The notes under the pieces are model-generated. The model saw only the letters and a program-made list of their open reading frames with translations, had not been told where the DNA came from and ran no database searches. 64,000 nt of DNA, from contig OY282376.1 in the NCBI GenBank assembly GCA_958295845.1, forward strand, positions 372,001 to 436,000, in the 5' to 3' direction. Shown here one piece after another: positions 1-64,000 of this stretch (its first letter is position 1; each line of letters opens with the position of its first letter). The position numbers and the translations under genes were made by a program. The stretch is from Caldilineaceae bacterium (GTDB taxonomy: Bacteria; Chloroflexota; Anaerolineae; Caldilineales; Caldilineaceae).

Positions 1-657
1 TAGGCCGTAGCCGGGCGAATTGTCCCCCGCGCCGTTCGGGAGTCGGGATTCACGCCTGTCCTGCTCCGACAGATCGAAATCCGCAGCCGGATCGATGCAG
101 TGGACATGGGCCAGCCCCTGCACAGCCTGTCGCAGGCCATCGCTCAACTCGCCCACCAGCCACACCGGGCGCCCCTCTGTCGGCAGCGCCGCAGCCAGCG
201 CCTCGGCCTGCCCCGCGCAATGGTCGGCCACAGCCGGCAGCCACAACGGATCATCGGCCGGCGCCACTGCCCAGTTGAAGCGTCCCCGCCCCGCCTGCAG
301 AACAGGCCACACATCCGTACTCGCGGCGGCCAACGGCACAAACCGCGCCGCAGTCACGCTCAGGACCGGCAAGCCGATCAGCTGCGGCGGCTGCGGCAGC
401 CCCAGGGCAATGCCCTTGACAACGCTGATGCCGATGCGCACGCCGGTGAAGCTGCCCGGCCCCGTCGTAACGGCCAGAATACGAACGTCATCCATCGCCG
501 CGCCGGCCTGCGCAAGTACCTCTGCCGCCGCCGGCAGCGTCTCCTCTGTCTGACGCCGCCGCGACCGCCACACCTGCTCAGCCAGCACCCTGTCGCCAGC
601 CGGATCAAACAGAGCAACTGTACAAATTGAGGAGGCAACGTCAAGAGCGAGCAGCAT
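1..657 (-). CDS. tsaB: tRNA threonylcarbamoyladenosine biosynthesis protein TsaB, 3'-truncated by window edge
   Basis: Reading from the ATG at 657 gives an open frame of 219 codons that runs off the left edge without a stop. The N-terminus (MLLALDVASSICTVALF) is the ASKHA-fold beta-strand start of the TsaB/TsaD family, and GPGSFTGVRIG (about residues 70-80) is the TsaB signature. TsaB is the non-catalytic partner of TsaD in making the t6A37 modification of ANN-decoding tRNAs in the cytosol. A GGAGG-like stretch (plus-strand cctcc complement near 631-635) lies further upstream within the coding region, so the start rests on homology rather than on an RBS. The C-terminus lies outside the window. 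Confidence 0.9.
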   Translation of the reverse strand, partial: MLLALDVASSICTVALFDPAGDRVLAEQVWRSRRRQTEETLPAAAEVLAQAGAAMDDVRILAVTTGPGSFTGVRIGISVVKGIALGLPQPPQLIGLPVLSVTAARFVPLAAASTDVWPVLQAGRGRFNWAVAPADDPLWLPAVADHCAGQAEALAAALPTEGRPVWLVGELSDGLRQAVQGLAHVHCIDPAADFDLSEQDRRESRLPNGAGDNSPGYGL

Positions 658-716
658 AGGCTAGTGGCATGTGGCAGTCAAAAGCAGTGGCTCACGACGC
701 CTGCCGGCCACTGGTA

Positions 717-754
717 ACTGACCACTGACCACTGACCACCGACCACTGCCCTTC
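717..754 (+). repeat. Heptanucleotide repeat array, GACC type
   Basis: Units ACTGACC at 717, 724 and 731, then ACCGACC at 738, then the end box ACTGCCCTT at 745. The array abuts the stop codon of the aldolase-like gene (755-757) and fills most of the gap to tsaB. Confidence 0.9.
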
Positions 755-2170
<1,416 letters not shown>

Positions 2171-2273
2171 AATCTTTCCTCTCTTGTATCTACCCGGCCA
2201 AAGTCAACTCGCGACCATCCAGATCAGCCGCACCTTAGAACCCAAACCGTCTCCGACCACTATCCCCAGCAAC

Positions 2274-2291
2274 GTGTCTAGCCAACAGTGT
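2274..2291 (+). repeat. 18-bp dispersed box, copy 1
   Basis: GTGTCTAGCCAACAGTGT, identical to copies at 2442-2459 and 33125-33142. It is preceded by CCAGCAAC and followed by a GTCTC-containing tail and then a heptad array, as in the 33 kb copy. Confidence 0.9.
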
Positions 2292-2317
2292 CTGCCCCCC
2301 ATTCGCTGTCTCGAGCC

Positions 2318-2347
2318 ACTGACCACTGATCACTAACCACTGCATTT
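2318..2347 (+). repeat. Heptanucleotide repeat array, GACC type
   Basis: ACTGACC 2318, ACTGATC 2325, ACTAACC 2332, end box ACTGCATTT 2339. It forms part of the composite intergenic element between the aldolase gene and nfo. Confidence 0.9.
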
Positions 2348-2349
2348 GT

Positions 2350-2475
2350 GCGTTCGGGCCTTCGGCCCTCCCTTGTGCGGGGGCTGCGCCCCCGCAACGC
2401 CCCGCCCTTGCTAGCCACCGTGCTTACTCTTCGCCAGCAAGGTGTCTAGCCAACAGTGTTTCCTCCCACCTTCCG
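2350..2475 (+). repeat. Composite hairpin repeat element, copy 1
   Basis: About 125 bp, nearly identical to 33032-33150. It contains a GGGCC-TTC-GGCCC hairpin, then a GCGGGGGC-TGC-GCCCCCGC hairpin, a CGCCCCGCCCTT stretch, a CTAG/CCACCGTG segment and the 18-bp box at 2442-2459. It has no coding capacity. With the heptads it fills the 505-bp gap from 2171 to 2675. Confidence 0.85.
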
Positions 2476-2484
2476 TCCCAACGC

Positions 2485-2528
2485 ATTGACCACTAACCAC
2501 GGGCCACTGACCACCGGCCACGGACTTT
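2485..2528 (+). repeat. Degenerate heptad array
   Basis: Units ATTGACC, ACTAACC, ACGGGCC, ACTGACC and ACCGGCC in exact 7-bp register, ending ACGGACTTT in place of ACTGCACTT. It follows the composite element. Confidence 0.75.
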
Positions 2529-2675
2529 GTCTGCACATGAACGCATCCGGTAGAATAGCAGATACCAGAAGAGAGTGAAAAACTGAGTTTCAGGTTTCGT
2601 AGACGTGCCGTGCCCATTCGGCGCGGCTGAAAACCAGAAACCCGCTACCAAGTACCCCCATCCCGGAGGCATTCC

Positions 2676-3575
2676 ATGTCAGGACTTAAACTCGGCGCGC
2701 ATATGTCGATCGCAGGCGGCGTCAGCAACGCACTCGATGCAGCTGCGGACGTAAACAGCAACGCCGTCCAGGTTTTTATGAAGAGCAACCGCCAGTGGGC
2801 AGGTCCGCAGGTGAAAGAAGAGGATGTCTCCCGTTGGAACGAGCAGATGCCCGATAGCGGCGTCGCCTACGCCGTCAGCCACGCCTCCTACCTCATCAAC
2901 CTGGCCTCCCCCAAAGATCCTCTGTGGGAGAAAAGCATCGCCGCTTTCGCCGATGAGTTGGAGCGCGCCCACGCCTACGGCATCCGGCACGTGGTACTCC
3001 ATCCCGGCGCCCACACCGGCAGCGGCGAAGAGGCCGGACTGCAGCGCATCGCCGACGCCCTCAACCGCATCCACGCCCAACTGCCCGACTGCACCGGCGT
3101 AACGACCCTGCTGGAGTTGATGGCAGGGCAGGGCACCACCTTGGGCTACACCTTCGCCCAACTCGCCCAGATTATCGAACAGGTGGAGGAAAAAAATCGC
3201 GTCGGCGTCTGTCTCGACACCTGCCACGCACTCGCCGCCGGCTACGATTTTCGCACCGCTGAGGGCTACGAGGCCATGATGGCCGAGCTTGAGGAGACGG
3301 TCGGCATCGACAGCGTCGGCTGCTGGCACTTCAATGACAGCTCAAATGACCACGGCAGCCGCAAAGACCGGCACGAGCACATCGGCGAAGGTTTCGTCGG
3401 CGTAGAAGGCTTCCGCCACATCCTCAACGACCTGCGCTGGGACGGCGTACCCATGCTCCTCGAGACACCCAAAAAAGAAGACGGCGACGGCAAAGACGAG
3501 CAGAACCTGCAGGCCCTGGCCGCCTTAGTAACCGACGTCAACCGCCTCCCCGAAGGCCTCCGTCCCAGCGCCTGA
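2676..3575 (+). CDS. nfo: Deoxyribonuclease IV (endonuclease IV)
   Basis: A 299-residue AP endonuclease of the TIM-barrel family, which cleaves DNA 5' to abasic sites and trims 3' blocking groups in base excision repair. The N-terminus (LGAHMSIAGGVSNAL) and the metal-ligand motifs are present in order: HPGAHTG, LLELMAGQG, CLDTCHALAAGYD, WHFNDS, GSRKDRHEHIGEG and MLLETPKK. Length fits the family. GGAGG at 2665-2669, six bases before the ATG, sets the start. It is monocistronic, flanked by repeat-rich spacers. Confidence 0.95.
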   Translation: MSGLKLGAHMSIAGGVSNALDAAADVNSNAVQVFMKSNRQWAGPQVKEEDVSRWNEQMPDSGVAYAVSHASYLINLASPKDPLWEKSIAAFADELERAHAYGIRHVVLHPGAHTGSGEEAGLQRIADALNRIHAQLPDCTGVTTLLELMAGQGTTLGYTFAQLAQIIEQVEEKNRVGVCLDTCHALAAGYDFRTAEGYEAMMAELEETVGIDSVGCWHFNDSSNDHGSRKDRHEHIGEGFVGVEGFRHILNDLRWDGVPMLLETPKKEDGDGKDEQNLQALAALVTDVNRLPEGLRPSA

Positions 3576-3593
3576 CTTCAGAGGGCTACAGCC

Positions 3594-3612
3594 ATTACCC
3601 ACTATCCCCTGC
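3594..3612 (+). repeat. Short heptad array
   Basis: ATTACCC 3594 and ACTATCC 3601, followed by CCTGCCGTC as the end box. It lies 18 bp after the nfo stop and marks the left side of the accessory island. Confidence 0.6.
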
Positions 3613-3805
3613 CGTCATGGACGGTGGCTCTTGGGTCTCGCAGACCTGACATTCACAACCTGGGGTGTAGCTTGCCCAATATGCCTGCCCGCCTCCCCCA
3701 AAGCCGGCAAACAATTTTAGCCACCGATGGCATGAATTTCCCGCCAGGTTGTTCCCACCCCAAATGTGGCCTGCCCCCTTCCGTCCTGGCAGTATTGATG
3801 CAGTA

Positions 3806-3842
3806 TTGATGCATTGATGAAGAAACGCTATGCTAATGCATC
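3806..3842 (+). promoter_or_regulatory. VapB-like promoter with overlapping operator inverted repeat
   Basis: A -35-like TTGATG (3806-3811) and a -10-like TATGCT (3829-3834) are spaced 17 bp. A perfect 8-bp inverted repeat, GATGCATT (3808-3815) and AATGCATC (3835-3842), flanks the -10 and ends one base before the ATG. Toxin-antitoxin operons are usually repressed by RHH antitoxin binding to such a site. The predicted start point is at about 3841, and no Shine-Dalgarno precedes the ATG, so the mRNA may be leaderless. Confidence 0.5.
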
Positions 3843-4100
3843 ATGAGAATCGCAGTCTCCCTTGACGACCAGCTTGCAAAGCAGGTGCGTCGCGCAGCCG
3901 AAGCCCGCGGCATCAGCGTCAGTGCCTTTATCGCCATAACGTTGGATGACGCTCTGAAGCGTCGCGAAACGTCGGAGTCGCCTCCCTTCCGGCTGGTGAC
4001 CGTGCGGGGCGCACACCCCCGCCCGGGTATCGATCTCGACCGACCGAGGGCGCTCGACGCACAGGATGACGAAGCCCGGTTCGGGCAAGGCAGTCGGTGA
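3843..4100 (+). CDS. Ribbon-helix-helix antitoxin, VapB/CopG-like
   Basis: An 85-residue protein. The first 40 residues (MRIAVSLDDQLAKQVRRAA then RGISVSAFIAITLDDALKR) match the beta-strand, helix, helix pattern of RHH antitoxins. The rest is a charged, probably disordered toxin-binding tail. Such antitoxins neutralise a PIN RNase and autoregulate their promoter. The stop overlaps a GTGA at 4097-4100, where a toxin gene should begin, but that toxin is broken. Confidence 0.7.
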   Translation: MRIAVSLDDQLAKQVRRAAEARGISVSAFIAITLDDALKRRETSESPPFRLVTVRGAHPRPGIDLDRPRALDAQDDEARFGQGSR

Positions 4101-4316
4101 CTCGGGACGCTGCTTCCCGACGTAAATGTTCTGATATATGCCCACATCGAGGACTCCGTTCCCGAACACCCCGAGTATGCAACGTGGGTCACTCGTCTGG
4201 CGACAGGACCGGAACCCTTCGCCCTCTCCGTCCTCGTTCTGGCCGGCTTCGTCCGCGTCGTAACTAATCCGCGAGTCTTCGCCCCGGTCGCCTCACTTGC
4301 TTTTCCACTTCCTTGA
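4097..4316 (+). pseudogene. VapC-like PIN-domain toxin remnant
   Basis: From 4110 the frame reads LLPDVNVLIYAHIEDSVPEH and later a VLVLAGFVRVVTNPRVFAP segment. That is the N-terminal half of a VapC PIN-domain RNase, including the first catalytic Asp (in DVN) and the VLAGF helix region. The expected GTG start at 4097, coupled to the antitoxin stop, is one frame off (four extra bases after VTR). The frame ends at TGA 4314-4316, about half the usual 135-145 residues, so the distal acidic residues are missing. It is probably inactive, leaving an orphan antitoxin. Confidence 0.65.
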
Positions 4317-4683
4317 ACACGTGATCAACGACCACATACACCCATAGACAGAAGTCGTCAAAGTACAATGTCTTTCGACCGGTCCTCCTGGTGTGACACA
4401 CTAGTATGGTATCGACGCATTTTCACTCGTCACAAAAAACTTGCACGTCGATATATGGCTTTCCTGCATCTTGCCGCTACACGCATCTGGCTCGACCGAA
4501 ATGTCAACGAGCCTTAACCACGCTCACACTTTCAGAGGTCTATGTATGCGCCTTTACACTAAGTTGACTGCACATACCTTCTGCATTTACATCAACCGCC
4601 TGTTGGGCGAACATGACCACCTATGAATCAAGAAACCGGCCATTCCCAACGAGCATAAGGCCCCATAACACACTTAAACTTCT

Positions 4684-4746
4684 ATATTAAAGGCTGCCGT
4701 TAATATGGAAGCAATTTCCGGCCATATTAAAGGCTACCGTTAATAT
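4684..4746 (+). repeat. Two near-identical 23-bp palindromic sites exactly 40 bp apart
   Basis: Sites at 4684-4706 and 4724-4746 have perfect ATATTAA / TTAATAT arms around AGGCTGCCG or AGGCTACCG. Most inner positions are also self-complementary (GGC/GCC). The pair sits in the 580-bp gap 4317-4897, which holds no gene I can support. It looks like paired protein-binding sites. No promoter placement is evident, because the flanking genes converge here. Confidence 0.6.
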
Positions 4747-4897
4747 AGCCGCTCCCGCGCTGCCCTTCCTTCCCGCGCGCGCAAAGTTAACCGCCGTCGG
4801 ATTCGTAGCACGGCATTGATGGCACCCTGCTAGTGGCGTGGTCTACTATTGTGGCCCCTGGCTTTTCAGTTACCGGACGCGAGCCAAAGCAATCTCT

Positions 4898-6703
4898 CTA
4901 TGGAGTTCTTGAAAGAACTGGGTTAAAGGGGGCGCGTGACTCTCGTAAGACGATGATCCTAGCACTGTCCGTATCGTCGGCTAACTGCTGCGCGATACTA
5001 TGTTCGTATGTAGTGACCAAGAGTTGCCGGGGAGAGCCTTCCCGCGTAGCTGTGGCCAAAGTCGCAGCGACTGCGTGACGAACTTGGGGATCAAGGTGTT
5101 CGAGGGGTTCGTCGAACCATGCGAAGGGGAGGGAAGTCGTAGTACCCATGACGATCAAGTGCGTGACTATTCTGGCCCACGTCCGCTCCCCACCGCTGAG
5201 TGTGTCCCATCCTAGCTCCAAATCACCCCGTAGCCGTGTGATCGACCCGTCGGCTCTAAAGTTGAGTCCATTATTGGTGAACAGGTGCTTCCAACGCCCT
5301 CGCACTTCTCTTGACAGCGGTTCGATGCGAGATTGGATAACGTGCTCCACCGCTTCTCGCAGCACCTTCGCCCCTGCAAGGGCAGTGGCTTCCCGTCGAT
5401 ACGCAAGCCGGATCATTTCCTCCTCCCTACGAATCTGGTCATCCGAGGCGATCTGGACTCTTAGCGATTCAAGACGAGACTGCGCTCCGCCAAGCCGCTG
5501 ATTGTGTTCGTCAAGATCAGCACTTGCTTGTTGGTAAAAAGCGTCCGCATCGTCTCGGGTGGGAACATTGTCTCCAGCGTCGATGCTAGGTGGCTGAAGC
5601 GCATCAAGTTGGGCGAGTAACCGGGAGACCCCCAGTGCGTGCGTCTGCATCGCCCCGAGAGCCTCTTCGAGGCGCGTTACCTCCGCCCTTGCGTCTTCCT
5701 GGTGTGTCGTATGAACAGTTACCGCCGAGGTACGCTGATGAAAGGGAAGTGGCCGCATACAGGTCGGACAGACCGCGTGGTCTCTGTCGAGCAATCTCAC
5801 TGCCTGTTCGGCGGCGGTGATGACGGAACGTGCTGTGACCGCGCCCTCAGTCATTTCGGCAATTGCATGTTCCGCGTTCTCCAATTCCGCACGCAATTCA
5901 AAGTCGATCGACTCCTTTCTTTCAGGGGGGACTGGCCGACCGAGCAGGTCCTCAGTCATGGCCAAAAGACGAGAACGTTGCTGTTCGTACTGTTCCATTT
6001 GGCCCACGAGCGCGAGATGGCGTTCAACTAAAGACCGCTGCGCGGCAGCAGCGTCCCGAACTTGCTCAAGTTCTGTGCCGCGTTGGCTGAGATGTGTGAT
6101 CTCTTCTTCTAGTTCGGCGATTTCTCCTTCCAGAACAGTCCGATTCTCAACGCGCTTCCTGGTAGTCGACCGGAGTGCCGCTCGAGCCTTCTCGGCCTCT
6201 TTGGCAACCGACTCGGCAGTCTCGGCCGCGCTGAGCAGGTGGGCGACACCGAAAGCATCATGGAGGTGGCCTTCTAGGTTGAGGGCATCACTTGCTGCAA
6301 TGTGACCCCCGCCCAACATCATAGATAAACGACCGGCTACAGGGAGTTCTATCCCTAATGCCTGTTCCATTTCTGTGTTGGCCAACCTTTCGGTGAGGCT
6401 TGCTCCATCCATTCTATACGTCGCTGTAGGGGCCCCCCGCCGCTTCGCGGTGCGCCTGATGGTAAGTTGGCGTCCGTCGGGGAGTTCGAACTCGACCTGG
6501 GCCTCCGCGCTCTCAGCGCCGGCTCGTATGCTGGCCTTCGGATCGACGTTGCTGTGCTGTCCGAACACTGCCCAAGCGAGACCGTACACAAGGGATGTCT
6601 TCCCCACCCCATTGGGCGCAACAACAAAGGTCGTGCCGGGGTCGAGATGTAGGTCGAGGTCCTCGTAGGAACGCCAGTTGCGAAGGCGGAATCGATGAAT
6701 CAT
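4898..6703 (-). CDS. Rad50/SbcC-like zinc-hook AAA ATPase
   Basis: A 601-residue ABC-type ATPase of the SMC/Rad50/RecF class. Walker A is APNGVGKTS (29-37), the ABC signature LSGGE is at 502-506, Walker B FAWFDEP at 527-533, and the H-loop region TTYEHS at 564-569. Between them are two heptad-rich coiled-coil arms (about 160-300 and 335-450) around a CPTC zinc hook at 312-315. Such proteins bind and remodel DNA, often with a nuclease partner; none is encoded beside it. The ATG overlaps the stop of the upstream unknown gene (ATGA), so the two are translationally coupled. At 601 residues it is compact: real SbcC/Rad50 proteins exceed 850. The island context suggests a defence role; this is inference. 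Confidence 0.85.
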   Translation of the reverse strand: MIHRFRLRNWRSYEDLDLHLDPGTTFVVAPNGVGKTSLVYGLAWAVFGQHSNVDPKASIRAGAESAEAQVEFELPDGRQLTIRRTAKRRGAPTATYRMDGASLTERLANTEMEQALGIELPVAGRLSMMLGGGHIAASDALNLEGHLHDAFGVAHLLSAAETAESVAKEAEKARAALRSTTRKRVENRTVLEGEIAELEEEITHLSQRGTELEQVRDAAAAQRSLVERHLALVGQMEQYEQQRSRLLAMTEDLLGRPVPPERKESIDFELRAELENAEHAIAEMTEGAVTARSVITAAEQAVRLLDRDHAVCPTCMRPLPFHQRTSAVTVHTTHQEDARAEVTRLEEALGAMQTHALGVSRLLAQLDALQPPSIDAGDNVPTRDDADAFYQQASADLDEHNQRLGGAQSRLESLRVQIASDDQIRREEEMIRLAYRREATALAGAKVLREAVEHVIQSRIEPLSREVRGRWKHLFTNNGLNFRADGSITRLRGDLELGWDTLSGGERTWARIVTHLIVMGTTTSLPFAWFDEPLEHLDPQVRHAVAATLATATREGSPRQLLVTTYEHSIAQQLADDTDSARIIVLRESRAPFNPVLSRTP

Positions 6704-7602
6704 ACGGCCACCTCGACGAGTTCATCTAAGCGGGACCTGTAGCCCTTCTCGGATAGCTGTCCGAGCTGAGCCTCCTGGACTATAGTGGTAAGCCACCGAG
6801 TTTCCCGATCTCCGAAATTGCCCCAAGTGACCTGCTTGGCCTCTATCCTGGCGCGGGCCCCCGCGGCAGACACGTCACTCACTACCTTGCTTGCCAACCT
6901 GTAAGGATCCAGGGCCGATTCGGGATCGGTTGAGGGATCAAGCATGGCAGTGTTCAAGGGCTGAAACTCAGGAATCATGCCCCTCAGCCACACTTCGCAT
7001 GCCTTTGCCGCGTCGGTGATTGACCGCTGCAGACGGGGTGCCCGCATTTCGCCCGACGGCGTTTCAATGGCTCCTTGCACGTCACCTCGGTCCACTACCA
7101 CTGCGAGGGGCCTCTGCCCAGTGGAGGTGTAGAGTACCGCGTGGGAATCAGGGAATGCACTAAAGACCCTGACAATGTCTCCGGCCCTACTGATGAGGCC
7201 GTGGTCGAGATCGGTCGAATTCGGCTCCGGGACGACGCGGATACGCATACCACGGGCCTGAATCACCGAGGCTGAAGCCAACCCAACAGCTACAGAGGCA
7301 AAGTCAGGCCTGACTGAGGCCGTGGGATCAACCTTGAGTCGCAGATGGTCCTGGAGCGCCTCACCAAACCCACTAAATTGTTCGATGGTCTGAGAACGCC
7401 GGGCTAGGAGTTGCTCGATCGACGGCCTAGATGCATAGGGATCCACGCCGCGCGCTGCGGTGATCGATCTAATGAAGGCTTCAGCTGCCCGACGCTGCTC
7501 CTGTGGCAACTCTTCGAGCGCAGGAGGCTCGTTGCGACTGCCCTCCAGGTAGTCCAAAAAGGAATCACGAAACCTGCTAAGGGTGTCAGAATCGTTACTC
7601 AC
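6700..7602 (-). CDS. Unknown protein between sigma-like and Rad50-like genes
   Basis: 300 residues from a GTG at 7602, chosen because GGGAGGA lies just upstream; an in-frame start at 7647 would extend it by 15 residues. I do not recognise a catalytic motif. The N-terminus is helical and acidic (FRDSFLDYLEGSRNEPPALE). A conserved-looking ARGVDPYASRPSIEQLLAR segment (about 50-68) precedes a mixed alpha/beta middle with a hydrophobic core (LYTSTGQRPLAVVVDRGDV) and a helical C-terminus. Position between the sigma-like gene and the ATPase, with a 4-bp overlap to the latter, argues for a shared pathway, perhaps as adaptor or regulator. Confidence 0.7.
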   Translation of the reverse strand: MSNDSDTLSRFRDSFLDYLEGSRNEPPALEELPQEQRRAAEAFIRSITAARGVDPYASRPSIEQLLARRSQTIEQFSGFGEALQDHLRLKVDPTASVRPDFASVAVGLASASVIQARGMRIRVVPEPNSTDLDHGLISRAGDIVRVFSAFPDSHAVLYTSTGQRPLAVVVDRGDVQGAIETPSGEMRAPRLQRSITDAAKACEVWLRGMIPEFQPLNTAMLDPSTDPESALDPYRLASKVVSDVSAAGARARIEAKQVTWGNFGDRETRWLTTIVQEAQLGQLSEKGYRSRLDELVEVAV

Positions 7603-7643
7603 ATGGTCCTCCCTATTACCATATGTCCTACTGATCAAATGGA

Positions 7644-8330
7644 TCAAAACGGGTAGTCGGGGTGACCTTCGAGGGAACGAAAAGCGGCATTGTAGATTTG
7701 GCCGATCCGCTGGCTGGTCAAACCAAGTCGGTCAGCAACTTCACTGCGGCTGTAGCCGCGGAAGTGAATCGCAAAGAATATCTCTTGGGCCCGGTCATCA
7801 AGAATTTCTCGCGCCAGATCACTCAATTTGAGCACATCCTCCATAACAAGGTACTCGGCTTCCAGATCATCACAGTTGTTAGGGAGCAATTCAAAGAACG
7901 AAGGTCCCATCTCTCCTTCTGGCCCTTCACTTCCAACATCGCCCGACACGAGCCGCAGTTCGGACCGATAGTCCGTACCGCGGAGCCCCTTCCCAGAAGC
8001 CTCTAATGCGTCAGCAGCCTTGTTATGGGCGATCGTGAACGCCAAGCCCTCCCATGTGCCCTTACGACGCTCCGGCGGGAATTCGAGGAGCGCGTGAAAT
8101 GCTTCGCTGAGAACGTCGTCAGCACTTACTCCAGTCCCCTTCAGAATTCGTTCTACGCCACCTGTTCCGTTTGTTTGACTCGCTTCAACCCGTGGGCGGG
8201 GCTGTCTAGGATGCCTCGGAAAAAGGGTCTTCTGGATCTTAGCGTACATGATGTCGAGGATCCGCTCGAGGCGTTTCCTGTCTGTCAATAGCGGGTGTTC
8301 AGAGTCAGACGTGTATTTCCTAGATGACAT
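7644..8330 (-). CDS. Sigma-70-like / HTH transcription factor
   Basis: 228 residues from the ATG at 8330. An in-frame extension to 8408 is possible but would run into the divergent promoter region. Residues about 70-130 (ADDVLSEAFHALLEFP and the following AFTIAHNKAADALEA segment) resemble sigma region 2. The C-terminus (FRGYSRSEVADRLGLTSQR, then IGQIYNAAFRSLEG) is a region-4 helix-turn-helix. It is the first gene of the minus-strand trio and is divergent from the ubiquitin-like operon. It may be an alternative sigma factor or a sigma-derived regulator for one or both operons. No anti-sigma gene is obvious, unless the next gene serves that role. Confidence 0.7.
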   Translation of the reverse strand: MSSRKYTSDSEHPLLTDRKRLERILDIMYAKIQKTLFPRHPRQPRPRVEASQTNGTGGVERILKGTGVSADDVLSEAFHALLEFPPERRKGTWEGLAFTIAHNKAADALEASGKGLRGTDYRSELRLVSGDVGSEGPEGEMGPSFFELLPNNCDDLEAEYLVMEDVLKLSDLAREILDDRAQEIFFAIHFRGYSRSEVADRLGLTSQRIGQIYNAAFRSLEGHPDYPF

Positions 8331-8439
8331 GTCACTACTAATGTCGTAAATCGCATCAAAAATGAAAATCTGTGCCCGGGCTTTCGCTGAGATGGCAAAA
8401 TGCGACATAAGGATTAACACACTTCAAAAGGAGAGACCA
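8331..8439. promoter_or_regulatory. Divergent intergenic region of the island
   Basis: The 109 bp between the sigma-like gene (minus) and the Ubl gene (plus) must carry both promoters. It contains ATGTCG (8341-8346) and CGACAT (8403-8408) as separated inverted half-sites. AGGAGA at 8429-8434 serves as the Ubl ribosome-binding site, five bases before the ATG. No clear consensus -35/-10 pair is visible, consistent with use of a dedicated sigma factor. Confidence 0.45.
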
Positions 8440-8700
8440 ATGACCGAATCTTCCAACTTCCAACCAATCCGCCGCCGCATCCCGTTCACCATCGACGGGC
8501 AACCCTTCACGACCGACGACCTCAGCCAGCGTTCCTCTGCGCTTCTTCGTCTGGCAGGCTTGGACCCTGCCATCTTCGACCTAGGGGAATTGGCGGGAAA
8601 GGAGCACCCCCAGACGAAGCGCTTCGTCGATGATGAGCTCGTCAACATAGTCAAGGACGCTCGTTTCGTATCAATCCGCCAGAGCGCGCCGGTAGCCTAA
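8440..8700 (+). CDS. Ubiquitin-like (multiubiquitin-family-like) beta-grasp protein
   Basis: 86 residues. The core (RIPFTIDGQPFTTDDLSQRS, LLRLAGLDPAIFDL, then VDDELVNIVKDARFVSI) follows the pattern of single domains of bacterial multiubiquitin proteins: a beta hairpin with a [I/V][D/N]G turn, a helix with RLAG, an acidic turn and a final RFVS strand. It is placed first in an operon with E2-like and JAB-E1 genes. Its stop overlaps the next start (TAATG). It ends RQSAPVA with no terminal glycine, unlike canonical conjugated modifiers, so the activated residue is unclear. Only one domain is present, whereas the named family often has several. Confidence 0.75.
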   Translation: MTESSNFQPIRRRIPFTIDGQPFTTDDLSQRSSALLRLAGLDPAIFDLGELAGKEHPQTKRFVDDELVNIVKDARFVSIRQSAPVA

Positions 8701-9047
8701 TGCAGCCGGGTATTGAAGCGTTTATTCAGAACATGACCGAGTTCGGCTTCGAGACTACAATTGAAGCCGAACTGGTCATCTGCAGGGTGGTGGCTCTGGA
8801 CGGTGCATTCGCTGGTAGGCCAGTCGAAACCGGTGTCGCTACTGGAGAGCTTGAACCGTGGCCCCATGTACCTCCGCACTGGCTTCACTTCCCTGGCAGC
8901 GTCAGATTTGCGCAGACTAACAGCCAACCCTCTCCAAAGTCTGGGTGGTTGATGCACAGCCGTCAGATAACAGGGTGGGGTGACGCTCCCGCTGGAGTCG
9001 CGTGGGCTAGCCATGTCCGAGCAGCCCTCAGTGAGGCGGTCTCGTGA
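8700..9047 (+). CDS. Prokaryotic E2/UBC-like protein
   Basis: 115 residues, overlapping both neighbours (TAATG before, TGATG after). It carries a PPHWLHFP strand, an S-rich turn, then SGWLMHSRQITGW and a C-terminal helix (HVRAALSEA). These resemble divergent bacterial E2-family proteins that accompany ThiF/JAB proteins. The only cysteine is in VICRVV near residue 28, in an early strand rather than at the usual E2 active-site position, so a classical thioester mechanism is doubtful. Assignment leans on operon position as well as motifs. Confidence 0.65.
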   Translation: MQPGIEAFIQNMTEFGFETTIEAELVICRVVALDGAFAGRPVETGVATGELEPWPHVPPHWLHFPGSVRFAQTNSQPSPKSGWLMHSRQITGWGDAPAGVAWASHVRAALSEAVS

Positions 9048-10549
9048 TGCGTCGAACGTCGGTAGCAATGACCGTAGCGATCGAGGAGGCGCTCGTCCAG
9101 AGGCTAGTTCGCGACGATGGTCAGGAAGACATCTGTCTTGCCACTTACCGTCCGTCCACGGGCCTCTCCCGTTTCAGTGCCCTGATTCGTGCGGTCGTCC
9201 CGCCTGAACCTGGAGATCGGCTGGTCCACGGGAATGCAACCGTTACAGCCGACTACATCTTACGAGGTGCCGAAGCAGCGCAGGAAGATAAGTGCGGCTT
9301 GGTCCTCCTTCACAGCCACCCCGGAGCCAGTCACTGGCAGACAATGAGTGCCCCGGACCGTGCTTGCGAGGCCAGCTATGCCAATCTCGTCCGCGAAGTC
9401 ACAGGGCTTCCTCTGGTCGGCATGACCCTTGCTACAGGGGACCGCTCATGGTCTGCTCGTCACTGGGACGTTGGAGTTGGCCGAGCCGTCCACTGCACTC
9501 ACTCCACGAACGTTCGGGTCATCGGTGGAAAGTTCGCGGTGACGTGGAACGACGCAGTTCAACCACCTCCACAGCCCAGCACCCGTCAGACTAGGACCGT
9601 AAGTGCGTGGGGCGACCGGACACAGGCCGATCTCGTCCGGCGGAGAGTCCTCGTAGTCGGAGCCGGTAGTGTCGGGCTTGACGTCTTTGTGCGACTCGCT
9701 GCATCCGGGCTCTGCCACTTGACTGTGATGGACTTCGACATAGTCGAAACCCACAACCTGGACCGCCTCATTGGCGCAGAACGCCGCGACGCCCGCCTGA
9801 GGAGACCCAAAGTCCATGTCGCCCTCCGAGAAGCAAGGAAAGCAGCCACTGCAGCTAGGTGCAATATCAAGGTTTCCGACCGATCCATCTGCGAGCTGGA
9901 AGGACTGCGGCTCGCGCTCGATCATGACCTGATCTTCTCATGCGTTGACCGACCCTGGCCACGAGCCGTACTCAACTCTCTGGCTTACTCGGACCTCATT
10001 CCTGTCATCGATGGAGGCATCGCCATCGATACGTTCAGTGGCGGAGAGATGCGGAATGCCACTTGGCGCTCTCATGTTGTCAGGCCAGGGAGGCCGTGCA
10101 TGAGTTGCAACCGTCAGCTCGATCTCGGCTTAGTCGCTCCCGAACGGCAAGGGCTGCTCGATGATCCCGCTTACATCCAGCATGCAGGGGAGAGTTTCAG
10201 GCCAATCAATCCGAACGTGGCGCCGCTCTCGGTCAACGTTGTGGCCAGCATTCTTGCCCAATACGTCAGCTTCAGCGTGGCTCCTGCTGGTTTCGGCGAT
10301 CCCGGCCCACTTCAGTATGCGCTCAGCACCCACCATCTTGAATGCCGCGAAGACTCAGCAAGCCCGCACTGTACCACTGAAGTCGCCGAAGGCGTAGGCG
10401 ATCATCGTGTCTGTCTCACAGGTCTCCACAAAGACGCGGAACGAACACGGCAATTCACAGGGGCGGTGGGAGCAAGTGTGCGCCTTCTGCGGTTGATCGA
10501 CGATCGAATTGAAGGAGTAACTACGTGGCTGAACCTACTCGGAGATTGA
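9047..10549 (+). CDS. JAB peptidase-E1 (ThiF-type) fusion
   Basis: 500 residues from the ATG at 9047, which overlaps the E2-like stop. The N-terminal JAB/JAMM isopeptidase domain (about 10-145) has the zinc motif HSHP with S101 and D104 (H89, H91). The C-terminal E1-like adenylation domain (about 195-420) has GAGSVG (205-210), the ATP-binding DFDIVETHNLDR (229-240), PKV lysine 255 and a CVD segment ending at D301. A CMSC pair (351-354) and Cys433/442 may bind zinc or provide the thioester cysteine. Expected roles: processing or removal of the Ubl, and ATP-dependent activation of it. The fused pair is typical of bacterial Ub-like operons. Confidence 0.9.
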   Translation: MRRTSVAMTVAIEEALVQRLVRDDGQEDICLATYRPSTGLSRFSALIRAVVPPEPGDRLVHGNATVTADYILRGAEAAQEDKCGLVLLHSHPGASHWQTMSAPDRACEASYANLVREVTGLPLVGMTLATGDRSWSARHWDVGVGRAVHCTHSTNVRVIGGKFAVTWNDAVQPPPQPSTRQTRTVSAWGDRTQADLVRRRVLVVGAGSVGLDVFVRLAASGLCHLTVMDFDIVETHNLDRLIGAERRDARLRRPKVHVALREARKAATAARCNIKVSDRSICELEGLRLALDHDLIFSCVDRPWPRAVLNSLAYSDLIPVIDGGIAIDTFSGGEMRNATWRSHVVRPGRPCMSCNRQLDLGLVAPERQGLLDDPAYIQHAGESFRPINPNVAPLSVNVVASILAQYVSFSVAPAGFGDPGPLQYALSTHHLECREDSASPHCTTEVAEGVGDHRVCLTGLHKDAERTRQFTGAVGASVRLLRLIDDRIEGVTTWLNLLGD

Positions 10550-10689
10550 CCTCCAAGCCAATAACTTTCCAGACTGCGAATCGAATAACGATGGCCTCCA
10601 TCGGAATTCTAGGCAGCTTCAGACACTCGTTATAGTGTGGCTGCCCCCGATGACCAGACCACGAAATGGGAAAGATAAGGTGCATCCAG

Positions 10690-11090
10690 ACGGATCAAGA
10701 TCGCTCTTCCAGTACTTGCCGTAAAGCGTGTTCAAGATCATGAAATCAAACTCGCGCCCGGGGAACGCGTCCCCGGACAGCGTCGAGGCGTACTGGATGT
10801 TGTCCGCCTCGACGCCCTCCCCCTTTAGGATCAGATCAGCCTTGCTGATGGCGTATGTCTCCGGGTTGACCTCCTGGCCTCAAAGATGGATCGAGACCTC
10901 CCCGCCCTGGTCGTGCGCCAGCGTATTCTCCGCAACCACCAACGTGCCGCCTGTGCCGCAGGGCCTGTCGCAGACGAGATAGGGGGGCGACTGCATCTGG
11001 TCGGCGACCGGCTTGAAAATGAGAATCGCCATAAGCTCGACCACATCGCGAAGGCTGGATTCGTACGGTGTTATAGTTACATAGTATTTC
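10690..11090 (-). pseudogene. Type I restriction HsdM (N6-adenine methylase) fragment
   Basis: On the minus strand the segment RDVVELMA, then YLVCDRPCGTGGTL, VAENTLA and EVSIHL, a TGA stop in frame, then GQEVNPETYAI, SKADLILKGEG, and FDFMILNTLYGKYWKSDLD, matches the central part of HsdM. The SAM-binding (D/G)xCGTGG motif is recognisable. The catalytic NPPY has become NTLY, and a TGA replaces the Phe of the usual IHLFGQE. Both ends of the gene are missing, with no hsdS or hsdR nearby. It is a dead remnant of a restriction system in the island. Confidence 0.8.
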
Positions 11091-11140
11091 GTGGGGCTGG
11101 GCGCAGGCTGCGGTTGTCTGTGGTTGTCAGTTGATGTCAT

Positions 11141-11630
11141 TCATGCAGGAGCAGTATATGGTGGCATATGACCAAAGGGGTACGCGAACGAAAATGGTAC
11201 CGAGATTCGGCAGACGGGGCATTGGGGGGCAGGAAGCTCCTGAAGATCCTTGAAGAGCGCCAAAAGTTCTGGCCAGGGCGCTCAGGGCGGCTGTGTGCGG
11301 TTCTTGTGATTGGGGGACCTGTGCGCGTGGTCAGGGGATGCCTGAACTCTGATTAATGGGATTGTGGGGATTGGCTGTGATGTGACTGTACGACTGTCAC
11401 CTATCTGGACTGCAGCTTGTGCAGGCATGCGGTTGAGATGATTGACGACCACGGGCACGCCAGCCTGCCATTGACGACGCGGGCGATGAAGCTGACTCGC
11501 TAGGCGCGCATGAGTTCAGCCTGGGCACCAGCGCTTACGTTGATCAAGAGGATTATGCAGAAAGCGGTCCAATTCGGACCGCAGGCGTTCTGTCTTCCCT
11601 CAATTTGAACAGGATCCAGAACCGCAAAAT
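11141..11630. other. Gene-free stretch at the right end of the island
   Basis: No ORF with family resemblance or a ribosome-binding site was found on either strand, and no hairpin or repeat stood out. Confidence 0.5.
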
Positions 11631-11633
11631 GCC

Positions 11634-11670
11634 ACTAAAAACCAAAAACTGCCTACTAAAAACTGCCCTT
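11634..11670 (+). repeat. Heptad array, AAAA type
   Basis: ACTAAAA 11634, ACCAAAA 11641, ACTGCCT 11648, ACTAAAA 11655, end box ACTGCCCTT 11662-11670. It runs into the stop codon of the protease-deacetylase gene (11670-11672). Confidence 0.9.
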
Positions 11671-13688
11671 CACCAGTCCACCTCCAACAACCGCAACAGC
11701 TCCCCCGCACCCGTCGTCCCTCGCACGCGCACGCGCCGCAACTGGAAAAGATCATCAGTCGAGTGCGTGGCCCCCGCGACGATCGTCACTCCTCCCCAGA
11801 ACCCGGCGCTCTCAAAAATCCGGATCGTGTTGCTGTCATAGTGCCCAAAAGGATACGTAATGAAACGCGGGCGTACCCCCAGTTCATGCTCGATCGTTTC
11901 CGCACTGCCCAGCGCCTGCCAGACCAGGAAGTCATCGTTCCGATTCCGCAAACTGGCATGATTACGCCCGTGGGACTCGATGAACATGCCGCCGGCCTGC
12001 ATCTCGCGCGCCATGTCCCACGACAGATAGAGCGGGTTGCCCTCGTCCATAAAGTCGGATACCACGAAGAACATCCCCGTCATGCCGAACTCCGTCAACA
12101 ACGGAAACGCGTTCTCGTAGTTGTCGCGGTAGCCGTCGTCAAACGTGAGAATGACCGGTTTTTCCGGCAGCGGCTTGCCCTGGTTCAAATGGTCCACCAG
12201 ATCATACATGCTGATCGGCGTATACCCGCCGTCGGCCAGCGCCTGCAGGTGGCTCCTGAACAGCGCGGGCGATACCGACAGGTCGTGCCGGTAAACATCC
12301 GACCCGGCCGGCGGCACGCTTACATAGTGATACATCAGAATCGGCGCCTGCACCTGCCGTATCGCTCCGTCGGCAACAGGCGGCGGGTTCGGCGACACAA
12401 TCGACTTCGGCTGCTCCTCCGGCCCATAGTGGACCGCGGGCAGCATCAGAACCGTCGCGCCGCTGTACACCGCCGGCAGCATGACCTCATACTCCTCACG
12501 CTCCTTGGCCGTCTCCTCCCGGATAATCTGCGCCAAAATCCAGTCGTGATACTGGCTCACCCGCGTATAGACGCCGTAAAACGCCGGCCGCGCGCAGCCA
12601 ATGCCAAAGCTCACTAGCCCGGCCAGCTGCCAGCCGCCTTCCCCGTCCGGCACCACCAGGGGACCGCCGCTGTCGCCGTGGCAGGCGTCCTTACCCCCCT
12701 GCTTGAATCCGGCGCACAGCATGTTCTCGGTGATCATCCTGCCCATCGAGCTGGTGCACTCTTCCTCCGACACGATCGGGAGCTCCACCTGCTGCAGGTC
12801 ATAGGAGAGCAATCCCCCGCTGCCGTCCTCGGCAAGCGCGCCCCAGCCGATCACTGTTCCCAACGTGCCCGGCCCGGCCAGCGTCAGGCTGTCCGCGCCC
12901 AGAATCGTGACCAGCTCCGTATCGGCCGGCTCTGTCAGATGCAGCAGCGCGAGGTCGTGAGCGAAATCGTGGGCAAAGTCGAATCCGTAGCGAGGATGCA
13001 CGACAATCCGGTCAACCGACCTTTTCTGCCCCTGGCCGCTGTCCAGCCTGTGAGGGCCAATCGTCGCCACAATATCCTCCGGCGCCGCGTTTATAACGCA
13101 GTGGGCGGCCGTCAGCGCCCAGCTGGGCGCCACGAGCGATGCCCCGCAGAAGGTGTGGTAGCCGGGCTCGGTGAAGGCCTGGATCGCGACCATCCACGGC
13201 CAGGCCCCGGGCGCCGCCTTCTCACCGCCGACGATCTGCCCCTGCAGGCCCGCAGGCGGCGGCGTGGCCGTCGCGATAGGGGTCGCACTCGACTGCCCGT
13301 CCCCTGCGGCGTTGGCTTCGACCGCAGGCCCGGACAGTGCAACGCGATCGGGGCCGGCAGTGTTGGCGCGCACCGACAATCCCAAGCCGTCCGGGGCCGG
13401 GGAGACATTCTCACCAGCTGCCGCTGCTTCCAGGACCGCCGCCTCTTCAGGGGCCGCCGGCCCCGGCATGGCGATATGGTTGCACGAGATCAGGATTACA
13501 AGCGGCGCCAGAACAGACAGGATGCTGAGACCGCCATAGGACCGGACCGAGCGCCGCGCGGAGGCAACTTTGCCCGTCCTGTTTGGAACTCGTCTGCCTT
13601 GGATGCCAGCACGAAATGCGCCCCTGTTTGCGAGGGGCGCATTGGGAACGGAGTTTCGAAAAGACAGCCGGGGAAAGCGCAAATTCAT
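11670..13688 (-). CDS. Trypsin-like serine protease fused to polysaccharide deacetylase (predicted lipoprotein)
   Basis: 672 residues. A hydrophobic segment (54-68) ends in LISC (Cys69), a plausible lipobox, then a low-complexity Ala/Pro linker. An S1 trypsin domain starts at the activation motif IVGG (152-155) and has the complete triad: His196 in TAAHC, Asp245 in HDLALL, Ser340 in GDSGGP. A second linker (about 395-445) leads to a CE4 polysaccharide deacetylase: PILMYHYV, LTFDDGY (516-520 FDDGY) and SHGRNH (572-577). The protein should act at the outer face of the membrane, cutting protein and N-deacetylating glycan. The fusion is unusual. The stop lies in a heptad array. Confidence 0.9.
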   Translation of the reverse strand: MNLRFPRLSFRNSVPNAPLANRGAFRAGIQGRRVPNRTGKVASARRSVRSYGGLSILSVLAPLVILISCNHIAMPGPAAPEEAAVLEAAAAGENVSPAPDGLGLSVRANTAGPDRVALSGPAVEANAAGDGQSSATPIATATPPPAGLQGQIVGGEKAAPGAWPWMVAIQAFTEPGYHTFCGASLVAPSWALTAAHCVINAAPEDIVATIGPHRLDSGQGQKRSVDRIVVHPRYGFDFAHDFAHDLALLHLTEPADTELVTILGADSLTLAGPGTLGTVIGWGALAEDGSGGLLSYDLQQVELPIVSEEECTSSMGRMITENMLCAGFKQGGKDACHGDSGGPLVVPDGEGGWQLAGLVSFGIGCARPAFYGVYTRVSQYHDWILAQIIREETAKEREEYEVMLPAVYSGATVLMLPAVHYGPEEQPKSIVSPNPPPVADGAIRQVQAPILMYHYVSVPPAGSDVYRHDLSVSPALFRSHLQALADGGYTPISMYDLVDHLNQGKPLPEKPVILTFDDGYRDNYENAFPLLTEFGMTGMFFVVSDFMDEGNPLYLSWDMAREMQAGGMFIESHGRNHASLRNRNDDFLVWQALGSAETIEHELGVRPRFITYPFGHYDSNTIRIFESAGFWGGVTIVAGATHSTDDLFQLRRVRVRGTTGAGELLRLLEVDW

Positions 13689-13694
13689 GCCCGC

Positions 13695-13724
13695 ATTCTA
13701 ACAAATCAGGTATGAGAGCGCCAA
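13695..13724 (-). promoter_or_regulatory. Promoter of the protease-deacetylase gene, possibly leaderless
   Basis: On the minus strand a -35-like TTGGCG (13724-13719) and a -10-like TAGAAT (13700-13695) are 18 bp apart. Transcription would begin at about 13688-13689, at the start codon itself, and no Shine-Dalgarno is visible. Confidence 0.5.
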
Positions 13725-13730
13725 AAAAGG

Positions 13731-13758
13731 TTGATAAATTCGCCCCGACACGTATAAT
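13731..13758 (+). promoter_or_regulatory. Sigma-70-type promoter of the CRP/FNR regulator
   Basis: TTGATA (13731-13736), a 16-bp spacer and a perfect TATAAT (13753-13758). The predicted start at about 13765 gives a leader of about 74 nt. It sits back-to-back with the minus-strand promoter at 13695-13724. Confidence 0.75.
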
Positions 13759-13838
13759 AAACTTGGGCCATAGGCTGAAAGCGATGAACCGGGGCCGCCG
13801 AGCGTCCCCAACCCGCGGTGTCTCAGGAGAAACACAAC

Positions 13839-14567
13839 ATGACGATCATGAAGATGTCCGCCGCGCTGCAACCCGCGGAAAAGATGAAATTTCTCTCTGA
13901 ACTGATGGTCTTTCAGGACCTGACGTCCAGAGAAATGGAAGAGCTGAATCGAATTACGACGATGAGCACCGTGCGCAAGGGACGGGTCTTCTACCGCCCT
14001 GAAGAGCCGGGTGAAGTCCTTTTCATCCTTAAAGAAGGCCGCGTGCAGCTCTATCGCATCAGCCCTGAAGGCAAAAAACTGGTCATCACCACCCTTGGCC
14101 CCCACACACTCTTCGGCGAAATGGCCCTGCTGGGCACGAAGATGCACAACACCTTTGCCGAAGCCATCGACGACTGCCTGATCTGTGTCATGAGCCGCAA
14201 CGACCTGGAACGGCTCATCCTCAGCAAGCCCCAGGTCGCCCTGCGCATTCTCGAGATCACCGGCAAGCGCCTGCAAGAGGCCGAAGAAAGCCTCGAAAAC
14301 ATGGCCTTCAAAGGCATCCCCGCCCGCCTGGCCAACCTGCTCCTGCGCCTCTCCGACGAGCAGCAGTCCGACGAAGTGACCGGCCTCACCCACCAGGACC
14401 TGGCCGAAAGCATCGGCACCTACCGCGAAACGGCCACTCAGGTCCTCAACGACCTCAAAGCGCGCGGCCTGATCGAAATCGGACGCAAACGCATCAAACT
14501 GCTGGACCGGGAGACAATTTCCATCATCGGTAGCAAACGCATCAAGCTGCTCGACGAGAATATCTGA
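13839..14567 (+). CDS. CRP/FNR-family transcriptional regulator
   Basis: 242 residues from the ATG at 13839, chosen because AGGAGA lies at 13825-13830. A cyclic-nucleotide-binding-fold sensor domain (about 25-140, with [22 protein letters not shown] and FGEMALLG) is followed by the dimer helix and a winged HTH. Its recognition segment is [20 protein letters not shown], typical of CRP/FNR DNA reading heads. No FNR-type N-terminal cysteine cluster is seen, so the ligand is unknown. The C-terminus carries an odd near-repeat of KRIKLLD. It ends in a strong terminator and is divergent from the protease-deacetylase gene. Confidence 0.9.
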
Positions 14568-14580
14568 GCCGCAGGAGCAA

Positions 14581-14627
14581 GGATCCACTGGTTAGCTGTC
14601 AATAACACCAGTGGATCCCGCATTTTT
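14581..14627 (+). terminator. Intrinsic terminator after the CRP/FNR gene
   Basis: A perfect 11-bp stem, GGATCCACTGG (14581-14591) and CCAGTGGATCC (14608-14618), with a 16-nt loop, followed by CGCA and five T (14623-14627). Confidence 0.85.
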
Positions 14628-14957
14628 CTTGCCAACGGTCGCTGGAGTCTGTTTAATCGTCAAGTGACGACTGTGACCTGAGGCACCCCGCAGTTTTCGC
14701 GTCCCTCTGTAAGTTTTTCGCAGAATTTGGAACCGCCCAGTGGCCAGCCCGCGCCATCCCCACGCATGTCTTCCTTCCCACCTGCTCGGCCAACCTCTAG
14801 CCAGTCTGAAAAGTAACGCGAAACTCTCCACTGTTCCCTTCGTATAGGTCATCAAAAGGAAGCGGTCAATACCCCCGGAACCGCCGCAACCATCTAACGC
14901 GCCCAAGCTTGGCCTTCGCCTACGCCGTATCGCCAAAATAATACAGAGTCTCGGTCT
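14628..14957. other. Spacer upstream of the exporter operon
   Basis: About 330 bp with no supported gene. It should contain the promoter of the MacAB-type operon, but no clear -35/-10 pair was recognised. Confidence 0.4.
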
Positions 14958-15671
14958 ATGACTGGCCTATCGCCCCTGATCGAAATTCGTAACCTGACCA
15001 GGACCTACCACATCGGTCGGACCGCGCTGCATGCTCTCAAAAACGTCTCTCTTACCATCGAACAGGGAGAGTACGTAGCCGTCGTTGGCACCAGCGGCTC
15101 CGGCAAGAGCACGCTGCTGAATATCCTCGGCCTGCTCGACCGGCCCACCGAGGGTACCTATCGCATCAGCAGTCAGGACGCCGGCGAACTGACCGACAGA
15201 CAGCGCACCACCCTGAGGAACAAAGAGATCGGGTTCGTCTTCCAGGAGTTCAATCTCCTGGCGCGTGCAACCGCCCGCCGCCAGGCGGAGCTGCCCCTCT
15301 TCTATGCCGGTGTCTCCCGTAAAGAGTCGCGCCGCCGCGCCCTCGACGCCCTGGCACAAGTTGGCTTGGCCGATCGGGCCGAGCACAGACCGGAAGAGCT
15401 GTCAGGCGGACAGCGCCAGAGGGTGGCCATCGCCCGCGCCCTCGTCAACAGCCCCTCTCTTCTTCTCGCCGACGAGCCAACCGGCGCAATCGATACGCAG
15501 ACCGGTGAAGAAGTGATGACTCTCTTCGAGCAGCGGCACCAAGAAGGGCTGACGCTGCTGATCGTCACCCACGACCGCGAGATCGCAGCCAGGGCCCGGC
15601 GTGTAATCACCCTTCGTGACGGTGAAGTCATATCCGACGAGCGGCGGCCAGAGCCCGCTGCCGCGCGATAA
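14958..15671 (+). CDS. ABC transporter ATP-binding protein, MacB/LolD type
   Basis: 237 residues. Walker A is GTSGSGKST, the Q-loop GFVFQEFNLL, the signature LSGGQRQRVAIARAL, Walker B LLLADEPTGAID, and the H-loop IVTHDRE. It powers the FtsX-type permease encoded next. The usual LTALENVELP segment after the Q-loop reads RATARRQAELP, so it is slightly divergent. It is the first gene of a three-gene operon (ATPase, permease, adaptor). RBS is weak. Confidence 0.9.
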   Translation: MTGLSPLIEIRNLTRTYHIGRTALHALKNVSLTIEQGEYVAVVGTSGSGKSTLLNILGLLDRPTEGTYRISSQDAGELTDRQRTTLRNKEIGFVFQEFNLLARATARRQAELPLFYAGVSRKESRRRALDALAQVGLADRAEHRPEELSGGQRQRVAIARALVNSPSLLLADEPTGAIDTQTGEEVMTLFEQRHQEGLTLLIVTHDREIAARARRVITLRDGEVISDERRPEPAAAR

Positions 15672-15720
15672 AACAATCATCTCGAATGGCTGCCAGCAAC
15701 CGCGCCGGAGGAGACCCGAA

Positions 15721-16968
15721 GTGAGGCTGCTGAAATACTTCCCGCTTGCCGTCGAAAACATCGCCGTCCGCAAATTGCGGTCCTTTCTGACAATGTTGGG
15801 CGTCATCATCGGCGTGGCCTCCGTTCTGACGACCCTGGGCATCGGCCGCGGCGCGTCGGCCGACATCATGCGGGATATCGGCAGCGAGGGCCTCACTCTT
15901 CTCAATGTCGAATCCGGCACCTATTCCGGCGATTCCTGGACATCCGCTCGGCCGCTCACGATGGCCGACGTGGCGGCCCTTTCCGACCACTCCCTTCATC
16001 CCGATATAGTCCAGGTCGTCCCTCTCTACAGACATTATATCTTTCTGTCGAATGGTGAAAACAACAGTTACATAGAGGTAGTGGGAACGACCGCCGCCTA
16101 TGCCGCGATTCACAATCTGGAACTGGCCCACGGACGCTTTCTCACCGAAAACGAAATTGCGCAACGGACAAAATCCGTTGTCATCGGCGCCGATGTGGTC
16201 CAAAGACTGTTTGCGGGCGCCGACGCAATGGGACAGAGCCTGAGCATCGAGCGCGAGCCATATACCGTTGTTGGCGTGCTCGTGAGACAAGGTTGGGGCA
16301 GAATCGGCAACTTGGACGGCAGTGCAATCATCCCTCTGGCAGTGGCTCAGGATCGCCTGCGACCCCCTTTCACCCCCCACCGCCATCGCGGTGAATACAC
16401 CGTCTCAGCTATCCACGTCAACGCCGTAAGCATCGAACGCCTCGATGCCGCCGCAAGACAGGTCGAACAGACCCTGCGGCTGCGCCGCATCCTCACTGAA
16501 GACGAGCCCAACGACTTCACCATCGACAATCAGGCCCGGCTGCTCGAAAGGGCCAACTCCGTTGCCGCCACCCTGACCGCCTTCCTCGCCGGCATCGGCG
16601 CTATAAGCCTCCTGGTCGGCGGCATCGGCATTATGAACATCATGCTCGTCTCCGTAACCGAACGCACACGCGAAATCGGCCTGTGCAAAGCCGTCGGCGC
16701 ACACAATCGCGATATCCTTGTTCAGTTCCTGGTCGAAGCGCTCGTGTTAACACTCGTTGGCGGCCTCATCGGGATCGCCATCAGCTACGGCCTGGCGGAA
16801 ATCGCCAAGAACTTCTCAAGCCCGGACTTCCCACTGGTTGTGCTCATCGAGCCCGGCTCCCTGGCCGCCGCTGTCAGCGTCAGCGCCGCCTGCGGACTTC
16901 TCTTCGGTCTCTACCCGGCCATACGCGCGACCCGGCTAGACCCGATCGAGGCCTTGCGCCATGAGTGA
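15721..16968 (+). CDS. MacB-like FtsX-family permease
   Basis: 415 residues from the GTG at 15721, preceded by GGAGGAG at about 15706-15712. An N-terminal membrane segment (MLGVIIGVASVLTTLGIG) is followed by a large extracytoplasmic MacB_PCD-like domain (about 45-270). Three C-terminal membrane helices follow, the first with the family signature LLVGGIGIMNIMLVSVTERTRE, including the cytosolic coupling helix (IGLCKAVGAHNRDIL). It works with the upstream ATPase and downstream adaptor in export or mechanotransmission; the substrate is unknown. Confidence 0.9.
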   Translation: MRLLKYFPLAVENIAVRKLRSFLTMLGVIIGVASVLTTLGIGRGASADIMRDIGSEGLTLLNVESGTYSGDSWTSARPLTMADVAALSDHSLHPDIVQVVPLYRHYIFLSNGENNSYIEVVGTTAAYAAIHNLELAHGRFLTENEIAQRTKSVVIGADVVQRLFAGADAMGQSLSIEREPYTVVGVLVRQGWGRIGNLDGSAIIPLAVAQDRLRPPFTPHRHRGEYTVSAIHVNAVSIERLDAAARQVEQTLRLRRILTEDEPNDFTIDNQARLLERANSVAATLTAFLAGIGAISLLVGGIGIMNIMLVSVTERTREIGLCKAVGAHNRDILVQFLVEALVLTLVGGLIGIAISYGLAEIAKNFSSPDFPLVVLIEPGSLAAAVSVSAACGLLFGLYPAIRATRLDPIEALRHE

Positions 16969-17110
16969 CAGCAAGGCAGCAAAATCCGTGATCGGCCCGC
17001 CTTGCCCGAAAATCGCAGGGCCCGCCGCCCTGCGACACAGAGTCACTTGCCCATGATCCGGCCCATAGAGGGCAAGCCGCCAAGCGCCCTCCGTCGATAG
17101 GAGCATCCCA

Positions 17111-18145
17111 ATGAACCGCAGGCATCTCTTGCTCATTGCTATCGCTCTCATAGCTGCGGCCGCTGCCGTCGCCGGCTATCTACGCTTCTTCCAAACCTCG
17201 GACGCGGCCCGGGCCGGAAATCTGTCCGAACTGGAAGGCAGCGCAGAAACCACCCGCATCCGGCCGGCGGACGCCTCAATCGGCCAGTTGAAGGCTGCCG
17301 GCAACATCAACCTCATCGAAGAAGCCCAGGTAGTCGCACACATCGATGGCTTCGTCAAGGAACTGCTGGTCGAAGTCGGCGACACCGTCAACGCCGGCGA
17401 CCTCCTTCTGTCCCTGGACCAGGAAGACCTGATGCGCGCAGTCGAGCAGGCCCGCATCGACCTGGCCTCCTCCCAACTCAGACTCAGGCGGCTCCTCACC
17501 AGCGCCGACGAAGTCGAGTTGGAACTGGGGAAACTGAGCGTCGCACAGGCGGAGCTGGACCTGCAGAAAGCGTTGCAGGACCTGGCCGCCGCCCAGATGG
17601 TCGCCCCCATCACCGGCTCCGTTCTGACCCTCGATGCCGCCCCGGGAACGAAAGTCTCGTCGGGGACCGTTGTCGCCACGCTTGCCGACCCCAGCCGCCT
17701 CGAACTGACCGTACAAGTGGCTGAAGTCGACATTCCCAGGATCAAGAGCGGCCTTCCGGTAGAAGTCGATATCGACGCCTTTCCCGACGAAACATTTGCC
17801 GGAGAGATCAGCCGCATCGATCCGTTCAACAAGACCCAAAACGGTGTTATCAACTATCCGGTCACCATTCGACTTCTCGATAACGATCTGGCCCCGGTAT
17901 TGCCGGGAATGTCAGCTGTGGCGACCCTGAGAAATGAACCGGTTGATGACCGTTGGCTCGTCCCCACCTCCGCCATTCAGGAGGTGAACGGCGAAACCGT
18001 TGTCACTGTCCTGCGCGGCCAGGAGCGCCTGCCGATTGCCGTCACCACGGAGGGCCTCCATGGAGAATGGACCATAGTCCGTTCCGTGGACCTGAAGAAC
18101 GATGACGAGGTATTGGGCGCGACCGCTACCTTCATGGGAGAATAA
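17111..18145 (+). CDS. HlyD/MacA-like periplasmic adaptor
   Basis: 344 residues. One N-terminal membrane anchor (LLLIAIALIAAAAAVAGYL), then a barrel-sandwich (lipoyl-like) half (AAGNINLIEEAQVVAHIDGF), a short coiled coil (about 110-160) and the second half (AQMVAPITGSVLTLDAAPG), followed by beta-barrel domains. It is the adaptor of the ATPase-permease pair. The coiled coil is short and the apparent Gram type is unclear, so an outer-membrane partner is not required. The RBS region is AGGAG at 17099-17103. Confidence 0.88.
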   Translation: MNRRHLLLIAIALIAAAAAVAGYLRFFQTSDAARAGNLSELEGSAETTRIRPADASIGQLKAAGNINLIEEAQVVAHIDGFVKELLVEVGDTVNAGDLLLSLDQEDLMRAVEQARIDLASSQLRLRRLLTSADEVELELGKLSVAQAELDLQKALQDLAAAQMVAPITGSVLTLDAAPGTKVSSGTVVATLADPSRLELTVQVAEVDIPRIKSGLPVEVDIDAFPDETFAGEISRIDPFNKTQNGVINYPVTIRLLDNDLAPVLPGMSAVATLRNEPVDDRWLVPTSAIQEVNGETVVTVLRGQERLPIAVTTEGLHGEWTIVRSVDLKNDDEVLGATATFMGE

Positions 18146-18254
18146 GCCGTCGCCCGGATGTACCTTCCGTAATGGCGAGACACTCTACTTCTGTCGCAAT
18201 CAAGACAGAACGCAACAAATGACAACGAATCCTGATCAACGGTGACCCACTGCC

Positions 18255-19397
18255 ATGTACGACCGCTCGACCCAAGTCGACCGCAGCGATAACAGCATCA
18301 ACTTTGGCATCGGCCAGCCCGACTTCGCGCTCCTGCCCCACGCCCTGATGAGCGAGATCGCGGCCGAACGCTTCGCCGAAGGCGACACCGAGCTGCTCAA
18401 CTATGGCTTTCCACAGGGGGACGGCCGCTTCCGCTGGGCGCTTGCCGAGTTTCTCAGCACCGGTTACGCCGCCGCCGTAGATCCGCAGCAGTTGATGATC
18501 ACCGCCGGCGCGTCGCAGGCCCTCAACCTGGTCTGCACCCTCTTCACCCGCCCCGGCGACACCGTCTTCGTCGAAGAGCCAAGCTACTTTCTCGCCCTGC
18601 GCATCCTGCAGGAGGATCACCGCCTCAACGCCGTGCCGATCCCGACCGATGAGCACGGGCTTGTGCTGCCCGCCGTCGAAGAGGCGCTCACGCGCCACCG
18701 CCCCGCCCTTCTCTACACGATCCCCACTTACCAGAACCCGACCGGCCGCACGCTCCCCGAAAACCGCCGCCAGCAGCTGCTGGCCCTGGCGGAGGAACAC
18801 GACTTCCTGGTCGTCGCCGACGAGGTCTATCACCTCCTCGACTTCGGAACGCCGCCGCCGGGTCCCTTCGCCGCCGCCGCAGACAGCGGCCGTGTGCTCT
18901 CCCTTGGCTCATTCTCAAAGATCCTGGCGCCGGGCCTGCGCCTCGGCTGGGTGCAGACATCCGCACAGCAGGCGCGTCAATTCGCCGCCAGCGGCCTGGT
19001 CGACAGCGGCGGCGGTCTCAATCAGTTCACGTCCAATCTGGTGCGGGTTGCGCTCGAGGGGGGCGGCCAGAGAGACTATCTCGACGGCCTGCGCAGCGCC
19101 TACCGGCAGCGGGTCGAGGCAATGGACGCAGCGCTGCACAAACACATCGGCGACCGCGCCACCTGGACCGTACCCGACGGCGGCTTTTTCTTCTGGCTCA
19201 CCTGCGCCGCTGACCTCGACACAACCGAGCTGCTGGATGCCGCCGCCGGCGCCAAAGTAGGCTTTCTACCCGGCCGCCGCTGCTCCAGCGTCGGCGATCT
19301 CGGCAACTGCCTGCGCCTCTGCTTCGCCCACTACGGCATCCCGGAGATCGAAGAAGGCATCCGCCGCATGGGACGCGTATTCGACAGATTCCACTGA
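18255..19397 (+). CDS. PLP-dependent aminotransferase, class I/II
   Basis: 380 residues of fold-type I aminotransferase: FGIGQPDF N-terminus, ITAGASQALNLV cofactor-phosphate site, PTYQNPTGRTL, VADEVYHLLDF, and the PLP lysine in SFSKILAPGLRLGW. It resembles 2-aminoadipate/valine-pyruvate-type enzymes (LysN, AvtA, and MocR C-terminal domains) without the GntR head. The substrate cannot be assigned. Its stop codon lies within a heptad array shared with the convergent pdxA gene, only 3 bp away. Confidence 0.88.
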   Translation: MYDRSTQVDRSDNSINFGIGQPDFALLPHALMSEIAAERFAEGDTELLNYGFPQGDGRFRWALAEFLSTGYAAAVDPQQLMITAGASQALNLVCTLFTRPGDTVFVEEPSYFLALRILQEDHRLNAVPIPTDEHGLVLPAVEEALTRHRPALLYTIPTYQNPTGRTLPENRRQQLLALAEEHDFLVVADEVYHLLDFGTPPPGPFAAAADSGRVLSLGSFSKILAPGLRLGWVQTSAQQARQFAASGLVDSGGGLNQFTSNLVRVALEGGGQRDYLDGLRSAYRQRVEAMDAALHKHIGDRATWTVPDGGFFFWLTCAADLDTTELLDAAAGAKVGFLPGRRCSSVGDLGNCLRLCFAHYGIPEIEEGIRRMGRVFDRFH

Positions 19398-19415
19398 CCA
19401 CTATCCCCTGCCCTT
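19393..19415 (+). repeat. Heptad array spanning two convergent stop codons
   Basis: ACTGACC 19393, ACTATCC 19400, end box CCTGCCCTT 19407. The TGA of the aminotransferase (19395-19397) and the TAG of pdxA (complement of 19401-19403) both lie inside the units. Confidence 0.8.
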
Positions 19416-20402
19416 CGCCATGGTCACCGCGACGCGCACCGCCGCCAGCATACTCTCCTCGCTGGCCTGTCCCGTCCCCGCGATATCAAAGGCCGTGCCG
19501 TGGTCCACGGAAGTCCGGATGATCGGCAGTCCAATACTCACGTTCACCCCGCTGTCAAAGGCCAGCAGCTTCATCGGAATATGACCCTGGTCGTGATACA
19601 TGGCCACGACAATGTCGTACTCGCCCCGCGTCGCCCGCAAAAAGACCGTATCCGGCGGCTGCGGATCCGAGACCGTCCAGCCGCGCGCCCGCGCCATTTC
19701 GATAGCCGGCTCGACCTGCTCCGCCTCCTGCACCCCGAACAGCCCGTTCTCGCTCGCGTGGGGATTCAGTCCTGCCACCGCGATCCGCGGCGCCTCAACT
19801 CCCAGCATCCGGCAGGAGTTGTAAGCCAGCTCGATCACCTCCAGCACCCGCGCCGGCCTGACCCGGCGGATCGCCTCCTCCAGCGCAACGTGTGTACTCA
19901 CATGCACCACCCGCAACGACGGCCCCACCAGCAGCATCGACACCCGCTCCGCCCCGGTGCGCTCGGCCAGCAGCTCAGTATGCCCGGGGTACAGGAAACC
20001 GGCCCGGTGCATCGCCTCCTTGTTCAGCGGCGCCGTCACCACCGCCTCCACCTGCCCCGCCATCGCAAGGTCACACGCGCGCATCACATACTCCACCGCG
20101 GCCCGCCCCGCGCCCGCGCTCACCTCTCCCACCGGCGCCTCAGCCAGCTCGACATTCGCCAGGTCTAGCAGCGGCACCGTCCCCTCTCCATAACTCCCGC
20201 TACTGGCCTCAACGATGCGTTCAAAGCGGGGTTGGAGTTCCAGCCATGCCGCCGCCCTGTCGAGGACACCCCGATCGCCCACCACCAGCGGCCGGCAGGT
20301 GTCGAAAACCTCACGATGCAGCAACGCCTTCAGAACCACCTCCGGCCCGATGCCTGCCGGGTCGCCCAGCGTAATTGCCAGTATTGGACGGCTGTCAGCC
20401 AC
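19401..20402 (-). CDS. pdxA: 4-hydroxythreonine-4-phosphate dehydrogenase
   Basis: 333 residues from the GTG at 20402, chosen over the longer frame because AGGAAGG lies eight bases upstream and homology begins at ILAITLGDPAGIGPE. The family oxidises and decarboxylates 4-phosphohydroxythreonine in DXP-dependent vitamin B6 synthesis, though PdxA2-like relatives act on sugar acids. Metal and substrate motifs: GHTELLAERTG, VSTHVALEEA, NPHASENGLFG, MYHDQGHIPMK and TSVDHGTAFDIAGTG. The last residues (KGRG) come from a heptad repeat. No other pdx gene is adjacent. Confidence 0.9.
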   Translation of the reverse strand: MADSRPILAITLGDPAGIGPEVVLKALLHREVFDTCRPLVVGDRGVLDRAAAWLELQPRFERIVEASSGSYGEGTVPLLDLANVELAEAPVGEVSAGAGRAAVEYVMRACDLAMAGQVEAVVTAPLNKEAMHRAGFLYPGHTELLAERTGAERVSMLLVGPSLRVVHVSTHVALEEAIRRVRPARVLEVIELAYNSCRMLGVEAPRIAVAGLNPHASENGLFGVQEAEQVEPAIEMARARGWTVSDPQPPDTVFLRATRGEYDIVVAMYHDQGHIPMKLLAFDSGVNVSIGLPIIRTSVDHGTAFDIAGTGQASEESMLAAVRVAVTMAKGRG

Positions 20403-20714
20403 GATGTACACCTTCCTGTTATCTGAACGCCGATCTATCTGATCAGAAGACTGCCCGACTCGCTGCTCTGCCCGCACGCAGTAAGACCGATGCTATCACC
20501 CCCAGCCGCGCCCGCAAAACATGACCCCCGGGGCCGTCTCGGGCAACGTCGCTATCGCGCTCCTGAACGCGCACAACTCCCCTGCCCGATAGCGCGAAGC
20601 CCACCGATCCGCTACACTATGGAGGCGCGCCTTGAGGGCGCCCCGAACCGGTTGCCGCCAACTGCTCAAACGCCCGCAATCAGCGGCGTCCACACACTTC
20701 TGGAGAATCCTTTC

Positions 20715-21734
20715 ATGGCAAACATTGCACTCGTCGGCTGCGCCCACATCCACACACCCGGCTTCATCAAGCGCCTGCAGGCCCGCTCCGACGTCAGCAC
20801 CGCCGCCGTCTGGGACCGCGACCCGGCTAGCGCCAAGACCTGCAGCGACCAGCTCGGCGCGCCCGCCCTCGACAACATTGACGCCATCTGGAGCGACGAC
20901 GCCATCGACGGTGTCATCATCTGCTCGCAGACCGACCAGCACGAGCCGCTCGTCACCGCCGCCGCGGCTGCTGGCAAGCACATGTTCGTCGAAAAGCCGC
21001 TCGGCATCGCCGCGCAGGACGCCAACCGCATGGCCGCGGCTATCGAACAGGCCGGCGTCCTTTTTCAGACCGGCTACTTCAGCCGTGGCATCCCAGTCCA
21101 CCAGGCCCTCAAGAATCTCGTGGCACAGGGCGTCTTCGGTCAGATCACCCGCGCCCGTTTCATCAACTGCCATTCCGGCGCGATGCGCGATATCTTCACG
21201 CCCGACTACCTGTGGATGACCGACCTGCAGCAGGCCGGTGTCGGCGCTTTCGGCGACCTCGGCACGCACGCACTCGATCTGATGTTGTGGATTCTGGGCG
21301 ATGTGGACAGAGTGACAGCCACCCTGAATGTGGTGCTGGAAAAGTACGGCCCCGACTGTGACGAGACCGGCGAGGCGCTCTTCAATTTCAGCAGCGGCGC
21401 AATCGGTTCGCTGGCCGCCGCCTGGGTCGACGTGGCCGAACCCATCACCGCCGAAATCAGCGGTACCGAAGGCCACGCCTACATCCACAACCGCAGCGAC
21501 CTCTACATCACCAGCGCCAACCTCGAGGGCGCCGACGGCAAACAGCCCTGGACCGACCTGCCCCCCGCCTGGCCCCACGCATTCGACCTCTTCCTCGACG
21601 CCCTAAACGCACAGGACCCGTCCGCAAGGGCCTCCGTCCCGCTCGTAGGCGCCCGCGAAGCCGCCTACCGTAGCGCCGTCATGGGGGCGATGTATAAGGC
21701 GGCAGGCGAGGGGTCGTGGGTGTCTGTGCCTTGA
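20715..21734 (+). CDS. Gfo/Idh/MocA-family NAD(P)-dependent oxidoreductase
   Basis: 339 residues from the ATG at 20715 (GGAGA at 20702-20706); an upstream in-frame start at 20490 has no family homology. A Rossmann N-terminus (IALVGCAHIHTPGF), the conserved EKPLGI catalytic lysine segment (after HMFV), and the family C-terminal alpha/beta domain with GDLGTHALDLMLWILG. The nucleotide motif lacks the usual GxGxxG (it is GCAHIH), so cofactor preference is uncertain. Probably a sugar or inositol dehydrogenase; substrate unknown. Confidence 0.85.
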   Translation: MANIALVGCAHIHTPGFIKRLQARSDVSTAAVWDRDPASAKTCSDQLGAPALDNIDAIWSDDAIDGVIICSQTDQHEPLVTAAAAAGKHMFVEKPLGIAAQDANRMAAAIEQAGVLFQTGYFSRGIPVHQALKNLVAQGVFGQITRARFINCHSGAMRDIFTPDYLWMTDLQQAGVGAFGDLGTHALDLMLWILGDVDRVTATLNVVLEKYGPDCDETGEALFNFSSGAIGSLAAAWVDVAEPITAEISGTEGHAYIHNRSDLYITSANLEGADGKQPWTDLPPAWPHAFDLFLDALNAQDPSARASVPLVGAREAAYRSAVMGAMYKAAGEGSWVSVP

Positions 21735-21994
21735 TCGTTTCGAATTCTAACTGTGGGTCCCTCGTGAAACCGAGACGTTTCGCACACGATGCATCGTGGG
21801 AACACAGGCCTCATAGCCACATCTGCACAATGAGCAATGCCGGAAGAAACGACTTTCCACTTTGCACGTAAGAGTAATTCTTTCCACGGCTGCCGAACAG
21901 CGGCCAATGCCACCATGCGGATAGAGGTATAATCTCTAAAAAGCCATCAGGCAACACCACAATGTCCTATCCGCCGACAAGAGGACCGCCAGTC

Positions 21995-22789
21995 ATGGAA
22001 CTGTTTCGCAGGGTAGTTCTTTGGGGAAGCACATCATCTCCAAGAATGAACCGCAAACGTATACGGAGCCGATCTGTCCGCCCTCTCCTCCCCGTCGCCT
22101 GTATGCTGCTCTCCCTTTCCATCTTGGCAGGCTGCGGGGCCCAGGAGTCGTTTAAGGTGTACGGGACTCCCAGGCCTCTATCTTGCGACATATTTGCCGA
22201 GTTCCCTTGGCAAAAGCTCAATTTTGGCGTCGATTCCCCCGCCGATTTCACCACAATTGCGGTCAATTCCGGGGCAAGTGAACAGGATCAGTTTAAATTT
22301 GCAAACCTGTACGGGGACGATCTCCTGCTTGAGTGGCAGGGCAGCCACAGCCAACGCCAGGTCATATATTCAGTGCTTTTCAACGTAGAGCGGCGACTTG
22401 AAAGCGTCGACGTGACGTGGAATCCCCCCGCTACCATAACCCAGGTGATCGACTGCTTGGGCGCCCCACGGCTCTACAGCGCCTATTACAGCTCTGGCCA
22501 CCACGAAGCCGTACTCAATCTGGAGCTATGGTACCCGGACAAAGGTCTTTCCTTTCACCAGGACTTCTATACCCGCATTGCGCCCTTCCACCCTGTCGAA
22601 CCTGCGTTTCGGATCGATGGCTTTCGTGTAACTGCGCCAACCCCGCCAGGGCAAGCCGCCCCCGGATTCTATGCCGAAGGTCTCAGTCCATTCGGCACGG
22701 CCCTGGCACTCTGCCAAGTCAGGCCGTGGCCGGGTTCAGTAGAAGCCATCGAAGCTTGGACATATCTCGATGATCCGCGTTGCCGCTAA
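21995..22789 (+). CDS. Hypothetical lipoprotein
   Basis: 264 residues from the ATG at 21995 (AAGAGGA at 21979-21985). An alternative start at 22046 gives a more typical signal length. A hydrophobic stretch (PLLPVACMLLSLSILAGC) ends in a lipobox, LAGC, with Cys47. The mature part is soluble and not recognised. It has two further cysteines in ALCQVRPW and DPRCR and one in VIDCLGAP. It lies 105 bp before the propeller gene and may share its membrane location. Confidence 0.65.
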   Translation: MELFRRVVLWGSTSSPRMNRKRIRSRSVRPLLPVACMLLSLSILAGCGAQESFKVYGTPRPLSCDIFAEFPWQKLNFGVDSPADFTTIAVNSGASEQDQFKFANLYGDDLLLEWQGSHSQRQVIYSVLFNVERRLESVDVTWNPPATITQVIDCLGAPRLYSAYYSSGHHEAVLNLELWYPDKGLSFHQDFYTRIAPFHPVEPAFRIDGFRVTAPTPPGQAAPGFYAEGLSPFGTALALCQVRPWPGSVEAIEAWTYLDDPRCR

Positions 22790-22894
22790 CCAGTCCGCAT
22801 GAGAACCGCGCCAGCCAATGCTAACTCTTTCACAGGCCGCGGCGCGCCCCAGAAAGCGAACATGCGACTCGCAAAAAAAAGAGAATGACCCCCT

Positions 22895-25800
22895 ATGAAT
22901 ACAGAACCAAAATGCCCGCACAAAATGGTTCTCCAGGCTATGGCGGGAATCCTGTCCGCCCTGGCTTTCTTTAGTTCTCTTGCCGGCACGGCATACGCCC
23001 ATCGCCAATCGACACCGACCATCTTCAACTCCGCTCCACAGCAGACAACAGTGGAGGCCGATACCGAGAATGGCCCCGTCGAACCGCTCTGGAGCTTTAC
23101 CACCGGCGGTTCTGTTCACTCCTCTCCCACAGTGGAAGGGGGCGTCCTCTATGTCGGCTCGATGGACGGGCACCTGTACGCCCTCGATGCCGCGACCGGC
23201 GAGCTCCGCTGGCGTTACGCTACCGGCCCAGGCTTCATCTCCTCCCCGGCAGTAGCCGGAGGCGTCGTCTACATCGGCTCCCATGACAGCTACGTGTATG
23301 CAATTGACGCCGCCAGCGGCGATTTACGCTGGCGTTTCGCCGCCGCAGGCCCCATCTACTCATCGCCCACCATTGCCGATGGTGTCCTCTATATCGGTTC
23401 AATGGACGGCCGTCTGTACGCCTTAGATGCGACCACTGGAGTGCTTCGCTGGCGCTACGACACCGAACAAAGCGTTATTTCCTCACCCGCCGTTTCAGAG
23501 GGAACTGTCTATGTCGGTACGGCGAACGATGGCTTACTCACTTTGGATGCCGAAAGCGGTACACGAATTTGGAGCTATGCCATCTATTGGAGCTGGGTGT
23601 CGTCCCTGCCTGCGGTGACCGCCGACATAGTCTACTTTGGCGCCGGCAACGGGTTTCTCTACGCCGTCGATGTTGAAACGAGTGAACTTCGCTGGCGTTT
23701 CGCGGCCAGCACCACAAATGAAGATGATGCAATCGGTTCCTCGTCCCCGACAGCCTTAACGGCCAGCCTTCATTCCTCTCCTCTGGCGGTTGACGGCGTA
23801 CTGTATGTCGGCTCCGGGCTGAATCACATCTATGCTTTGGACGCTGGCAGTGGCGAAGTGCGTTGGATGTACACCGCGGACGATGCCGTAAACGCTTCGC
23901 CAGCAGTCGCTGACGGCGTAGTCTACATCGGTTCCGATGATGGCCATCTGTACGCCCACAATGCTTCCGATGGCACACTTCTGTGGCGCTACAAAACAGA
24001 TGGTAAAGTACTTTCCTCTCCGACAGTGGCCAACCGCGTCGTCTACGTCGGCTCCGCAGACGGAAACATCTATGCCCTGCCCGCTGCCGAACCGGCCTCG
24101 CCCCAACCGGAAGAGGAGCAACCAGCTGCACAGGAGACCACCGCACAGGAGGCTTCCCCTGCATCCGCCCCAACAGTAGACCCAGCCGAGAAGGTTCTTC
24201 CTCATCTGCTATGGAGTTTCAACAATGAAGAGTACGGCCATCAGACGGCCGCCCCAGTTTTCAGCGACGGCGTCGTGTATATCGGTTATGATAACTTTGT
24301 GTTGGCCGTCGATGCGGTCACCGGTGAGCCGAACTGGCGCTTCGATACAGGAAACTGGGTGGTAGCCACGCCCGCGGTGGCAGATGGTCAGGTCTACTTT
24401 GGCACCTACTATAACGACAATCATGTCTACGCCCTGGACGCCGCCACCGGAGAAATCCGTTGGCGCTATGCGACAGGGCATGATGTCTATTCTTCCCCCA
24501 CGGTCGCGGCAGGAACTGTCTACATTGGCGCAAATGACGGCCATTTGTACGCGTTGCATGGCGACAGCGGCGAACTGCTATGGCGTTACTTTACGGCCGG
24601 ACCGGTCGAGTCCTCCCCAACGGTGGTTGACGGGATCGTCTATGTCGGCTCCGGCGATGGCAACCTGCACGCTCTGGATGCCGCCAGCGGAGACCTGCTT
24701 TGGCGCGCATGGACCGGCGCCATCGGAAGATCGACTCCGGCCGTGGCAGGCGATGTCGTCTTCATCGGTTCACTCGACGGAAACCTCTCCGCCCTGAACG
24801 CCGCCAGCGGAGACCTGCTCTGGCGCTACAACGCCGTATACAAGATTGATTCATCGCCTGCCGTGGCAGACGGTCTCGTCTACTTCGCCTTGAGTGATGG
24901 GTATCTGTATGCTCTGGATGCCGCCGGCGGAGAGCTGCTCTGGCGCCAGGAGACTAGCGCCTATAGCTCGTACTCTGACTCAATTTCCTCCCCGACGGTG
25001 GCGGATGGCGTCGTCTACATCGGCACCTACTATGGCGTCCTCAACGCGCTGGATGCCGTCAGCGGTGAACGCCTCTGGCACCACCAGGTAGGCCGCGAAC
25101 CGCTACATACCCTGGCAGTGGTGGAAGGCAGAATCTACGCCGGCTCCGATCGTGTTTATGCTCTGGAAGTCAAGCCGGTCCTACCCCCTGCGCCTGGCTC
25201 CCCCCTTCTCTGGATCTACCAGCCCGAAGAGCCGGAATACACCACCGAAGGCCGACCACTGTTCCTTACACGCGCGCTGGTCGGCGGAACAGTCTATGCC
25301 GGCGCGCCGGATGGCTACATCCACGCTATGCACGCCGCTAGCGGCGAACGCCTCTGGAGCTTCCAGGCCGGCGGCAACGTGCATGCCTCCCCTGCGCAGG
25401 TCGGCGCCGCCGTCTTCTTCGGCGCAGTAGACGGCAATCTCTATGCCCTCGACGCCGCCAGCGGTAACCTGCTCTGGCAGCACGCGACCGAGCTCGCCGC
25501 AGTTCGGGTCATTGCCGCAGACGGTGTCCTCTACTTCAATACCGAAGGCAGCATCATCTACGCGTTGGATCCTGTGAGCGGGGAGGAGATCTGGCACGGT
25601 GGGGTCGACGTAGCAGGCCTTCGCATCAGAGACGTCGCCGCTGGCGCCATCTACGCCGTTGCAGGAGATAAACTCTATGCGCTGGATTCCGCCAGCGGTG
25701 AAATGCTATGGTCCTACGCCGCCAACGCCAATCTTCTGGGCCTGAAGGCGACGGCAGGCGTTGTCTACATTACCGCCTACGACAACCATGTCTATGCCCT

Positions 25801-26308
25801 GGATGCCGTCAAAGGCCATGAAATCTGGCGCGCCGCTACCGGAAGCCTGGCCACCGCCTCGCCGGTCGTCGCCGCTAACGTGGTCTACGTCGCATCACAC
25901 GACAGTCACTACTACGCACTGGCTGCCGCAACAGGCGACGAGCTCTGGCGCCACAACGCCAAGACCAGCATCTTCTCCTCTCCCCTTGTGGCAGATGGCG
26001 TCCTCTACGGCGGCTCGATTGAAGGACCCCTGTACGCACTGGATGCCAAGACCGGAGAGGAACTCTGGCACTTCGATTCGGGCTTTGGTGCGGTGGGCAC
26101 CCCTCAGTTGGTCGATGGTGTCGTCTACTTTGGCACAAATTGGAGCCGCATTTTCGGCGTGGACAGCGAAACCGGAGCCGAACTGTGGAGCTACACCACC
26201 GACAGTGGCGCCATGAGCTTTCTGACCGCAGAACAGGGTGTCATCTACGCTTTCTATTACAGCGGCGATGTGAACGCGTTCCGCCCCAATATAGAGACCC
26301 CCCAGTAG
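22895..26308 (+). CDS. Secreted PQQ-repeat beta-propeller protein, three tandem propellers
   Basis: 1137 residues. Signal peptide about 1-35 (VLQAMAGILSALAFFSSLAG, then TAYA). Then about 22 repeats of the form [V/I]YVGSxDGxLYALDAxxGExxWRY. Pro/Glu-rich linkers near residues 394-430 and 755-775 divide the repeats into three blocks of seven to eight blades, each opening with an LWSF or LWIY strand. PQQ-like repeats of this kind usually serve as binding scaffolds (as in BamB) rather than quinoenzymes, and no PQQ-dehydrogenase motif is seen. The very similar repeat DNA suggests growth by internal duplication. Confidence 0.85.
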   Translation: MNTEPKCPHKMVLQAMAGILSALAFFSSLAGTAYAHRQSTPTIFNSAPQQTTVEADTENGPVEPLWSFTTGGSVHSSPTVEGGVLYVGSMDGHLYALDAATGELRWRYATGPGFISSPAVAGGVVYIGSHDSYVYAIDAASGDLRWRFAAAGPIYSSPTIADGVLYIGSMDGRLYALDATTGVLRWRYDTEQSVISSPAVSEGTVYVGTANDGLLTLDAESGTRIWSYAIYWSWVSSLPAVTADIVYFGAGNGFLYAVDVETSELRWRFAASTTNEDDAIGSSSPTALTASLHSSPLAVDGVLYVGSGLNHIYALDAGSGEVRWMYTADDAVNASPAVADGVVYIGSDDGHLYAHNASDGTLLWRYKTDGKVLSSPTVANRVVYVGSADGNIYALPAAEPASPQPEEEQPAAQETTAQEASPASAPTVDPAEKVLPHLLWSFNNEEYGHQTAAPVFSDGVVYIGYDNFVLAVDAVTGEPNWRFDTGNWVVATPAVADGQVYFGTYYNDNHVYALDAATGEIRWRYATGHDVYSSPTVAAGTVYIGANDGHLYALHGDSGELLWRYFTAGPVESSPTVVDGIVYVGSGDGNLHALDAASGDLLWRAWTGAIGRSTPAVAGDVVFIGSLDGNLSALNAASGDLLWRYNAVYKIDSSPAVADGLVYFALSDGYLYALDAAGGELLWRQETSAYSSYSDSISSPTVADGVVYIGTYYGVLNALDAVSGERLWHHQVGREPLHTLAVVEGRIYAGSDRVYALEVKPVLPPAPGSPLLWIYQPEEPEYTTEGRPLFLTRALVGGTVYAGAPDGYIHAMHAASGERLWSFQAGGNVHASPAQVGAAVFFGAVDGNLYALDAASGNLLWQHATELAAVRVIAADGVLYFNTEGSIIYALDPVSGEEIWHGGVDVAGLRIRDVAAGAIYAVAGDKLYALDSASGEMLWSYAANANLLGLKATAGVVYITAYDNHVYALDAVKGHEIWRAATGSLATASPVVAANVVYVASHDSHYYALAAATGDELWRHNAKTSIFSSPLVADGVLYGGSIEGPLYALDAKTGEELWHFDSGFGAVGTPQLVDGVVYFGTNWSRIFGVDSETGAELWSYTTDSGAMSFLTAEQGVIYAFYYSGDVNAFRPNIETPQ

Positions 26309-26383
26309 AAGACATGCGCGAAGATGCACGAGGAGTGACTGGAACTGCCTATCCTCTCACTCCTCGTCCCTCACTCTTCGCCC

Positions 26384-27127
26384 CTAATTATCGCGGCGCA
26401 TCAAACTGAAACTCTGCGCCGTCTGCCCGCCGTCCGGCGCGCTCGCGAGGAACAACGCCAGCGGCGCGACCTCCTCCGGCTCCTTGAACCATTCATTGTC
26501 GAATGTGCCGGCCTCGCGCGCGGCCGCGCCGGGCATCATCGCCGTGTTCACCGGCCCCGGAATCAGTTCGTTGACGCTGATGTTGTCGCCCCTCAACTCT
26601 TGGCCCAGCACACGCGTCAGCATCCACAACCCGGCCTTCGAGGCACTGTAGGCCGACGAGCCGGGCGCGCCGCGGTGCCCCATCCCCGACCCTATCGTAA
26701 TGATCTTGCCCCCGCCGCGCGCCTTAAGATGGGGTATAGCCGCCCTCGCGCAGTGGTAAGCGCCGGTCAGATTGATCGCGATCGTCTGGCTCCAAGCCGC
26801 CGGGTCGCTCTCGACCACCTCGCTCCGCCCCGGCGAGAAGCCCGCGTTGATGACCAGGATATCGAGGCCGCCAAAGCGCGCCGCCGTCTCGTCAACCGCA
26901 ATCTGCACCGATGCCAGGTCGGCCACATCCGTAGTCACCGCCAGCGCCTGCCCGCCCGCCGCCTCGATCTCACCGGCCACGGCCTCAATCTCCGACCGAG
27001 TGCGCGCCGCACAACAGACTGCCGCACCCGCGCCGGCAAACGCAATGGCAATGGCCCGCCCAATGCCCCGTCCCCCGCCGGTGATCAGCGCTACCTTCCC
27101 GGTCAAAGCCTGACCTGAATCTGTCAT
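26384..27127 (-). CDS. SDR-family oxidoreductase
   Basis: 247 residues from the ATG at 27127 (GGAGG eight bases upstream). Classical short-chain dehydrogenase: TGGGRGIG cofactor motif, NAG strand (INAGFSP), catalytic Ser in TIGSGMGHRG, YSASK catalytic Tyr-Lys, and the PGPVNT loop. Most similar in style to 3-oxoacyl-ACP reductase (FabG)-like enzymes, but not in a fatty-acid operon, so the substrate is open. Confidence 0.88.
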   Translation of the reverse strand: MTDSGQALTGKVALITGGGRGIGRAIAIAFAGAGAAVCCAARTRSEIEAVAGEIEAAGGQALAVTTDVADLASVQIAVDETAARFGGLDILVINAGFSPGRSEVVESDPAAWSQTIAINLTGAYHCARAAIPHLKARGGGKIITIGSGMGHRGAPGSSAYSASKAGLWMLTRVLGQELRGDNISVNELIPGPVNTAMMPGAAAREAGTFDNEWFKEPEEVAPLALFLASAPDGGQTAQSFSLMRRDN

Positions 27128-27315
27128 CTCTTCTACCTCCCATATTTTCCCGGTAGTCACTTCTAAACGCTAAGTCGTAGCGAATACTAACGCAATGCTT
27201 GCTGGTGTGCACTCTCCACAAACCACCAAATTGACACATCCCAACCGATAAAGCAGAATCAAACACAATCCCCCACCCAAATCTCAGCAGCCAACTTCGG
27301 TACGTTGCCGAGCCA

Positions 27316-27352
27316 ACTAAAAACTAAAAACTCAAAACCAAAAACTGCACTT
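27316..27352 (+). repeat. Heptad array, AAAA type, abutting the psuG start codon
   Basis: ACTAAAA 27316 and 27323, ACTCAAA 27330, ACCAAAA 27337, end box ACTGCACTT 27344-27352; the ATG of psuG is at 27353. It occupies the place of the ribosome-binding site. Confidence 0.9.
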
Positions 27353-28222
27353 ATGACCCGCGTCGCACTCGAATCCACCGTAATCAGCCACGGGCTCCCC
27401 TACCCCGACAACCTCAAACTAGCCCACGAAATGGAACGCATCATCCGCGACCATGGGGCCGACCCGGCCACCGTCGGCGTCATCGGAGGCGAACTCATCG
27501 CCGGCCTCAGCCCGCAGCAGATCGAGCGGCTGGCCGCCACGTCCGAACGACAGGTCGGCAAAGTAAGCCGCCGCGACCTGCCCATCGTCGTCGCCCGCAA
27601 GCTGGACGGGGCCACCACCGTCGCCGCCACAATGTGGATCGCCCACCGCGCCGGCATCGAACTGTTCGCCACCGGCGGCATCGGCGGCGTCCACCGCAGC
27701 CGCGAACCCGGCCCCAGCACCGACGTAAGCGCCGACCTGCAGGAGCTGGCGCAGACCCCGCTTATCGTCGTCTGCGCCGGCGCCAAGGCAATACTGGACT
27801 TGCCGGCCACGCTCGAATACCTGGAAACGCACGGCGTAACCGTCATCGGCTACGGCACCGAGGCGTTCCCGGCCTTCTACAGCCGCAGCAGCGGCCTTCC
27901 GGTCGATGTCTGTTGTAACACTGCCCAGGAGGTGGCCGAAATCTGGCGGGCAAAGCGGGCTCTGGACTTGAAGGGGGGGATGCTCGTGGCCGTACCTGTT
28001 CCCGAAGAGGATGAGATTCCCGCTGCGCAGATTGAACCGCAGATCGAGCAGGCGCTGGCAGAGTGCGAAGCCGCCGGTCTGCGCTCGGCCGACGTTACGC
28101 CCTACCTGCTGCGCCGCATCGCCGAACTGACCGGCGACCGCAGCCTGCGCGCCAATCTGGCCCTGCTGCGCAACAACGCCCGCGTAGCCGCCGCCATCGC
28201 GGTGGCGCTGGAAAGAAAATAG
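27353..28222 (+). CDS. psuG: Pseudouridine-5'-phosphate glycosidase
   Basis: 289 residues from the ATG at 27353; an in-frame start at 27305 would only add repeat-encoded residues. Family signatures: VALESTVISHGLPYP at the N-terminus, KVSRRDLP (catalytic Lys region), GATTVAATMWIAHRAGI, FATGGIGGVHR, and VCAGAKAILD. PsuG cleaves pseudouridine 5'-phosphate to uracil and ribose 5-phosphate. No psuK kinase is adjacent. There is no Shine-Dalgarno, because the heptad array runs up to the start. Confidence 0.9.
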   Translation: MTRVALESTVISHGLPYPDNLKLAHEMERIIRDHGADPATVGVIGGELIAGLSPQQIERLAATSERQVGKVSRRDLPIVVARKLDGATTVAATMWIAHRAGIELFATGGIGGVHRSREPGPSTDVSADLQELAQTPLIVVCAGAKAILDLPATLEYLETHGVTVIGYGTEAFPAFYSRSSGLPVDVCCNTAQEVAEIWRAKRALDLKGGMLVAVPVPEEDEIPAAQIEPQIEQALAECEAAGLRSADVTPYLLRRIAELTGDRSLRANLALLRNNARVAAAIAVALERK

Positions 28223-28263
28223 CGCCTAGCCAGGGAACCCCGGTCTAGCCGCTATGTACAGGC

Positions 28264-28304
28264 AATCAGCTTCTCAAAATCAGCTGGTGAAAATCAGCTT
28301 CTCG
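28264..28304. repeat. Short direct repeat at the ftsH 3' end
   Basis: AATCAGCTTCTC occurs at 28264-28275 and again at about 28293-28304, with AAAATCAGCT between. The second copy encodes the last ftsH codons, so the 3' end has been partly duplicated. Confidence 0.5.
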
Positions 28305-30163
28305 AACTCGTTCCGCTCCATGACTTCCTGTTCCAACAGCGTTTCGGCCAGGAGCTTCAGCTTGTCCTGGTTGACCGTCAGAACTTCCTTCGCCCGCGTG
28401 TATGCGGTCTCCACGATCCGGCGCACCTCGCGGTCGATCGAACGCGCCACATCCTCACTGTAGGAGCGCCGTTCACCCAGGTCCATGCCCAGGAACGGGT
28501 TGGAATCGGCCTGGACCAGTTGCATCGGGCCCAGCTCACTGCTCATGCCAAAGCGCGTGACCATCGCCTTGGCCAGCTTGGTCACCCGCTCCAAATCGTT
28601 GGCCGAGCCCGTGGTGATCTCCTCGAAAGTCAACTCCTCAGCGACCCGCCCACCCAGCAGTCCGGCCAGCTCATCCTCATACTCGGCCTTGCTCTTGAGC
28701 AGGCGGTCCTCGTCCGGCAGCGGCATCACGTAACCCAGCGCCTGCCCGCGGCTGACGAGACTGATCTTCCCCACCGCGTCGGTATGCTCGAGCAACGCCA
28801 TCACCACCGCATGCCCCGCTTCGTGGTATGCGACCACGCGCCGTTCTTCGTCGCTCAGTATCCGGCTCTTGCGCGCCGGACCGGCCATCACCCGTTCAAT
28901 CGATTCCACCAGCTCATCCATGCCGATGGCGCGCTTGTCGCGGCGCGCGGTCAGAATGGCCGCCTCATTGAGCAGGTTTTCCAGGTCGGCCCCCACCATG
29001 CCCGGCGTCTGCTTTGAAATCACGTTCAGATCGACATCCGGGCCGAGCGGCTTGCCGCGCGCGTGCACCTCCAGGATCGCCTCGCGCCCGCGACGGTCCG
29101 GCCGGTCTACCACGACCCGTCTGTCAAACCGGCCCGGCCGCAGCAATGCCGGGTCCAGGATATCCGGGCGATTGGTCGCGGCGATGACGATGACGGTCGT
29201 ATCGCTGTCAAATCCGTCCATCTCCACCAGGATCTGATTGAGCGTCTGCTCCCGTTCATCGTTGCCACCGCCCATGCCCGCGCCGCGATGGCGGCCGACC
29301 GCGTCGATTTCATCGATAAAGATGATACAGGGGGCGTTCTTCTTTGCCTGTTCGAATAGATCTCGCACGCGGCTCGCGCCCACACCCACGAACATCTCCA
29401 CAAATTCGGAACCGCTGATGCTGAAGAAAGGCGCGCCGGCTTCGCCCGCCACCGCCTTCGCCAGCAGCGTCTTGCCCGTGCCCGGCGACCCCACCATCAA
29501 CACGCCCTTGGGAATACGCGCGCCCAGGGCCGCGAACTTTTCCGGCTCCTTCAGGAACTCGACAACCTCCCGCAGCTCCTGTTTCGCCTCATCCGAACCG
29601 GCCACATCCTCAAATGTGACGGTGGGGCGGTCGGCCTCCTCCATCTTTTTGGCGCGGCTGCGGCCAAACTGCATCGCCCGGTTCTGCCCGCCCGCGCCCG
29701 CCTGGCGCATGATGAAGATGAAGAAGCCGAAGATCAGGATCATCGGCAACAGCATGATCAGCCAGCTGAAGAAGGCGCCGCTGTTGGGCGCCCGCTCCAC
29801 GTCGATCGGAATGGCGGACAGCTGATCTGCCGTCACACCGAACGTCTTGAGCGAATCAAGCAGACTTTCGCCGGACTCTTTGCGGCTGCGGCGGCGTTCA
29901 GTTTCGGAGATCTCGACGATAATATCGTCGCCCTGCACAACGATCCGCTGTACTGAGCCGTTGCGCACGTATTCGGCCACCTGGTTCAAGCCGAGCAGAT
30001 TGCTGGCGGAACTCGGCGGATTGACAAACATGCGGTAGGCAAAAAAGAGCAGAACGGCCAGCAGGATCCAGATCCAGCTACGTTTGAACAACTGCCGGTA
30101 GCGCTCGTTCGGGTCTTCTTCCGGAGGGCGTTCGCCATCCGGTCTTTTTTCTCTGTTCATCAT
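28280..30163 (-). CDS. ftsH: ATP-dependent zinc metalloprotease FtsH
   Basis: 627 residues. A cytosolic N-terminus (1-30), membrane helix about 31-47, a small extracytoplasmic domain, and a second helix about 132-152. The AAA module has Walker A GSPGTGKT (225-232), Walker [12 protein letters not shown] and the SRH region [21 protein letters not shown]. The M41 protease has HEAGH at 447-451. It degrades misassembled membrane proteins and short-lived regulators. All essential motifs are intact. Confidence 0.97.
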
Positions 30164-30323
30164 ACGCCAATACCCCCGAGCCAGACGCCCGGTACGGTTA
30201 CAGGTCTACACGGGTACACGTCACTCGCTACACGCTTATGCGCCTAGTATAACAGAGGAAGTGGTCTGAGTAAGTAAGGCAGAAACCAGTGTGCGGAATT
30301 TACCGGCTGCGCGTCACTGTGCG

Positions 30324-31589
30324 CTACAAATTGCGCAGTTGCTCTGCGATGCTAACGCCGGTGGCGTGGGTTCTTGCTTTGTGAATCGGCAATTTGCCCC
30401 GGTGCCGGGTGCGATGAGGGATAGAAGATTCGTCCGGCTTGTCGCTGAAGCTGAAGATCAGACAGCCGCGCGCCTTCAACCACAGAACCGCCTCACGTAC
30501 CTCCTGCGTGATGCAGATCTCCTGGGAGAGGCGCTCCTCGGCCGGCACGTCATCCGCCAGATTGTTCATATGCTCCAGCGTGGCCACAAACTCCTCACGC
30601 CGGAACTGCTTGAACGGCGTCGGATCGCCGAGCGAAACCGCCATGTTGACCGATTCGTGGGCCTGGCGCATCGCCTCGCTCACCCGCCCGCCCCCTGCGA
30701 TGCAGACTTCCGCATAACGCACAAACTGCTCAAATGTCTGGACAGAACGGTCTTCGATGCGTTCAAGCAGATCGGTGCAATCGAGGCCTTCGTTGTTGAG
30801 AACCAGGCAGATATAGGCCAAATAGTCCTGGTTGTCCCCGGTCAGATGATGATAGTGGGCGCGGTTGAGTTGCTCATAGTGCTGCGCGAACAGGGCGGCG
30901 TTGAACTTGTCGCCCAGCAAGCTGCCCACGGTACGGTACAGCCCCTTCAGTCGCGCCACGTCAATGGCGCGGTTATTGCGCCCGCGCGCGCCGATCGCCG
31001 TCTTGTCCAGATCGAGAACGACCGCCGTACTTTCGTCCAACCGCATACCGTTCCCCTGCGCCCACCTGATCCAGTCTACCAGCTGGCTCCAGCGGTTGGC
31101 TTCGAACATGCCGGTCTCGTCGTTGGCATCAAACTGCTCCGGTTCGCCCGCCTTTTCGTTGCCGATAAAGCAGGCACTCGGCAACACGGCGCCGTTCGCG
31201 TGCCCGACCAGTTCCCCGTTATCAAGCGAAGACTCCTCCGCAGAACGTAAGGAACGCATCACCTGGAACGTATTTCCATCGCCCGAGAGCGTATCGCCGA
31301 TGAAAAGCAACTCACCCACATTGGCGTCCCGCCGCTCCTGCGCCTGTTCCAGGATCCACAGCGCGACCTGGGCGTACGACGTCTCCTGTTTGCGGGGCAC
31401 GGCAGGCGCCGGCAACCCGAGTTGGGAACGGGCGGATTTCAGACCGGGGATTCGGCGTGTGATCGGCTCCAGGCTACGGTAAACGATCAGATCGCCGACA
31501 AGTTCGTCCAGGGACGTCAGTCCAAAGTTGTCAACGGCAATCGGATAGGCTTCTCTGGTTTGCGTGTTGGCCAATTCCGCACCTTCCAT
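30324..31589 (-). CDS. HAD-superfamily-like hydrolase of unknown role
   Basis: 421 residues. VVLDLDKTAIG (about 185-195) fits HAD motif I (DxDxT), and LIFSFSDKPDES (about 375-386) may be motif II or a substrate loop. A GDTLSGDG segment, which resembles HAD motif IV, lies earlier at about residue 98. The order suggests a circular permutation or two domains. The ATG at 31589 is preceded by GGGAAT, a weak RBS. No operon partner. I cannot assign a substrate. Confidence 0.6.
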   Translation of the reverse strand: MEGAELANTQTREAYPIAVDNFGLTSLDELVGDLIVYRSLEPITRRIPGLKSARSQLGLPAPAVPRKQETSYAQVALWILEQAQERRDANVGELLFIGDTLSGDGNTFQVMRSLRSAEESSLDNGELVGHANGAVLPSACFIGNEKAGEPEQFDANDETGMFEANRWSQLVDWIRWAQGNGMRLDESTAVVLDLDKTAIGARGRNNRAIDVARLKGLYRTVGSLLGDKFNAALFAQHYEQLNRAHYHHLTGDNQDYLAYICLVLNNEGLDCTDLLERIEDRSVQTFEQFVRYAEVCIAGGGRVSEAMRQAHESVNMAVSLGDPTPFKQFRREEFVATLEHMNNLADDVPAEERLSQEICITQEVREAVLWLKARGCLIFSFSDKPDESSIPHRTRHRGKLPIHKARTHATGVSIAEQLRNL

Positions 31590-31759
31590 TTCTATTCCCG
31601 CACTCGTCTCTGTCTTTGAGCAACGCCAACATTCTCAAAGAGTTGACGATTCCAGGAACCAAGAACGAACTGCTCAATCTGCCGTTGCACTTCACACGAT
31701 TCTAACCTATGGCATACCGATCCGAAAAATTTTGTGCCTGTTGCGCACGACCACAACGA

Positions 31760-32890
31760 CTAGCGCACAGCGTCAAGCACTGCGTCCGCGACAGGCACTC
31801 GACTCCCGGCAACCTCTTCTTGGCTGTCCAGGTACCCCTGCGACACCAGCAGCTCGGCGTTGAGCAGACTGCCGCCGGCCGCGCCCCGAATCGTGTTGTG
31901 GCCAAGCGCTAGGAACTTCACATGCAGAAGCGGGTCCTCCCGCAGCCGGCCCACCACCGTCGCCATGCCGGGAACGCTCCCGGCCAGCCGGTCCATGCGC
32001 GGCTGCGGCCGGTCCGCCTCCTCCCGGTAGAGGATCGCCTGTTGCGGCGCGCTCGGAAGACCCATGCGCTGCGGCAGCGGATCGTACTCCGCCCACACCT
32101 GCCGCACATCCTCCAGGCTGGGACGGTCGTCAAACGCCACGCTGACAGCCGCCAGATGACCGTTGCGCACCGGCACGCGGTTGCAGTGCGCGCTGATGAC
32201 AAAATCGGCCGTCTCCACACCCTCCCCGTCAAACCGGCCCAGCAGCTTCTGCGGTTCGCGGTGCTCCATCTTCTCCTCTTCCGAACCGATGTACGGGACA
32301 ACGTTGTCGATAATGTCCATCGATGTCACGCCCGTGTAACCCGCCCCGCTCACCGCCTGCATCGTCACCACAAAAACCTTCCTGACGCCGAACGCCTCGT
32401 GCAGCGGATGCAGCGCGCTCACCAGGTGGGTCGTCGAACAGTTGGGATTGGTGGTAATGAACCCCGGCCACCCCCGCCGGCGCCGCTGCAGGTCGATCAG
32501 CCCCATATGCTCCGGGTTGACCTCCGGAATCAGCAGCGGCACGTCCGGCTCATAACGGTAGGCGCTGGCATTGCTGCACACGACGTACCCGGCCGCCGCC
32601 ATCTCAGCCTCGATCGTGCGCGCCGGCCCGCTCGGCATCGCGCTGAAAACGATCTGGCAGTCGATCCCCGGCGCCATCTCCTGCAAAATAACATCCTGCA
32701 GATGCGCCGGCATGTCGCCCCGCAGCAGCCAGTTGCAGGCGTCGCCGTAGCGCTTGCCCGCATTGCGCTGCGACGCGCACAGCACGCTCAACTCAAACCA
32801 GGGATGCCCCTGCAGCATCTGCACAAACCGCTGTCCCACCGCGCCGGTCGCACCAAGCACCCCCACGCGAATCTTTGCTTGACTGTTCAT
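31760..32890 (-). CDS. asd: Aspartate-semialdehyde dehydrogenase
   Basis: 376 residues from the ATG at 32890 (GAGGA five bases upstream). NADPH motif GVLGATGAVGQRF, catalytic cysteine in TTNPNCSTTHLV, and SAHCNRVPVRNGH with the catalytic His. The long archaeal/fungal-type ASADH rather than the E. coli type. It reduces aspartyl phosphate for lysine, threonine and methionine synthesis. It lies downstream of hom on the same strand but is separated by the 240-bp repeat element, so it may be transcribed separately from the SAM-riboswitch operon. Confidence 0.93.
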   Translation of the reverse strand: MNSQAKIRVGVLGATGAVGQRFVQMLQGHPWFELSVLCASQRNAGKRYGDACNWLLRGDMPAHLQDVILQEMAPGIDCQIVFSAMPSGPARTIEAEMAAAGYVVCSNASAYRYEPDVPLLIPEVNPEHMGLIDLQRRRRGWPGFITTNPNCSTTHLVSALHPLHEAFGVRKVFVVTMQAVSGAGYTGVTSMDIIDNVVPYIGSEEEKMEHREPQKLLGRFDGEGVETADFVISAHCNRVPVRNGHLAAVSVAFDDRPSLEDVRQVWAEYDPLPQRMGLPSAPQQAILYREEADRPQPRMDRLAGSVPGMATVVGRLREDPLLHVKFLALGHNTIRGAAGGSLLNAELLVSQGYLDSQEEVAGSRVPVADAVLDAVR

Positions 32891-32976
32891 CGAAATCCTC
32901 TGTCCCAACTGTGACCTTCCTATCTCGTAACGACTCCGACCCTCTTCACATCCCCCCGCAATCAATCGCCGCAGTC

Positions 32977-33027
32977 ACTGACCACTGACCACCGATCACT
33001 GACCACCGATCACTGACCACTGCAGTT
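32977..33027 (+). repeat. Heptad array, GACC type (six units)
   Basis: ACTGACC and ACCGATC units at 32977, 32984, 32991, 32998, 33005 and 33012, end box ACTGCAGTT 33019. The longest array in the window, upstream of asd. Confidence 0.92.
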
Positions 33028-33031
33028 CTGG

Positions 33032-33150
33032 GCGTTCGTGCCTTCGGCCCTCTCTTGTGCGGGGGCTGCGCCCCCGCAACGCCCCGCCCTTACTAGACCA
33101 CCGTGTTTTTTCTTCCCCAGCAACGTGTCTAGCCAACAGTGTCTTCCACC
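33032..33150 (+). repeat. Composite hairpin repeat element, copy 2
   Basis: Near-identical to 2350-2475: the same GC-rich hairpins (around 33041-33050 and 33058-33079), the CGCCCCGCCCTT stretch and the 18-bp box at 33125-33142. It includes the hom stop codon (33129-33131). Confidence 0.9.
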
Positions 33151-34289
33151 CCACTTACTGTCTCAGGCCCCTGACCCCTGACCCCTGACCCCTGCAGTTC
33201 AACAATATCGCTCAGTACGCCCGCCGCAGTCGCTTCCACACCCGCCCCGCGGCCCTGTATGACCAGCGGGTTGGGGTTGTACCAACGGCTGTAGAACTCG
33301 ACCAGATTGTCGGTTCCCGTCAGACGCCCCAGCGGGCTGTCCTTGGCCACCGCCGTCGGGCCGACACTGCACGCGCCCTCTGAAAGCGTGGCGGCATAGC
33401 GCAAAACCTTGCCCTCGGCAGTCGCGCCCGCAACCAGTTCGCGGTACTGCTCGTCCAGCGATGGCAACTCTGTCAGAAAACTGTCCACACTCAGGTCGGC
33501 CATCCGTTCCGGATAGAGTCCGCTGACCTCAACCTGCTCCATCTCCATGTGCCAGCCGATCCCCCGCGCCAGAATAAGCGCCTTGCGAGCCACGTCCACG
33601 CCCCCCAGGTCATCACGCGGGTCCGGCTCCGTATAGCCCAGCCGGTACGCCTCGGCCACCGTCTCGCTGAACGAACGACCCTCTTCCAGGCCCGTCATCA
33701 GATAGCCGAGCGTGCCGCTGAACGAACCGGCGATGCGCTCGATCTCGTCGCCGCTCGACACCAGCCGGTTGAGCGTAGCGATCACCGGCAGACCGGCGCC
33801 CACCGTTGTCTCCCAGCGGGCATGGCCCAAACTGCCGCTGATGCCGTCATACACATCTTGGACGACCGTCAACGGCTTCTTGTTCGCCAGGACCACCTGA
33901 TGGCCCCGTTTAAGTGCCAGCAACAGTGCGTCCACCGTACTGTCCGACGCCGTGCAATCGACCACGACCGTGCCCGGCCCGCCGATCTCCTCCACAATCG
34001 TCTCCGGGCTCCGGTAGGACCGGCCCAGCCGGTGCGAAGCTAGCGTGCCGCCCGCCTCCTTATGCTGCAAAATCCCGGCCAGCAGCTCCTCCGTGAATCC
34101 CCCCTGCGGCGCCACAACTGCGCCGCTGCTGTCGCACAGGGCCGTAAAGCGGATGCGCAGACCGTACCTCTCGCGGTGAAGCGACCGCTGTTCCAGGATC
34201 TGACTCAGCAGGGCGCGGCCAACGCCGCCCAGACCGAAGAGGATGAGCGGCGTCTCCCGCTCCGCAGACATGCCGTCGACCTTCTCCAT
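33129..34289 (-). CDS. hom: Homoserine dehydrogenase
   Basis: 386 residues, ATG at 34289 overlapping the lysC stop (TGATG). Rossmann motif FGLGGVGRALL, the catalytic VLANKKPLT segment, and substrate residues in GYTEPDPRDDLGGVDVARK (Lys near the end). It is the short form without a C-terminal ACT domain, so feedback inhibition by threonine is not expected through that route. It reduces aspartate semialdehyde to homoserine. The last 20 residues (after IVELQ) are encoded by a heptad array and the composite repeat, which also supplies the stop. Confidence 0.93.
   Translation of the reverse strand: MEKVDGMSAERETPLILFGLGGVGRALLSQILEQRSLHRERYGLRIRFTALCDSSGAVVAPQGGFTEELLAGILQHKEAGGTLASHRLGRSYRSPETIVEEIGGPGTVVVDCTASDSTVDALLLALKRGHQVVLANKKPLTVVQDVYDGISGSLGHARWETTVGAGLPVIATLNRLVSSGDEIERIAGSFSGTLGYLMTGLEEGRSFSETVAEAYRLGYTEPDPRDDLGGVDVARKALILARGIGWHMEMEQVEVSGLYPERMADLSVDSFLTELPSLDEQYRELVAGATAEGKVLRYAATLSEGACSVGPTAVAKDSPLGRLTGTDNLVEFYSRWYNPNPLVIQGRGAGVEATAAGVLSDIVELQGSGVRGQGPETVSGVEDTVG
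33170..33199 (+). repeat. Heptad array inside the hom 3' end
   Basis: CCTGACC at 33170, 33177 and 33184, end box CCTGCAGTT 33191-33199. It is translated in frame as part of the homoserine dehydrogenase tail. Confidence 0.88.
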
Positions 34290-35749
34290 CAGGCAACTCC
34301 GTTTCCAAGTTCGAATGTGTCGTGGATGGCGCGGATCGCCTCATCGGCCGCGGTCTGCAAAACGACCAGGCTGATATTGGCCTCGCTCGACCCCTGGGCA
34401 ATTGCGATCACGTTGATGTCCTGCGCGCCCAGCGCGTTGAAGACCCGCGCCGCGATGCCGGGCGTGCCCTTCATGCCCGCGCCGATCACGGCCACGATCA
34501 CGATTTCCGGCTGAATGCTGATCTCTTCGATCATGTGCTGGGCCAGTTCGCGTGCGAACTCGACCTTGAGCGCGTCCATCACCGCATCGCCCTCCGCCTC
34601 GGGCACCACAAAGCAGATGCTCTGCTCGCTGCTGCCCTGGCTGATCATCAGCACATTGGCGCGCTGACGGGCCACCGCATCAAATGTGCGCGCCGCGATG
34701 CCCGGCACGCCTATCATCCCCCGCCCCGCCACCGTAATCAGCCGCAGGTCCCGCACCGCCGTGATCGCCTTCACGCCATTGCGCAGCTGGCGCGTCTTCT
34801 CGACGATGCGCGTGCCCGGGTGGGATGGGTTGAATGTGTTGAGAACCCGCAGCGGTATCTGGCTCTCCACCGCCGGGGTGACCGTCTTGGGGTGCAACAC
34901 CTTGGCGCCGTAATAGGCCAATTCAGCCACCTCCTCGTACGAAAGCTCCTCCATCGAGCGCGCGCCTTCAACGATGCGCGGGTCGGCGGTCATGACCCCG
35001 TCCACGTCCGTCCAGATCTGGATCTCGTCAGCATCCAGCGCCGCGCCCAGAATCGCAGCCGAGTAGTCGGAGCCGCCGCGGCCAAGCGTAGTGGGCACGC
35101 CCTTTTCGGTCGCGCCCACAAAACCGGTCACAACCGGCACAACGCCGCTCTGCATCATCGGCAGCAGCCGGTCCCGGCACCTGTCTGGCGTGGCCTCCAT
35201 CAACGGATTGGCGCTGCCGTACTGGTCGTCGGTGATGATCAGCTCGCCCGCGTCCACAAACTGCGCCTTGACGCCGTTCGCCCGCAGCACAGCCGCCAGC
35301 AGCGGCGCGCTCAGCCGTTCGCCTACACCGCTGACGACATCCAGGCCCCGCTGCGTCAGCTCACCCAGTACGGTGATGCTGCGGCACAGGCGCTCGAATT
35401 CGCGCAGGCGGTTGTCGAACAGCCTGCCCAGCCCGGCGCGTTCGACCCCGTCCTCAATCAGCTGCCCGGCCACCACCTGGTGCCGCACCAGCAGCTGGCT
35501 GCGCGCATCGCGGTAGGGGGTCTCGTCGCCGGCCGCGGCCGCCTGCGCCGCGTCGATCAGCGTGTTGGTCACCCCTCCCATCGCGCTCACGACCACCAGA
35601 ACGCCGGGGTTCTCAAGGTTCTGACCAGTGTGCTCCTCTACGCCGTCGCTCACCGTCTGCTCTTCAACAGCCGCGGCCACGATCTTTGCTGCGCCGTCGA
35701 TCGATTCCGTCGTGCCGACCGACGTCCCGCCAAATTTCATTACGATCAT
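34289..35749 (-). CDS. lysC: Aspartate kinase
   Basis: 486 residues. KFGGTSVG nucleotide site at the N-terminus, VVSAMGGVTN, the TTLGRGGSDYSA signature, and two C-terminal ACT domains (about 325-400 and 405-480, with GMIGVPGIAARTF and GMKGTPGIAARVF). It phosphorylates aspartate as the entry step to the lysine, threonine and methionine family. A 5' SAM-I riboswitch controls it, and the stop overlaps hom. The ACT pair would allow amino-acid feedback. Confidence 0.95.
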   Translation of the reverse strand: MIVMKFGGTSVGTTESIDGAAKIVAAAVEEQTVSDGVEEHTGQNLENPGVLVVVSAMGGVTNTLIDAAQAAAAGDETPYRDARSQLLVRHQVVAGQLIEDGVERAGLGRLFDNRLREFERLCRSITVLGELTQRGLDVVSGVGERLSAPLLAAVLRANGVKAQFVDAGELIITDDQYGSANPLMEATPDRCRDRLLPMMQSGVVPVVTGFVGATEKGVPTTLGRGGSDYSAAILGAALDADEIQIWTDVDGVMTADPRIVEGARSMEELSYEEVAELAYYGAKVLHPKTVTPAVESQIPLRVLNTFNPSHPGTRIVEKTRQLRNGVKAITAVRDLRLITVAGRGMIGVPGIAARTFDAVARQRANVLMISQGSSEQSICFVVPEAEGDAVMDALKVEFARELAQHMIEEISIQPEIVIVAVIGAGMKGTPGIAARVFNALGAQDINVIAIAQGSSEANISLVVLQTAADEAIRAIHDTFELGNGVA

Positions 35750-35784
35750 ACGTGTTCAACTCGCTCTACAAAGAGAATAAAAGT

Positions 35785-35819
35785 AAAAAAATACCTCGCG
35801 TCGTGCAGACGAGAGGTAG
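35785..35819 (-). terminator. Riboswitch-controlled intrinsic terminator of lysC-hom
   Basis: On the minus strand, ACCTCTCGTC (35817-35808), a short TGCACG-type loop region and GACGCGAGGT (35802-35793) form a GC-rich stem followed by seven T (35791-35785). It stands between the SAM aptamer and lysC. The 5' side of the stem could alternatively pair with aptamer P1 sequences. Confidence 0.8.
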
Positions 35820-35835
35820 CCGACAATTCCACTGC

Positions 35836-35956
35836 CTCTCATCTTCCAGAATCTACCTGCCGGAATTGGCACCTACGTCACAGAAGACGCTTCATCTTCC
35901 GCTACCGGGTTGCCGAGGCTTCACAGGGCCGGTCCCTCCGCCTCTCTGGATAAGAG
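35836..35956 (-). ncRNA. SAM-I (S-box) riboswitch
   Basis: Reading the minus strand, the conserved blocks occur in order: CTTATCCAGAGAGG (P1/P2 start), GGAGGGACCGGCCCTGTGAA, GCCTCGGCAACC, GGTGCCAATTCC and the closing GATGAGAGG that pairs with the 5' CTCTTATC. These are the diagnostic S-box sequences. S-adenosylmethionine binding should favour the downstream terminator and shut off lysC-hom. Using a SAM sensor on aspartate kinase plus homoserine dehydrogenase routes control toward methionine supply. Confidence 0.93.
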
Positions 35957-36066
35957 TTCAGCTATTCAGTTGTAGTGCGGGCAAATGTAGCAGAGGCTGG
36001 GGGCTATGTCAAATTTCGCGGTAGTTGTTTTGGCCGTGCTGCGGGGAGACTGGCCTGGCTCAAAGT

Positions 36067-36360
36067 CTAGGCATAGGTCAGAACGACCTCACCCATCATT
36101 TTCTGAGATTCCGGAAGGGTGGACGTAACCTGGACTTTGGACTGTCCCTGAAGTTCAAGGGGTGAAATAGGATCCAAACAAGAAACGTACTCCATGACTT
36201 CGGTATATGAGGCTACTTCAAAGAACAACCCTATCGCCTCCTCCAAGTTCTCTCGCGCCTCTTCAACTGTTTCCCCTTGACTTGCTATCTCCAACTCTTC
36301 GCAATGAGATACGTACCAGTTACCTTTGCGCCAGATCGAGCACTTGAGCACCCATTCCAT
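36067..36360 (-). CDS. HicB-like antitoxin/orphan regulator
   Basis: 97 residues with the HicB fold pattern: a strand (KCSIWRKGNWYVSHCEELEI), then ASQGETVEEARENLEEAIGLFFE, the classic HicB helix signature. It lacks an obvious C-terminal DNA-binding domain. No HicA-like toxin is encoded on either side (gap 35989-36066 and 36361-36417), so it is an orphan. Its AT-rich composition differs from its neighbours. Confidence 0.75.
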   Translation of the reverse strand: MEWVLKCSIWRKGNWYVSHCEELEIASQGETVEEARENLEEAIGLFFEVASYTEVMEYVSCLDPISPLELQGQSKVQVTSTLPESQKMMGEVVLTYA

Positions 36361-36417
36361 TCTGATAATTCTACCTCTGTAATCTCTACCCGTGCTCCGA
36401 TCGGGCCAATAAACCCA

Positions 36418-36900
36418 TCACTCCCTCGCCCACCGCGCCAGCGCCTTCTCCGCCGACCCAATCTCCTCCACCGACCTGTAATAGTGCCGCTCCCACTCCT
36501 CCTGCGGCATCCCCGTGAACAGCATCAAATTCAGCGGATACTCATCAGTATCGGCGACGCTCCGGAAGTCGTCCCGAAACAAAAACGTCGGCTTGCCCAG
36601 CGCGATCGCCATCCCCAGCTCAACCATGACGCCCTCGTCCGGCGGCACACCGTTGACGACGGCGAAGATGGCGTCCGACTCACGTACATCCCGGTAGCAC
36701 TGTTGACCGATGCGATAAGCCCAGCCCGGCACAGTTCTGTCTACCTTCTCATCGGGGCTCGTGAACGGCTCCCACACATCCAGCCCCAGCGCCGCCACGG
36801 CTTCGACAAGCGGCGGCAGCAACAGCGCCTGCTGCTGCGCCGAAAAGCCGTATGGGTTCGCCAGATAGACTCTCTTACGTGTTTTGTCCGTTGGGGCCAT
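36418..36900 (-). CDS. Nucleoside 2-deoxyribosyltransferase family protein
   Basis: 160 residues. The N-terminal strand-loop VYLANPYGFS, the AVVNGVPPDEGVMVELGMAIALGKP segment with catalytic Glu in a GVMVELG context, and RDDFR are characteristic of the family that transfers deoxyribose between bases or hydrolyses deoxynucleotides. It shares the strand with HicB (58 bp away) and carB. Confidence 0.82.
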   Translation of the reverse strand: MAPTDKTRKRVYLANPYGFSAQQQALLLPPLVEAVAALGLDVWEPFTSPDEKVDRTVPGWAYRIGQQCYRDVRESDAIFAVVNGVPPDEGVMVELGMAIALGKPTFLFRDDFRSVADTDEYPLNLMLFTGMPQEEWERHYYRSVEEIGSAEKALARWARE

Positions 36901-37044
36901 GATATTCTCCGCCGTGGGTAGTGTGATGAGGGGTTGGACTGCGCCGCGGCGCGACTGCGGTCTCCCGACTGCCGCCGCGCCGCCTGTTTACCGCCATTTG
37001 CTCGAACCGAAGTAGCCGGTGCCAAGCTCCCGAATGCCGCAGGA

Positions 37045-40440
<3,396 letters not shown>

Positions 40441-40478
40441 AGGTTGAACCCTTGCATTCCCCTGTTATTTGCACCATC

Positions 40479-40507
40479 CTGTTGATGGCGCAGTCGCGTG
40501 CTACAAT
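40479..40507 (+). promoter_or_regulatory. Promoter of the queuosine-precursor transporter
   Basis: -35-like CTGTTG (40479-40484), 17-bp spacer, -10 TACAAT (40502-40507). The transcript would carry the preQ1 aptamer in a leader of about 95 nt. Confidence 0.6.
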
Positions 40508-40560
40508 AGGTGCTTGCCTCTCCCCGCTCTTCCGTCTGCGCGAGAGGCGGTGGCAGAAAT

Positions 40561-40601
40561 GCCGGCGGTTGAAGATCCCCGCCTTATCAAAACATAGGGA
40601 G
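40561..40601 (+). ncRNA. preQ1-I riboswitch, translational type
   Basis: P1 is GGCGG (40564-40568) paired with CCGCC (40579-40583). The ten-base loop and the ligand cytosine position (C at 40578) match the length of the well-known T. tengcongensis aptamer. The tail TTATCAAAACATAGGGA is the A-rich L3 plus GGGA, which can pair with TCCC of the loop (P2). GGGA is also the Shine-Dalgarno of the GTG at 40610, so preQ1 binding should block translation. The downstream gene is a queuosine-precursor transporter, as expected. Confidence 0.82.
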
Positions 40602-40609
40602 ATTGTAAC

Positions 40610-41308
40610 GTGTCAGATCGCGACTCAGCAAAACAAACCCGCCCCCATCAGGCGGCGTCTGTGTTGTCGAGAGTAGCGGTGGTGGTCGTGGCGGCCTACA
40701 TCGCCGCGCAGATGATGGCCGATATCGCCAGCCTCAAGATCGGCGTCGTGGCCGGCCTGGCCGTCGACATGGGCACCTTCGTCTACCCCGTAACCTTCAC
40801 CCTGCGGGACCTCGTCCACAAGACGCTCGGCAAGCGCAACGCTCAGGTCCTCATCGTCGCCGCCGCGGTCATCAACCTGGGGATGGTGCTCTATCTGATG
40901 TGGTCGGCCGCCGTACCCAGCGATCCCGAATCCTTCGGCGGCGCCGAGTTCAGCGCCATCTTCGCGCCCCTGTGGCGCATCGTCTGCGCCTCCATCATCG
41001 CCGAGCTGGTCAGCGAGCTGGTCGACACCGAGATCTACCACCTCTTCGTCAGCCGCGTCACCACCCGTTTCCAGTGGCTGCGCGTCCTCGTCAGCAACTC
41101 CGTCAGCGTCCCCATCGACAATCTGCTCTTCGTCCTCATCGCCTTCTCGCCCATCGCCTTCCTCGGCGCGCAGCTAGTCGACTCCTGGGCCATCGCCTGG
41201 GAGATCTTCCTCTTCAATCTACTGGTGAAATACGGGGTGACCTTGGTCAGTATGCCCCTGATCTACCTGACACCGGACCGGAATTGGGGAGGGGAAGAGT
41301 TGGAATAG
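40610..41308 (+). CDS. yhhQ: Queuosine precursor transporter, YhhQ/QPTR family
   Basis: 232 residues from the GTG at 40610 (AGGGAGA at 40596-40602). About six membrane helices, with family motifs DMGTFVYPVTFTLRDLVH near the N-terminus, ELVSELVDTEIYH, and VSNSVSVPIDNLLFVLIAF. It imports preQ1/preQ0 for tRNA queuosine. The preceding preQ1-I aptamer supports this assignment. It diverges from carB. Confidence 0.9.
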   Translation: MSDRDSAKQTRPHQAASVLSRVAVVVVAAYIAAQMMADIASLKIGVVAGLAVDMGTFVYPVTFTLRDLVHKTLGKRNAQVLIVAAAVINLGMVLYLMWSAAVPSDPESFGGAEFSAIFAPLWRIVCASIIAELVSELVDTEIYHLFVSRVTTRFQWLRVLVSNSVSVPIDNLLFVLIAFSPIAFLGAQLVDSWAIAWEIFLFNLLVKYGVTLVSMPLIYLTPDRNWGGEELE

Positions 41309-41413
41309 GAAGTCGGTAACAAAGTATTCCTTCTGGCACAAAGACCTATAAGTTTGCGTTATTTTTCACGGTTAAACAGGTCCAACACGTTTTGCTTCGT
41401 ATACGGGTAGCCC

Positions 41414-41435
41414 TTTAAGGCGCGATTGCCTTAAA
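41414..41435. repeat. Perfect 8-bp inverted repeat downstream of the helicase
   Basis: TTTAAGGC (41414-41421) and GCCTTAAA (41428-41435) with a six-base loop. There is no T-run on either side, so a terminator role is weak. It separates the convergent yhhQ and helicase genes. Confidence 0.55.
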
Positions 41436-41476
41436 CCTTTCTGCGTTGGAAGGAGCGGTATGCCAGATTTCGCAAT

Positions 41477-43732
41477 CTAAAGGTTCAGCAGGCTGTAAAT
41501 TGCGGAAACGCCCCTGTACGGCAAGCCTTTTGTGTTTCTAAAGCCGTGTTTTTCTAACTCTTTCTCTATGTCTGCGTATGATCCGCCAGCAGACTTGACT
41601 CTCTTAGCAATCTTCGATGCTGCTTTTCGAGTCTTCCCCGCACCTTTTTTCCTGCCTTTCGATCGATTACGACGGTTCCGTTTCGCAGTCTTTAACCCAC
41701 TCTTGGTTTTCGATGAGTCTTGCTCTATCCCAGCAGCGAGTTCACTCGCATTGGGTAACAGGTCGATGTCGCTCGCAACGCGACACAGTAGACACACTAC
41801 TCTACCAAGAGCCCTATTGAAGATTAACCGCCTGTCGATAGGCTCGTCGTCTAGCCGAGCGATCTCATCCTTCCAATCAGTCAACTCCGACCGGAAACTG
41901 TCTTCCCATTCGGGGAACATACGGTATTTCTGCAGATTGTTTTGTGGGTACCGGTCTGACGGGATGTTGGCAAGATGTGTTTCGAACAAATTTTCCAGCG
42001 AATTTTCATCGTTCAATAGTGCCTCTCGCTCTTCAACAGCTAAACATAACCTTTGCCGACGCTCCTCAACATTGCTCATTGCTTTACGTCGCTCATCTGT
42101 CAGAATATCATGGAGCAGTCCAAGAAAGGTCAATCTATCATGATGTCCAATTAATTCCGGGCCAAGCTCTTTCTCCATCATCAACCGATCCGAATGTTCG
42201 CGCTCATGCCAATACTGCAACTGAAAATTTTCATCTTCGTCAAGATCATCATCTTTTATGATCTCCAGCATTTCGTTGTAGGGTAGTCCAAAAAACTGAT
42301 TGTTCAGGTTCACGCCTTGCAAAATATGGTCAAAAGTCGGCACCTTAGCCCCCATTTCTTCCAATTCGGCCAATGCTGATTCCAACGAATCACTTATCGG
42401 CAACTGAGCTTCGATGTGCGCATCCCTGTGGCACAAATCACAAACCAACTCGTGCGCGTCCCCGCACTGCTTTTCCAGGCTCCAACGCTTCCACGCGCGC
42501 CATGTCCCGCAACGGCTACACTCCTTGCCAAACGGTTCGCCACAGGTCTGACAAGCATGGCTGGCGGCAGGAGATATGGAATTGCAGTTGTCACACCAGA
42601 CAGTCACGGCATCGCCTACATCCTCCTGCACCGCCCGTGGTTCCAGGGACCATTCACGGTCGTCCCCGGGCAGCCCGTGGACCTCTGCGTTTGCCGCCAA
42701 ATCAAGAATCAAACAGTTACCGTTGTTTTCCTTCGGGCGCAAACCTCGGCCCACCATCTGCAAATAAAGTGTCAGACTCTTGGTAGGCCGGGTGATGACC
42801 ACACACGAGGCGTCCGGCAGATCAAAACCCTCGGTGGCAACGGCAACGTTAACGAGAACTCTGAGATTCCCCCTCTTGAAAGAGGTGATGAGCCTGGCTC
42901 GTTCTTCATTCCCGGTTTCACCGAGCATTACGGCGGCAGGTACACCGGCATCCCTGAACAAGGCTGCCAGATTATGGGCATGATCAACCGAAACCGCATA
43001 GACGATGGTCTGACGGTCCTGGGCGTGCTCTTCCCAGAACTTGAGTGCTCCAGCCGTCATGATATGGTCCTGGTTGGCCGCTACGATGCCGGAGTCCGTG
43101 AAATCTCCGTCCATGCCAACCTCGCCGCCGCGGATAATCCACTGGGATGACGGCCTGATAACCTGAGCGCCGCACAGATGATTGCCGGACTGCAAGTCAA
43201 CAACGGCCGGACCACAGAGCAACGCGTCGAAAAGGTGGTCGAATCCTTCCTTGTGGGACAAACGCCAGGGGGTGGCAGTCATCCCCAGTATGCGTCCGGG
43301 CCACTGTTGCATAGCTCGCGTCCAGCCATCCGCGGAAGCATGATGGGCCTCGTCAATGATCATCAGATCGTCGGCGTCATATTTTGGCCACACGTTAGCT
43401 CTGGCGGTGCGGCGACTAACAGTCTGGGCCATCAGGATGGTGACACTGTTCTGCCTCGCCGGGGCATCCTCGCCAGGATTCCAGCGAACATCGACACTTG
43501 CCGATACATTGGCGTTGACAAGCAGGTCACGAGTCTGCGCGGCCAGTTCTTTGCGATGGGTCAGCCAGACGGCTTTTCGCCCGCCTTTGAGGACCGCACT
43601 CAGCAACGCCCCGGCAATGACGGTCTTGCCGCCGCCGGTAGGGAGCTGCATCATTACGCGCGCCTTTTCGGAATTTAGGGCGGCCTGGACCCCATCTACC
43701 AAGTTTTTCTGGTAATCGCGGAGTTGTATCAT
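41477..43732 (-). CDS. SF2 helicase with zinc clusters and recombinase-like C-terminal HTH
   Basis: 751 residues. DEAD/DEAH helicase core: Walker A LPTGGGKT (30-37), DEAH (127-130), MTATP (151-155), and motif VI QMVGRGLRP (325-333). Then a Cys-rich block (C380, C383, C394, C397, C405, C408, C431, C434) that should bind two zinc ions, a helical region, a Lys/Arg-rich linker (about 680-720) and a final HTH-like segment (SYADIEKELEKHGFRNTKGL, PYRGVSAIYSLL). That segment looks like the DNA-reading tail of serine recombinases. Similar helicases occur in phage and restriction contexts. Lower GC than its neighbours suggests transfer. Confidence 0.82.
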   Translation of the reverse strand: MIQLRDYQKNLVDGVQAALNSEKARVMMQLPTGGGKTVIAGALLSAVLKGGRKAVWLTHRKELAAQTRDLLVNANVSASVDVRWNPGEDAPARQNSVTILMAQTVSRRTARANVWPKYDADDLMIIDEAHHASADGWTRAMQQWPGRILGMTATPWRLSHKEGFDHLFDALLCGPAVVDLQSGNHLCGAQVIRPSSQWIIRGGEVGMDGDFTDSGIVAANQDHIMTAGALKFWEEHAQDRQTIVYAVSVDHAHNLAALFRDAGVPAAVMLGETGNEERARLITSFKRGNLRVLVNVAVATEGFDLPDASCVVITRPTKSLTLYLQMVGRGLRPKENNGNCLILDLAANAEVHGLPGDDREWSLEPRAVQEDVGDAVTVWCDNCNSISPAASHACQTCGEPFGKECSRCGTWRAWKRWSLEKQCGDAHELVCDLCHRDAHIEAQLPISDSLESALAELEEMGAKVPTFDHILQGVNLNNQFFGLPYNEMLEIIKDDDLDEDENFQLQYWHEREHSDRLMMEKELGPELIGHHDRLTFLGLLHDILTDERRKAMSNVEERRQRLCLAVEEREALLNDENSLENLFETHLANIPSDRYPQNNLQKYRMFPEWEDSFRSELTDWKDEIARLDDEPIDRRLIFNRALGRVVCLLCRVASDIDLLPNASELAAGIEQDSSKTKSGLKTAKRNRRNRSKGRKKGAGKTRKAASKIAKRVKSAGGSYADIEKELEKHGFRNTKGLPYRGVSAIYSLLNL

Positions 43733-43975
43733 TACGAGTGTAGGAGATTCAGATTAGATGACCGAGGATTGTAGGTCTAAACTTAGGCATGGTCAACATT
43801 CACGCAGTGCTGAGAAGAGAGATCAGTTTCCTCATCCCAAGAGACGACATATCCCGTGCGCATGGTATACTGGTGCGGGCCACCAGACAGTCTGCTACGC
43901 CCCCAGCCGTCGCGCCACAACAATTGACCCAACGCGGAAGACCCCGCGCGCAAAACAATCGCAGAGTCTCTAAAC

Positions 43976-44536
43976 ATGCTATCCATAAAACCCGACCACT
44001 GGATCCGCCAAAAAGCCAAAGAGTGCAGCCTGATCGAGCCCTTCGAGGAAAGACAGGTACGCGAGGGCGTGGTCTCCTACGGCCTCAGCAGCTTCGGCTA
44101 CGACATCCGCGTCGCCAAGGACTTCCGCATCTTTACGCCCGCCACCGGCGAGCTCACCGTCATCGATCCCAAAGCCGTCGACGAACGCGCCCTGCAGAGC
44201 TACCACGGCGACGACTGCATCATCCCGCCCAACAGTTTCGCCCTCGCCCGCACCATCGAATACTTCCGCATCCCGCGCAACGTACTGGCCATCTGCGTCG
44301 GCAAATCAACCTACGCCCGCTGCGGCATCATCGTCAACGTGACACCCTTCGAGCCCGAGTGGGAAGGCTACGTCACCATCGAAATCAGCAACACCACGCC
44401 CCTGCCTGCCCGCATCTACGCCGGCGAAGGCATCGCCCAGGTCCTCTTCTTCGAAGGCGAAGCCCCCGAAGTCTCCTACGCCGACCGCAACGGCAAATAC
44501 CAGAAACAGACCGGCATCACCCTGCCCCGCCTGTAA
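43976..44536 (+). CDS. dcd: dCTP deaminase
   Basis: 186 residues of the trimeric dUTPase/dCTP-deaminase fold. [14 protein letters not shown]-terminal motif, the [21 protein letters not shown] catalytic block (Ser, Arg and Glu in order), and the [11 protein letters not shown] strand. It converts dCTP to dUTP (or, in bifunctional forms, directly to dUMP) for thymidylate synthesis. Monocistronic, divergent from the helicase. Length is normal. Confidence 0.95.
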
Positions 44537-44596
44537 AGAAATCGAGTGAAGTGGAGCGGGAAAGCAGCGCTTTCCCCTCACCCCACCCGCGCAGCC

Positions 44597-45343
44597 CTAC
44601 ATATCGTAGATCGCGCGCAGATTTTCACCCAGAACCAGCGCCTCATCCTCCGGCGAGAAACCGGCCATCCGGATGCCGTTGACCCCGTGCGAAGCGATCC
44701 CCGCCGGCGCATTCGAACCGAAAACGATCCGGTCCGCGCCCAGCTCCCCGCTCGCCACAATCGCCGAAATCGTGAACGGCTCCGCCGCCGCGATCAGCGT
44801 CGTGCCCAGGTAGATGTTGGCGTTCTCCTGCGCCGCCTGCACCGCCGACCTCACCCACTCCCGATACCCCATGTGGTCCATGATGATCGTGACCTCGGGA
44901 TGGTTCCTCGCGATGTGGGCGATATACTCCGGCGCGCACCCACTCAGATGGGAGCCCGAGTGGATCGTGGCCGTAATACCGAGCGAGCGCGCCAGGTCCA
45001 TCACCGGATCAACCGCCGAACTGTCCAGGCGGTAGCGGTGACCGGCCGCCATCAACTTCACCGTGCGCGCGCCGCGCCGCACGCAGTTTTCCAGGTCCTC
45101 CAGCGCGTCCGGCCCCATCGTCGGGTTGACAAGGCAGCCGGGCAAAATACGCGACTGGCCCTCGGCCCCATCCAGCACCTCGGCGTTGCCGGGCCGCGGA
45201 TCAGCCGGCACACCGCCCTGAAAGACGACGCTCACGTCAATGCCGGCCTCGTCCGCATTGGCGAGCAGACCGACCGGCCCGTAGGGCTTGCCGTCAAATT
45301 CATCCGGCATATAGGATTCGAAATCGGCGACGAACTGACTCAT
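44597..45343 (-). CDS. Amidohydrolase-2 family TIM-barrel protein
   Basis: 248 residues. Barrel strands with the metal-site-like HSGSHLSG, MDHMGYREW and a late GSNAP Asp/Asn region match amidohydrolase-related decarboxylase/hydrolase proteins. The usual N-terminal DxHxH strand is absent: the protein begins MSQFVADFESYMPDEF. The first metal ligands are therefore missing, or the annotated start is truncated. Substrate unknown. Convergent with dcd. Confidence 0.7.
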   Translation of the reverse strand: MSQFVADFESYMPDEFDGKPYGPVGLLANADEAGIDVSVVFQGGVPADPRPGNAEVLDGAEGQSRILPGCLVNPTMGPDALEDLENCVRRGARTVKLMAAGHRYRLDSSAVDPVMDLARSLGITATIHSGSHLSGCAPEYIAHIARNHPEVTIIMDHMGYREWVRSAVQAAQENANIYLGTTLIAAAEPFTISAIVASGELGADRIVFGSNAPAGIASHGVNGIRMAGFSPEDEALVLGENLRAIYDM

Positions 45344-45566
45344 TTTCGGCCTCCAGCTTGAATGGTTGGGTTATGCCTGCGTTACCGCTCCTGGATTCGT
45401 GTGCGTGTACGAGTCACTTAGCCTAACGACGATCACCGTAGGCGTCAAGCACTCTGATTCCGGACGGACCCCCTCAGCATTGCGCAAAGACGCGTTCCCG
45501 TGCTATACAGTGCCTGAATCGCGCCCACCAGCGGCCCCCAAAATGCACCCGCAACGGAGCAGCCCC

Positions 45567-46580
45567 ATGCCGACACAACCCTTTCCAGCGCCCGAAGACC
45601 TGACCATCTGCTTTGCCCATGTCGCCTATCAGCTGGAGCCGATCTTCGCCCGCCGCCAGGCCGATCCATCCGGCCGCATCTCTGCCGGGCAGGAGAGCAT
45701 CCAATACTTCCAGGCCTGGACACCCGAAGACCTGGCCGCCCGCCTGCAGGAAGCGGATGTCCTGCTCGTCTCCGGGTTCTGGCACAATGAGCTCCTGGAC
45801 GTCGCGCCCCGCCTGCGTTTCATCCAGTCGATCGGCGCCGGCGTCGACCAGTTCGACCTCGACGCGCTACGGCAGCGGGGCATCCGCCTGGCTACCGCCA
45901 GCGGCGTCAACAGCAACGCGGTCAGCGAACACGCCATGGCCCTCATCCTCGCCTTCACGCGTCACATCCACACCGGCCGCGACCGCCAGCAGCGCCACGC
46001 CTGGCGCGGCATGATCGGCGACCTGGCCCTGCGCGAAGACGAACTGGGCGGCAAGACCCTGCTCATCATCGGCCTGGGCAAGATTGGCTCCCGCCTGGCC
46101 AAGCTGGCCAAAGCCTTCGACATGCGCGTCCTCGCCACAAAGCGCAACCCCGCCACCGCTGCCGCAGCCGCAGACGCCGTCCACACGCCCGAGGAGCTGC
46201 CCGCCCTCCTGCCGCAAGCCGATTTCGTCGCCCTCACCTGTCCGCTGACCCCTGCCACCGAGAATGTAATCGACGCCGCCGCCTTCGCGCAGATGAAAGA
46301 GAGCGCCTACCTCATCAACGTCGCCCGCGGCGGCTGCGTCGACGAGCCGGCCATGCTGGCAGCCCTCCAGTCCGGCGCCATCGCCGGCGCCGGCATCGAC
46401 CACTTCTGGGAGGAGCCTCTCCCGCAGGATTCCCCCTTCTGGGACCTCGAAAACGTCGTCATCACCCCCCACACCGGCGGCGAAACCCGCATGTACGAAG
46501 AAAACCTGATCGACATTCTGCTCGAAAACCTGGACCGGCTCTGGCGCGGCGAGACCGAACTCCGTAACCAGGTCGTGTAG
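45567..46580 (+). CDS. D-2-hydroxyacid dehydrogenase
   Basis: 337 residues from the ATG at 45567 (CGGAGC upstream); the longer frame to 45366 has no homology. NAD site GLGKIGSRLAKLAKAF, catalytic Arg in NVARGG, Glu in the AGAGIDHFWEEPLP region and His in TPHTGGET. This order is typical of the D-isomer specific 2-hydroxyacid dehydrogenases (phosphoglycerate, glyoxylate or hydroxypyruvate reductase-like). No serA-type C-terminal ACT domain. Substrate not assigned. Confidence 0.88.
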   Translation: MPTQPFPAPEDLTICFAHVAYQLEPIFARRQADPSGRISAGQESIQYFQAWTPEDLAARLQEADVLLVSGFWHNELLDVAPRLRFIQSIGAGVDQFDLDALRQRGIRLATASGVNSNAVSEHAMALILAFTRHIHTGRDRQQRHAWRGMIGDLALREDELGGKTLLIIGLGKIGSRLAKLAKAFDMRVLATKRNPATAAAAADAVHTPEELPALLPQADFVALTCPLTPATENVIDAAAFAQMKESAYLINVARGGCVDEPAMLAALQSGAIAGAGIDHFWEEPLPQDSPFWDLENVVITPHTGGETRMYEENLIDILLENLDRLWRGETELRNQVV

Positions 46581-46622
46581 CGGACGGGACCCGTTTGGCG
46601 CTGCCGCAATAAGCAGCCAGAT

Positions 46623-46651
46623 TGAATTGTCAGCTAAAGCGTTGGTAGAAT
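46623..46651 (+). promoter_or_regulatory. Promoter candidate for the DUF2207 cluster
   Basis: TTGAAT (46623-46628), 17-bp spacer, TAGAAT (46646-46651). It precedes the first DUF2207 gene by about 100 bp. Confidence 0.5.
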
Positions 46652-46753
46652 GTCAGGCATGTCAGGCGCCACCGTGCGAAACTGAAGGCATACACTTGCA
46701 TCCCTGCCCAGTGAAAGCTGTCCGCAGCCGCACGGCTGCGCCGCGAAAGGTCA

Positions 46754-48871
46754 ATGATGCCGCGCCTAAAGATTCCGCTCCAACACAGTTGGAGGCGTTC
46801 CCACGCCTCCCGAAGACGCTCCGGCCTGACTGCACGGCTGCTGACAAGCGCCGCAGTTCTTCTCGGCGCCCTCCTGATCCTGCATGCCCACCCCGCCTTC
46901 GCGCAGGAAAAGTCCCTGCTCTGGGAGCGCTTCGACGTCGATATCATCATCCGCAAGGATAGCTCCTTCGAAGTGACCGAGCATCAGACCATCCGCTTTA
47001 CGCGCGGCGCCTTCACTTACGGTTATCGCGACATCCCCAAAAAGAATTTCAGTTCCCTTGACGACTGGACCCTGACAGACGCCAGCGGCAACAGCTATCG
47101 CTATGCAAGCTTCGGCAAAGAGCCCTATACATTTACCGTCACAAAAAAAGCATCCCGTTACGTCATCTACTGGTATTTCCCTCCCATCACCAACCGCAGC
47201 GAGACCTTTGCCCTTGGCTATACTGTGCGCGGCGGCCTGCGCTACTATGAAGGCGGCGACCAGCTCTGGTGGAAGGCAATCTACGGCGACCGCAGCTTCC
47301 CCGTGCAGGCAGGGCGGGTGAACGTGGTCGCGCCGGCCGCGATCCATGAGTGGGCCGCGTACACGAACAGGGGAGAAACCTGGCAAGACGCCCGCGAGAT
47401 CGCCTCGGCTTCACGCCTGGAAAGCGGGCGCGAGATCGCATATGTGATCGACAGCACTCTGGCCCCCGGTCAAGCCTTCGAAGTACGGGTCGAGTTCACG
47501 CCCGGCGTGGTGGCCGGGGAACCGCATCCATGGCAGATAAGGGCCGATGCCGAAGCAGCCGCGCGTGAGGCGGAAATGCTCTTCCGCGCCCGCTGGGGCC
47601 CGATTCTTACGCTCCTGTTAGGTGCCCTCGGCCTGCTTTTCCTCCTGGGCGGACCGGCCGCGCTCTACCTGCTCTGGTACCGCCTCGGCCGCGACAAACC
47701 GGTCGACATGGTCGCCGATTACCTGCCCGAGCCGCCCGACGACCTGACCCCGGGCATCGCCGGCACACTCCTGGACGAGCAGGCCAATATGCGGGATATC
47801 ATCGCCACGCTTGTCGACCTGGCGCAGCGTAAGATCATCAGCATCACCGAAGAGAAGACAGGCAAGTCCCGGACAGAGCGCGACTTCATCTACCGCTACG
47901 AAAATCGGAAGCTACCCGTCTCCTACTTTGAGAAACACCTGCTGGCCAGCCTCTTTAGTCGCAGGAGTGATGTTCGACTTTCGGACTTGAAGCACAGGTT
48001 TCACAGGGAAGTGCCGGCCCTCAAGCGGGCGCTCTACACCGAAGTGACCGCGCAGGGCCTTTTCGCCCGCAGCCCGCAAAAAGTGCGCAATCAATACGCT
48101 GTCCTGGGTATAATTCTGCTCGTGCTGGCAGGGTTGGCTGGCAGGGGACTCTATATGCTGTTCGGCGGTCTGACCGGCGCCGCGGCGCTGCCCGGCATCG
48201 GGCTTGCCGCAACCGCCTTTGGCTTCCTGCTGCTCTCCCATTTCATGCCCCGCAAAACCGGCCTTGGCTCCCAGCTGGCCGCACGCTGCCAGGCGTTTAA
48301 AAACTATCTGCGCGATATCGAACGCTACAGCGACCTCGAAGTACAGAAAGAGCTATGGGATCGCTGGCTGCCTTATGCCATTGCCTTTGGCGTGGATAAA
48401 CAGTACATTCGCAAATTTGAAAGGGTTAACGCACCCGCGCCCGGTTGGTACATTCCCGACCCGAAACTGTACGGATCATACCGGCGCGCCTACTATAGGA
48501 CCGGCGTCACCGGCCGGTCGGTTCAATTAGGTGTCGGTGGCGGGAGCGTTGGCAGCGTAACGTCTGGTTTGCCCTCCGGGTCCCCGGGGCGCGGTGGGCT
48601 CGGCGGGGGCATGGGCGCAAGCCTGAGCGATGTCAGTCGCGGGCTGGGCAACAGTCTGTCAGGAATGAGCCTCGGCCTGGGCGCGCTGCTCACCGGCACC
48701 AGCGCCACCATGACCAGCCGGCCCAGTAGCACCTACACAGGCGGCGGCGGCTGGAGCGGCGGCGGCGGTTTCTCCGGAGGTGGTTTCTCCGGCGGCGGCG
48801 GCTTCGGTGGTGGTGGTGGTGGTGGCGGCGGAGGCGGCGGCGGCGGAGGTGGTGGTGGCGGCTTCGGATAG
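46754..48871 (+). CDS. DUF2207-type membrane protein, copy A
   Basis: 705 residues. N-terminal signal/anchor (LLTSAAVLLGALLILHAHPAFA). An extracytoplasmic DUF2207-like beta domain (FDVDIIIRKDSSFEVTEHQT, RFTRGAFTYGYRDIP). A membrane segment about 280-300, a cytosolic winged-helix-like part (IIATLVDLAQRKIISITEEK), then two more hydrophobic helices near 450-480. The C-terminal tail is Gly/Ser-rich, ending in a long Gly run. Function unknown; such proteins are found with cell-envelope and LemA-like genes. Close paralogue of the next gene. Confidence 0.8.
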   Translation: MMPRLKIPLQHSWRRSHASRRRSGLTARLLTSAAVLLGALLILHAHPAFAQEKSLLWERFDVDIIIRKDSSFEVTEHQTIRFTRGAFTYGYRDIPKKNFSSLDDWTLTDASGNSYRYASFGKEPYTFTVTKKASRYVIYWYFPPITNRSETFALGYTVRGGLRYYEGGDQLWWKAIYGDRSFPVQAGRVNVVAPAAIHEWAAYTNRGETWQDAREIASASRLESGREIAYVIDSTLAPGQAFEVRVEFTPGVVAGEPHPWQIRADAEAAAREAEMLFRARWGPILTLLLGALGLLFLLGGPAALYLLWYRLGRDKPVDMVADYLPEPPDDLTPGIAGTLLDEQANMRDIIATLVDLAQRKIISITEEKTGKSRTERDFIYRYENRKLPVSYFEKHLLASLFSRRSDVRLSDLKHRFHREVPALKRALYTEVTAQGLFARSPQKVRNQYAVLGIILLVLAGLAGRGLYMLFGGLTGAAALPGIGLAATAFGFLLLSHFMPRKTGLGSQLAARCQAFKNYLRDIERYSDLEVQKELWDRWLPYAIAFGVDKQYIRKFERVNAPAPGWYIPDPKLYGSYRRAYYRTGVTGRSVQLGVGGGSVGSVTSGLPSGSPGRGGLGGGMGASLSDVSRGLGNSLSGMSLGLGALLTGTSATMTSRPSSTYTGGGGWSGGGGFSGGGFSGGGGFGGGGGGGGGGGGGGGGGGGFG

Positions 48872-48979
48872 AACCGGAATGCGCCTTCCCTCTGCAAAAG
48901 GAGCGTCAAGTTTGCCGCAAAGTGTATACTCTTATACCGGTTGAGTTAGCGAGTCCTCGGAAGCAATAAGGAGCGAACC

Positions 48980-51031
48980 ATGCGCGGAGGCGGCCCCATC
49001 GTCGGCCTGGCGAACATGGCAATACCAATCCGCCTGTCTGCACGGCTGCTGGCCGGCGCCGCAGTTGTCCTCGGCGTCCTCTTTATCCTGCATGCCCACC
49101 CCACCTTCGCCCAGGAAAAGTCCCTGCTCTGGGAGCGCTTCGACGTCGATATCATCATCCGCAGCGACGGCACGTTCGAGGTGACAGAGCACCAGACCAT
49201 TCGCTTTACGCGCGGTACCTTCACCTTCGGCTATCGCGACATCCCCAAAAAGAATTTCAGTTCTATCGACGACTGGTCCCTGACCGACGCCAGCGGCAAC
49301 CGCTATCGCCAGGCCGGCTACGGCAAAGAGCCCTACACATTCACCGTCGCCGATAAGGGCTCCCATTACGTCATCTACTGGTATTTCCCGGTTATGGCAA
49401 ACCAGAGCGAGACCTTCGCCCTTGCCTATACCGTGCGCGGCGGCCTGCGCTACTATGAGGGCGGCGACCAGCTCTGGTGGCAGGCGATCTACGGCAACCG
49501 CAGCTTTCCCGTGCAGGCGGGACGGGTGAATGTCGTGGCCCCCGCCTCGATTCACGAATGGGCTGCATACACGAGCAGGGGAGAGGCCTGGCAAGACGCC
49601 CGCGAGATCGCCCCGGCTTCACTCCTGGAGAGCGGGCGCGAGATCGCGTATCTGATCGACAGCAGGCTCGATCCCGGCCAAGCGTTCGAAGTGCGGGTGG
49701 AGTTCACACCCGGTGTCGTAGCCGGGCAGCCGCAGCCGTGGCAGACAAGGGCCGATGCCGAAGCGGCCGAGCTTGAGGCGGAACTGGCCTTCCGCGCGCG
49801 CTGGGGTCCGATTTTTACGCTCCTGTTCGGCGCTCTCGGCCTTCTGTTCCTCCTGGGCGGACCGGCCGCGCTCTACCTGCTCTGGTATCGCCTTGGCCGC
49901 GACAAGCCGGTCGAGATGGTCGCCGATTACCTGCCCGAGCCGCCCGACGACCTGGCCCCGGGCGTCGTCGGCACACTCCTGGACGAACAGGCCGATATGC
50001 AGGATATCATCGCCACGCTGGTCGACCTGGCGCAGCGCAAGGTCATCAGCATCACCGAAGAAAAAACGGGCCAGTTCCAGGTTGCGCGCGACTTCATCTA
50101 CCGCTACGAGAACCGGGAGCTGCTCGTCTCCACCTTCGAGCAACTCCTGCTTGACGGCCTCTTCGAACTCAAAGGCGAGGTCAGACTTTCCGATCTGAAG
50201 GACAGATTTCACAAGGAGTTGCCGGCTCTCAAGCGGGCGCTCTACGAGGAAGTGACCGAACAGGGCTTTTTCGCCCGCAGCCCCGAAAAAGTACGCAGCC
50301 AGTATGGCTGTCTCGGTGTAGGTCTGCTGGCGCTTGCGGGGTTGGCCGGCATAGGACTGATGACGCTGTTCGGCGGTCTCACCGGCGCCGCGGTTCTGCC
50401 CGGCATCGGGCTTGCGGTCACCGCCTTCGGCTTCCTGCTGCTGTCCCGTTTCATGCCCCGCAAAACCGACGTCGGCGCCGAGCTGGCCGCCCGCTGGCAG
50501 GCGTTCAAAAGCTATCTGCGCGATATCGACCGCTACAGCGACCTCGAAGAACAGAAGGCGCTATGGGACCGCTGGCTGCCCTATGCCATCGCCTTTGGCG
50601 TGGATAAACAGTACATTCGCAAATTTGAAGCCGTTGACGCGCCCGCGCCCGGTTGGTACATCCCCCACCCCACCATGTACGGTCCATACCGGCGTTGGTA
50701 CTACGGGCCCGGTCCCGTTGGACGGCCGCTTCGACCGGATGGCGCCGGAGGCCGCGTCGGCGGCGAAACGCCGGGAACGCCCTCAGGACCCCCGGCAGGC
50801 GGCGGGCTCGGCGGAGGCCTGGGCGACGTCAGCCGCGGGCTGGGCAGCAGCCTGACAGGCATGAGCGCCGGACTGGGCGCGCTGCTCACCAGCACCAGCA
50901 CCACCATGACCAGCCGGCCCAGCAGCTCCTCCACAGCCGGCGGCGGCTGGAGCGGAGGCGGCGGCGGTTTCTCCGGTGGCGGCGGCTTCGGCGGTGGTGG
51001 CGGCGGCGGCGGAGGCGGTGGTTTCGGCTAA
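48980..51031 (+). CDS. DUF2207-type membrane protein, copy B
   Basis: 683 residues, colinear with copy A from the signal peptide to the Gly-rich tail. RBS AAGGAGCGAA just upstream of the ATG. Its first 15 residues (MRGGGPIVGLANMAI) do not match copy A but match the start of the 180-residue protein at 51605, so the leader region has been exchanged. Same predicted topology as copy A. The tandem pair arose by duplication. Confidence 0.82.
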   Translation: MRGGGPIVGLANMAIPIRLSARLLAGAAVVLGVLFILHAHPTFAQEKSLLWERFDVDIIIRSDGTFEVTEHQTIRFTRGTFTFGYRDIPKKNFSSIDDWSLTDASGNRYRQAGYGKEPYTFTVADKGSHYVIYWYFPVMANQSETFALAYTVRGGLRYYEGGDQLWWQAIYGNRSFPVQAGRVNVVAPASIHEWAAYTSRGEAWQDAREIAPASLLESGREIAYLIDSRLDPGQAFEVRVEFTPGVVAGQPQPWQTRADAEAAELEAELAFRARWGPIFTLLFGALGLLFLLGGPAALYLLWYRLGRDKPVEMVADYLPEPPDDLAPGVVGTLLDEQADMQDIIATLVDLAQRKVISITEEKTGQFQVARDFIYRYENRELLVSTFEQLLLDGLFELKGEVRLSDLKDRFHKELPALKRALYEEVTEQGFFARSPEKVRSQYGCLGVGLLALAGLAGIGLMTLFGGLTGAAVLPGIGLAVTAFGFLLLSRFMPRKTDVGAELAARWQAFKSYLRDIDRYSDLEEQKALWDRWLPYAIAFGVDKQYIRKFEAVDAPAPGWYIPHPTMYGPYRRWYYGPGPVGRPLRPDGAGGRVGGETPGTPSGPPAGGGLGGGLGDVSRGLGSSLTGMSAGLGALLTSTSTTMTSRPSSSSTAGGGWSGGGGGFSGGGGFGGGGGGGGGGGFG

Positions 51032-51347
51032 GTTTGGAATGCCCCTGCACGCCGCCAAACGAACGTGAGGGGAGCCGCAACCCGAGTGTTCCCATACGCG
51101 GCACAAATACCTGCGCAGTCAGGCGGGACCGCGGCGTAATCTCGACAGGCGCAAAAGGTCAATGATGCCATCGAACGGCGACCGGGCAGCCGAAGCCGGA
51201 AATGGATAGGAAAGAGATTGTGGTTTTCCCGTGCAAAGGGGATAAGATAGACCGTTCTCGTTCATCGTGGGCGTCGATATTGAGCCAACATGGACCGGCG
51301 CGTCCCGTGACCGCCGCCTGCCCCAGAATTTCGGAGCGTTCAAGATC
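51032..51347. other. Spacer after DUF2207 copy B
   Basis: About 316 bp without a supported gene. A purine-rich AT patch at about 51200-51250 (with GGATAAGATAGACC) may hold a promoter for the small ORF downstream, but no clear -35/-10 pair was chosen. Confidence 0.35.
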
Positions 51348-51467
51348 ATGTCTGAATGGCTAGTTCGTTGTTGCGAGCCGCTTGTTGACCTTTGTGGCGT
51401 GTGGATGATCCTTATTATTCTGGGATCGGTGGTCTGGATTTATCTCAGGGATCGAAAGCGGGAATGA
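51348..51467 (+). CDS. Possible small single-span membrane protein
   Basis: 39 residues from the ATG at 51348 (GGAG 11-14 bases upstream): a short N-terminus with CC, then the hydrophobic span VWMILIILGSVVWIYL and a basic RDRKRE end, giving a positive-inside C-terminus. Small size makes this uncertain. Lies in the DUF2207 cluster. Confidence 0.4.
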   Translation: MSEWLVRCCEPLVDLCGVWMILIILGSVVWIYLRDRKRE

Positions 51468-51604
51468 CTTCTCACAAAGAGACTGCGGCACGGCACGCGA
51501 TTACTGTGCCCCGACTACCACTGACTGGTTTGGCTGCGAAAAGACATAAGCCCCTCCCGTACCGGTTGAGATAGCGCAACCCCGGCAGCGATAAGGAGCG
51601 AAAC

Positions 51605-52147
<543 letters not shown>

Positions 52148-52241
52148 TGTATAGTGAACAGTTCAACCCCACTGCATAGCGGGACCGGCTTTCGCCCCGC
52201 CCGATTGGCGCGTCGAAGGCCGGCCGAACAAGAGGAAAAAG

Positions 52242-52775
52242 ATGACCGATTCCTTCGTGGAAAAAGCTGACGAGAATATGGGAGCCATCGAGCGGCTGCT
52301 CAAGGGGCTGCCGCTGGTGCGCGAATACAACGACAGGGAGCTGCGCCGCGAGGCCGACCACCGCCTGCGCCAGCTTCTGGTGCTTGAGCTGGAGCAGGAA
52401 AAGCAGCGCCTCTACGACGTGCAGAAGAAACTGCTGCGCAGCGGCGGGCTGGCCTGGATCGATGACGCCGACGGCGCCATCCAGCGCCTGCAGACGCTCA
52501 TCGACCGCATCAAGACGGCCAGCTACGGCTACGCCGGGCTGTTCGCAGCGGTAAAGATCCAGGAAGCGCAGCTCGACGCCCTCCACCGCTTCGACACGGC
52601 TCTGGCGGAGCGCGCCCAGGAGATCAACGCCAGGATAGACCTCCTGGAGGCCGGCGCGGCGGATCGGGAAGCCATCGGCCCCGCCATCGAGGCCGTCAAC
52701 GAAACCGTGACCGAACTCCAGCGGCTCTTCGACAAGCGCAGCCAGGCGATCACAACGCCAGCCGACAGCGAATAG
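52242..52775 (+). CDS. Coiled-coil protein of unknown function
   Basis: 177 residues, mostly helical and highly charged with heptad-like leucines (LRQLLVLELEQEKQRLYDV and later IQRLQTLIDRIKTA), no membrane segment and no cysteine. RBS AAGAGGAAAAAG upstream. Encoded 64 bp before the SPFH protein and on the same strand, so likely a partner in that membrane-associated complex. Confidence 0.65.
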   Translation: MTDSFVEKADENMGAIERLLKGLPLVREYNDRELRREADHRLRQLLVLELEQEKQRLYDVQKKLLRSGGLAWIDDADGAIQRLQTLIDRIKTASYGYAGLFAAVKIQEAQLDALHRFDTALAERAQEINARIDLLEAGAADREAIGPAIEAVNETVTELQRLFDKRSQAITTPADSE

Positions 52776-52838
52776 CCGCCCGCGCACTATCCAGCCACAG
52801 ACCACTGCCCACCGGCGCCGACAGACAGGAGAAAACAG

Positions 52839-53954
52839 ATGGCCAGAATCATAGACGTAATCGAAGCCCCGGATCAGGGCGCGCAGGAGCTCGTCGTTCG
52901 CCTACCGGAGGTCGGCTCAGGCGACTTCCGCTTCGGCAGCCAGGTCATCGTGCGCGAAAGCCAGCGCGCCGTCTTCTACCGCGACGGCAAATCGCTGGAC
53001 CTGTTCGAGCCGGGCCGGCACACCATCACCACCGCCAACCTGCCGATTCTGTCAGGCCTCCTGCGCATGGGTACAGGCGGCCAGGACATCTTCACCGCCG
53101 AGGTGTTCTTCGCCAACATGCGCGAGTTCACCGACATGAAATGGGGCACGCCCGAGCCGGTTACCCTGCGCGATACTGACCTGGGCCTGGTGCGCCTGCG
53201 CGGCTTCGGCCAGTACACGATGCAGATCGCCGACCCCAAACGCTTCGTCGACCAGTTCGTCGGCACCCAGGGCATGTACCGCACCGGCCAGATCAACGAC
53301 TTCCTGCGCAGCGCCATCATCAGCCGCATGACCGACATGTGGGGCGAGAACATGACCAGCATTCTCGACCTGCCGCGCCTGTTCGACGAACTGAGCGCGG
53401 CCATGCGCGCCACGCTCCAGGACGATTTCACCGCCATGGGCCTGGCGCTCAAGCAGTTCCGCATCGTCTCCATCAGCCCCACCGAGGAGACCGCCAAGGC
53501 GATCGACGAACGCGCCAGCATGGGCGCGATCGGCGACATGGCCGCCTACATGCAGTTCAAAACAGCGCGCGCACTGGGTGACGCGGCCCAGCAACCGGGC
53601 GGCGCCGGCGGAACCGGCGAAGGCCTCGGTCTCGGCGCGGGAATCGGCCTCGGCGCCGGCATGGCCGGCATGATAACCAACGCCATGAACCCCCCGCAGA
53701 CCCCTGCCCAGCCCGCCAGCCCCGCGCCAAACCCGCCGGCGGCGCCCCAACCACCGACGGCACCCCAGCCCCCCACGCCGCCGCAGCCACCCGCGGCCCC
53801 GGCCGTCATGACCCTCGAGCAGGCCGCCGGCTACCTCCAGGTCACGCCCGCCGACATCCAGGCCCTCATCGACGACGGCTCCCTCCAAGCCAAACGCATC
53901 GGCAGCCAGTACCGCATTGCCCGTAAGGCGATTGACGACTTTTTGGCGGCGTAG
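52839..53954 (+). CDS. SPFH-domain protein fused to an excisionase-like HTH
   Basis: 371 residues. An SPFH/virion-core-like domain (about 15-250: RESQRAVFYRDGKSLDLFEP and FRIVSISPTEETAKAID), a Gly-rich hinge, a Pro-rich linker (about 284-322), then MTLEQAAGYLQVTPADIQAL and the remaining HTH-17-like segment to 371 (QYRIARKAIDDFL). Typical relatives end in zinc ribbons; here a DNA-binding-type HTH takes that place. RBS AGGAGA upstream. The 3' end is duplicated at 55803-55924. Confidence 0.82.
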   Translation: MARIIDVIEAPDQGAQELVVRLPEVGSGDFRFGSQVIVRESQRAVFYRDGKSLDLFEPGRHTITTANLPILSGLLRMGTGGQDIFTAEVFFANMREFTDMKWGTPEPVTLRDTDLGLVRLRGFGQYTMQIADPKRFVDQFVGTQGMYRTGQINDFLRSAIISRMTDMWGENMTSILDLPRLFDELSAAMRATLQDDFTAMGLALKQFRIVSISPTEETAKAIDERASMGAIGDMAAYMQFKTARALGDAAQQPGGAGGTGEGLGLGAGIGLGAGMAGMITNAMNPPQTPAQPASPAPNPPAAPQPPTAPQPPTPPQPPAAPAVMTLEQAAGYLQVTPADIQALIDDGSLQAKRIGSQYRIARKAIDDFLAA

Positions 53955-53996
53955 AGTGGAGGCAAGAGGTAGTGCCGGCAAAGGGGATATCCAATC

Positions 53997-54926
53997 ATGG
54001 ATTTCTTTATAACTCTTATTCCCGTCGCGATGTTTTTGGCGTTCTGTGTCAATTGGAAGAAGGGTTCCAAAGAAAATGGCATTCAAACGTCCGATTGTCA
54101 CAAGGATAGTTTAGGCGGTAGAAATACACGCGTTCCGCCTACGATATCAGGCGACAGCTACAAATCGCACGACAAGATTCAAAAGGACGGTGTCAGTAGC
54201 CAGGAGTATAGACAAGACAGTGCACTGAAGCACCGACAACGAGGGACTGGGAGAAAAGAACGCGAGAGATTCTCCAGTAGCACGAATCACGAAACATTAG
54301 GAGTCGATCGTAACGAAGCGAACGAAACAAATGTCACAGGTGAAAGTTTTCAGACTAAGCCACTGAAGCCTTACGGCGGACGGGCGACCAAGGAATGGAG
54401 CGGCTATACCAAGGGCCAGAGTACACATCCTCCGCTTCATCGAGTAGGACCTAGGCACAAAACCCCCGTTTACCTGACCCAAGGAGGTCTGGATTCTCTG
54501 CAAAATGAGTTGGATCATCTTGTCAGTAAACGGCGACCAGAGATCGCCCAACAGATCGCCGAAGCCAAAGCCGAAGGCAACGTGAGAAATAATGCTGGCT
54601 ATGAGGAAGCGAAAAACGCGCAAGCCTTCCTCGAAGGGCGCATCCGGGAATTGACTGTCAAGATCGGCAATGCGAAAATTATCGACGATTCACAGACTCC
54701 GGACGGCCAAGTGGCCTTGGGAGGTAGCGTTGTTATCCGAGAAAGTGGAAACGACGAAGAAGTATTCTATACAATCGTTGGCTCGACGGAAACTGATCCG
54801 GTCAACGGACGCATCAGCAACGAGAGTCTTATTGGTAAGGCTTTGATTGGTCGCGTGGCAGGAGAGGTGGTGCGCGTCACGGCGCCGGATGGTGAGATTG
54901 AGTTCGAGATTGTCCGCGTTGAATGA
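53997..54926 (+). CDS. GreA-like transcription factor with membrane anchor and non-canonical tip
   Basis: 309 residues. N-terminal hydrophobic span (FITLIPVAMFLAFCVNW), then about 130 polar, low-complexity residues, then a full GreA module (about 157-309: YLTQGGLDSLQNELDHL, the coiled-coil hairpin, and the FKBP-like C-terminal domain ending FEIVRVE). The hairpin tip reads GNVRNNAGY (194-202) where GreA has GD(L)xENAEY, so the catalytic Asp and Glu are both Asn. RNA cleavage stimulation is therefore unlikely. It may bind the RNA polymerase secondary channel without cleaving, or act elsewhere. Low GC suggests transfer. The next 260 bp (54927-55186) hold no gene. Confidence 0.75.
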   Translation: MDFFITLIPVAMFLAFCVNWKKGSKENGIQTSDCHKDSLGGRNTRVPPTISGDSYKSHDKIQKDGVSSQEYRQDSALKHRQRGTGRKERERFSSSTNHETLGVDRNEANETNVTGESFQTKPLKPYGGRATKEWSGYTKGQSTHPPLHRVGPRHKTPVYLTQGGLDSLQNELDHLVSKRRPEIAQQIAEAKAEGNVRNNAGYEEAKNAQAFLEGRIRELTVKIGNAKIIDDSQTPDGQVALGGSVVIRESGNDEEVFYTIVGSTETDPVNGRISNESLIGKALIGRVAGEVVRVTAPDGEIEFEIVRVE

Positions 54927-55186
54927 GGTAAGGTCAGCTTTCCGGACATGGACAACCGAACACCGCAAATTCAACGCGGCTATGCAGGGGTCTAAGGTAC
55001 GTATCTCCCGATGCCTCAGCAAACACAATGGTGTCAACCAACGAAGAGCGCTAATAGCTCAAACGTTGAGAGTTGAAACAGGGGAGCTTAACGCAGGATT
55101 CCACTTAATCTACAGATGCCACAAACCGATTAAGATACTGTAAACCGGAATTCCTTCCCTTGCTACGGTCCACGATCTACCTAGTG

Positions 55187-55440
55187 ACGCAAAGCCGCAT
55201 CCCCTTCCCCTGGGATGATCCTTAACATCGTAGCTAAGCTAAAATTGCTGTTTTCGGACAGCGCTCTTTACTGTCCTTTGCGCGTTATCCCGCTCTCGCG
55301 CGCTAGTTGGCTTATTTTGCGGGAGCGGGAAATGTCGCTGAGCGCCGCGCGACTCAGACGCCCGTCGCCTCGGCCTTCATTGAAAGCCGCTTCAAGATAG
55401 AGGGGCATCTTTCTCAGTGCCCAGATGATCGGTAACATTC
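55187..55440 (-). pseudogene. Decayed copy of the addiction-module antidote gene
   Basis: Matches 56512-56790 in patches: AGCCGCATCCCC, then GAGCGCCGCGCGACTCAGACG, GCCGCTTCAAGATAGAGG and CAGATGATCG. The reading frame is broken and the middle is divergent. Together with the nitrilase fragment it repeats the order of the intact pair downstream. Confidence 0.7.
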
Positions 55441-55510
55441 CAGCAGATGATTGTGTCGATCAAGGCTCAACCCCTGTTTCGCCACTTGCCACTTGCTTCG
55501 TCCGCCGGTC

Positions 55511-55797
55511 AGGGATACACTTCGATACAATTCAGGCCGCCTATCGGCGAAGACCGAGTTCTTGGCACAAGTGGCTTCCACAGTGTCCAGGTCGATGCAC
55601 ACTGTCAGAAGCGCCTCGGTCTCGCCGGCCTCAATCGTCCGGCTGCGCAAGAGCGTGCGCCAGTGCATGCGCCGCGCGTGCGGTCACTCCGCCGACAGGA
55701 TCATCAGACGAGCGCCCTCTAGCACGTAGCGGCGGAACAGCCCGGGAAAACTCAGACTTTAGCAGATCGCCAGCCCTGCGCCGCACAGGCCGAAGGC
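55511..55797 (-). pseudogene. Decayed partial copy of the nitrilase gene
   Basis: Corresponds to parts of 56841-57200, with about 120 bp missing in the middle (between the GCCTCGGTCTCGCCGGCCTC and CGTCCGGCTGCGCAAGAGCG blocks). Shared runs include GTGCGCCAGTGCATGCGCCG and TAGCAGATCGCCAGCCC. It has frame-breaking changes. Confidence 0.75.
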
Positions 55798-55931
55798 GGG
55801 GTGCCGGCTACCTCCAGGTCACGCCCGCCGACATCCAGGCCCTCATCGACGACGGCTCCCTCCAGGCCAAACGCATCGGCAGCCAGTACCGCATCGCCCG
55901 CAAGGCGATTGACGACTTTTTGGCAGGCTAG
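55798..55931 (+). pseudogene. Duplicated HTH tail of the SPFH-HTH gene
   Basis: 55803-55924 aligns to 53826-53947 without gaps, with only three differences over 122 bp, and reads the same HTH residues to a stop (TAG 55929-55931). It has no start of its own and is joined to the nitrilase fragment. Confidence 0.8.
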
Positions 55932-55969
55932 GGAGAGTTCGGCCCGCCCGACCTGAGTCGGGCGGGGCC

Positions 55970-56045
55970 CTAACGAGCGACGCCCAACCCCATCCCCACC
56001 GAACCGACAATCCTCAAGACAGCCCCATAGCTTGGCCCGCCGTTT
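55970..56045 (-). pseudogene. Third fragment of the antidote gene
   Basis: On the minus strand GGPSYGAVLRIVGSVGMGLG matches GDPSIGTVVKIVGLLGMRLR of the intact gene at 56512. It is only the last 25 or so codons. The surrounding region to 56205 has no other recognised gene. Confidence 0.6.
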
Positions 56046-56214
56046 GCGGTGTCAGGCCAAGTCGAGTATCCTACGCACCGGATCCCAGAAGGACTGCTAT
56101 AAAGTTGATAGAGGGCAAAAGAGGAGACGACCGGTCTAACGACAAGCACGTGCGAATCGCTGACAACCTGCACGATGGGCACGTCAAATAGTTGAGAAAG
56201 GAAGGATGACTCTG

Positions 56215-56397
56215 ATGAAAGGGCGTCGAAAATCCAACGAACGAACTGACCAATTCACTCCCAGGGACCCCAAGATCGTCGAGGAAAAAAAGGCGAAGAC
56301 ACGTGCTGCCTTGCAGCGGCCAGACAAACCCAGCGAATTTCGAAAATCAGTCCCCCATTCGCAAGGTCGAAAATCGCACGCAACAAGACGTAGATAG
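56215..56397 (+). CDS. Possible small basic protein
   Basis: 60 residues from the ATG at 56215 (AAGGAAGG nine bases upstream; an earlier ATG at 56206 is closer than usual). Very rich in Lys/Arg and polar residues, no hydrophobic core, probably disordered. Family unknown; may not be real. Confidence 0.3.
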   Translation: MKGRRKSNERTDQFTPRDPKIVEEKKAKTRAALQRPDKPSEFRKSVPHSQGRKSHATRRR

Positions 56398-56511
56398 GGC
56401 CTTCATTGCACGAGAGGTACTCACCTGAACTTGGTGATTCTATTGAGGCTCCTTTCAAAGAGGAGTCCTGTAAAACAGAATACCTTTCACTCCCTTACCT
56501 GGGCCAGCGCC

Positions 56512-56799
56512 CTAACTGGCGACGCGCAGCCGCATCCCCAGCAAGCCGACAATCTTCACCACGGTACCGATGCTTGGATCGCCGTCCTCGGATAGCGTTT
56601 CCGACAGCCCTTCGCGGGTTATCCCTATCTCCTGTGCCAATTCCCTCACATCGCGGCCGCGCACAATGTCCCTGAGCGCGGCGCGAATCAGACGTCCGTC
56701 GCCCAAGTCTTCTTCGAAGGCCGCTTCAAGATAGAGGCGGGCATCTTCCTCAGTGCGCAGATGATCGTTTACACTCCAGCGAGTGAATGTTTCGATCAC
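56512..56799 (-). CDS. Addiction-module antidote protein (HI1420 type), orphan
   Basis: 95 residues. The pattern RLYLEAAFEEDLGDGRLIRA, LRDIVRGRDVRELAQEIGIT, REGLSETLSEDGDPSIGTVV, then KIVGLLGMRLRV is that of the short XRE-like antidotes that pair with HI1419/RelE-type toxins. The HTH covers about residues 48-75. No toxin gene is adjacent (upstream is the nitrilase), so it may be solitary. Two decayed copies lie at 55187 and 55970. Confidence 0.8.
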   Translation of the reverse strand: MIETFTRWSVNDHLRTEEDARLYLEAAFEEDLGDGRLIRAALRDIVRGRDVRELAQEIGITREGLSETLSEDGDPSIGTVVKIVGLLGMRLRVAS

Positions 56800-56840
56800 G
56801 GTTTAACCCCCACCTCTTCTCTTGCCAGCCAAACCCACCC

Positions 56841-57638
56841 TCAATACAACTCCGGCCGCCTGTCCGCAAAAATCGGAATCTTCGCCCGCGTCGCCTCCAC
56901 AGTATCCAGATCAATACGCACCGTCAGCAGTGCCTCGGTCTCGCCGCCCTCGATCAACGTCTCACCCCACGGATCGATCACCGCCGACGAACCGAAAAAG
57001 CTCACATCCTCGCTCGCGCCCACGCGGTTACACGCGGCCACAAACCACTGGTTCTCGATCGCCCGGCTGCGCAGCAGCGTGCGCCAGTGCATGCGCCGCG
57101 GGTGCGGCCACGCCGCCGGCAGGATCACCAGGCGCGCGCCCTCCAGCGCGTAGCGCCGAAACAGCTCGGGGAAACGCAGATCATAGCAGATCGCCAGCCC
57201 CGCGCAGCCCCACGGCAGCTCGTGCATCGTGCCCGCTTCTCCCGGCGCCAGGTATTTATCCTCATCCAACAGCCGGAACAGGTGTATCTTCCTGTAGGTG
57301 GCGGCCAGCCTGCCCTCGGGGCTGTAAAGCACCATCGTGTTGTAGAACTGGTCCCCCTGGCTCTCCAGCATCGAACCGGTCAGCCAGACGTGGTTGTCCC
57401 TTGCCAGCGTAGCGAAGCGTCCAAACCAGCCGTCACTGCCGGCCTCGGCGGCCACGGGCGACGCGTAGACTTCCGCGTTTTCCAGGTCGATAGAGCTATG
57501 CCACAGCTCCGGCAGCACCACCAGATCGCTGCCGCGGCCGGCGGCATCCGCGATGAACGCCTCCGCCCGCTCGAAATTGCCCCCCGGATCGCCCGACAAA
57601 CAGTCCATCTGAACCAAAGTAAGAACGAATTCAGACAT
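56841..57638 (-). CDS. Carbon-nitrogen hydrolase (nitrilase superfamily, omega-amidase-like)
   Basis: 265 residues with the complete Glu-Lys-Cys triad: E44 in VLPELW, K117 in YRKIHLF, C151 in AICYDLRFPE. The C-terminal region (GSSAVIDPWGE) also fits. Likely hydrolyses an amide such as alpha-ketoglutaramate or a deaminated glutathione; the exact substrate is inferred only. A damaged copy is at 55511-55797. Confidence 0.9.
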   Translation of the reverse strand: MSEFVLTLVQMDCLSGDPGGNFERAEAFIADAAGRGSDLVVLPELWHSSIDLENAEVYASPVAAEAGSDGWFGRFATLARDNHVWLTGSMLESQGDQFYNTMVLYSPEGRLAATYRKIHLFRLLDEDKYLAPGEAGTMHELPWGCAGLAICYDLRFPELFRRYALEGARLVILPAAWPHPRRMHWRTLLRSRAIENQWFVAACNRVGASEDVSFFGSSAVIDPWGETLIEGGETEALLTVRIDLDTVEATRAKIPIFADRRPELY

Positions 57639-57693
57639 AAGAACTATACCTTTCTGAGATTGCGATTGTCAGCAGCCAGCAGTTCGCGCAGTC

Positions 57694-57730
57694 ACTGATC
57701 CCTGATCCCTGACCCCTGACCCCTGCAGTT
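57694..57730 (+). repeat. Heptad array, mixed GATC/GACC units
   Basis: ACTGATC 57694, CCTGATC 57701, CCTGACC 57708 and 57715, end box CCTGCAGTT 57722-57730, one base from the VOC gene stop (57732). Confidence 0.9.
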
Positions 57731-57731
57731 A

Positions 57732-58103
57732 TCATACGTGCTGATCGACGAGGATTGGATTGCCGTCCGGATCCATGATCACAAAACTCGCCGGGCCCGA
57801 CGTGGTCTCGTCTGCCTCACTGGCGAACTCGACCCCTTCCGCTCTGAGTTTCCCCTGGATCTCTCTTACATCGGTGAAGCTGTCAAGAGGTTGCGCCGAT
57901 TCGTCCCAGCCGGGGTTGAAGGTCAGAATATTCTTCTCGAACATGCCCTGAAAGAGGCCAATCACGCAGCTGGGACTCTTCATAATCAGCCAGCCCTGGC
58001 TTGCGTCGCCGCCGAACACCTCGAATCCGAGCTTTTCATAAAAGGCTTGCGAGACCGCAATGTCCTTGACCGCCAAGCTGACCGAAAAAGTGCCTAAATC
58101 CAT
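57732..58103 (-). CDS. VOC/glyoxalase-fold protein
   Basis: 123 residues with two beta-alpha-beta-beta-beta modules: FSVSLAVKDIAVSQAFYEKL, and a second half ending in FVIMDPDGNPILVDQHV. This is the vicinal-oxygen-chelate fold of glyoxalase and antibiotic-resistance-like proteins. Metal ligands are not all evident, so catalysis is uncertain. Monocistronic. Confidence 0.82.
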   Translation of the reverse strand: MDLGTFSVSLAVKDIAVSQAFYEKLGFEVFGGDASQGWLIMKSPSCVIGLFQGMFEKNILTFNPGWDESAQPLDSFTDVREIQGKLRAEGVEFASEADETTSGPASFVIMDPDGNPILVDQHV

Positions 58104-58186
58104 TTTATGACTCCACTGTCTCCTGCAGATCAGAATGCAATGATAAGGGCTATCGGCTCCTCTTGTCCACTATCCAAGCCCAGGGT

Positions 58187-59014
58187 TTATTGCGTTTCCT
58201 CCGGGTCCGGCAATACCTCCACCGCGGCGCCGGGAGCAGGTCCGCCGTACTCGCCCAGCCTGCGCGGCCGGCTGCTGCTTTCGGAAGACTGACTCCGCGA
58301 ACGGGACTGTTTGGGCGCGGCATCGACATTCAGCTTGCGGCCGGAAAGCGGACGCGTCGCCCGCCAGATCAGCCACGCGCCCAGCACAGGCAACAGCACC
58401 GGCCACAAACGCAGAGGAAGATTCTGCTGACCGAGGCCAACCGAAAAAAGAAATAGGCCCAACAGCACCAGGACAGAGCCGGGAACCAGCGCCCACCACA
58501 GCTGCCACCGCTGTCCCAACAGGTAGAGCAGAAAGAATACCGCCCCCAGGCCAATGAAGAGGAAAGTGCCCAATACCGCCGGGTCCTCGGTCAGACTGCT
58601 CAGGGCGATCGTGCCGCCCAGCATCAGCATGAATCCACCCGGAATGATCGCCCACCAGCGCTCTGCCCGGTCCAGCAGATAGATGTGGGCGAACGCGATG
58701 GCCTGGCCCAGGAACAGGACCCCGGCCGTCAAGCGTTGGTCCAGCGCCGGCAGGGTGGTGAGATAGACCATCGCCGCCAGCGCGATCAGCGTCCAGCCGG
58801 GGATCAGGCGCCACCAGTTCTCGCGGGCGGAAAGATAGCCGCCAACAAAGAGGAGCGCGAACAGGCCCAGCAGCGCCGCCGCCCCATACTGAACGTAGGG
58901 CTCAAACTGGACAAAGACATCCAGGTTGAAAAGCAGCAGTCCAATGCCCGCCAGCGACAGCAGCACCCCCCAGATGAGGTTGTTAACGCGGATATCGCGG
59001 TTCTTGGCGGCCAT
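58187..59014 (-). CDS. Multi-span membrane protein of unknown function
   Basis: 275 residues, about eight hydrophobic helices between residues 10 and 215 in a regular paired pattern with repeated WWxLIPG/WWAIIPG/WWALVPG turns, suggesting internal repeats. The last 60 residues are a basic, Ser/Arg-rich cytosolic tail. No recognised transport motif. It lies 15 bp downstream of the molybdoenzyme gene on the same strand. Confidence 0.7.
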   Translation of the reverse strand: MAAKNRDIRVNNLIWGVLLSLAGIGLLLFNLDVFVQFEPYVQYGAAALLGLFALLFVGGYLSARENWWRLIPGWTLIALAAMVYLTTLPALDQRLTAGVLFLGQAIAFAHIYLLDRAERWWAIIPGGFMLMLGGTIALSSLTEDPAVLGTFLFIGLGAVFFLLYLLGQRWQLWWALVPGSVLVLLGLFLFSVGLGQQNLPLRLWPVLLPVLGAWLIWRATRPLSGRKLNVDAAPKQSRSRSQSSESSSRPRRLGEYGGPAPGAAVEVLPDPEETQ

Positions 59015-59029
59015 CACCTGCGCTCCTGA

Positions 59030-61333
59030 TCAGCGGTCGGCGGCCGGCGTCAGTTCGTTTGCAGCCATGCCGCGCCAGACCGTCTCCGGCGTAAAGGGCA
59101 GCGTGTCGTACCAGACGCCGAGCGCATCGTGCAGCGCCGCGGAGATAGCCGGCGCCGTCGGCAGAATGGGCATCTCCGCCATCCCGCGCGCGCCCAGCGG
59201 CCCCTGCGGGTCCGGCAGCTCCAGGATCACGGGCACAATCTCTTCGGCCACATCGGCCACGCCGGGGATCAGATAGTTGCTCAATTGGGGGGTGATCGTG
59301 ATTCCCCCCTCCTGCAGATAGTTCTCCAGCAGCGTCCAGCCTATCGATTGGGCCACCCCACCCTCGATCTGCCCCTCCACATGCTGCGGATGAATCGCCC
59401 TGCCCACGTCGTTGACGCTGACAAACCGCTTGACCGTCACGTGCCCGGTCTCCCGGTCCACCTCCACGTCGGCCACCTGCGCGCAATATCCATAGGTGAT
59501 GTTCGGATCGCAAGCGCCGGTCTCGCGGTCAAATGGGGTCGTGGCCCGCGGATGATAGATGAACTCGGCGCGCGCCGGCCGTTCCTCATCCTGCCATAGC
59601 GCCATCGCACGCTCGGCCGCGCCCTGTATCGCATTGCCGGCCATAAAGGTCATGCGGCTGGCGGAGCTGCTGCCGCTCGAGCCGGTCACGTCCGTGTCCG
59701 CCGCCTCCAGCTCCACCTGCTCCGGCGACAGCCCCAGTACCTCCGCGGTCATGAGGATGAAAGCGGTGTGCGCGCCCTGCCCCACCTCCGCGCCCACGCA
59801 GCCGACGCGCGCCCTCTCGATGGTCTCCCCGCCGTGCAGCTCCACCCAGGCCGTGCAATGCTCCGGAAACCCGAAACTGTAACCTACGTTCTTGTAAGAG
59901 GCAGCGATCCCCCGGCCGCGCGCGATCCGGCCGCGGGAGGAGTCAAGGCTCGTGGTCAGCAACCCGTTGCCATTGTCCGGCGGCCTGCTGTCGGCGTCTG
60001 CAGCTGAAAGTGACCACTGGCCATTGCGCTTCTGCCAGCCGCCCTGCCGCGCCGCCTCGGCCAGCACCTCTTCAGTGGTGCAGCCGGCGGGGATCGGGCT
60101 GCCTGTGACCAGGATCGAGCCGTCGCGCAGGACATTGCGCATACGCAGCTCGACCGGGTCCATCTGCAGCGCATGCGCCAGCTTGGTCATCTGCATCTCG
60201 GCCGCGAAATGCGCCTGCGGCCCGCCGAAACCGCGAAATGCGCCGCCCGGACAGTTGTTGGTATAGACCGTGCGCGCGTCCACATGCGCGTTCGGAATCT
60301 CATAAGGGCCCAGGCACATCAGCGTGGCGTTGGCCAGGACCTTGGTACTGGTGTAAGAGTAGGCGCCCGAGTCGCTGGTCAAATCCATCTGCGCCGCAAC
60401 GATCTTGCCCTCTTTGGTTGCCCCCCACTTGGCGCGAATAACGAAGGCATGCCGCTTGTGATGCCCGACTATCGACTCCTCCCGGCTCCAGACGGTCTTC
60501 ACCGGCCGGCCCGTCTTCCACGCGGCCAGCGCCAGCGGGATCTGTATCGACATATCCTCCCGCCCGCCAAATGCGCCGCCAATAGCCGGGTAGCGCACTA
60601 CGATCTGGCTCGGAGGCAGGTCGAGCGCATGGGAGATCTGTTCCTGGTCCTCGTGCATCCACTGGCCGGCGACGATCACTTCAATGCGGCCGTCGTCGCG
60701 CACATGGCCGAGGCCGGCCTCCGGCTGCAGATAAGCGTGTTCCTGCGGATGCGTGCTGTATACGCCTTCCACGCATACATCGGCCTGGTCAAAGCCTGCC
60801 TCGATATCCCCGTAGCGCAAGCGATGCGTTACGAGCAGATTCGACTGCCTGTCCCGCCCTTCCGGGTAAGGAAAGTTGCTGAAAGGGTGGGGATGCAGCG
60901 GCAGCGCGTCTGGCGCCAGCGCCTGGTCCGTGTCGGTGATGACCGGCAGCGCTTCATACTCGATGTCGAGCAACCGCGCCGCCGCCTCGGCCTGCGCCGC
61001 GGTCTCGGCCACGATCAGCGCCACCTTGTCCCCTTCCCAGCGCACGACCTCCGCCTGCGGCGTGCTCCCCAGCCCGCACAGCACAGGCTGGTCCGGCATC
61101 ACCAGTCCGTACTCGTTCACCGGCACGTCCGCCGCCGTCAGAATGGCGATGACACCCTCCACCGCCTCAGCCCGCGACGTATCCATGCGCACAATACGCG
61201 CATGAGGCACACCGGCAAAAACGATCTTCAACCAAGCCTGACCGGGCAGGTCGATATCCGCCGGATAGGCAGCCTGCCCCGTCACCTTATCCGCCGCATC
61301 AAATCGCGGTATGCTGCTACCAACTGCACGCAT
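59030..61333 (-). CDS. Xanthine-dehydrogenase-family molybdopterin-binding subunit
   Basis: 767 residues from the ATG at 61333 (GAGGTG upstream). Moco-site motifs of the family: [38 protein letters not shown] and the C-terminal [17 protein letters not shown] with the active-site Glu. It hydroxylates a purine, aldehyde or CO-like substrate together with the FAD/Fe-S subunit encoded at the right edge. The two are separated by an acyltransferase and an acetyltransferase, which is unusual. The first codons are duplicated at 61400-61493. Confidence 0.9.
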
Positions 61334-61493
61334 CAAAACACCTCAAAATCTTAGCTATCTACTGACCACTAACCACTGACCACTGACCACTGCAGTTCAA
61401 TATCCGCCGGATAGGCAGCCTGCCCCGTCACCTTATCCGCCGCATCAAATCGCGGTATGCTGCTACCAACTGCACGCATCAAAACACCTCAAA
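61254..61493. repeat. 94-bp perfect direct duplication of the molybdoenzyme 5' end
   Basis: 61254-61347 and 61400-61493 are identical (offset 146). The copy covers the first 27 or so codons plus the RBS, and lies upstream of the true start. A heptad array (61361-61397) is sandwiched between the copies, and another short one follows the second. Confidence 0.95.
61361..61397 (+). repeat. Heptad array, GACC type
   Basis: ACTGACC 61361, ACTAACC 61368, ACTGACC 61375 and 61382, end box ACTGCAGTT 61389-61397. Confidence 0.9.
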
Positions 61494-61499
61494 GTCATT

Positions 61500-61523
61500 A
61501 CTATCCACTATCCAATGCAGTAG
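61500..61523 (+). repeat. Short heptad array, ATCC type
   Basis: ACTATCC 61500 and 61507, then AATGCAGTAG as the end box. It contains the stop codon of the acyltransferase (61501-61503). Confidence 0.7.
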
Positions 61524-62091
61524 CGAACCACTCCGGATTCCGAGCCGGGATCCCGCTGTAATACGCCTGTATCTCTTCCATCTGCGCTTCCAGATCCCCG
61601 CTCGGCCAGATAGTCGGACCGATACCCGCGACCTTCCGTTCAAAGTCGGCATAGCCCAGCGTGATGGGCGTTCCCGCACCCAGAGCGATACGGTGGAAGC
61701 CGGTCTTCCAACGTTCCGCCTTCTTGCGCGTCCCCTCCGGCGTCAGAACCAGCACGAACTTCTCGCTGCGGTTCATTTCGTCGACAACCTGCTGCGCAAG
61801 ACCGCCGGGTTCCTGGCGATTCACCGGTAAAGCGCCCATCCAGCGCATGAGACCGCCCAATGCGTGATCGCAGGCCTCTCTCTTGACCATCCAGCGGCAA
61901 TCCAGCCCAGTGGCCAGGAAGAATCCGACCGCCAATATGGCATCCCAATGGGAAGTGTGAGGAGCGCCGATGATTACCAGCTTGGGCTCGTCGGGTAGCT
62001 GGCCCTCGATGCGCCAGCCGAGCAGTCTGTACATCGACCGCCCGATAGCCCGCGTCAGCCAGTTCCCCCGCCGCGGCAACGAGGGCGACAT
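61501..62091 (-). CDS. PlsC-like 1-acyl-sn-glycerol-3-phosphate acyltransferase
   Basis: 196 residues from the ATG at 62091, where homology begins (RSMYRLLGWRIEGQLPDEPK). In-frame starts up to 62262 add a hydrophobic N-terminus (DVFFLLGIFFLLVFLRREKK) but read through what looks like intergenic sequence. HTSHWD (the HX4D catalytic motif) and PEGTR (substrate binding) are present. It acylates lysophosphatidate or a similar acceptor at the membrane. The stop codon is inside a heptad array. Confidence 0.8.
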   Translation of the reverse strand: MSPSLPRRGNWLTRAIGRSMYRLLGWRIEGQLPDEPKLVIIGAPHTSHWDAILAVGFFLATGLDCRWMVKREACDHALGGLMRWMGALPVNRQEPGGLAQQVVDEMNRSEKFVLVLTPEGTRKKAERWKTGFHRIALGAGTPITLGYADFERKVAGIGPTIWPSGDLEAQMEEIQAYYSGIPARNPEWFATALDSG

Positions 62092-62236
62092 GACCTTATC
62101 CGCGTTGTGTGTGTCGAACAATGGCTCCGGCCCTAGCCATCCCCACTCGCCCACACTTGGCGATGGCGAAACAAGCTTTTTCTTTTCGCGGCGGAGGAAA
62201 ACGAGAAGAAAGAAAATGCCGAGAAGAAAGAAAACG

Positions 62237-62755
62237 TCACTCCGCATTCCTTTTCTGATCATAGATGCGAAACCCCCTCTTCTGATAGTTGGGCAACGCC
62301 GCCGGGTGGTCCAATGTGCACGTGTGAACCCAAACCCGCTGCGGCCCAAGCGCCCACGCACGGCGCAGCGCCTCCGTCAGCAATGCACCTCCCACGCCCC
62401 GGCCAACAAAGGGCGGCAGCAGACCGAAATAGGCCAGCTCGACCTGCTTTTCACCATCTGCGCGCTGCTCATCCAACTCGAAATAGCCGGCCGGCGTCCC
62501 CTTCACATATCCGATCCACGTCTGCAGTTCGGGCCGCTCCACCCAGGCCTGCCACCGTGTTTCAGTCCAGGGCAGACGCGTCGTCCACGTATACGCCCGC
62601 CCCACCTCAGTATAGAAAAAGCGATTCAGCGCAGCGAACGCCAACTCCGCCCGCCGGACGGCAAAAGGTTCCGCGGGCGCCCGCGCCGGCCGCAACTGCT
62701 CCGCGCCGGTCATCTCCAGATAGTATGTTATTACTTCGGTTCCGTCGGATGCCAT
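62237..62755 (-). CDS. GNAT-family N-acetyltransferase
   Basis: 172 residues. Acetyl-CoA motif A is LPPFVGRGVGGALLTEALRRA (R/Q-x-x-G-x-G/A), preceded by a beta strand (VELAYFG) and followed by the TCTLDHPAALPNYQKRGF C-terminal segment. The acceptor substrate is unknown. It sits between the two molybdoenzyme subunit genes on the same strand. Confidence 0.88.
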   Translation of the reverse strand: MASDGTEVITYYLEMTGAEQLRPARAPAEPFAVRRAELAFAALNRFFYTEVGRAYTWTTRLPWTETRWQAWVERPELQTWIGYVKGTPAGYFELDEQRADGEKQVELAYFGLLPPFVGRGVGGALLTEALRRAWALGPQRVWVHTCTLDHPAALPNYQKRGFRIYDQKRNAE

Positions 62756-62814
62756 CTACCCGGCCCACCTGTATGAGGAACCCAAATGGCCAATTCTCCT
62801 CTCACCCCTCGCGC

Positions 62815-64000
62815 CTAACCCCTCTCTTCCCGCCCCGCAGCCACCACCGCGTCCAAAATCTTGCGGTAACCGGTGCAACGGCACAGGTTGCCCGCCAGCG
62901 CCTCCTGCGCCTCCAGGCGGTCCGGGCCGGGGCGCTCCGCCAGCAGCGCCGCCGCCGACATCACAATCCCGGGCGTACAATAGCCGCACTGGACGCCGCC
63001 GCTTTCGATCAGCGCCTGCTGCACACTGTGCAACAGTTCCGAAGACTCCGCCGACGACGCGGCCAATCCCTCAACTGTCACGACCTCGCTGCCCGCCGCC
63101 CGCTCCGCCGGCACCAGACAGGACATGACAGCCATGCCGTCCAGATAGACGGTGCAGGCCCCGCATTCACCCTCCGCGCAGCCCTCCTTCACCCCCACAA
63201 AACCGGCCGCCCGCAGGCTGTCCAGCAGCGTCATACCGCCGTCGAGTTCGATAACAGCGCCGTTGACGGTTGATTCGGATCCCGGCCCCGTCGAGACCGG
63301 CCAGCGGCCCTGCGTATCGCCCCACAGCGTCACCGGCGTCTCCAGCCATCCCGCCCGCTCGCGCCCGTCCCGCAGTTGGCGCAGCAGACGGGCGACCAGC
63401 GTCTCCACCATGGCCACCCGGTAATCCGCGCTCCCGCGCAGGTCGTCGATCGGCCGCGCCTGCGTTGCCGCCAGACGCGCCGCCTCCAATATCGTCTCTT
63501 CCGTCAGCGTCTTGCCGAGCAAAAAGGCCTCCGCCTCCGTCGCCCGCTCCACCGTCGGCGCAACCGCGCCCAGCGCAACGGCCGCATACGTCACCGTTGC
63601 CGAGCCCCAGTCCTCCCCGCTGTCGCAGGCAACTGATCCGGCTACGCTCAGAATGCTGATCGCCTGCGCACGCCGCAGCCCCAACTTGATAAAGTTGCCC
63701 CGCCGCGCCGAATCGGCCAGAGGTATCGAGATGCGCGTGAGCATCTCATCGTCGGCCAGGTCCACCTGGCGCACCCCACGGAAAAAGCGCGCCAGCGGCA
63801 GCGTGCGGCTGCCCCGCGCCGAACTCTCGACGCGCACGCTGGCATCCAACGCCAGCAGCGGCACAATCGTGTCGTTGGCCGGGCTGGCCGTGACAAGATT
63901 GCCGGCAACCGTTGCCCGGTTCCGTATCTGCGGCGCGCCCACCTCCCAGCACGCCCGCGCCAGCGGGAACGCACTCTCCACAATTGCCCGGCTGCGTACG
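62815..64000 (-). CDS. FAD-binding plus [2Fe-2S] subunit of a xanthine-dehydrogenase-type enzyme, N-terminus beyond window
   Basis: The frame stays open to the right edge, so the N-terminus is outside. The visible 388+ residues begin in the FAD domain (SPQIRNRATVAGNL-type motif, here GAPQIRNRATVAGNL), then its C-terminal CO-dehydrogenase-flavoprotein part. Next is a fused 2Fe-2S ferredoxin-like domain with GCAEGECGACTVYLDG, and a second cluster domain with QCGYCTPGI and NLCRCTGY. Electrons pass from the molybdenum subunit through the clusters to FAD. Domain order FAD then Fe-S is the reverse of the XdhA type. Confidence 0.9.
   Translation of the reverse strand, partial: VRSRAIVESAFPLARACWEVGAPQIRNRATVAGNLVTASPANDTIVPLLALDASVRVESSARGSRTLPLARFFRGVRQVDLADDEMLTRISIPLADSARRGNFIKLGLRRAQAISILSVAGSVACDSGEDWGSATVTYAAVALGAVAPTVERATEAEAFLLGKTLTEETILEAARLAATQARPIDDLRGSADYRVAMVETLVARLLRQLRDGRERAGWLETPVTLWGDTQGRWPVSTGPGSESTVNGAVIELDGGMTLLDSLRAAGFVGVKEGCAEGECGACTVYLDGMAVMSCLVPAERAAGSEVVTVEGLAASSAESSELLHSVQQALIESGGVQCGYCTPGIVMSAAALLAERPGPDRLEAQEALAGNLCRCTGYRKILDAVVAAGREERG

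What the first reader, a model, noticed from the sequence alone, without database searches (positions are those of the whole stretch)
8440..10549. Compact ubiquitin-like conjugation operon (Ubl, E2-like, JAB-E1 fusion)
Three genes overlap by TAATG and TGATG junctions and encode a modifier with a beta-grasp pattern, an E2-like protein and a fused JAB isopeptidase/ThiF-E1 with the JAMM (H89, H91, D104) and ATP-binding residues intact. Seen directly: overlaps and motifs. Known: such sets exist in bacteria and some act in anti-phage defence. Inferred: this one is a complete system, since activation, transfer and removal functions are all present. It has no CBASS cyclase nearby, so it is a stand-alone type.
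Basis: partly seen in the sequence, partly recalled or inferred. Interest (0 to 1): 0.85.

Follow-up and report, generated by a model that had tools for sequence, protein, structure and literature searches.

The report
Sigma-factor-controlled bacterial ubiquitin-like operon
A compact bacterial ubiquitin-like tagging operon is real, but its most informative part was missed: next to it lies a gene set encoding its own transcription switch (a sigma factor, a partner protein and a Rad50-like ATPase), and the same custom promoter sequence stands in front of both gene sets, which makes the control of such probable immune operons directly testable.

Summary
The three-gene operon (8440-10549) is real. 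Structure models give a beta-grasp Ubl and a UBC-fold E2-like protein; gene 3 is a JAB-E1 fusion with intact JAMM and adenylation motifs. The closest solved relatives are Citrobacter BubA, BubB and BubCD. First, the E2-like protein has no catalytic cysteine (invariant GWxxHSR instead), the E1 has none at the ThiF position, and the Ubl ends in invariant Val-Ala, so transfer must use Bub-like, non-canonical chemistry. Second, it is not stand-alone: a divergent operon (4898-8330: sigma factor, unknown partner, Rad50-like ATPase) belongs with it. A two-block motif, TTTC-N17-CGACA, precedes both operons in all nine related loci, divergent or tandem; the ubl copy is absent from nearly all loci carrying other regulators. 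Homologous cassettes elsewhere carry swapped regulators: sigma plus M78 peptidase, with its own motif TAAC-N17-CGACTA at both promoters in 8/8 loci; HTH-M78 (CapH/CapP-like); HTH plus kinase. The best reading is a Bub-like conjugation operon under a dedicated sigma switch that probably senses DNA damage. The ATPase's sensor role and phage defence remain inferred. The sigma module also occurs alone.

The parts
8440..8700 (+). Ubiquitin-like protein, 86 aa, one beta-grasp domain, C-terminus ...RQSAPVA (V85 50/50, A86 48/50 in homologues; no Gly)
   Evidence: AF2 model pLDDT 86.9; best VIA Z 11.4 to Methylobacterium multi-Ub 9d5b, 8.8 to Citrobacter BubA 9ea8_B
8700..9047 (+). E2-like (UBC/UEV fold) protein, 115 aa, without catalytic Cys; invariant PPHW and GWxxHSR...W..HVR
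   Evidence: AF2 pLDDT 94.2; best VIA Z 8.2 to Citrobacter BubB 9eae_C, 7.7 to TSG101 UEV
9047..10549 (+). JAB metalloprotease fused to ThiF/E1 adenylation domain (GTG start at 9044 also possible); JAMM E28/H90/H92/S102/D105, GAGSVG 206-211, CxxC 352-355, C443 (numbered from 9044)
   Evidence: Pfam ThiF 9.8e-26; PDB best hit Citrobacter BubCD 2.7e-16, profile 3.2e-25; conservation
8382..8407 (+). Promoter-like motif TTTC-N17-CGACA of the ubl operon, 58 bp before its ATG
8342..8367 (-). Promoter-like motif TTTC-N17-CGACA of the divergent sigma operon, about 12 nt before the likely sigma ATG at 8330 (leaderless)
7644..8330 (-). Sigma-70-family protein (ORF open to 8420; ATG 8330 fits relatives and the promoter)
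   Evidence: Pfam Sigma70_r4 26.6 bits, above cut-off; TIGR02937 7e-9, below cut-off; homologous to the module-B ECF sigma, hhalign Prob 99.7
6700..7647 (-). Partner protein of unknown fold (GTG 7602 may be the true start); candidate anti-sigma or signal transducer
   Evidence: conserved third member of the triad; C-terminal half related to a protein with a ZAS-like HxxxCxxC N-terminus, hhalign Prob 90.8; no family hit
4898..6703 (-). Rad50/RecF/SMC-like ATPase with invariant Walker A (GxGKTS), zinc hook CPxCxRP, SxGE signature and Walker B DE
   Evidence: Pfam SMC_N 3e-16, AAA_23; PADLOC mad3 9e-23; PHROG SbcC-like 3e-21; invariants

Best explanation
This is a Bub-like ubiquitin-like conjugation operon (Ubl, cysteine-less E2-like protein, JAB-E1) placed under a dedicated transcription switch encoded divergently: a sigma factor, a partner protein and a Rad50-like ATPase. 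The sigma factor reads the motif TTTC-N17-CGACA in front of its own operon and of the ubl operon, so one signal switches on both (shown: motif, position, recurrence; inferred: binding). At rest the partner protein probably holds the sigma factor; the ATPase senses DNA ends or phage/repair DNA and releases it (inferred). Once made, the E1 adenylates the Ubl C-terminal Ala and the E1/E2-like pair transfers the Ubl to targets without a canonical E2 cysteine; the JAB domain processes or removes it (inferred from homologues). The likely role is anti-phage or genotoxic-stress response. My odds: Bub-like conjugation cassette 0.9; control by the linked sigma factor 0.85; ATPase as DNA-damage sensor 0.5; phage defence 0.5.
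For: Folds and closest relatives are BubA/BubB/BubCD. TTTC-N17-CGACA: 18 sites in nine module-A loci against 3/1/1/1 for spacers 15/16/18/19. The slightly relaxed form lies within 300 bp of ubl in 9/9 module-A loci, 0/2 A', 0/8 B and 1/30 others; chance about 0.0009 per 150 bp; window 3 sites against 0.46 expected. It is found whether the sigma operon is divergent or downstream. In L087 both promoters changed together to TTTC-N17-CAACGTA. An independent module (homologous sigma + HTH-like + M78 peptidase) has TAAC-N17-CGACTA (one site N16) at both promoters in 8/8 loci and in no other locus then held; a third has CGGACA-N11/12-TGCGACGTC at both, decayed on the ubl side of the broken L060. The other regulators beside the cassette are HTH+M78, like the ssDNA-triggered CapH+CapP that control Bub operons (PMC13373217). 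Regulators swap on the E1 tree: 13 changes, shuffled mean 28.6.
Against: No experiment shows transcription, conjugation or defence. The partner protein has no recognisable anti-sigma domain in module A. The sigma/partner/ATPase triad also occurs without a Ubl cassette in four Actinomycetota genomes, so it is a general module, not an obligate partner. Some cassettes close to the window's (L016, L017, L020) have other regulators. The A' sigma is sigma-like by my reading only (no Pfam hit). Genome-wide, the short motif occurs 65 times against 33 for a control, so specificity needs more than these nine bases. PMC13373217 states that Bub operons have not been shown to protect against phage.
Confidence: 0.62

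Rival explanations
1. The sigma/partner/ATPase triad is a target or partner of the Ubl system: Ubl is attached to the sigma factor, partner or ATPase and regulates it, rather than the triad regulating the ubl operon.
For: Tight linkage in both orientations; by analogy CBASS Cap2 acts on a protein of its own operon (PMC10097602).
Against: The same cassette pairs with unrelated regulators (sigma+M78, HTH-M78, HTH+kinase) that swap on the E1 tree, and shared promoters already explain the linkage. A substrate shared by all these modules is not apparent.
Confidence: 0.13
2. Addiction or plasmid-maintenance module: the cassette with its HTH-M78/HigB-like neighbours acts as a toxin-antitoxin-like stabiliser of mobile elements.
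For: Many relatives lie on plasmids and the HTH-M78 partner is annotated HigA beside a RelE-like ORF; Iyer 2006 proposed addiction or defence for such operons (PMC1779556).
Against: The window locus is chromosomal, in a variable interval between nfo and a trypsin/NodB gene, and carries no toxin-like ORF; sigma-type modules contain no toxin candidate.
Confidence: 0.1
3. The triad is an independent neighbouring system (for example a MADS mad3-like ATPase unit) and the linkage is a defence-island coincidence.
For: The ATPase scores with PADLOC mad3 (9e-23); the triad exists alone in four genomes.
Against: The shared, exactly spaced promoter motif at both operons in 9/9 loci, and its joint change in L087, are not expected for unrelated neighbours. 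In one bacterial family the ATPase occurs only in genomes that also have the cassette (3 of 46 genomes).
Confidence: 0.08
4. A sulphur-carrier or cofactor system rather than protein conjugation.
For: The E1 domain is ThiF/MoeB-like and lacks a visible catalytic Cys; MoeB only adenylates.
Against: UBC-fold partner, JAB fusion, best match BubCD, no sulphur-metabolism neighbours; the Ubl lacks the GG end of ThiS/MoaD.
Confidence: 0.04

Closest known systems
Bub (bacterial ubiquitination-like) pathway, Citrobacter BubA/BubB/BubCD (PDB 9ea4, 9ea5, 9ea8, 9eae, 9eav)
   Same: Ubl, E2-like domain with W.RH motif and no catalytic Cys, and a JAB-E1 fusion; best sequence and fold matches; regulators of the Cap type upstream in many Bub operons
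   Different: Here single or double Ubl as a separate gene, E2-like as a separate gene (fused to the Ubl domains in the Citrobacter plasmid relative), no DUF6527 gene, E1 with CxxC and Ubl end VA; regulator is a sigma/partner/ATPase module; sequence similarity is low
Iyer et al. 2006 operon class 6e (polyUbl, inactive E2/RWD-like, JAB-E1, metal-binding protein Y)
   Same: The first three components and the cysteine-less E2
   Different: No metal-binding protein; often a single Ubl; no sigma module is described in that class (no occurrence of 'sigma' in the paper)
CapH+CapP, CapW and CapK+CapS controllers of immune operons
   Same: Exchangeable regulator genes beside the promoter of Ubl/CBASS-type operons; HTH+M78 pairs occur beside close relatives of this cassette
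   Different: The window has none of them; it uses a sigma factor with a cognate promoter (activation) instead of a repressor that is removed
MADS mad3 / SbcC-Rad50-like ATPases of defence systems
   Same: The ATPase is of this class (PADLOC mad3 9e-23; PHROG SbcC-like 3e-21)
   Different: The other five proteins matched no MADS model among the hits shown; here the ATPase sits with a sigma factor and a partner protein

Membership tests
Bub pathway | JAB-E1 fusion (BubCD) with JAMM and adenylation residues | tested here: met
Bub pathway | beta-grasp Ubl related to bacterial multi-ubiquitin proteins | tested here: met
Bub pathway | UBC-fold BubB with W.RH motif and no catalytic Cys | tested here: met
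   8% identity to 9eae_C, VIA Z 8.2
Bub pathway | DUF6527 gene in the operon (present in the Citrobacter plasmid relative; whether it defines Bub could not be read) | tested here: not met
   DUF6527 found only in L011 (Bradyrhizobium), in none of the cassette loci
Bub pathway | Demonstrated Ubl-protein conjugation | not testable with these tools
   needs biochemistry; the Bub mechanism papers were not in the library
Iyer 2006 class 6e | Tandem Ubl plus inactive E2 plus JAB-E1 plus metal-binding protein | tested here: not met
   single Ubl and no metal-binding gene in the window; the other components are met
Bil (BilABCD) / canonical E1-E2-Ubl systems | E2 with catalytic cysteine | tested here: not met
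   no conserved Cys in 50 homologues; the one Cys column (24/50) is absent from the window protein
Type II CBASS | CD-NTase with fused E2-E1 Cap2 and separate Cap3 | tested here: not met
   JAB is fused to E1, E2 is separate; no CBASS cyclase hit among the seven further window ORFs scanned
CapH+CapP / CapK+CapS controllers | HTH repressor with M78 peptidase, or HTH-STAS-GHKL kinase with STAS-wHTH | tested here: not met
   window has sigma/partner/ATPase; HTH/M78 modules occur in relatives only
Sigma-70-family regulator with cognate promoter | sigma regions 2/4 and a shared -35/-10-like motif at its own and the target operon | tested here: met
   (region 4 above cut-off, region 2 only weak)
Anti-sigma factor (partner protein 6700-7647) | recognisable anti-sigma domain | tested here: inconclusive
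   no Pfam hit; distant link to a ZAS-like protein
MADS | mad gene set around mad3 | tested here: not met
   only the ATPase hits a mad model among the six proteins

The most novel reading that the evidence does not exclude
A new class of controllers of bacterial Ubl (immune) operons: dedicated sigma factors that act with a partner protein and either a Rad50-like ATPase or an M78 peptidase as damage sensor, each with its own promoter code duplicated in front of the controller and of the Ubl operon, and exchanged among otherwise homologous Ubl cassettes.
Probability: 0.55. Interest if true: 0.75.

Novelty: new variant of a known kind. Interest (0 to 1): 0.62.

Why it matters
[quoted passage not shown] PMC13373217). 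The sigma modules found here would add an activator-type controller with a readable promoter code, so targets can be predicted from sequence and the signal can be tested with simple reporters. The Rad50-like ATPase next to a sigma factor suggests a direct route from broken DNA to transcription. The cassette also gives a compact three-gene, cysteine-less E2 lineage for studying how Ubl transfer works without thioester residues.

Tried and rejected
Pfam, NCBIfam, PADLOC and PHROGs for the Ubl, the E2-like protein and the partner gave nothing usable. The idea that the ATPase never occurs without the Ubl cassette held in plasmids, Chloroflexota and Micromonosporaceae but was refuted by four Actinomycetota genomes. 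c11 of module B as a homologue of the window's partner protein: rejected (hhalign Prob 0.7); it looks HTH-like instead. A catalytic Cys in the E2-like protein: a Cys column (24/50) just before PGW exists in other modules only, not in the window. C300 of the E1 as catalytic Cys: sits in the ThiF-core strand and is Ala in L005. Phage and viral-contig searches found no relatives. Genome-wide regulon prediction with the nine-base motif: 65 sites against 33 in the control, too unspecific. The Bub mechanism and diversity papers (PMC12885553, PMC12145246) and PMC11476048 are not held, so their definitions could not be checked.

Full report
WHAT WAS CHECKED. The three ORFs lie where stated: Ubl 8440-8700, E2-like 8700-9047, JAB-E1 9047 (or 9044)-10549, with TAATG and TGATG overlaps. 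The order recurs in about 45 loci found with an E1 profile, mostly Actinomycetota chromosomes and plasmids plus MAGs labelled Chloroflexota, Acidobacteriota, Myxococcota and others. MAG labels can be wrong, so I do not lean on the phyla.

PROTEINS. The E1 is a ThiF-family protein (Pfam 9.8e-26); its best solved relative is Citrobacter BubCD, a JAB-E1 fusion (profile 3.2e-25, next MoeB 1.8e-12, Cap2 3e-4). JAMM E28/H90/H92/S102/D105 (numbered from GTG 9044) are invariant in 48-49 sequences; GxGSVG (S209 in 47 of 49), D230, R241, K256 and D302 in 49. AlphaFold2 models built from 42 homologues are confident: E2-like pLDDT 94.2, Ubl 86.9. The Ubl falls on bacterial multi-ubiquitin proteins (Z 11.4 to 9d5b, 5.0 A over 79 residues; Z 8.8 to Citrobacter BubA, 2.8 A over 72) above ubiquitin (about 7.4). 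The E2-like protein falls on Citrobacter BubB (Z 8.2, 3.8 A over 112), the TSG101 UEV domain (7.7) and E2 enzymes (5-7).

In 50 E2-like homologues no cysteine is conserved; the site where an E2 has its cysteine (by position after PPHW and before the conserved Trp; my reading of the alignment) carries invariant H86-S87-R88. A Citrobacter plasmid relative of BubB shows W.RHR.W and also lacks a cysteine there. The E1 has CxxC and a further Cys (352, 355, 443) but none at the ThiF crossover position; the Citrobacter BubCD relative lacks even these. The Ubl ends in Val-Ala in nearly all homologues. A C-terminal Gly or Ala is used by CBASS cGAS conjugation (PMC10097602), so Ala is compatible with activation. 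Iyer et al. 2006 described such cysteine-less E2-like proteins with JAB-E1 fusions as class 6e and called them inactive (PMC1779556). [quoted passage not shown] I could not read it. Conjugation here is inferred, not shown.

THE NEIGHBOUR THAT MATTERS. On the minus strand, directly divergent, lie a sigma-70-family gene (7644-8330), a 315-aa protein without family, and a Rad50/RecF-like ATPase with Walker motifs and a CPxCxRP zinc hook (4898-6703). The homologous triad sits beside the cassette in L012, L013, L014, L018, L022 (divergent) and L015, L021 and the M. avium plasmid L005 (downstream, same strand). In the window's family of 46 genomes the ATPase occurs in three, all with the cassette.

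PROMOTER EVIDENCE. TTTC-N17-CGACA occurs 18 times in these nine loci against 3, 1, 1 and 1 for spacers 15, 16, 18 and 19. Each locus has one copy before ubl and one before sigma (three of these eighteen promoters in a slightly relaxed form: L018 ubl, L005 sigma, L021 sigma), in either gene arrangement; a few further strict matches lie elsewhere in the loci. In the window they are 8382-8407 (+) and 8342-8367 (-), back to back; three sites in the window against 0.46 expected. The relaxed motif TTT[CA]-N17-CGAC[AG] lies within 300 bp of ubl in 9/9 module-A loci, 0/2 A', 0/8 B and 1/30 other loci; the chance per 150-bp region of the strict form is about 0.0009. The window genome has 65 strict sites against 33 for the reversed pattern, so the motif alone does not define a regulon. 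Three of the nine loci are from one family (window, L012, L022) and are not fully independent; the other six have E1 proteins 58-81% identical to the window's.

INDEPENDENT REPLICATES. Cassettes in Nocardioides, Arthrobacter and others carry a different module: a sigma factor homologous to the window's (hhalign Prob 99.7, 157 columns), a 222-aa HTH-like protein and an M78 peptidase. There TAAC-N17-CGACTA (one copy N16; CGTC in place of CGAC in three copies) occurs exactly twice per locus, before sigma and before the ubl operon, in 8/8 loci and in none of the other loci then held. A third module (L040, L052, L060; sigma-like by eye, plus a protein with a ZAS-like HxxxCxxC motif, plus the ATPase) has CGGACA-N11/12-TGCGACGTC at both promoters; in L060, whose cassette is broken, the ubl-side copy is decayed. 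In L087 the module-A triad faces an intact cassette and both promoters have changed together to TTTC-N17-CAACGTA (read by eye). This joint change of promoter pairs is the strongest evidence that one regulator reads both.

SWAPPING. The remaining cassettes lie beside an HTH-M78 fusion, a separate HTH with M78, or HTH with a protein kinase. On an E1 tree of 49 rows the modules need 13 changes (shuffled mean 28.6), with clear swaps such as L045 (sigma+M78) sister to L035 (HTH-M78), support 98. HTH+M78 corresponds to CapH+CapP, whose protease is activated by ssDNA and which controls Bub operons; with CapW it covers 219 of 544 Bub operons, and CapK+CapS a further 59 (PMC13373217). The slot next to this cassette is therefore a controller slot, and by analogy the window's sigma/partner/ATPase set is its controller. 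That the Rad50-like ATPase senses DNA damage is inference.

LIMITS. Four Actinomycetota genomes carry the triad without any Ubl cassette in the available flanks, again with TTTC-N17-CGAT before sigma, so the module is general and was recruited. L088 has the triad, both motifs and a lone ubl with E2 and E1 lost. No search found a phage relative. I found no paper linking sigma factors with bacterial Ubl operons, but the library lacks most subscription papers, and further Bub papers could already report it.

MOBILITY. In the window's genus the interval between nfo (2676-3575) and the trypsin/NodB gene (11670-13688) measures about 0.1 kb in G004 and G011, 1.0 kb in G012 and 8.1 kb in the window, while the homologous cassettes in G005 and G014 lie on other contigs. 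The six-gene set is thus probably a mobile insert in a variable interval.

VERDICT. The operon is a sister or member of the Bub kind (new variant: three genes, no DUF6527), and the sigma-factor controller with a duplicated promoter code is the new and testable part.

Noticed in passing
window 10834-11140 (-): Short fragments of a type I DNA methyltransferase (PADLOC MTase_I 6.6e-8) in broken frames just downstream of the operon: remnant of a restriction system.
   Followed up: partly
window 11670-13688 (-): One ORF fuses a trypsin domain (2e-61) to a NodB polysaccharide deacetylase (1e-23), an unusual pairing conserved in the genus.
   Followed up: partly
window 3575-11670: The interval between nfo and the trypsin/NodB gene is of very variable length in the genus (about 0.1 kb in two genomes, up to about 14 kb in another): an insertion hotspot.
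   Followed up: partly
window 41477-43732 (-): DEAD/ResIII helicase with a double zinc ribbon, related to defence helicases (PADLOC mREase_IV/PbeA models).
   Followed up: no
L089-L092 (G922, G1050, G901, G965): Sigma/partner/Rad50-like ATPase triad without a Ubl cassette, chromosomal, each with TTTC-N17-CGAT before sigma: a stand-alone autoregulated sigma module with unknown targets.
   Followed up: partly
L030 7549-9028 and L039 7559-9056: Ubl cassette beside an XRE HTH gene plus a Pkinase-family (PF00069) protein: a kinase/HTH controller unlike the GHKL-type CapK.
   Followed up: partly
L009, L028, L030-L032, L034, L036, L039, L041-L044, L046, L047: Two-domain Ubl versions mostly end in GGVA, so Gly-Gly precedes the invariant Val-Ala; the single-domain versions mostly end in APVA or similar.
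   Followed up: no
L088 2729-6644: Sigma triad with both motifs facing a lone ubl gene; E2 and E1 are gone: a decaying locus.
   Followed up: partly
L016 9986-11494: The E1 ORF is split in two, in an otherwise intact cassette: frameshift or stop, or an assembly error.
   Followed up: no
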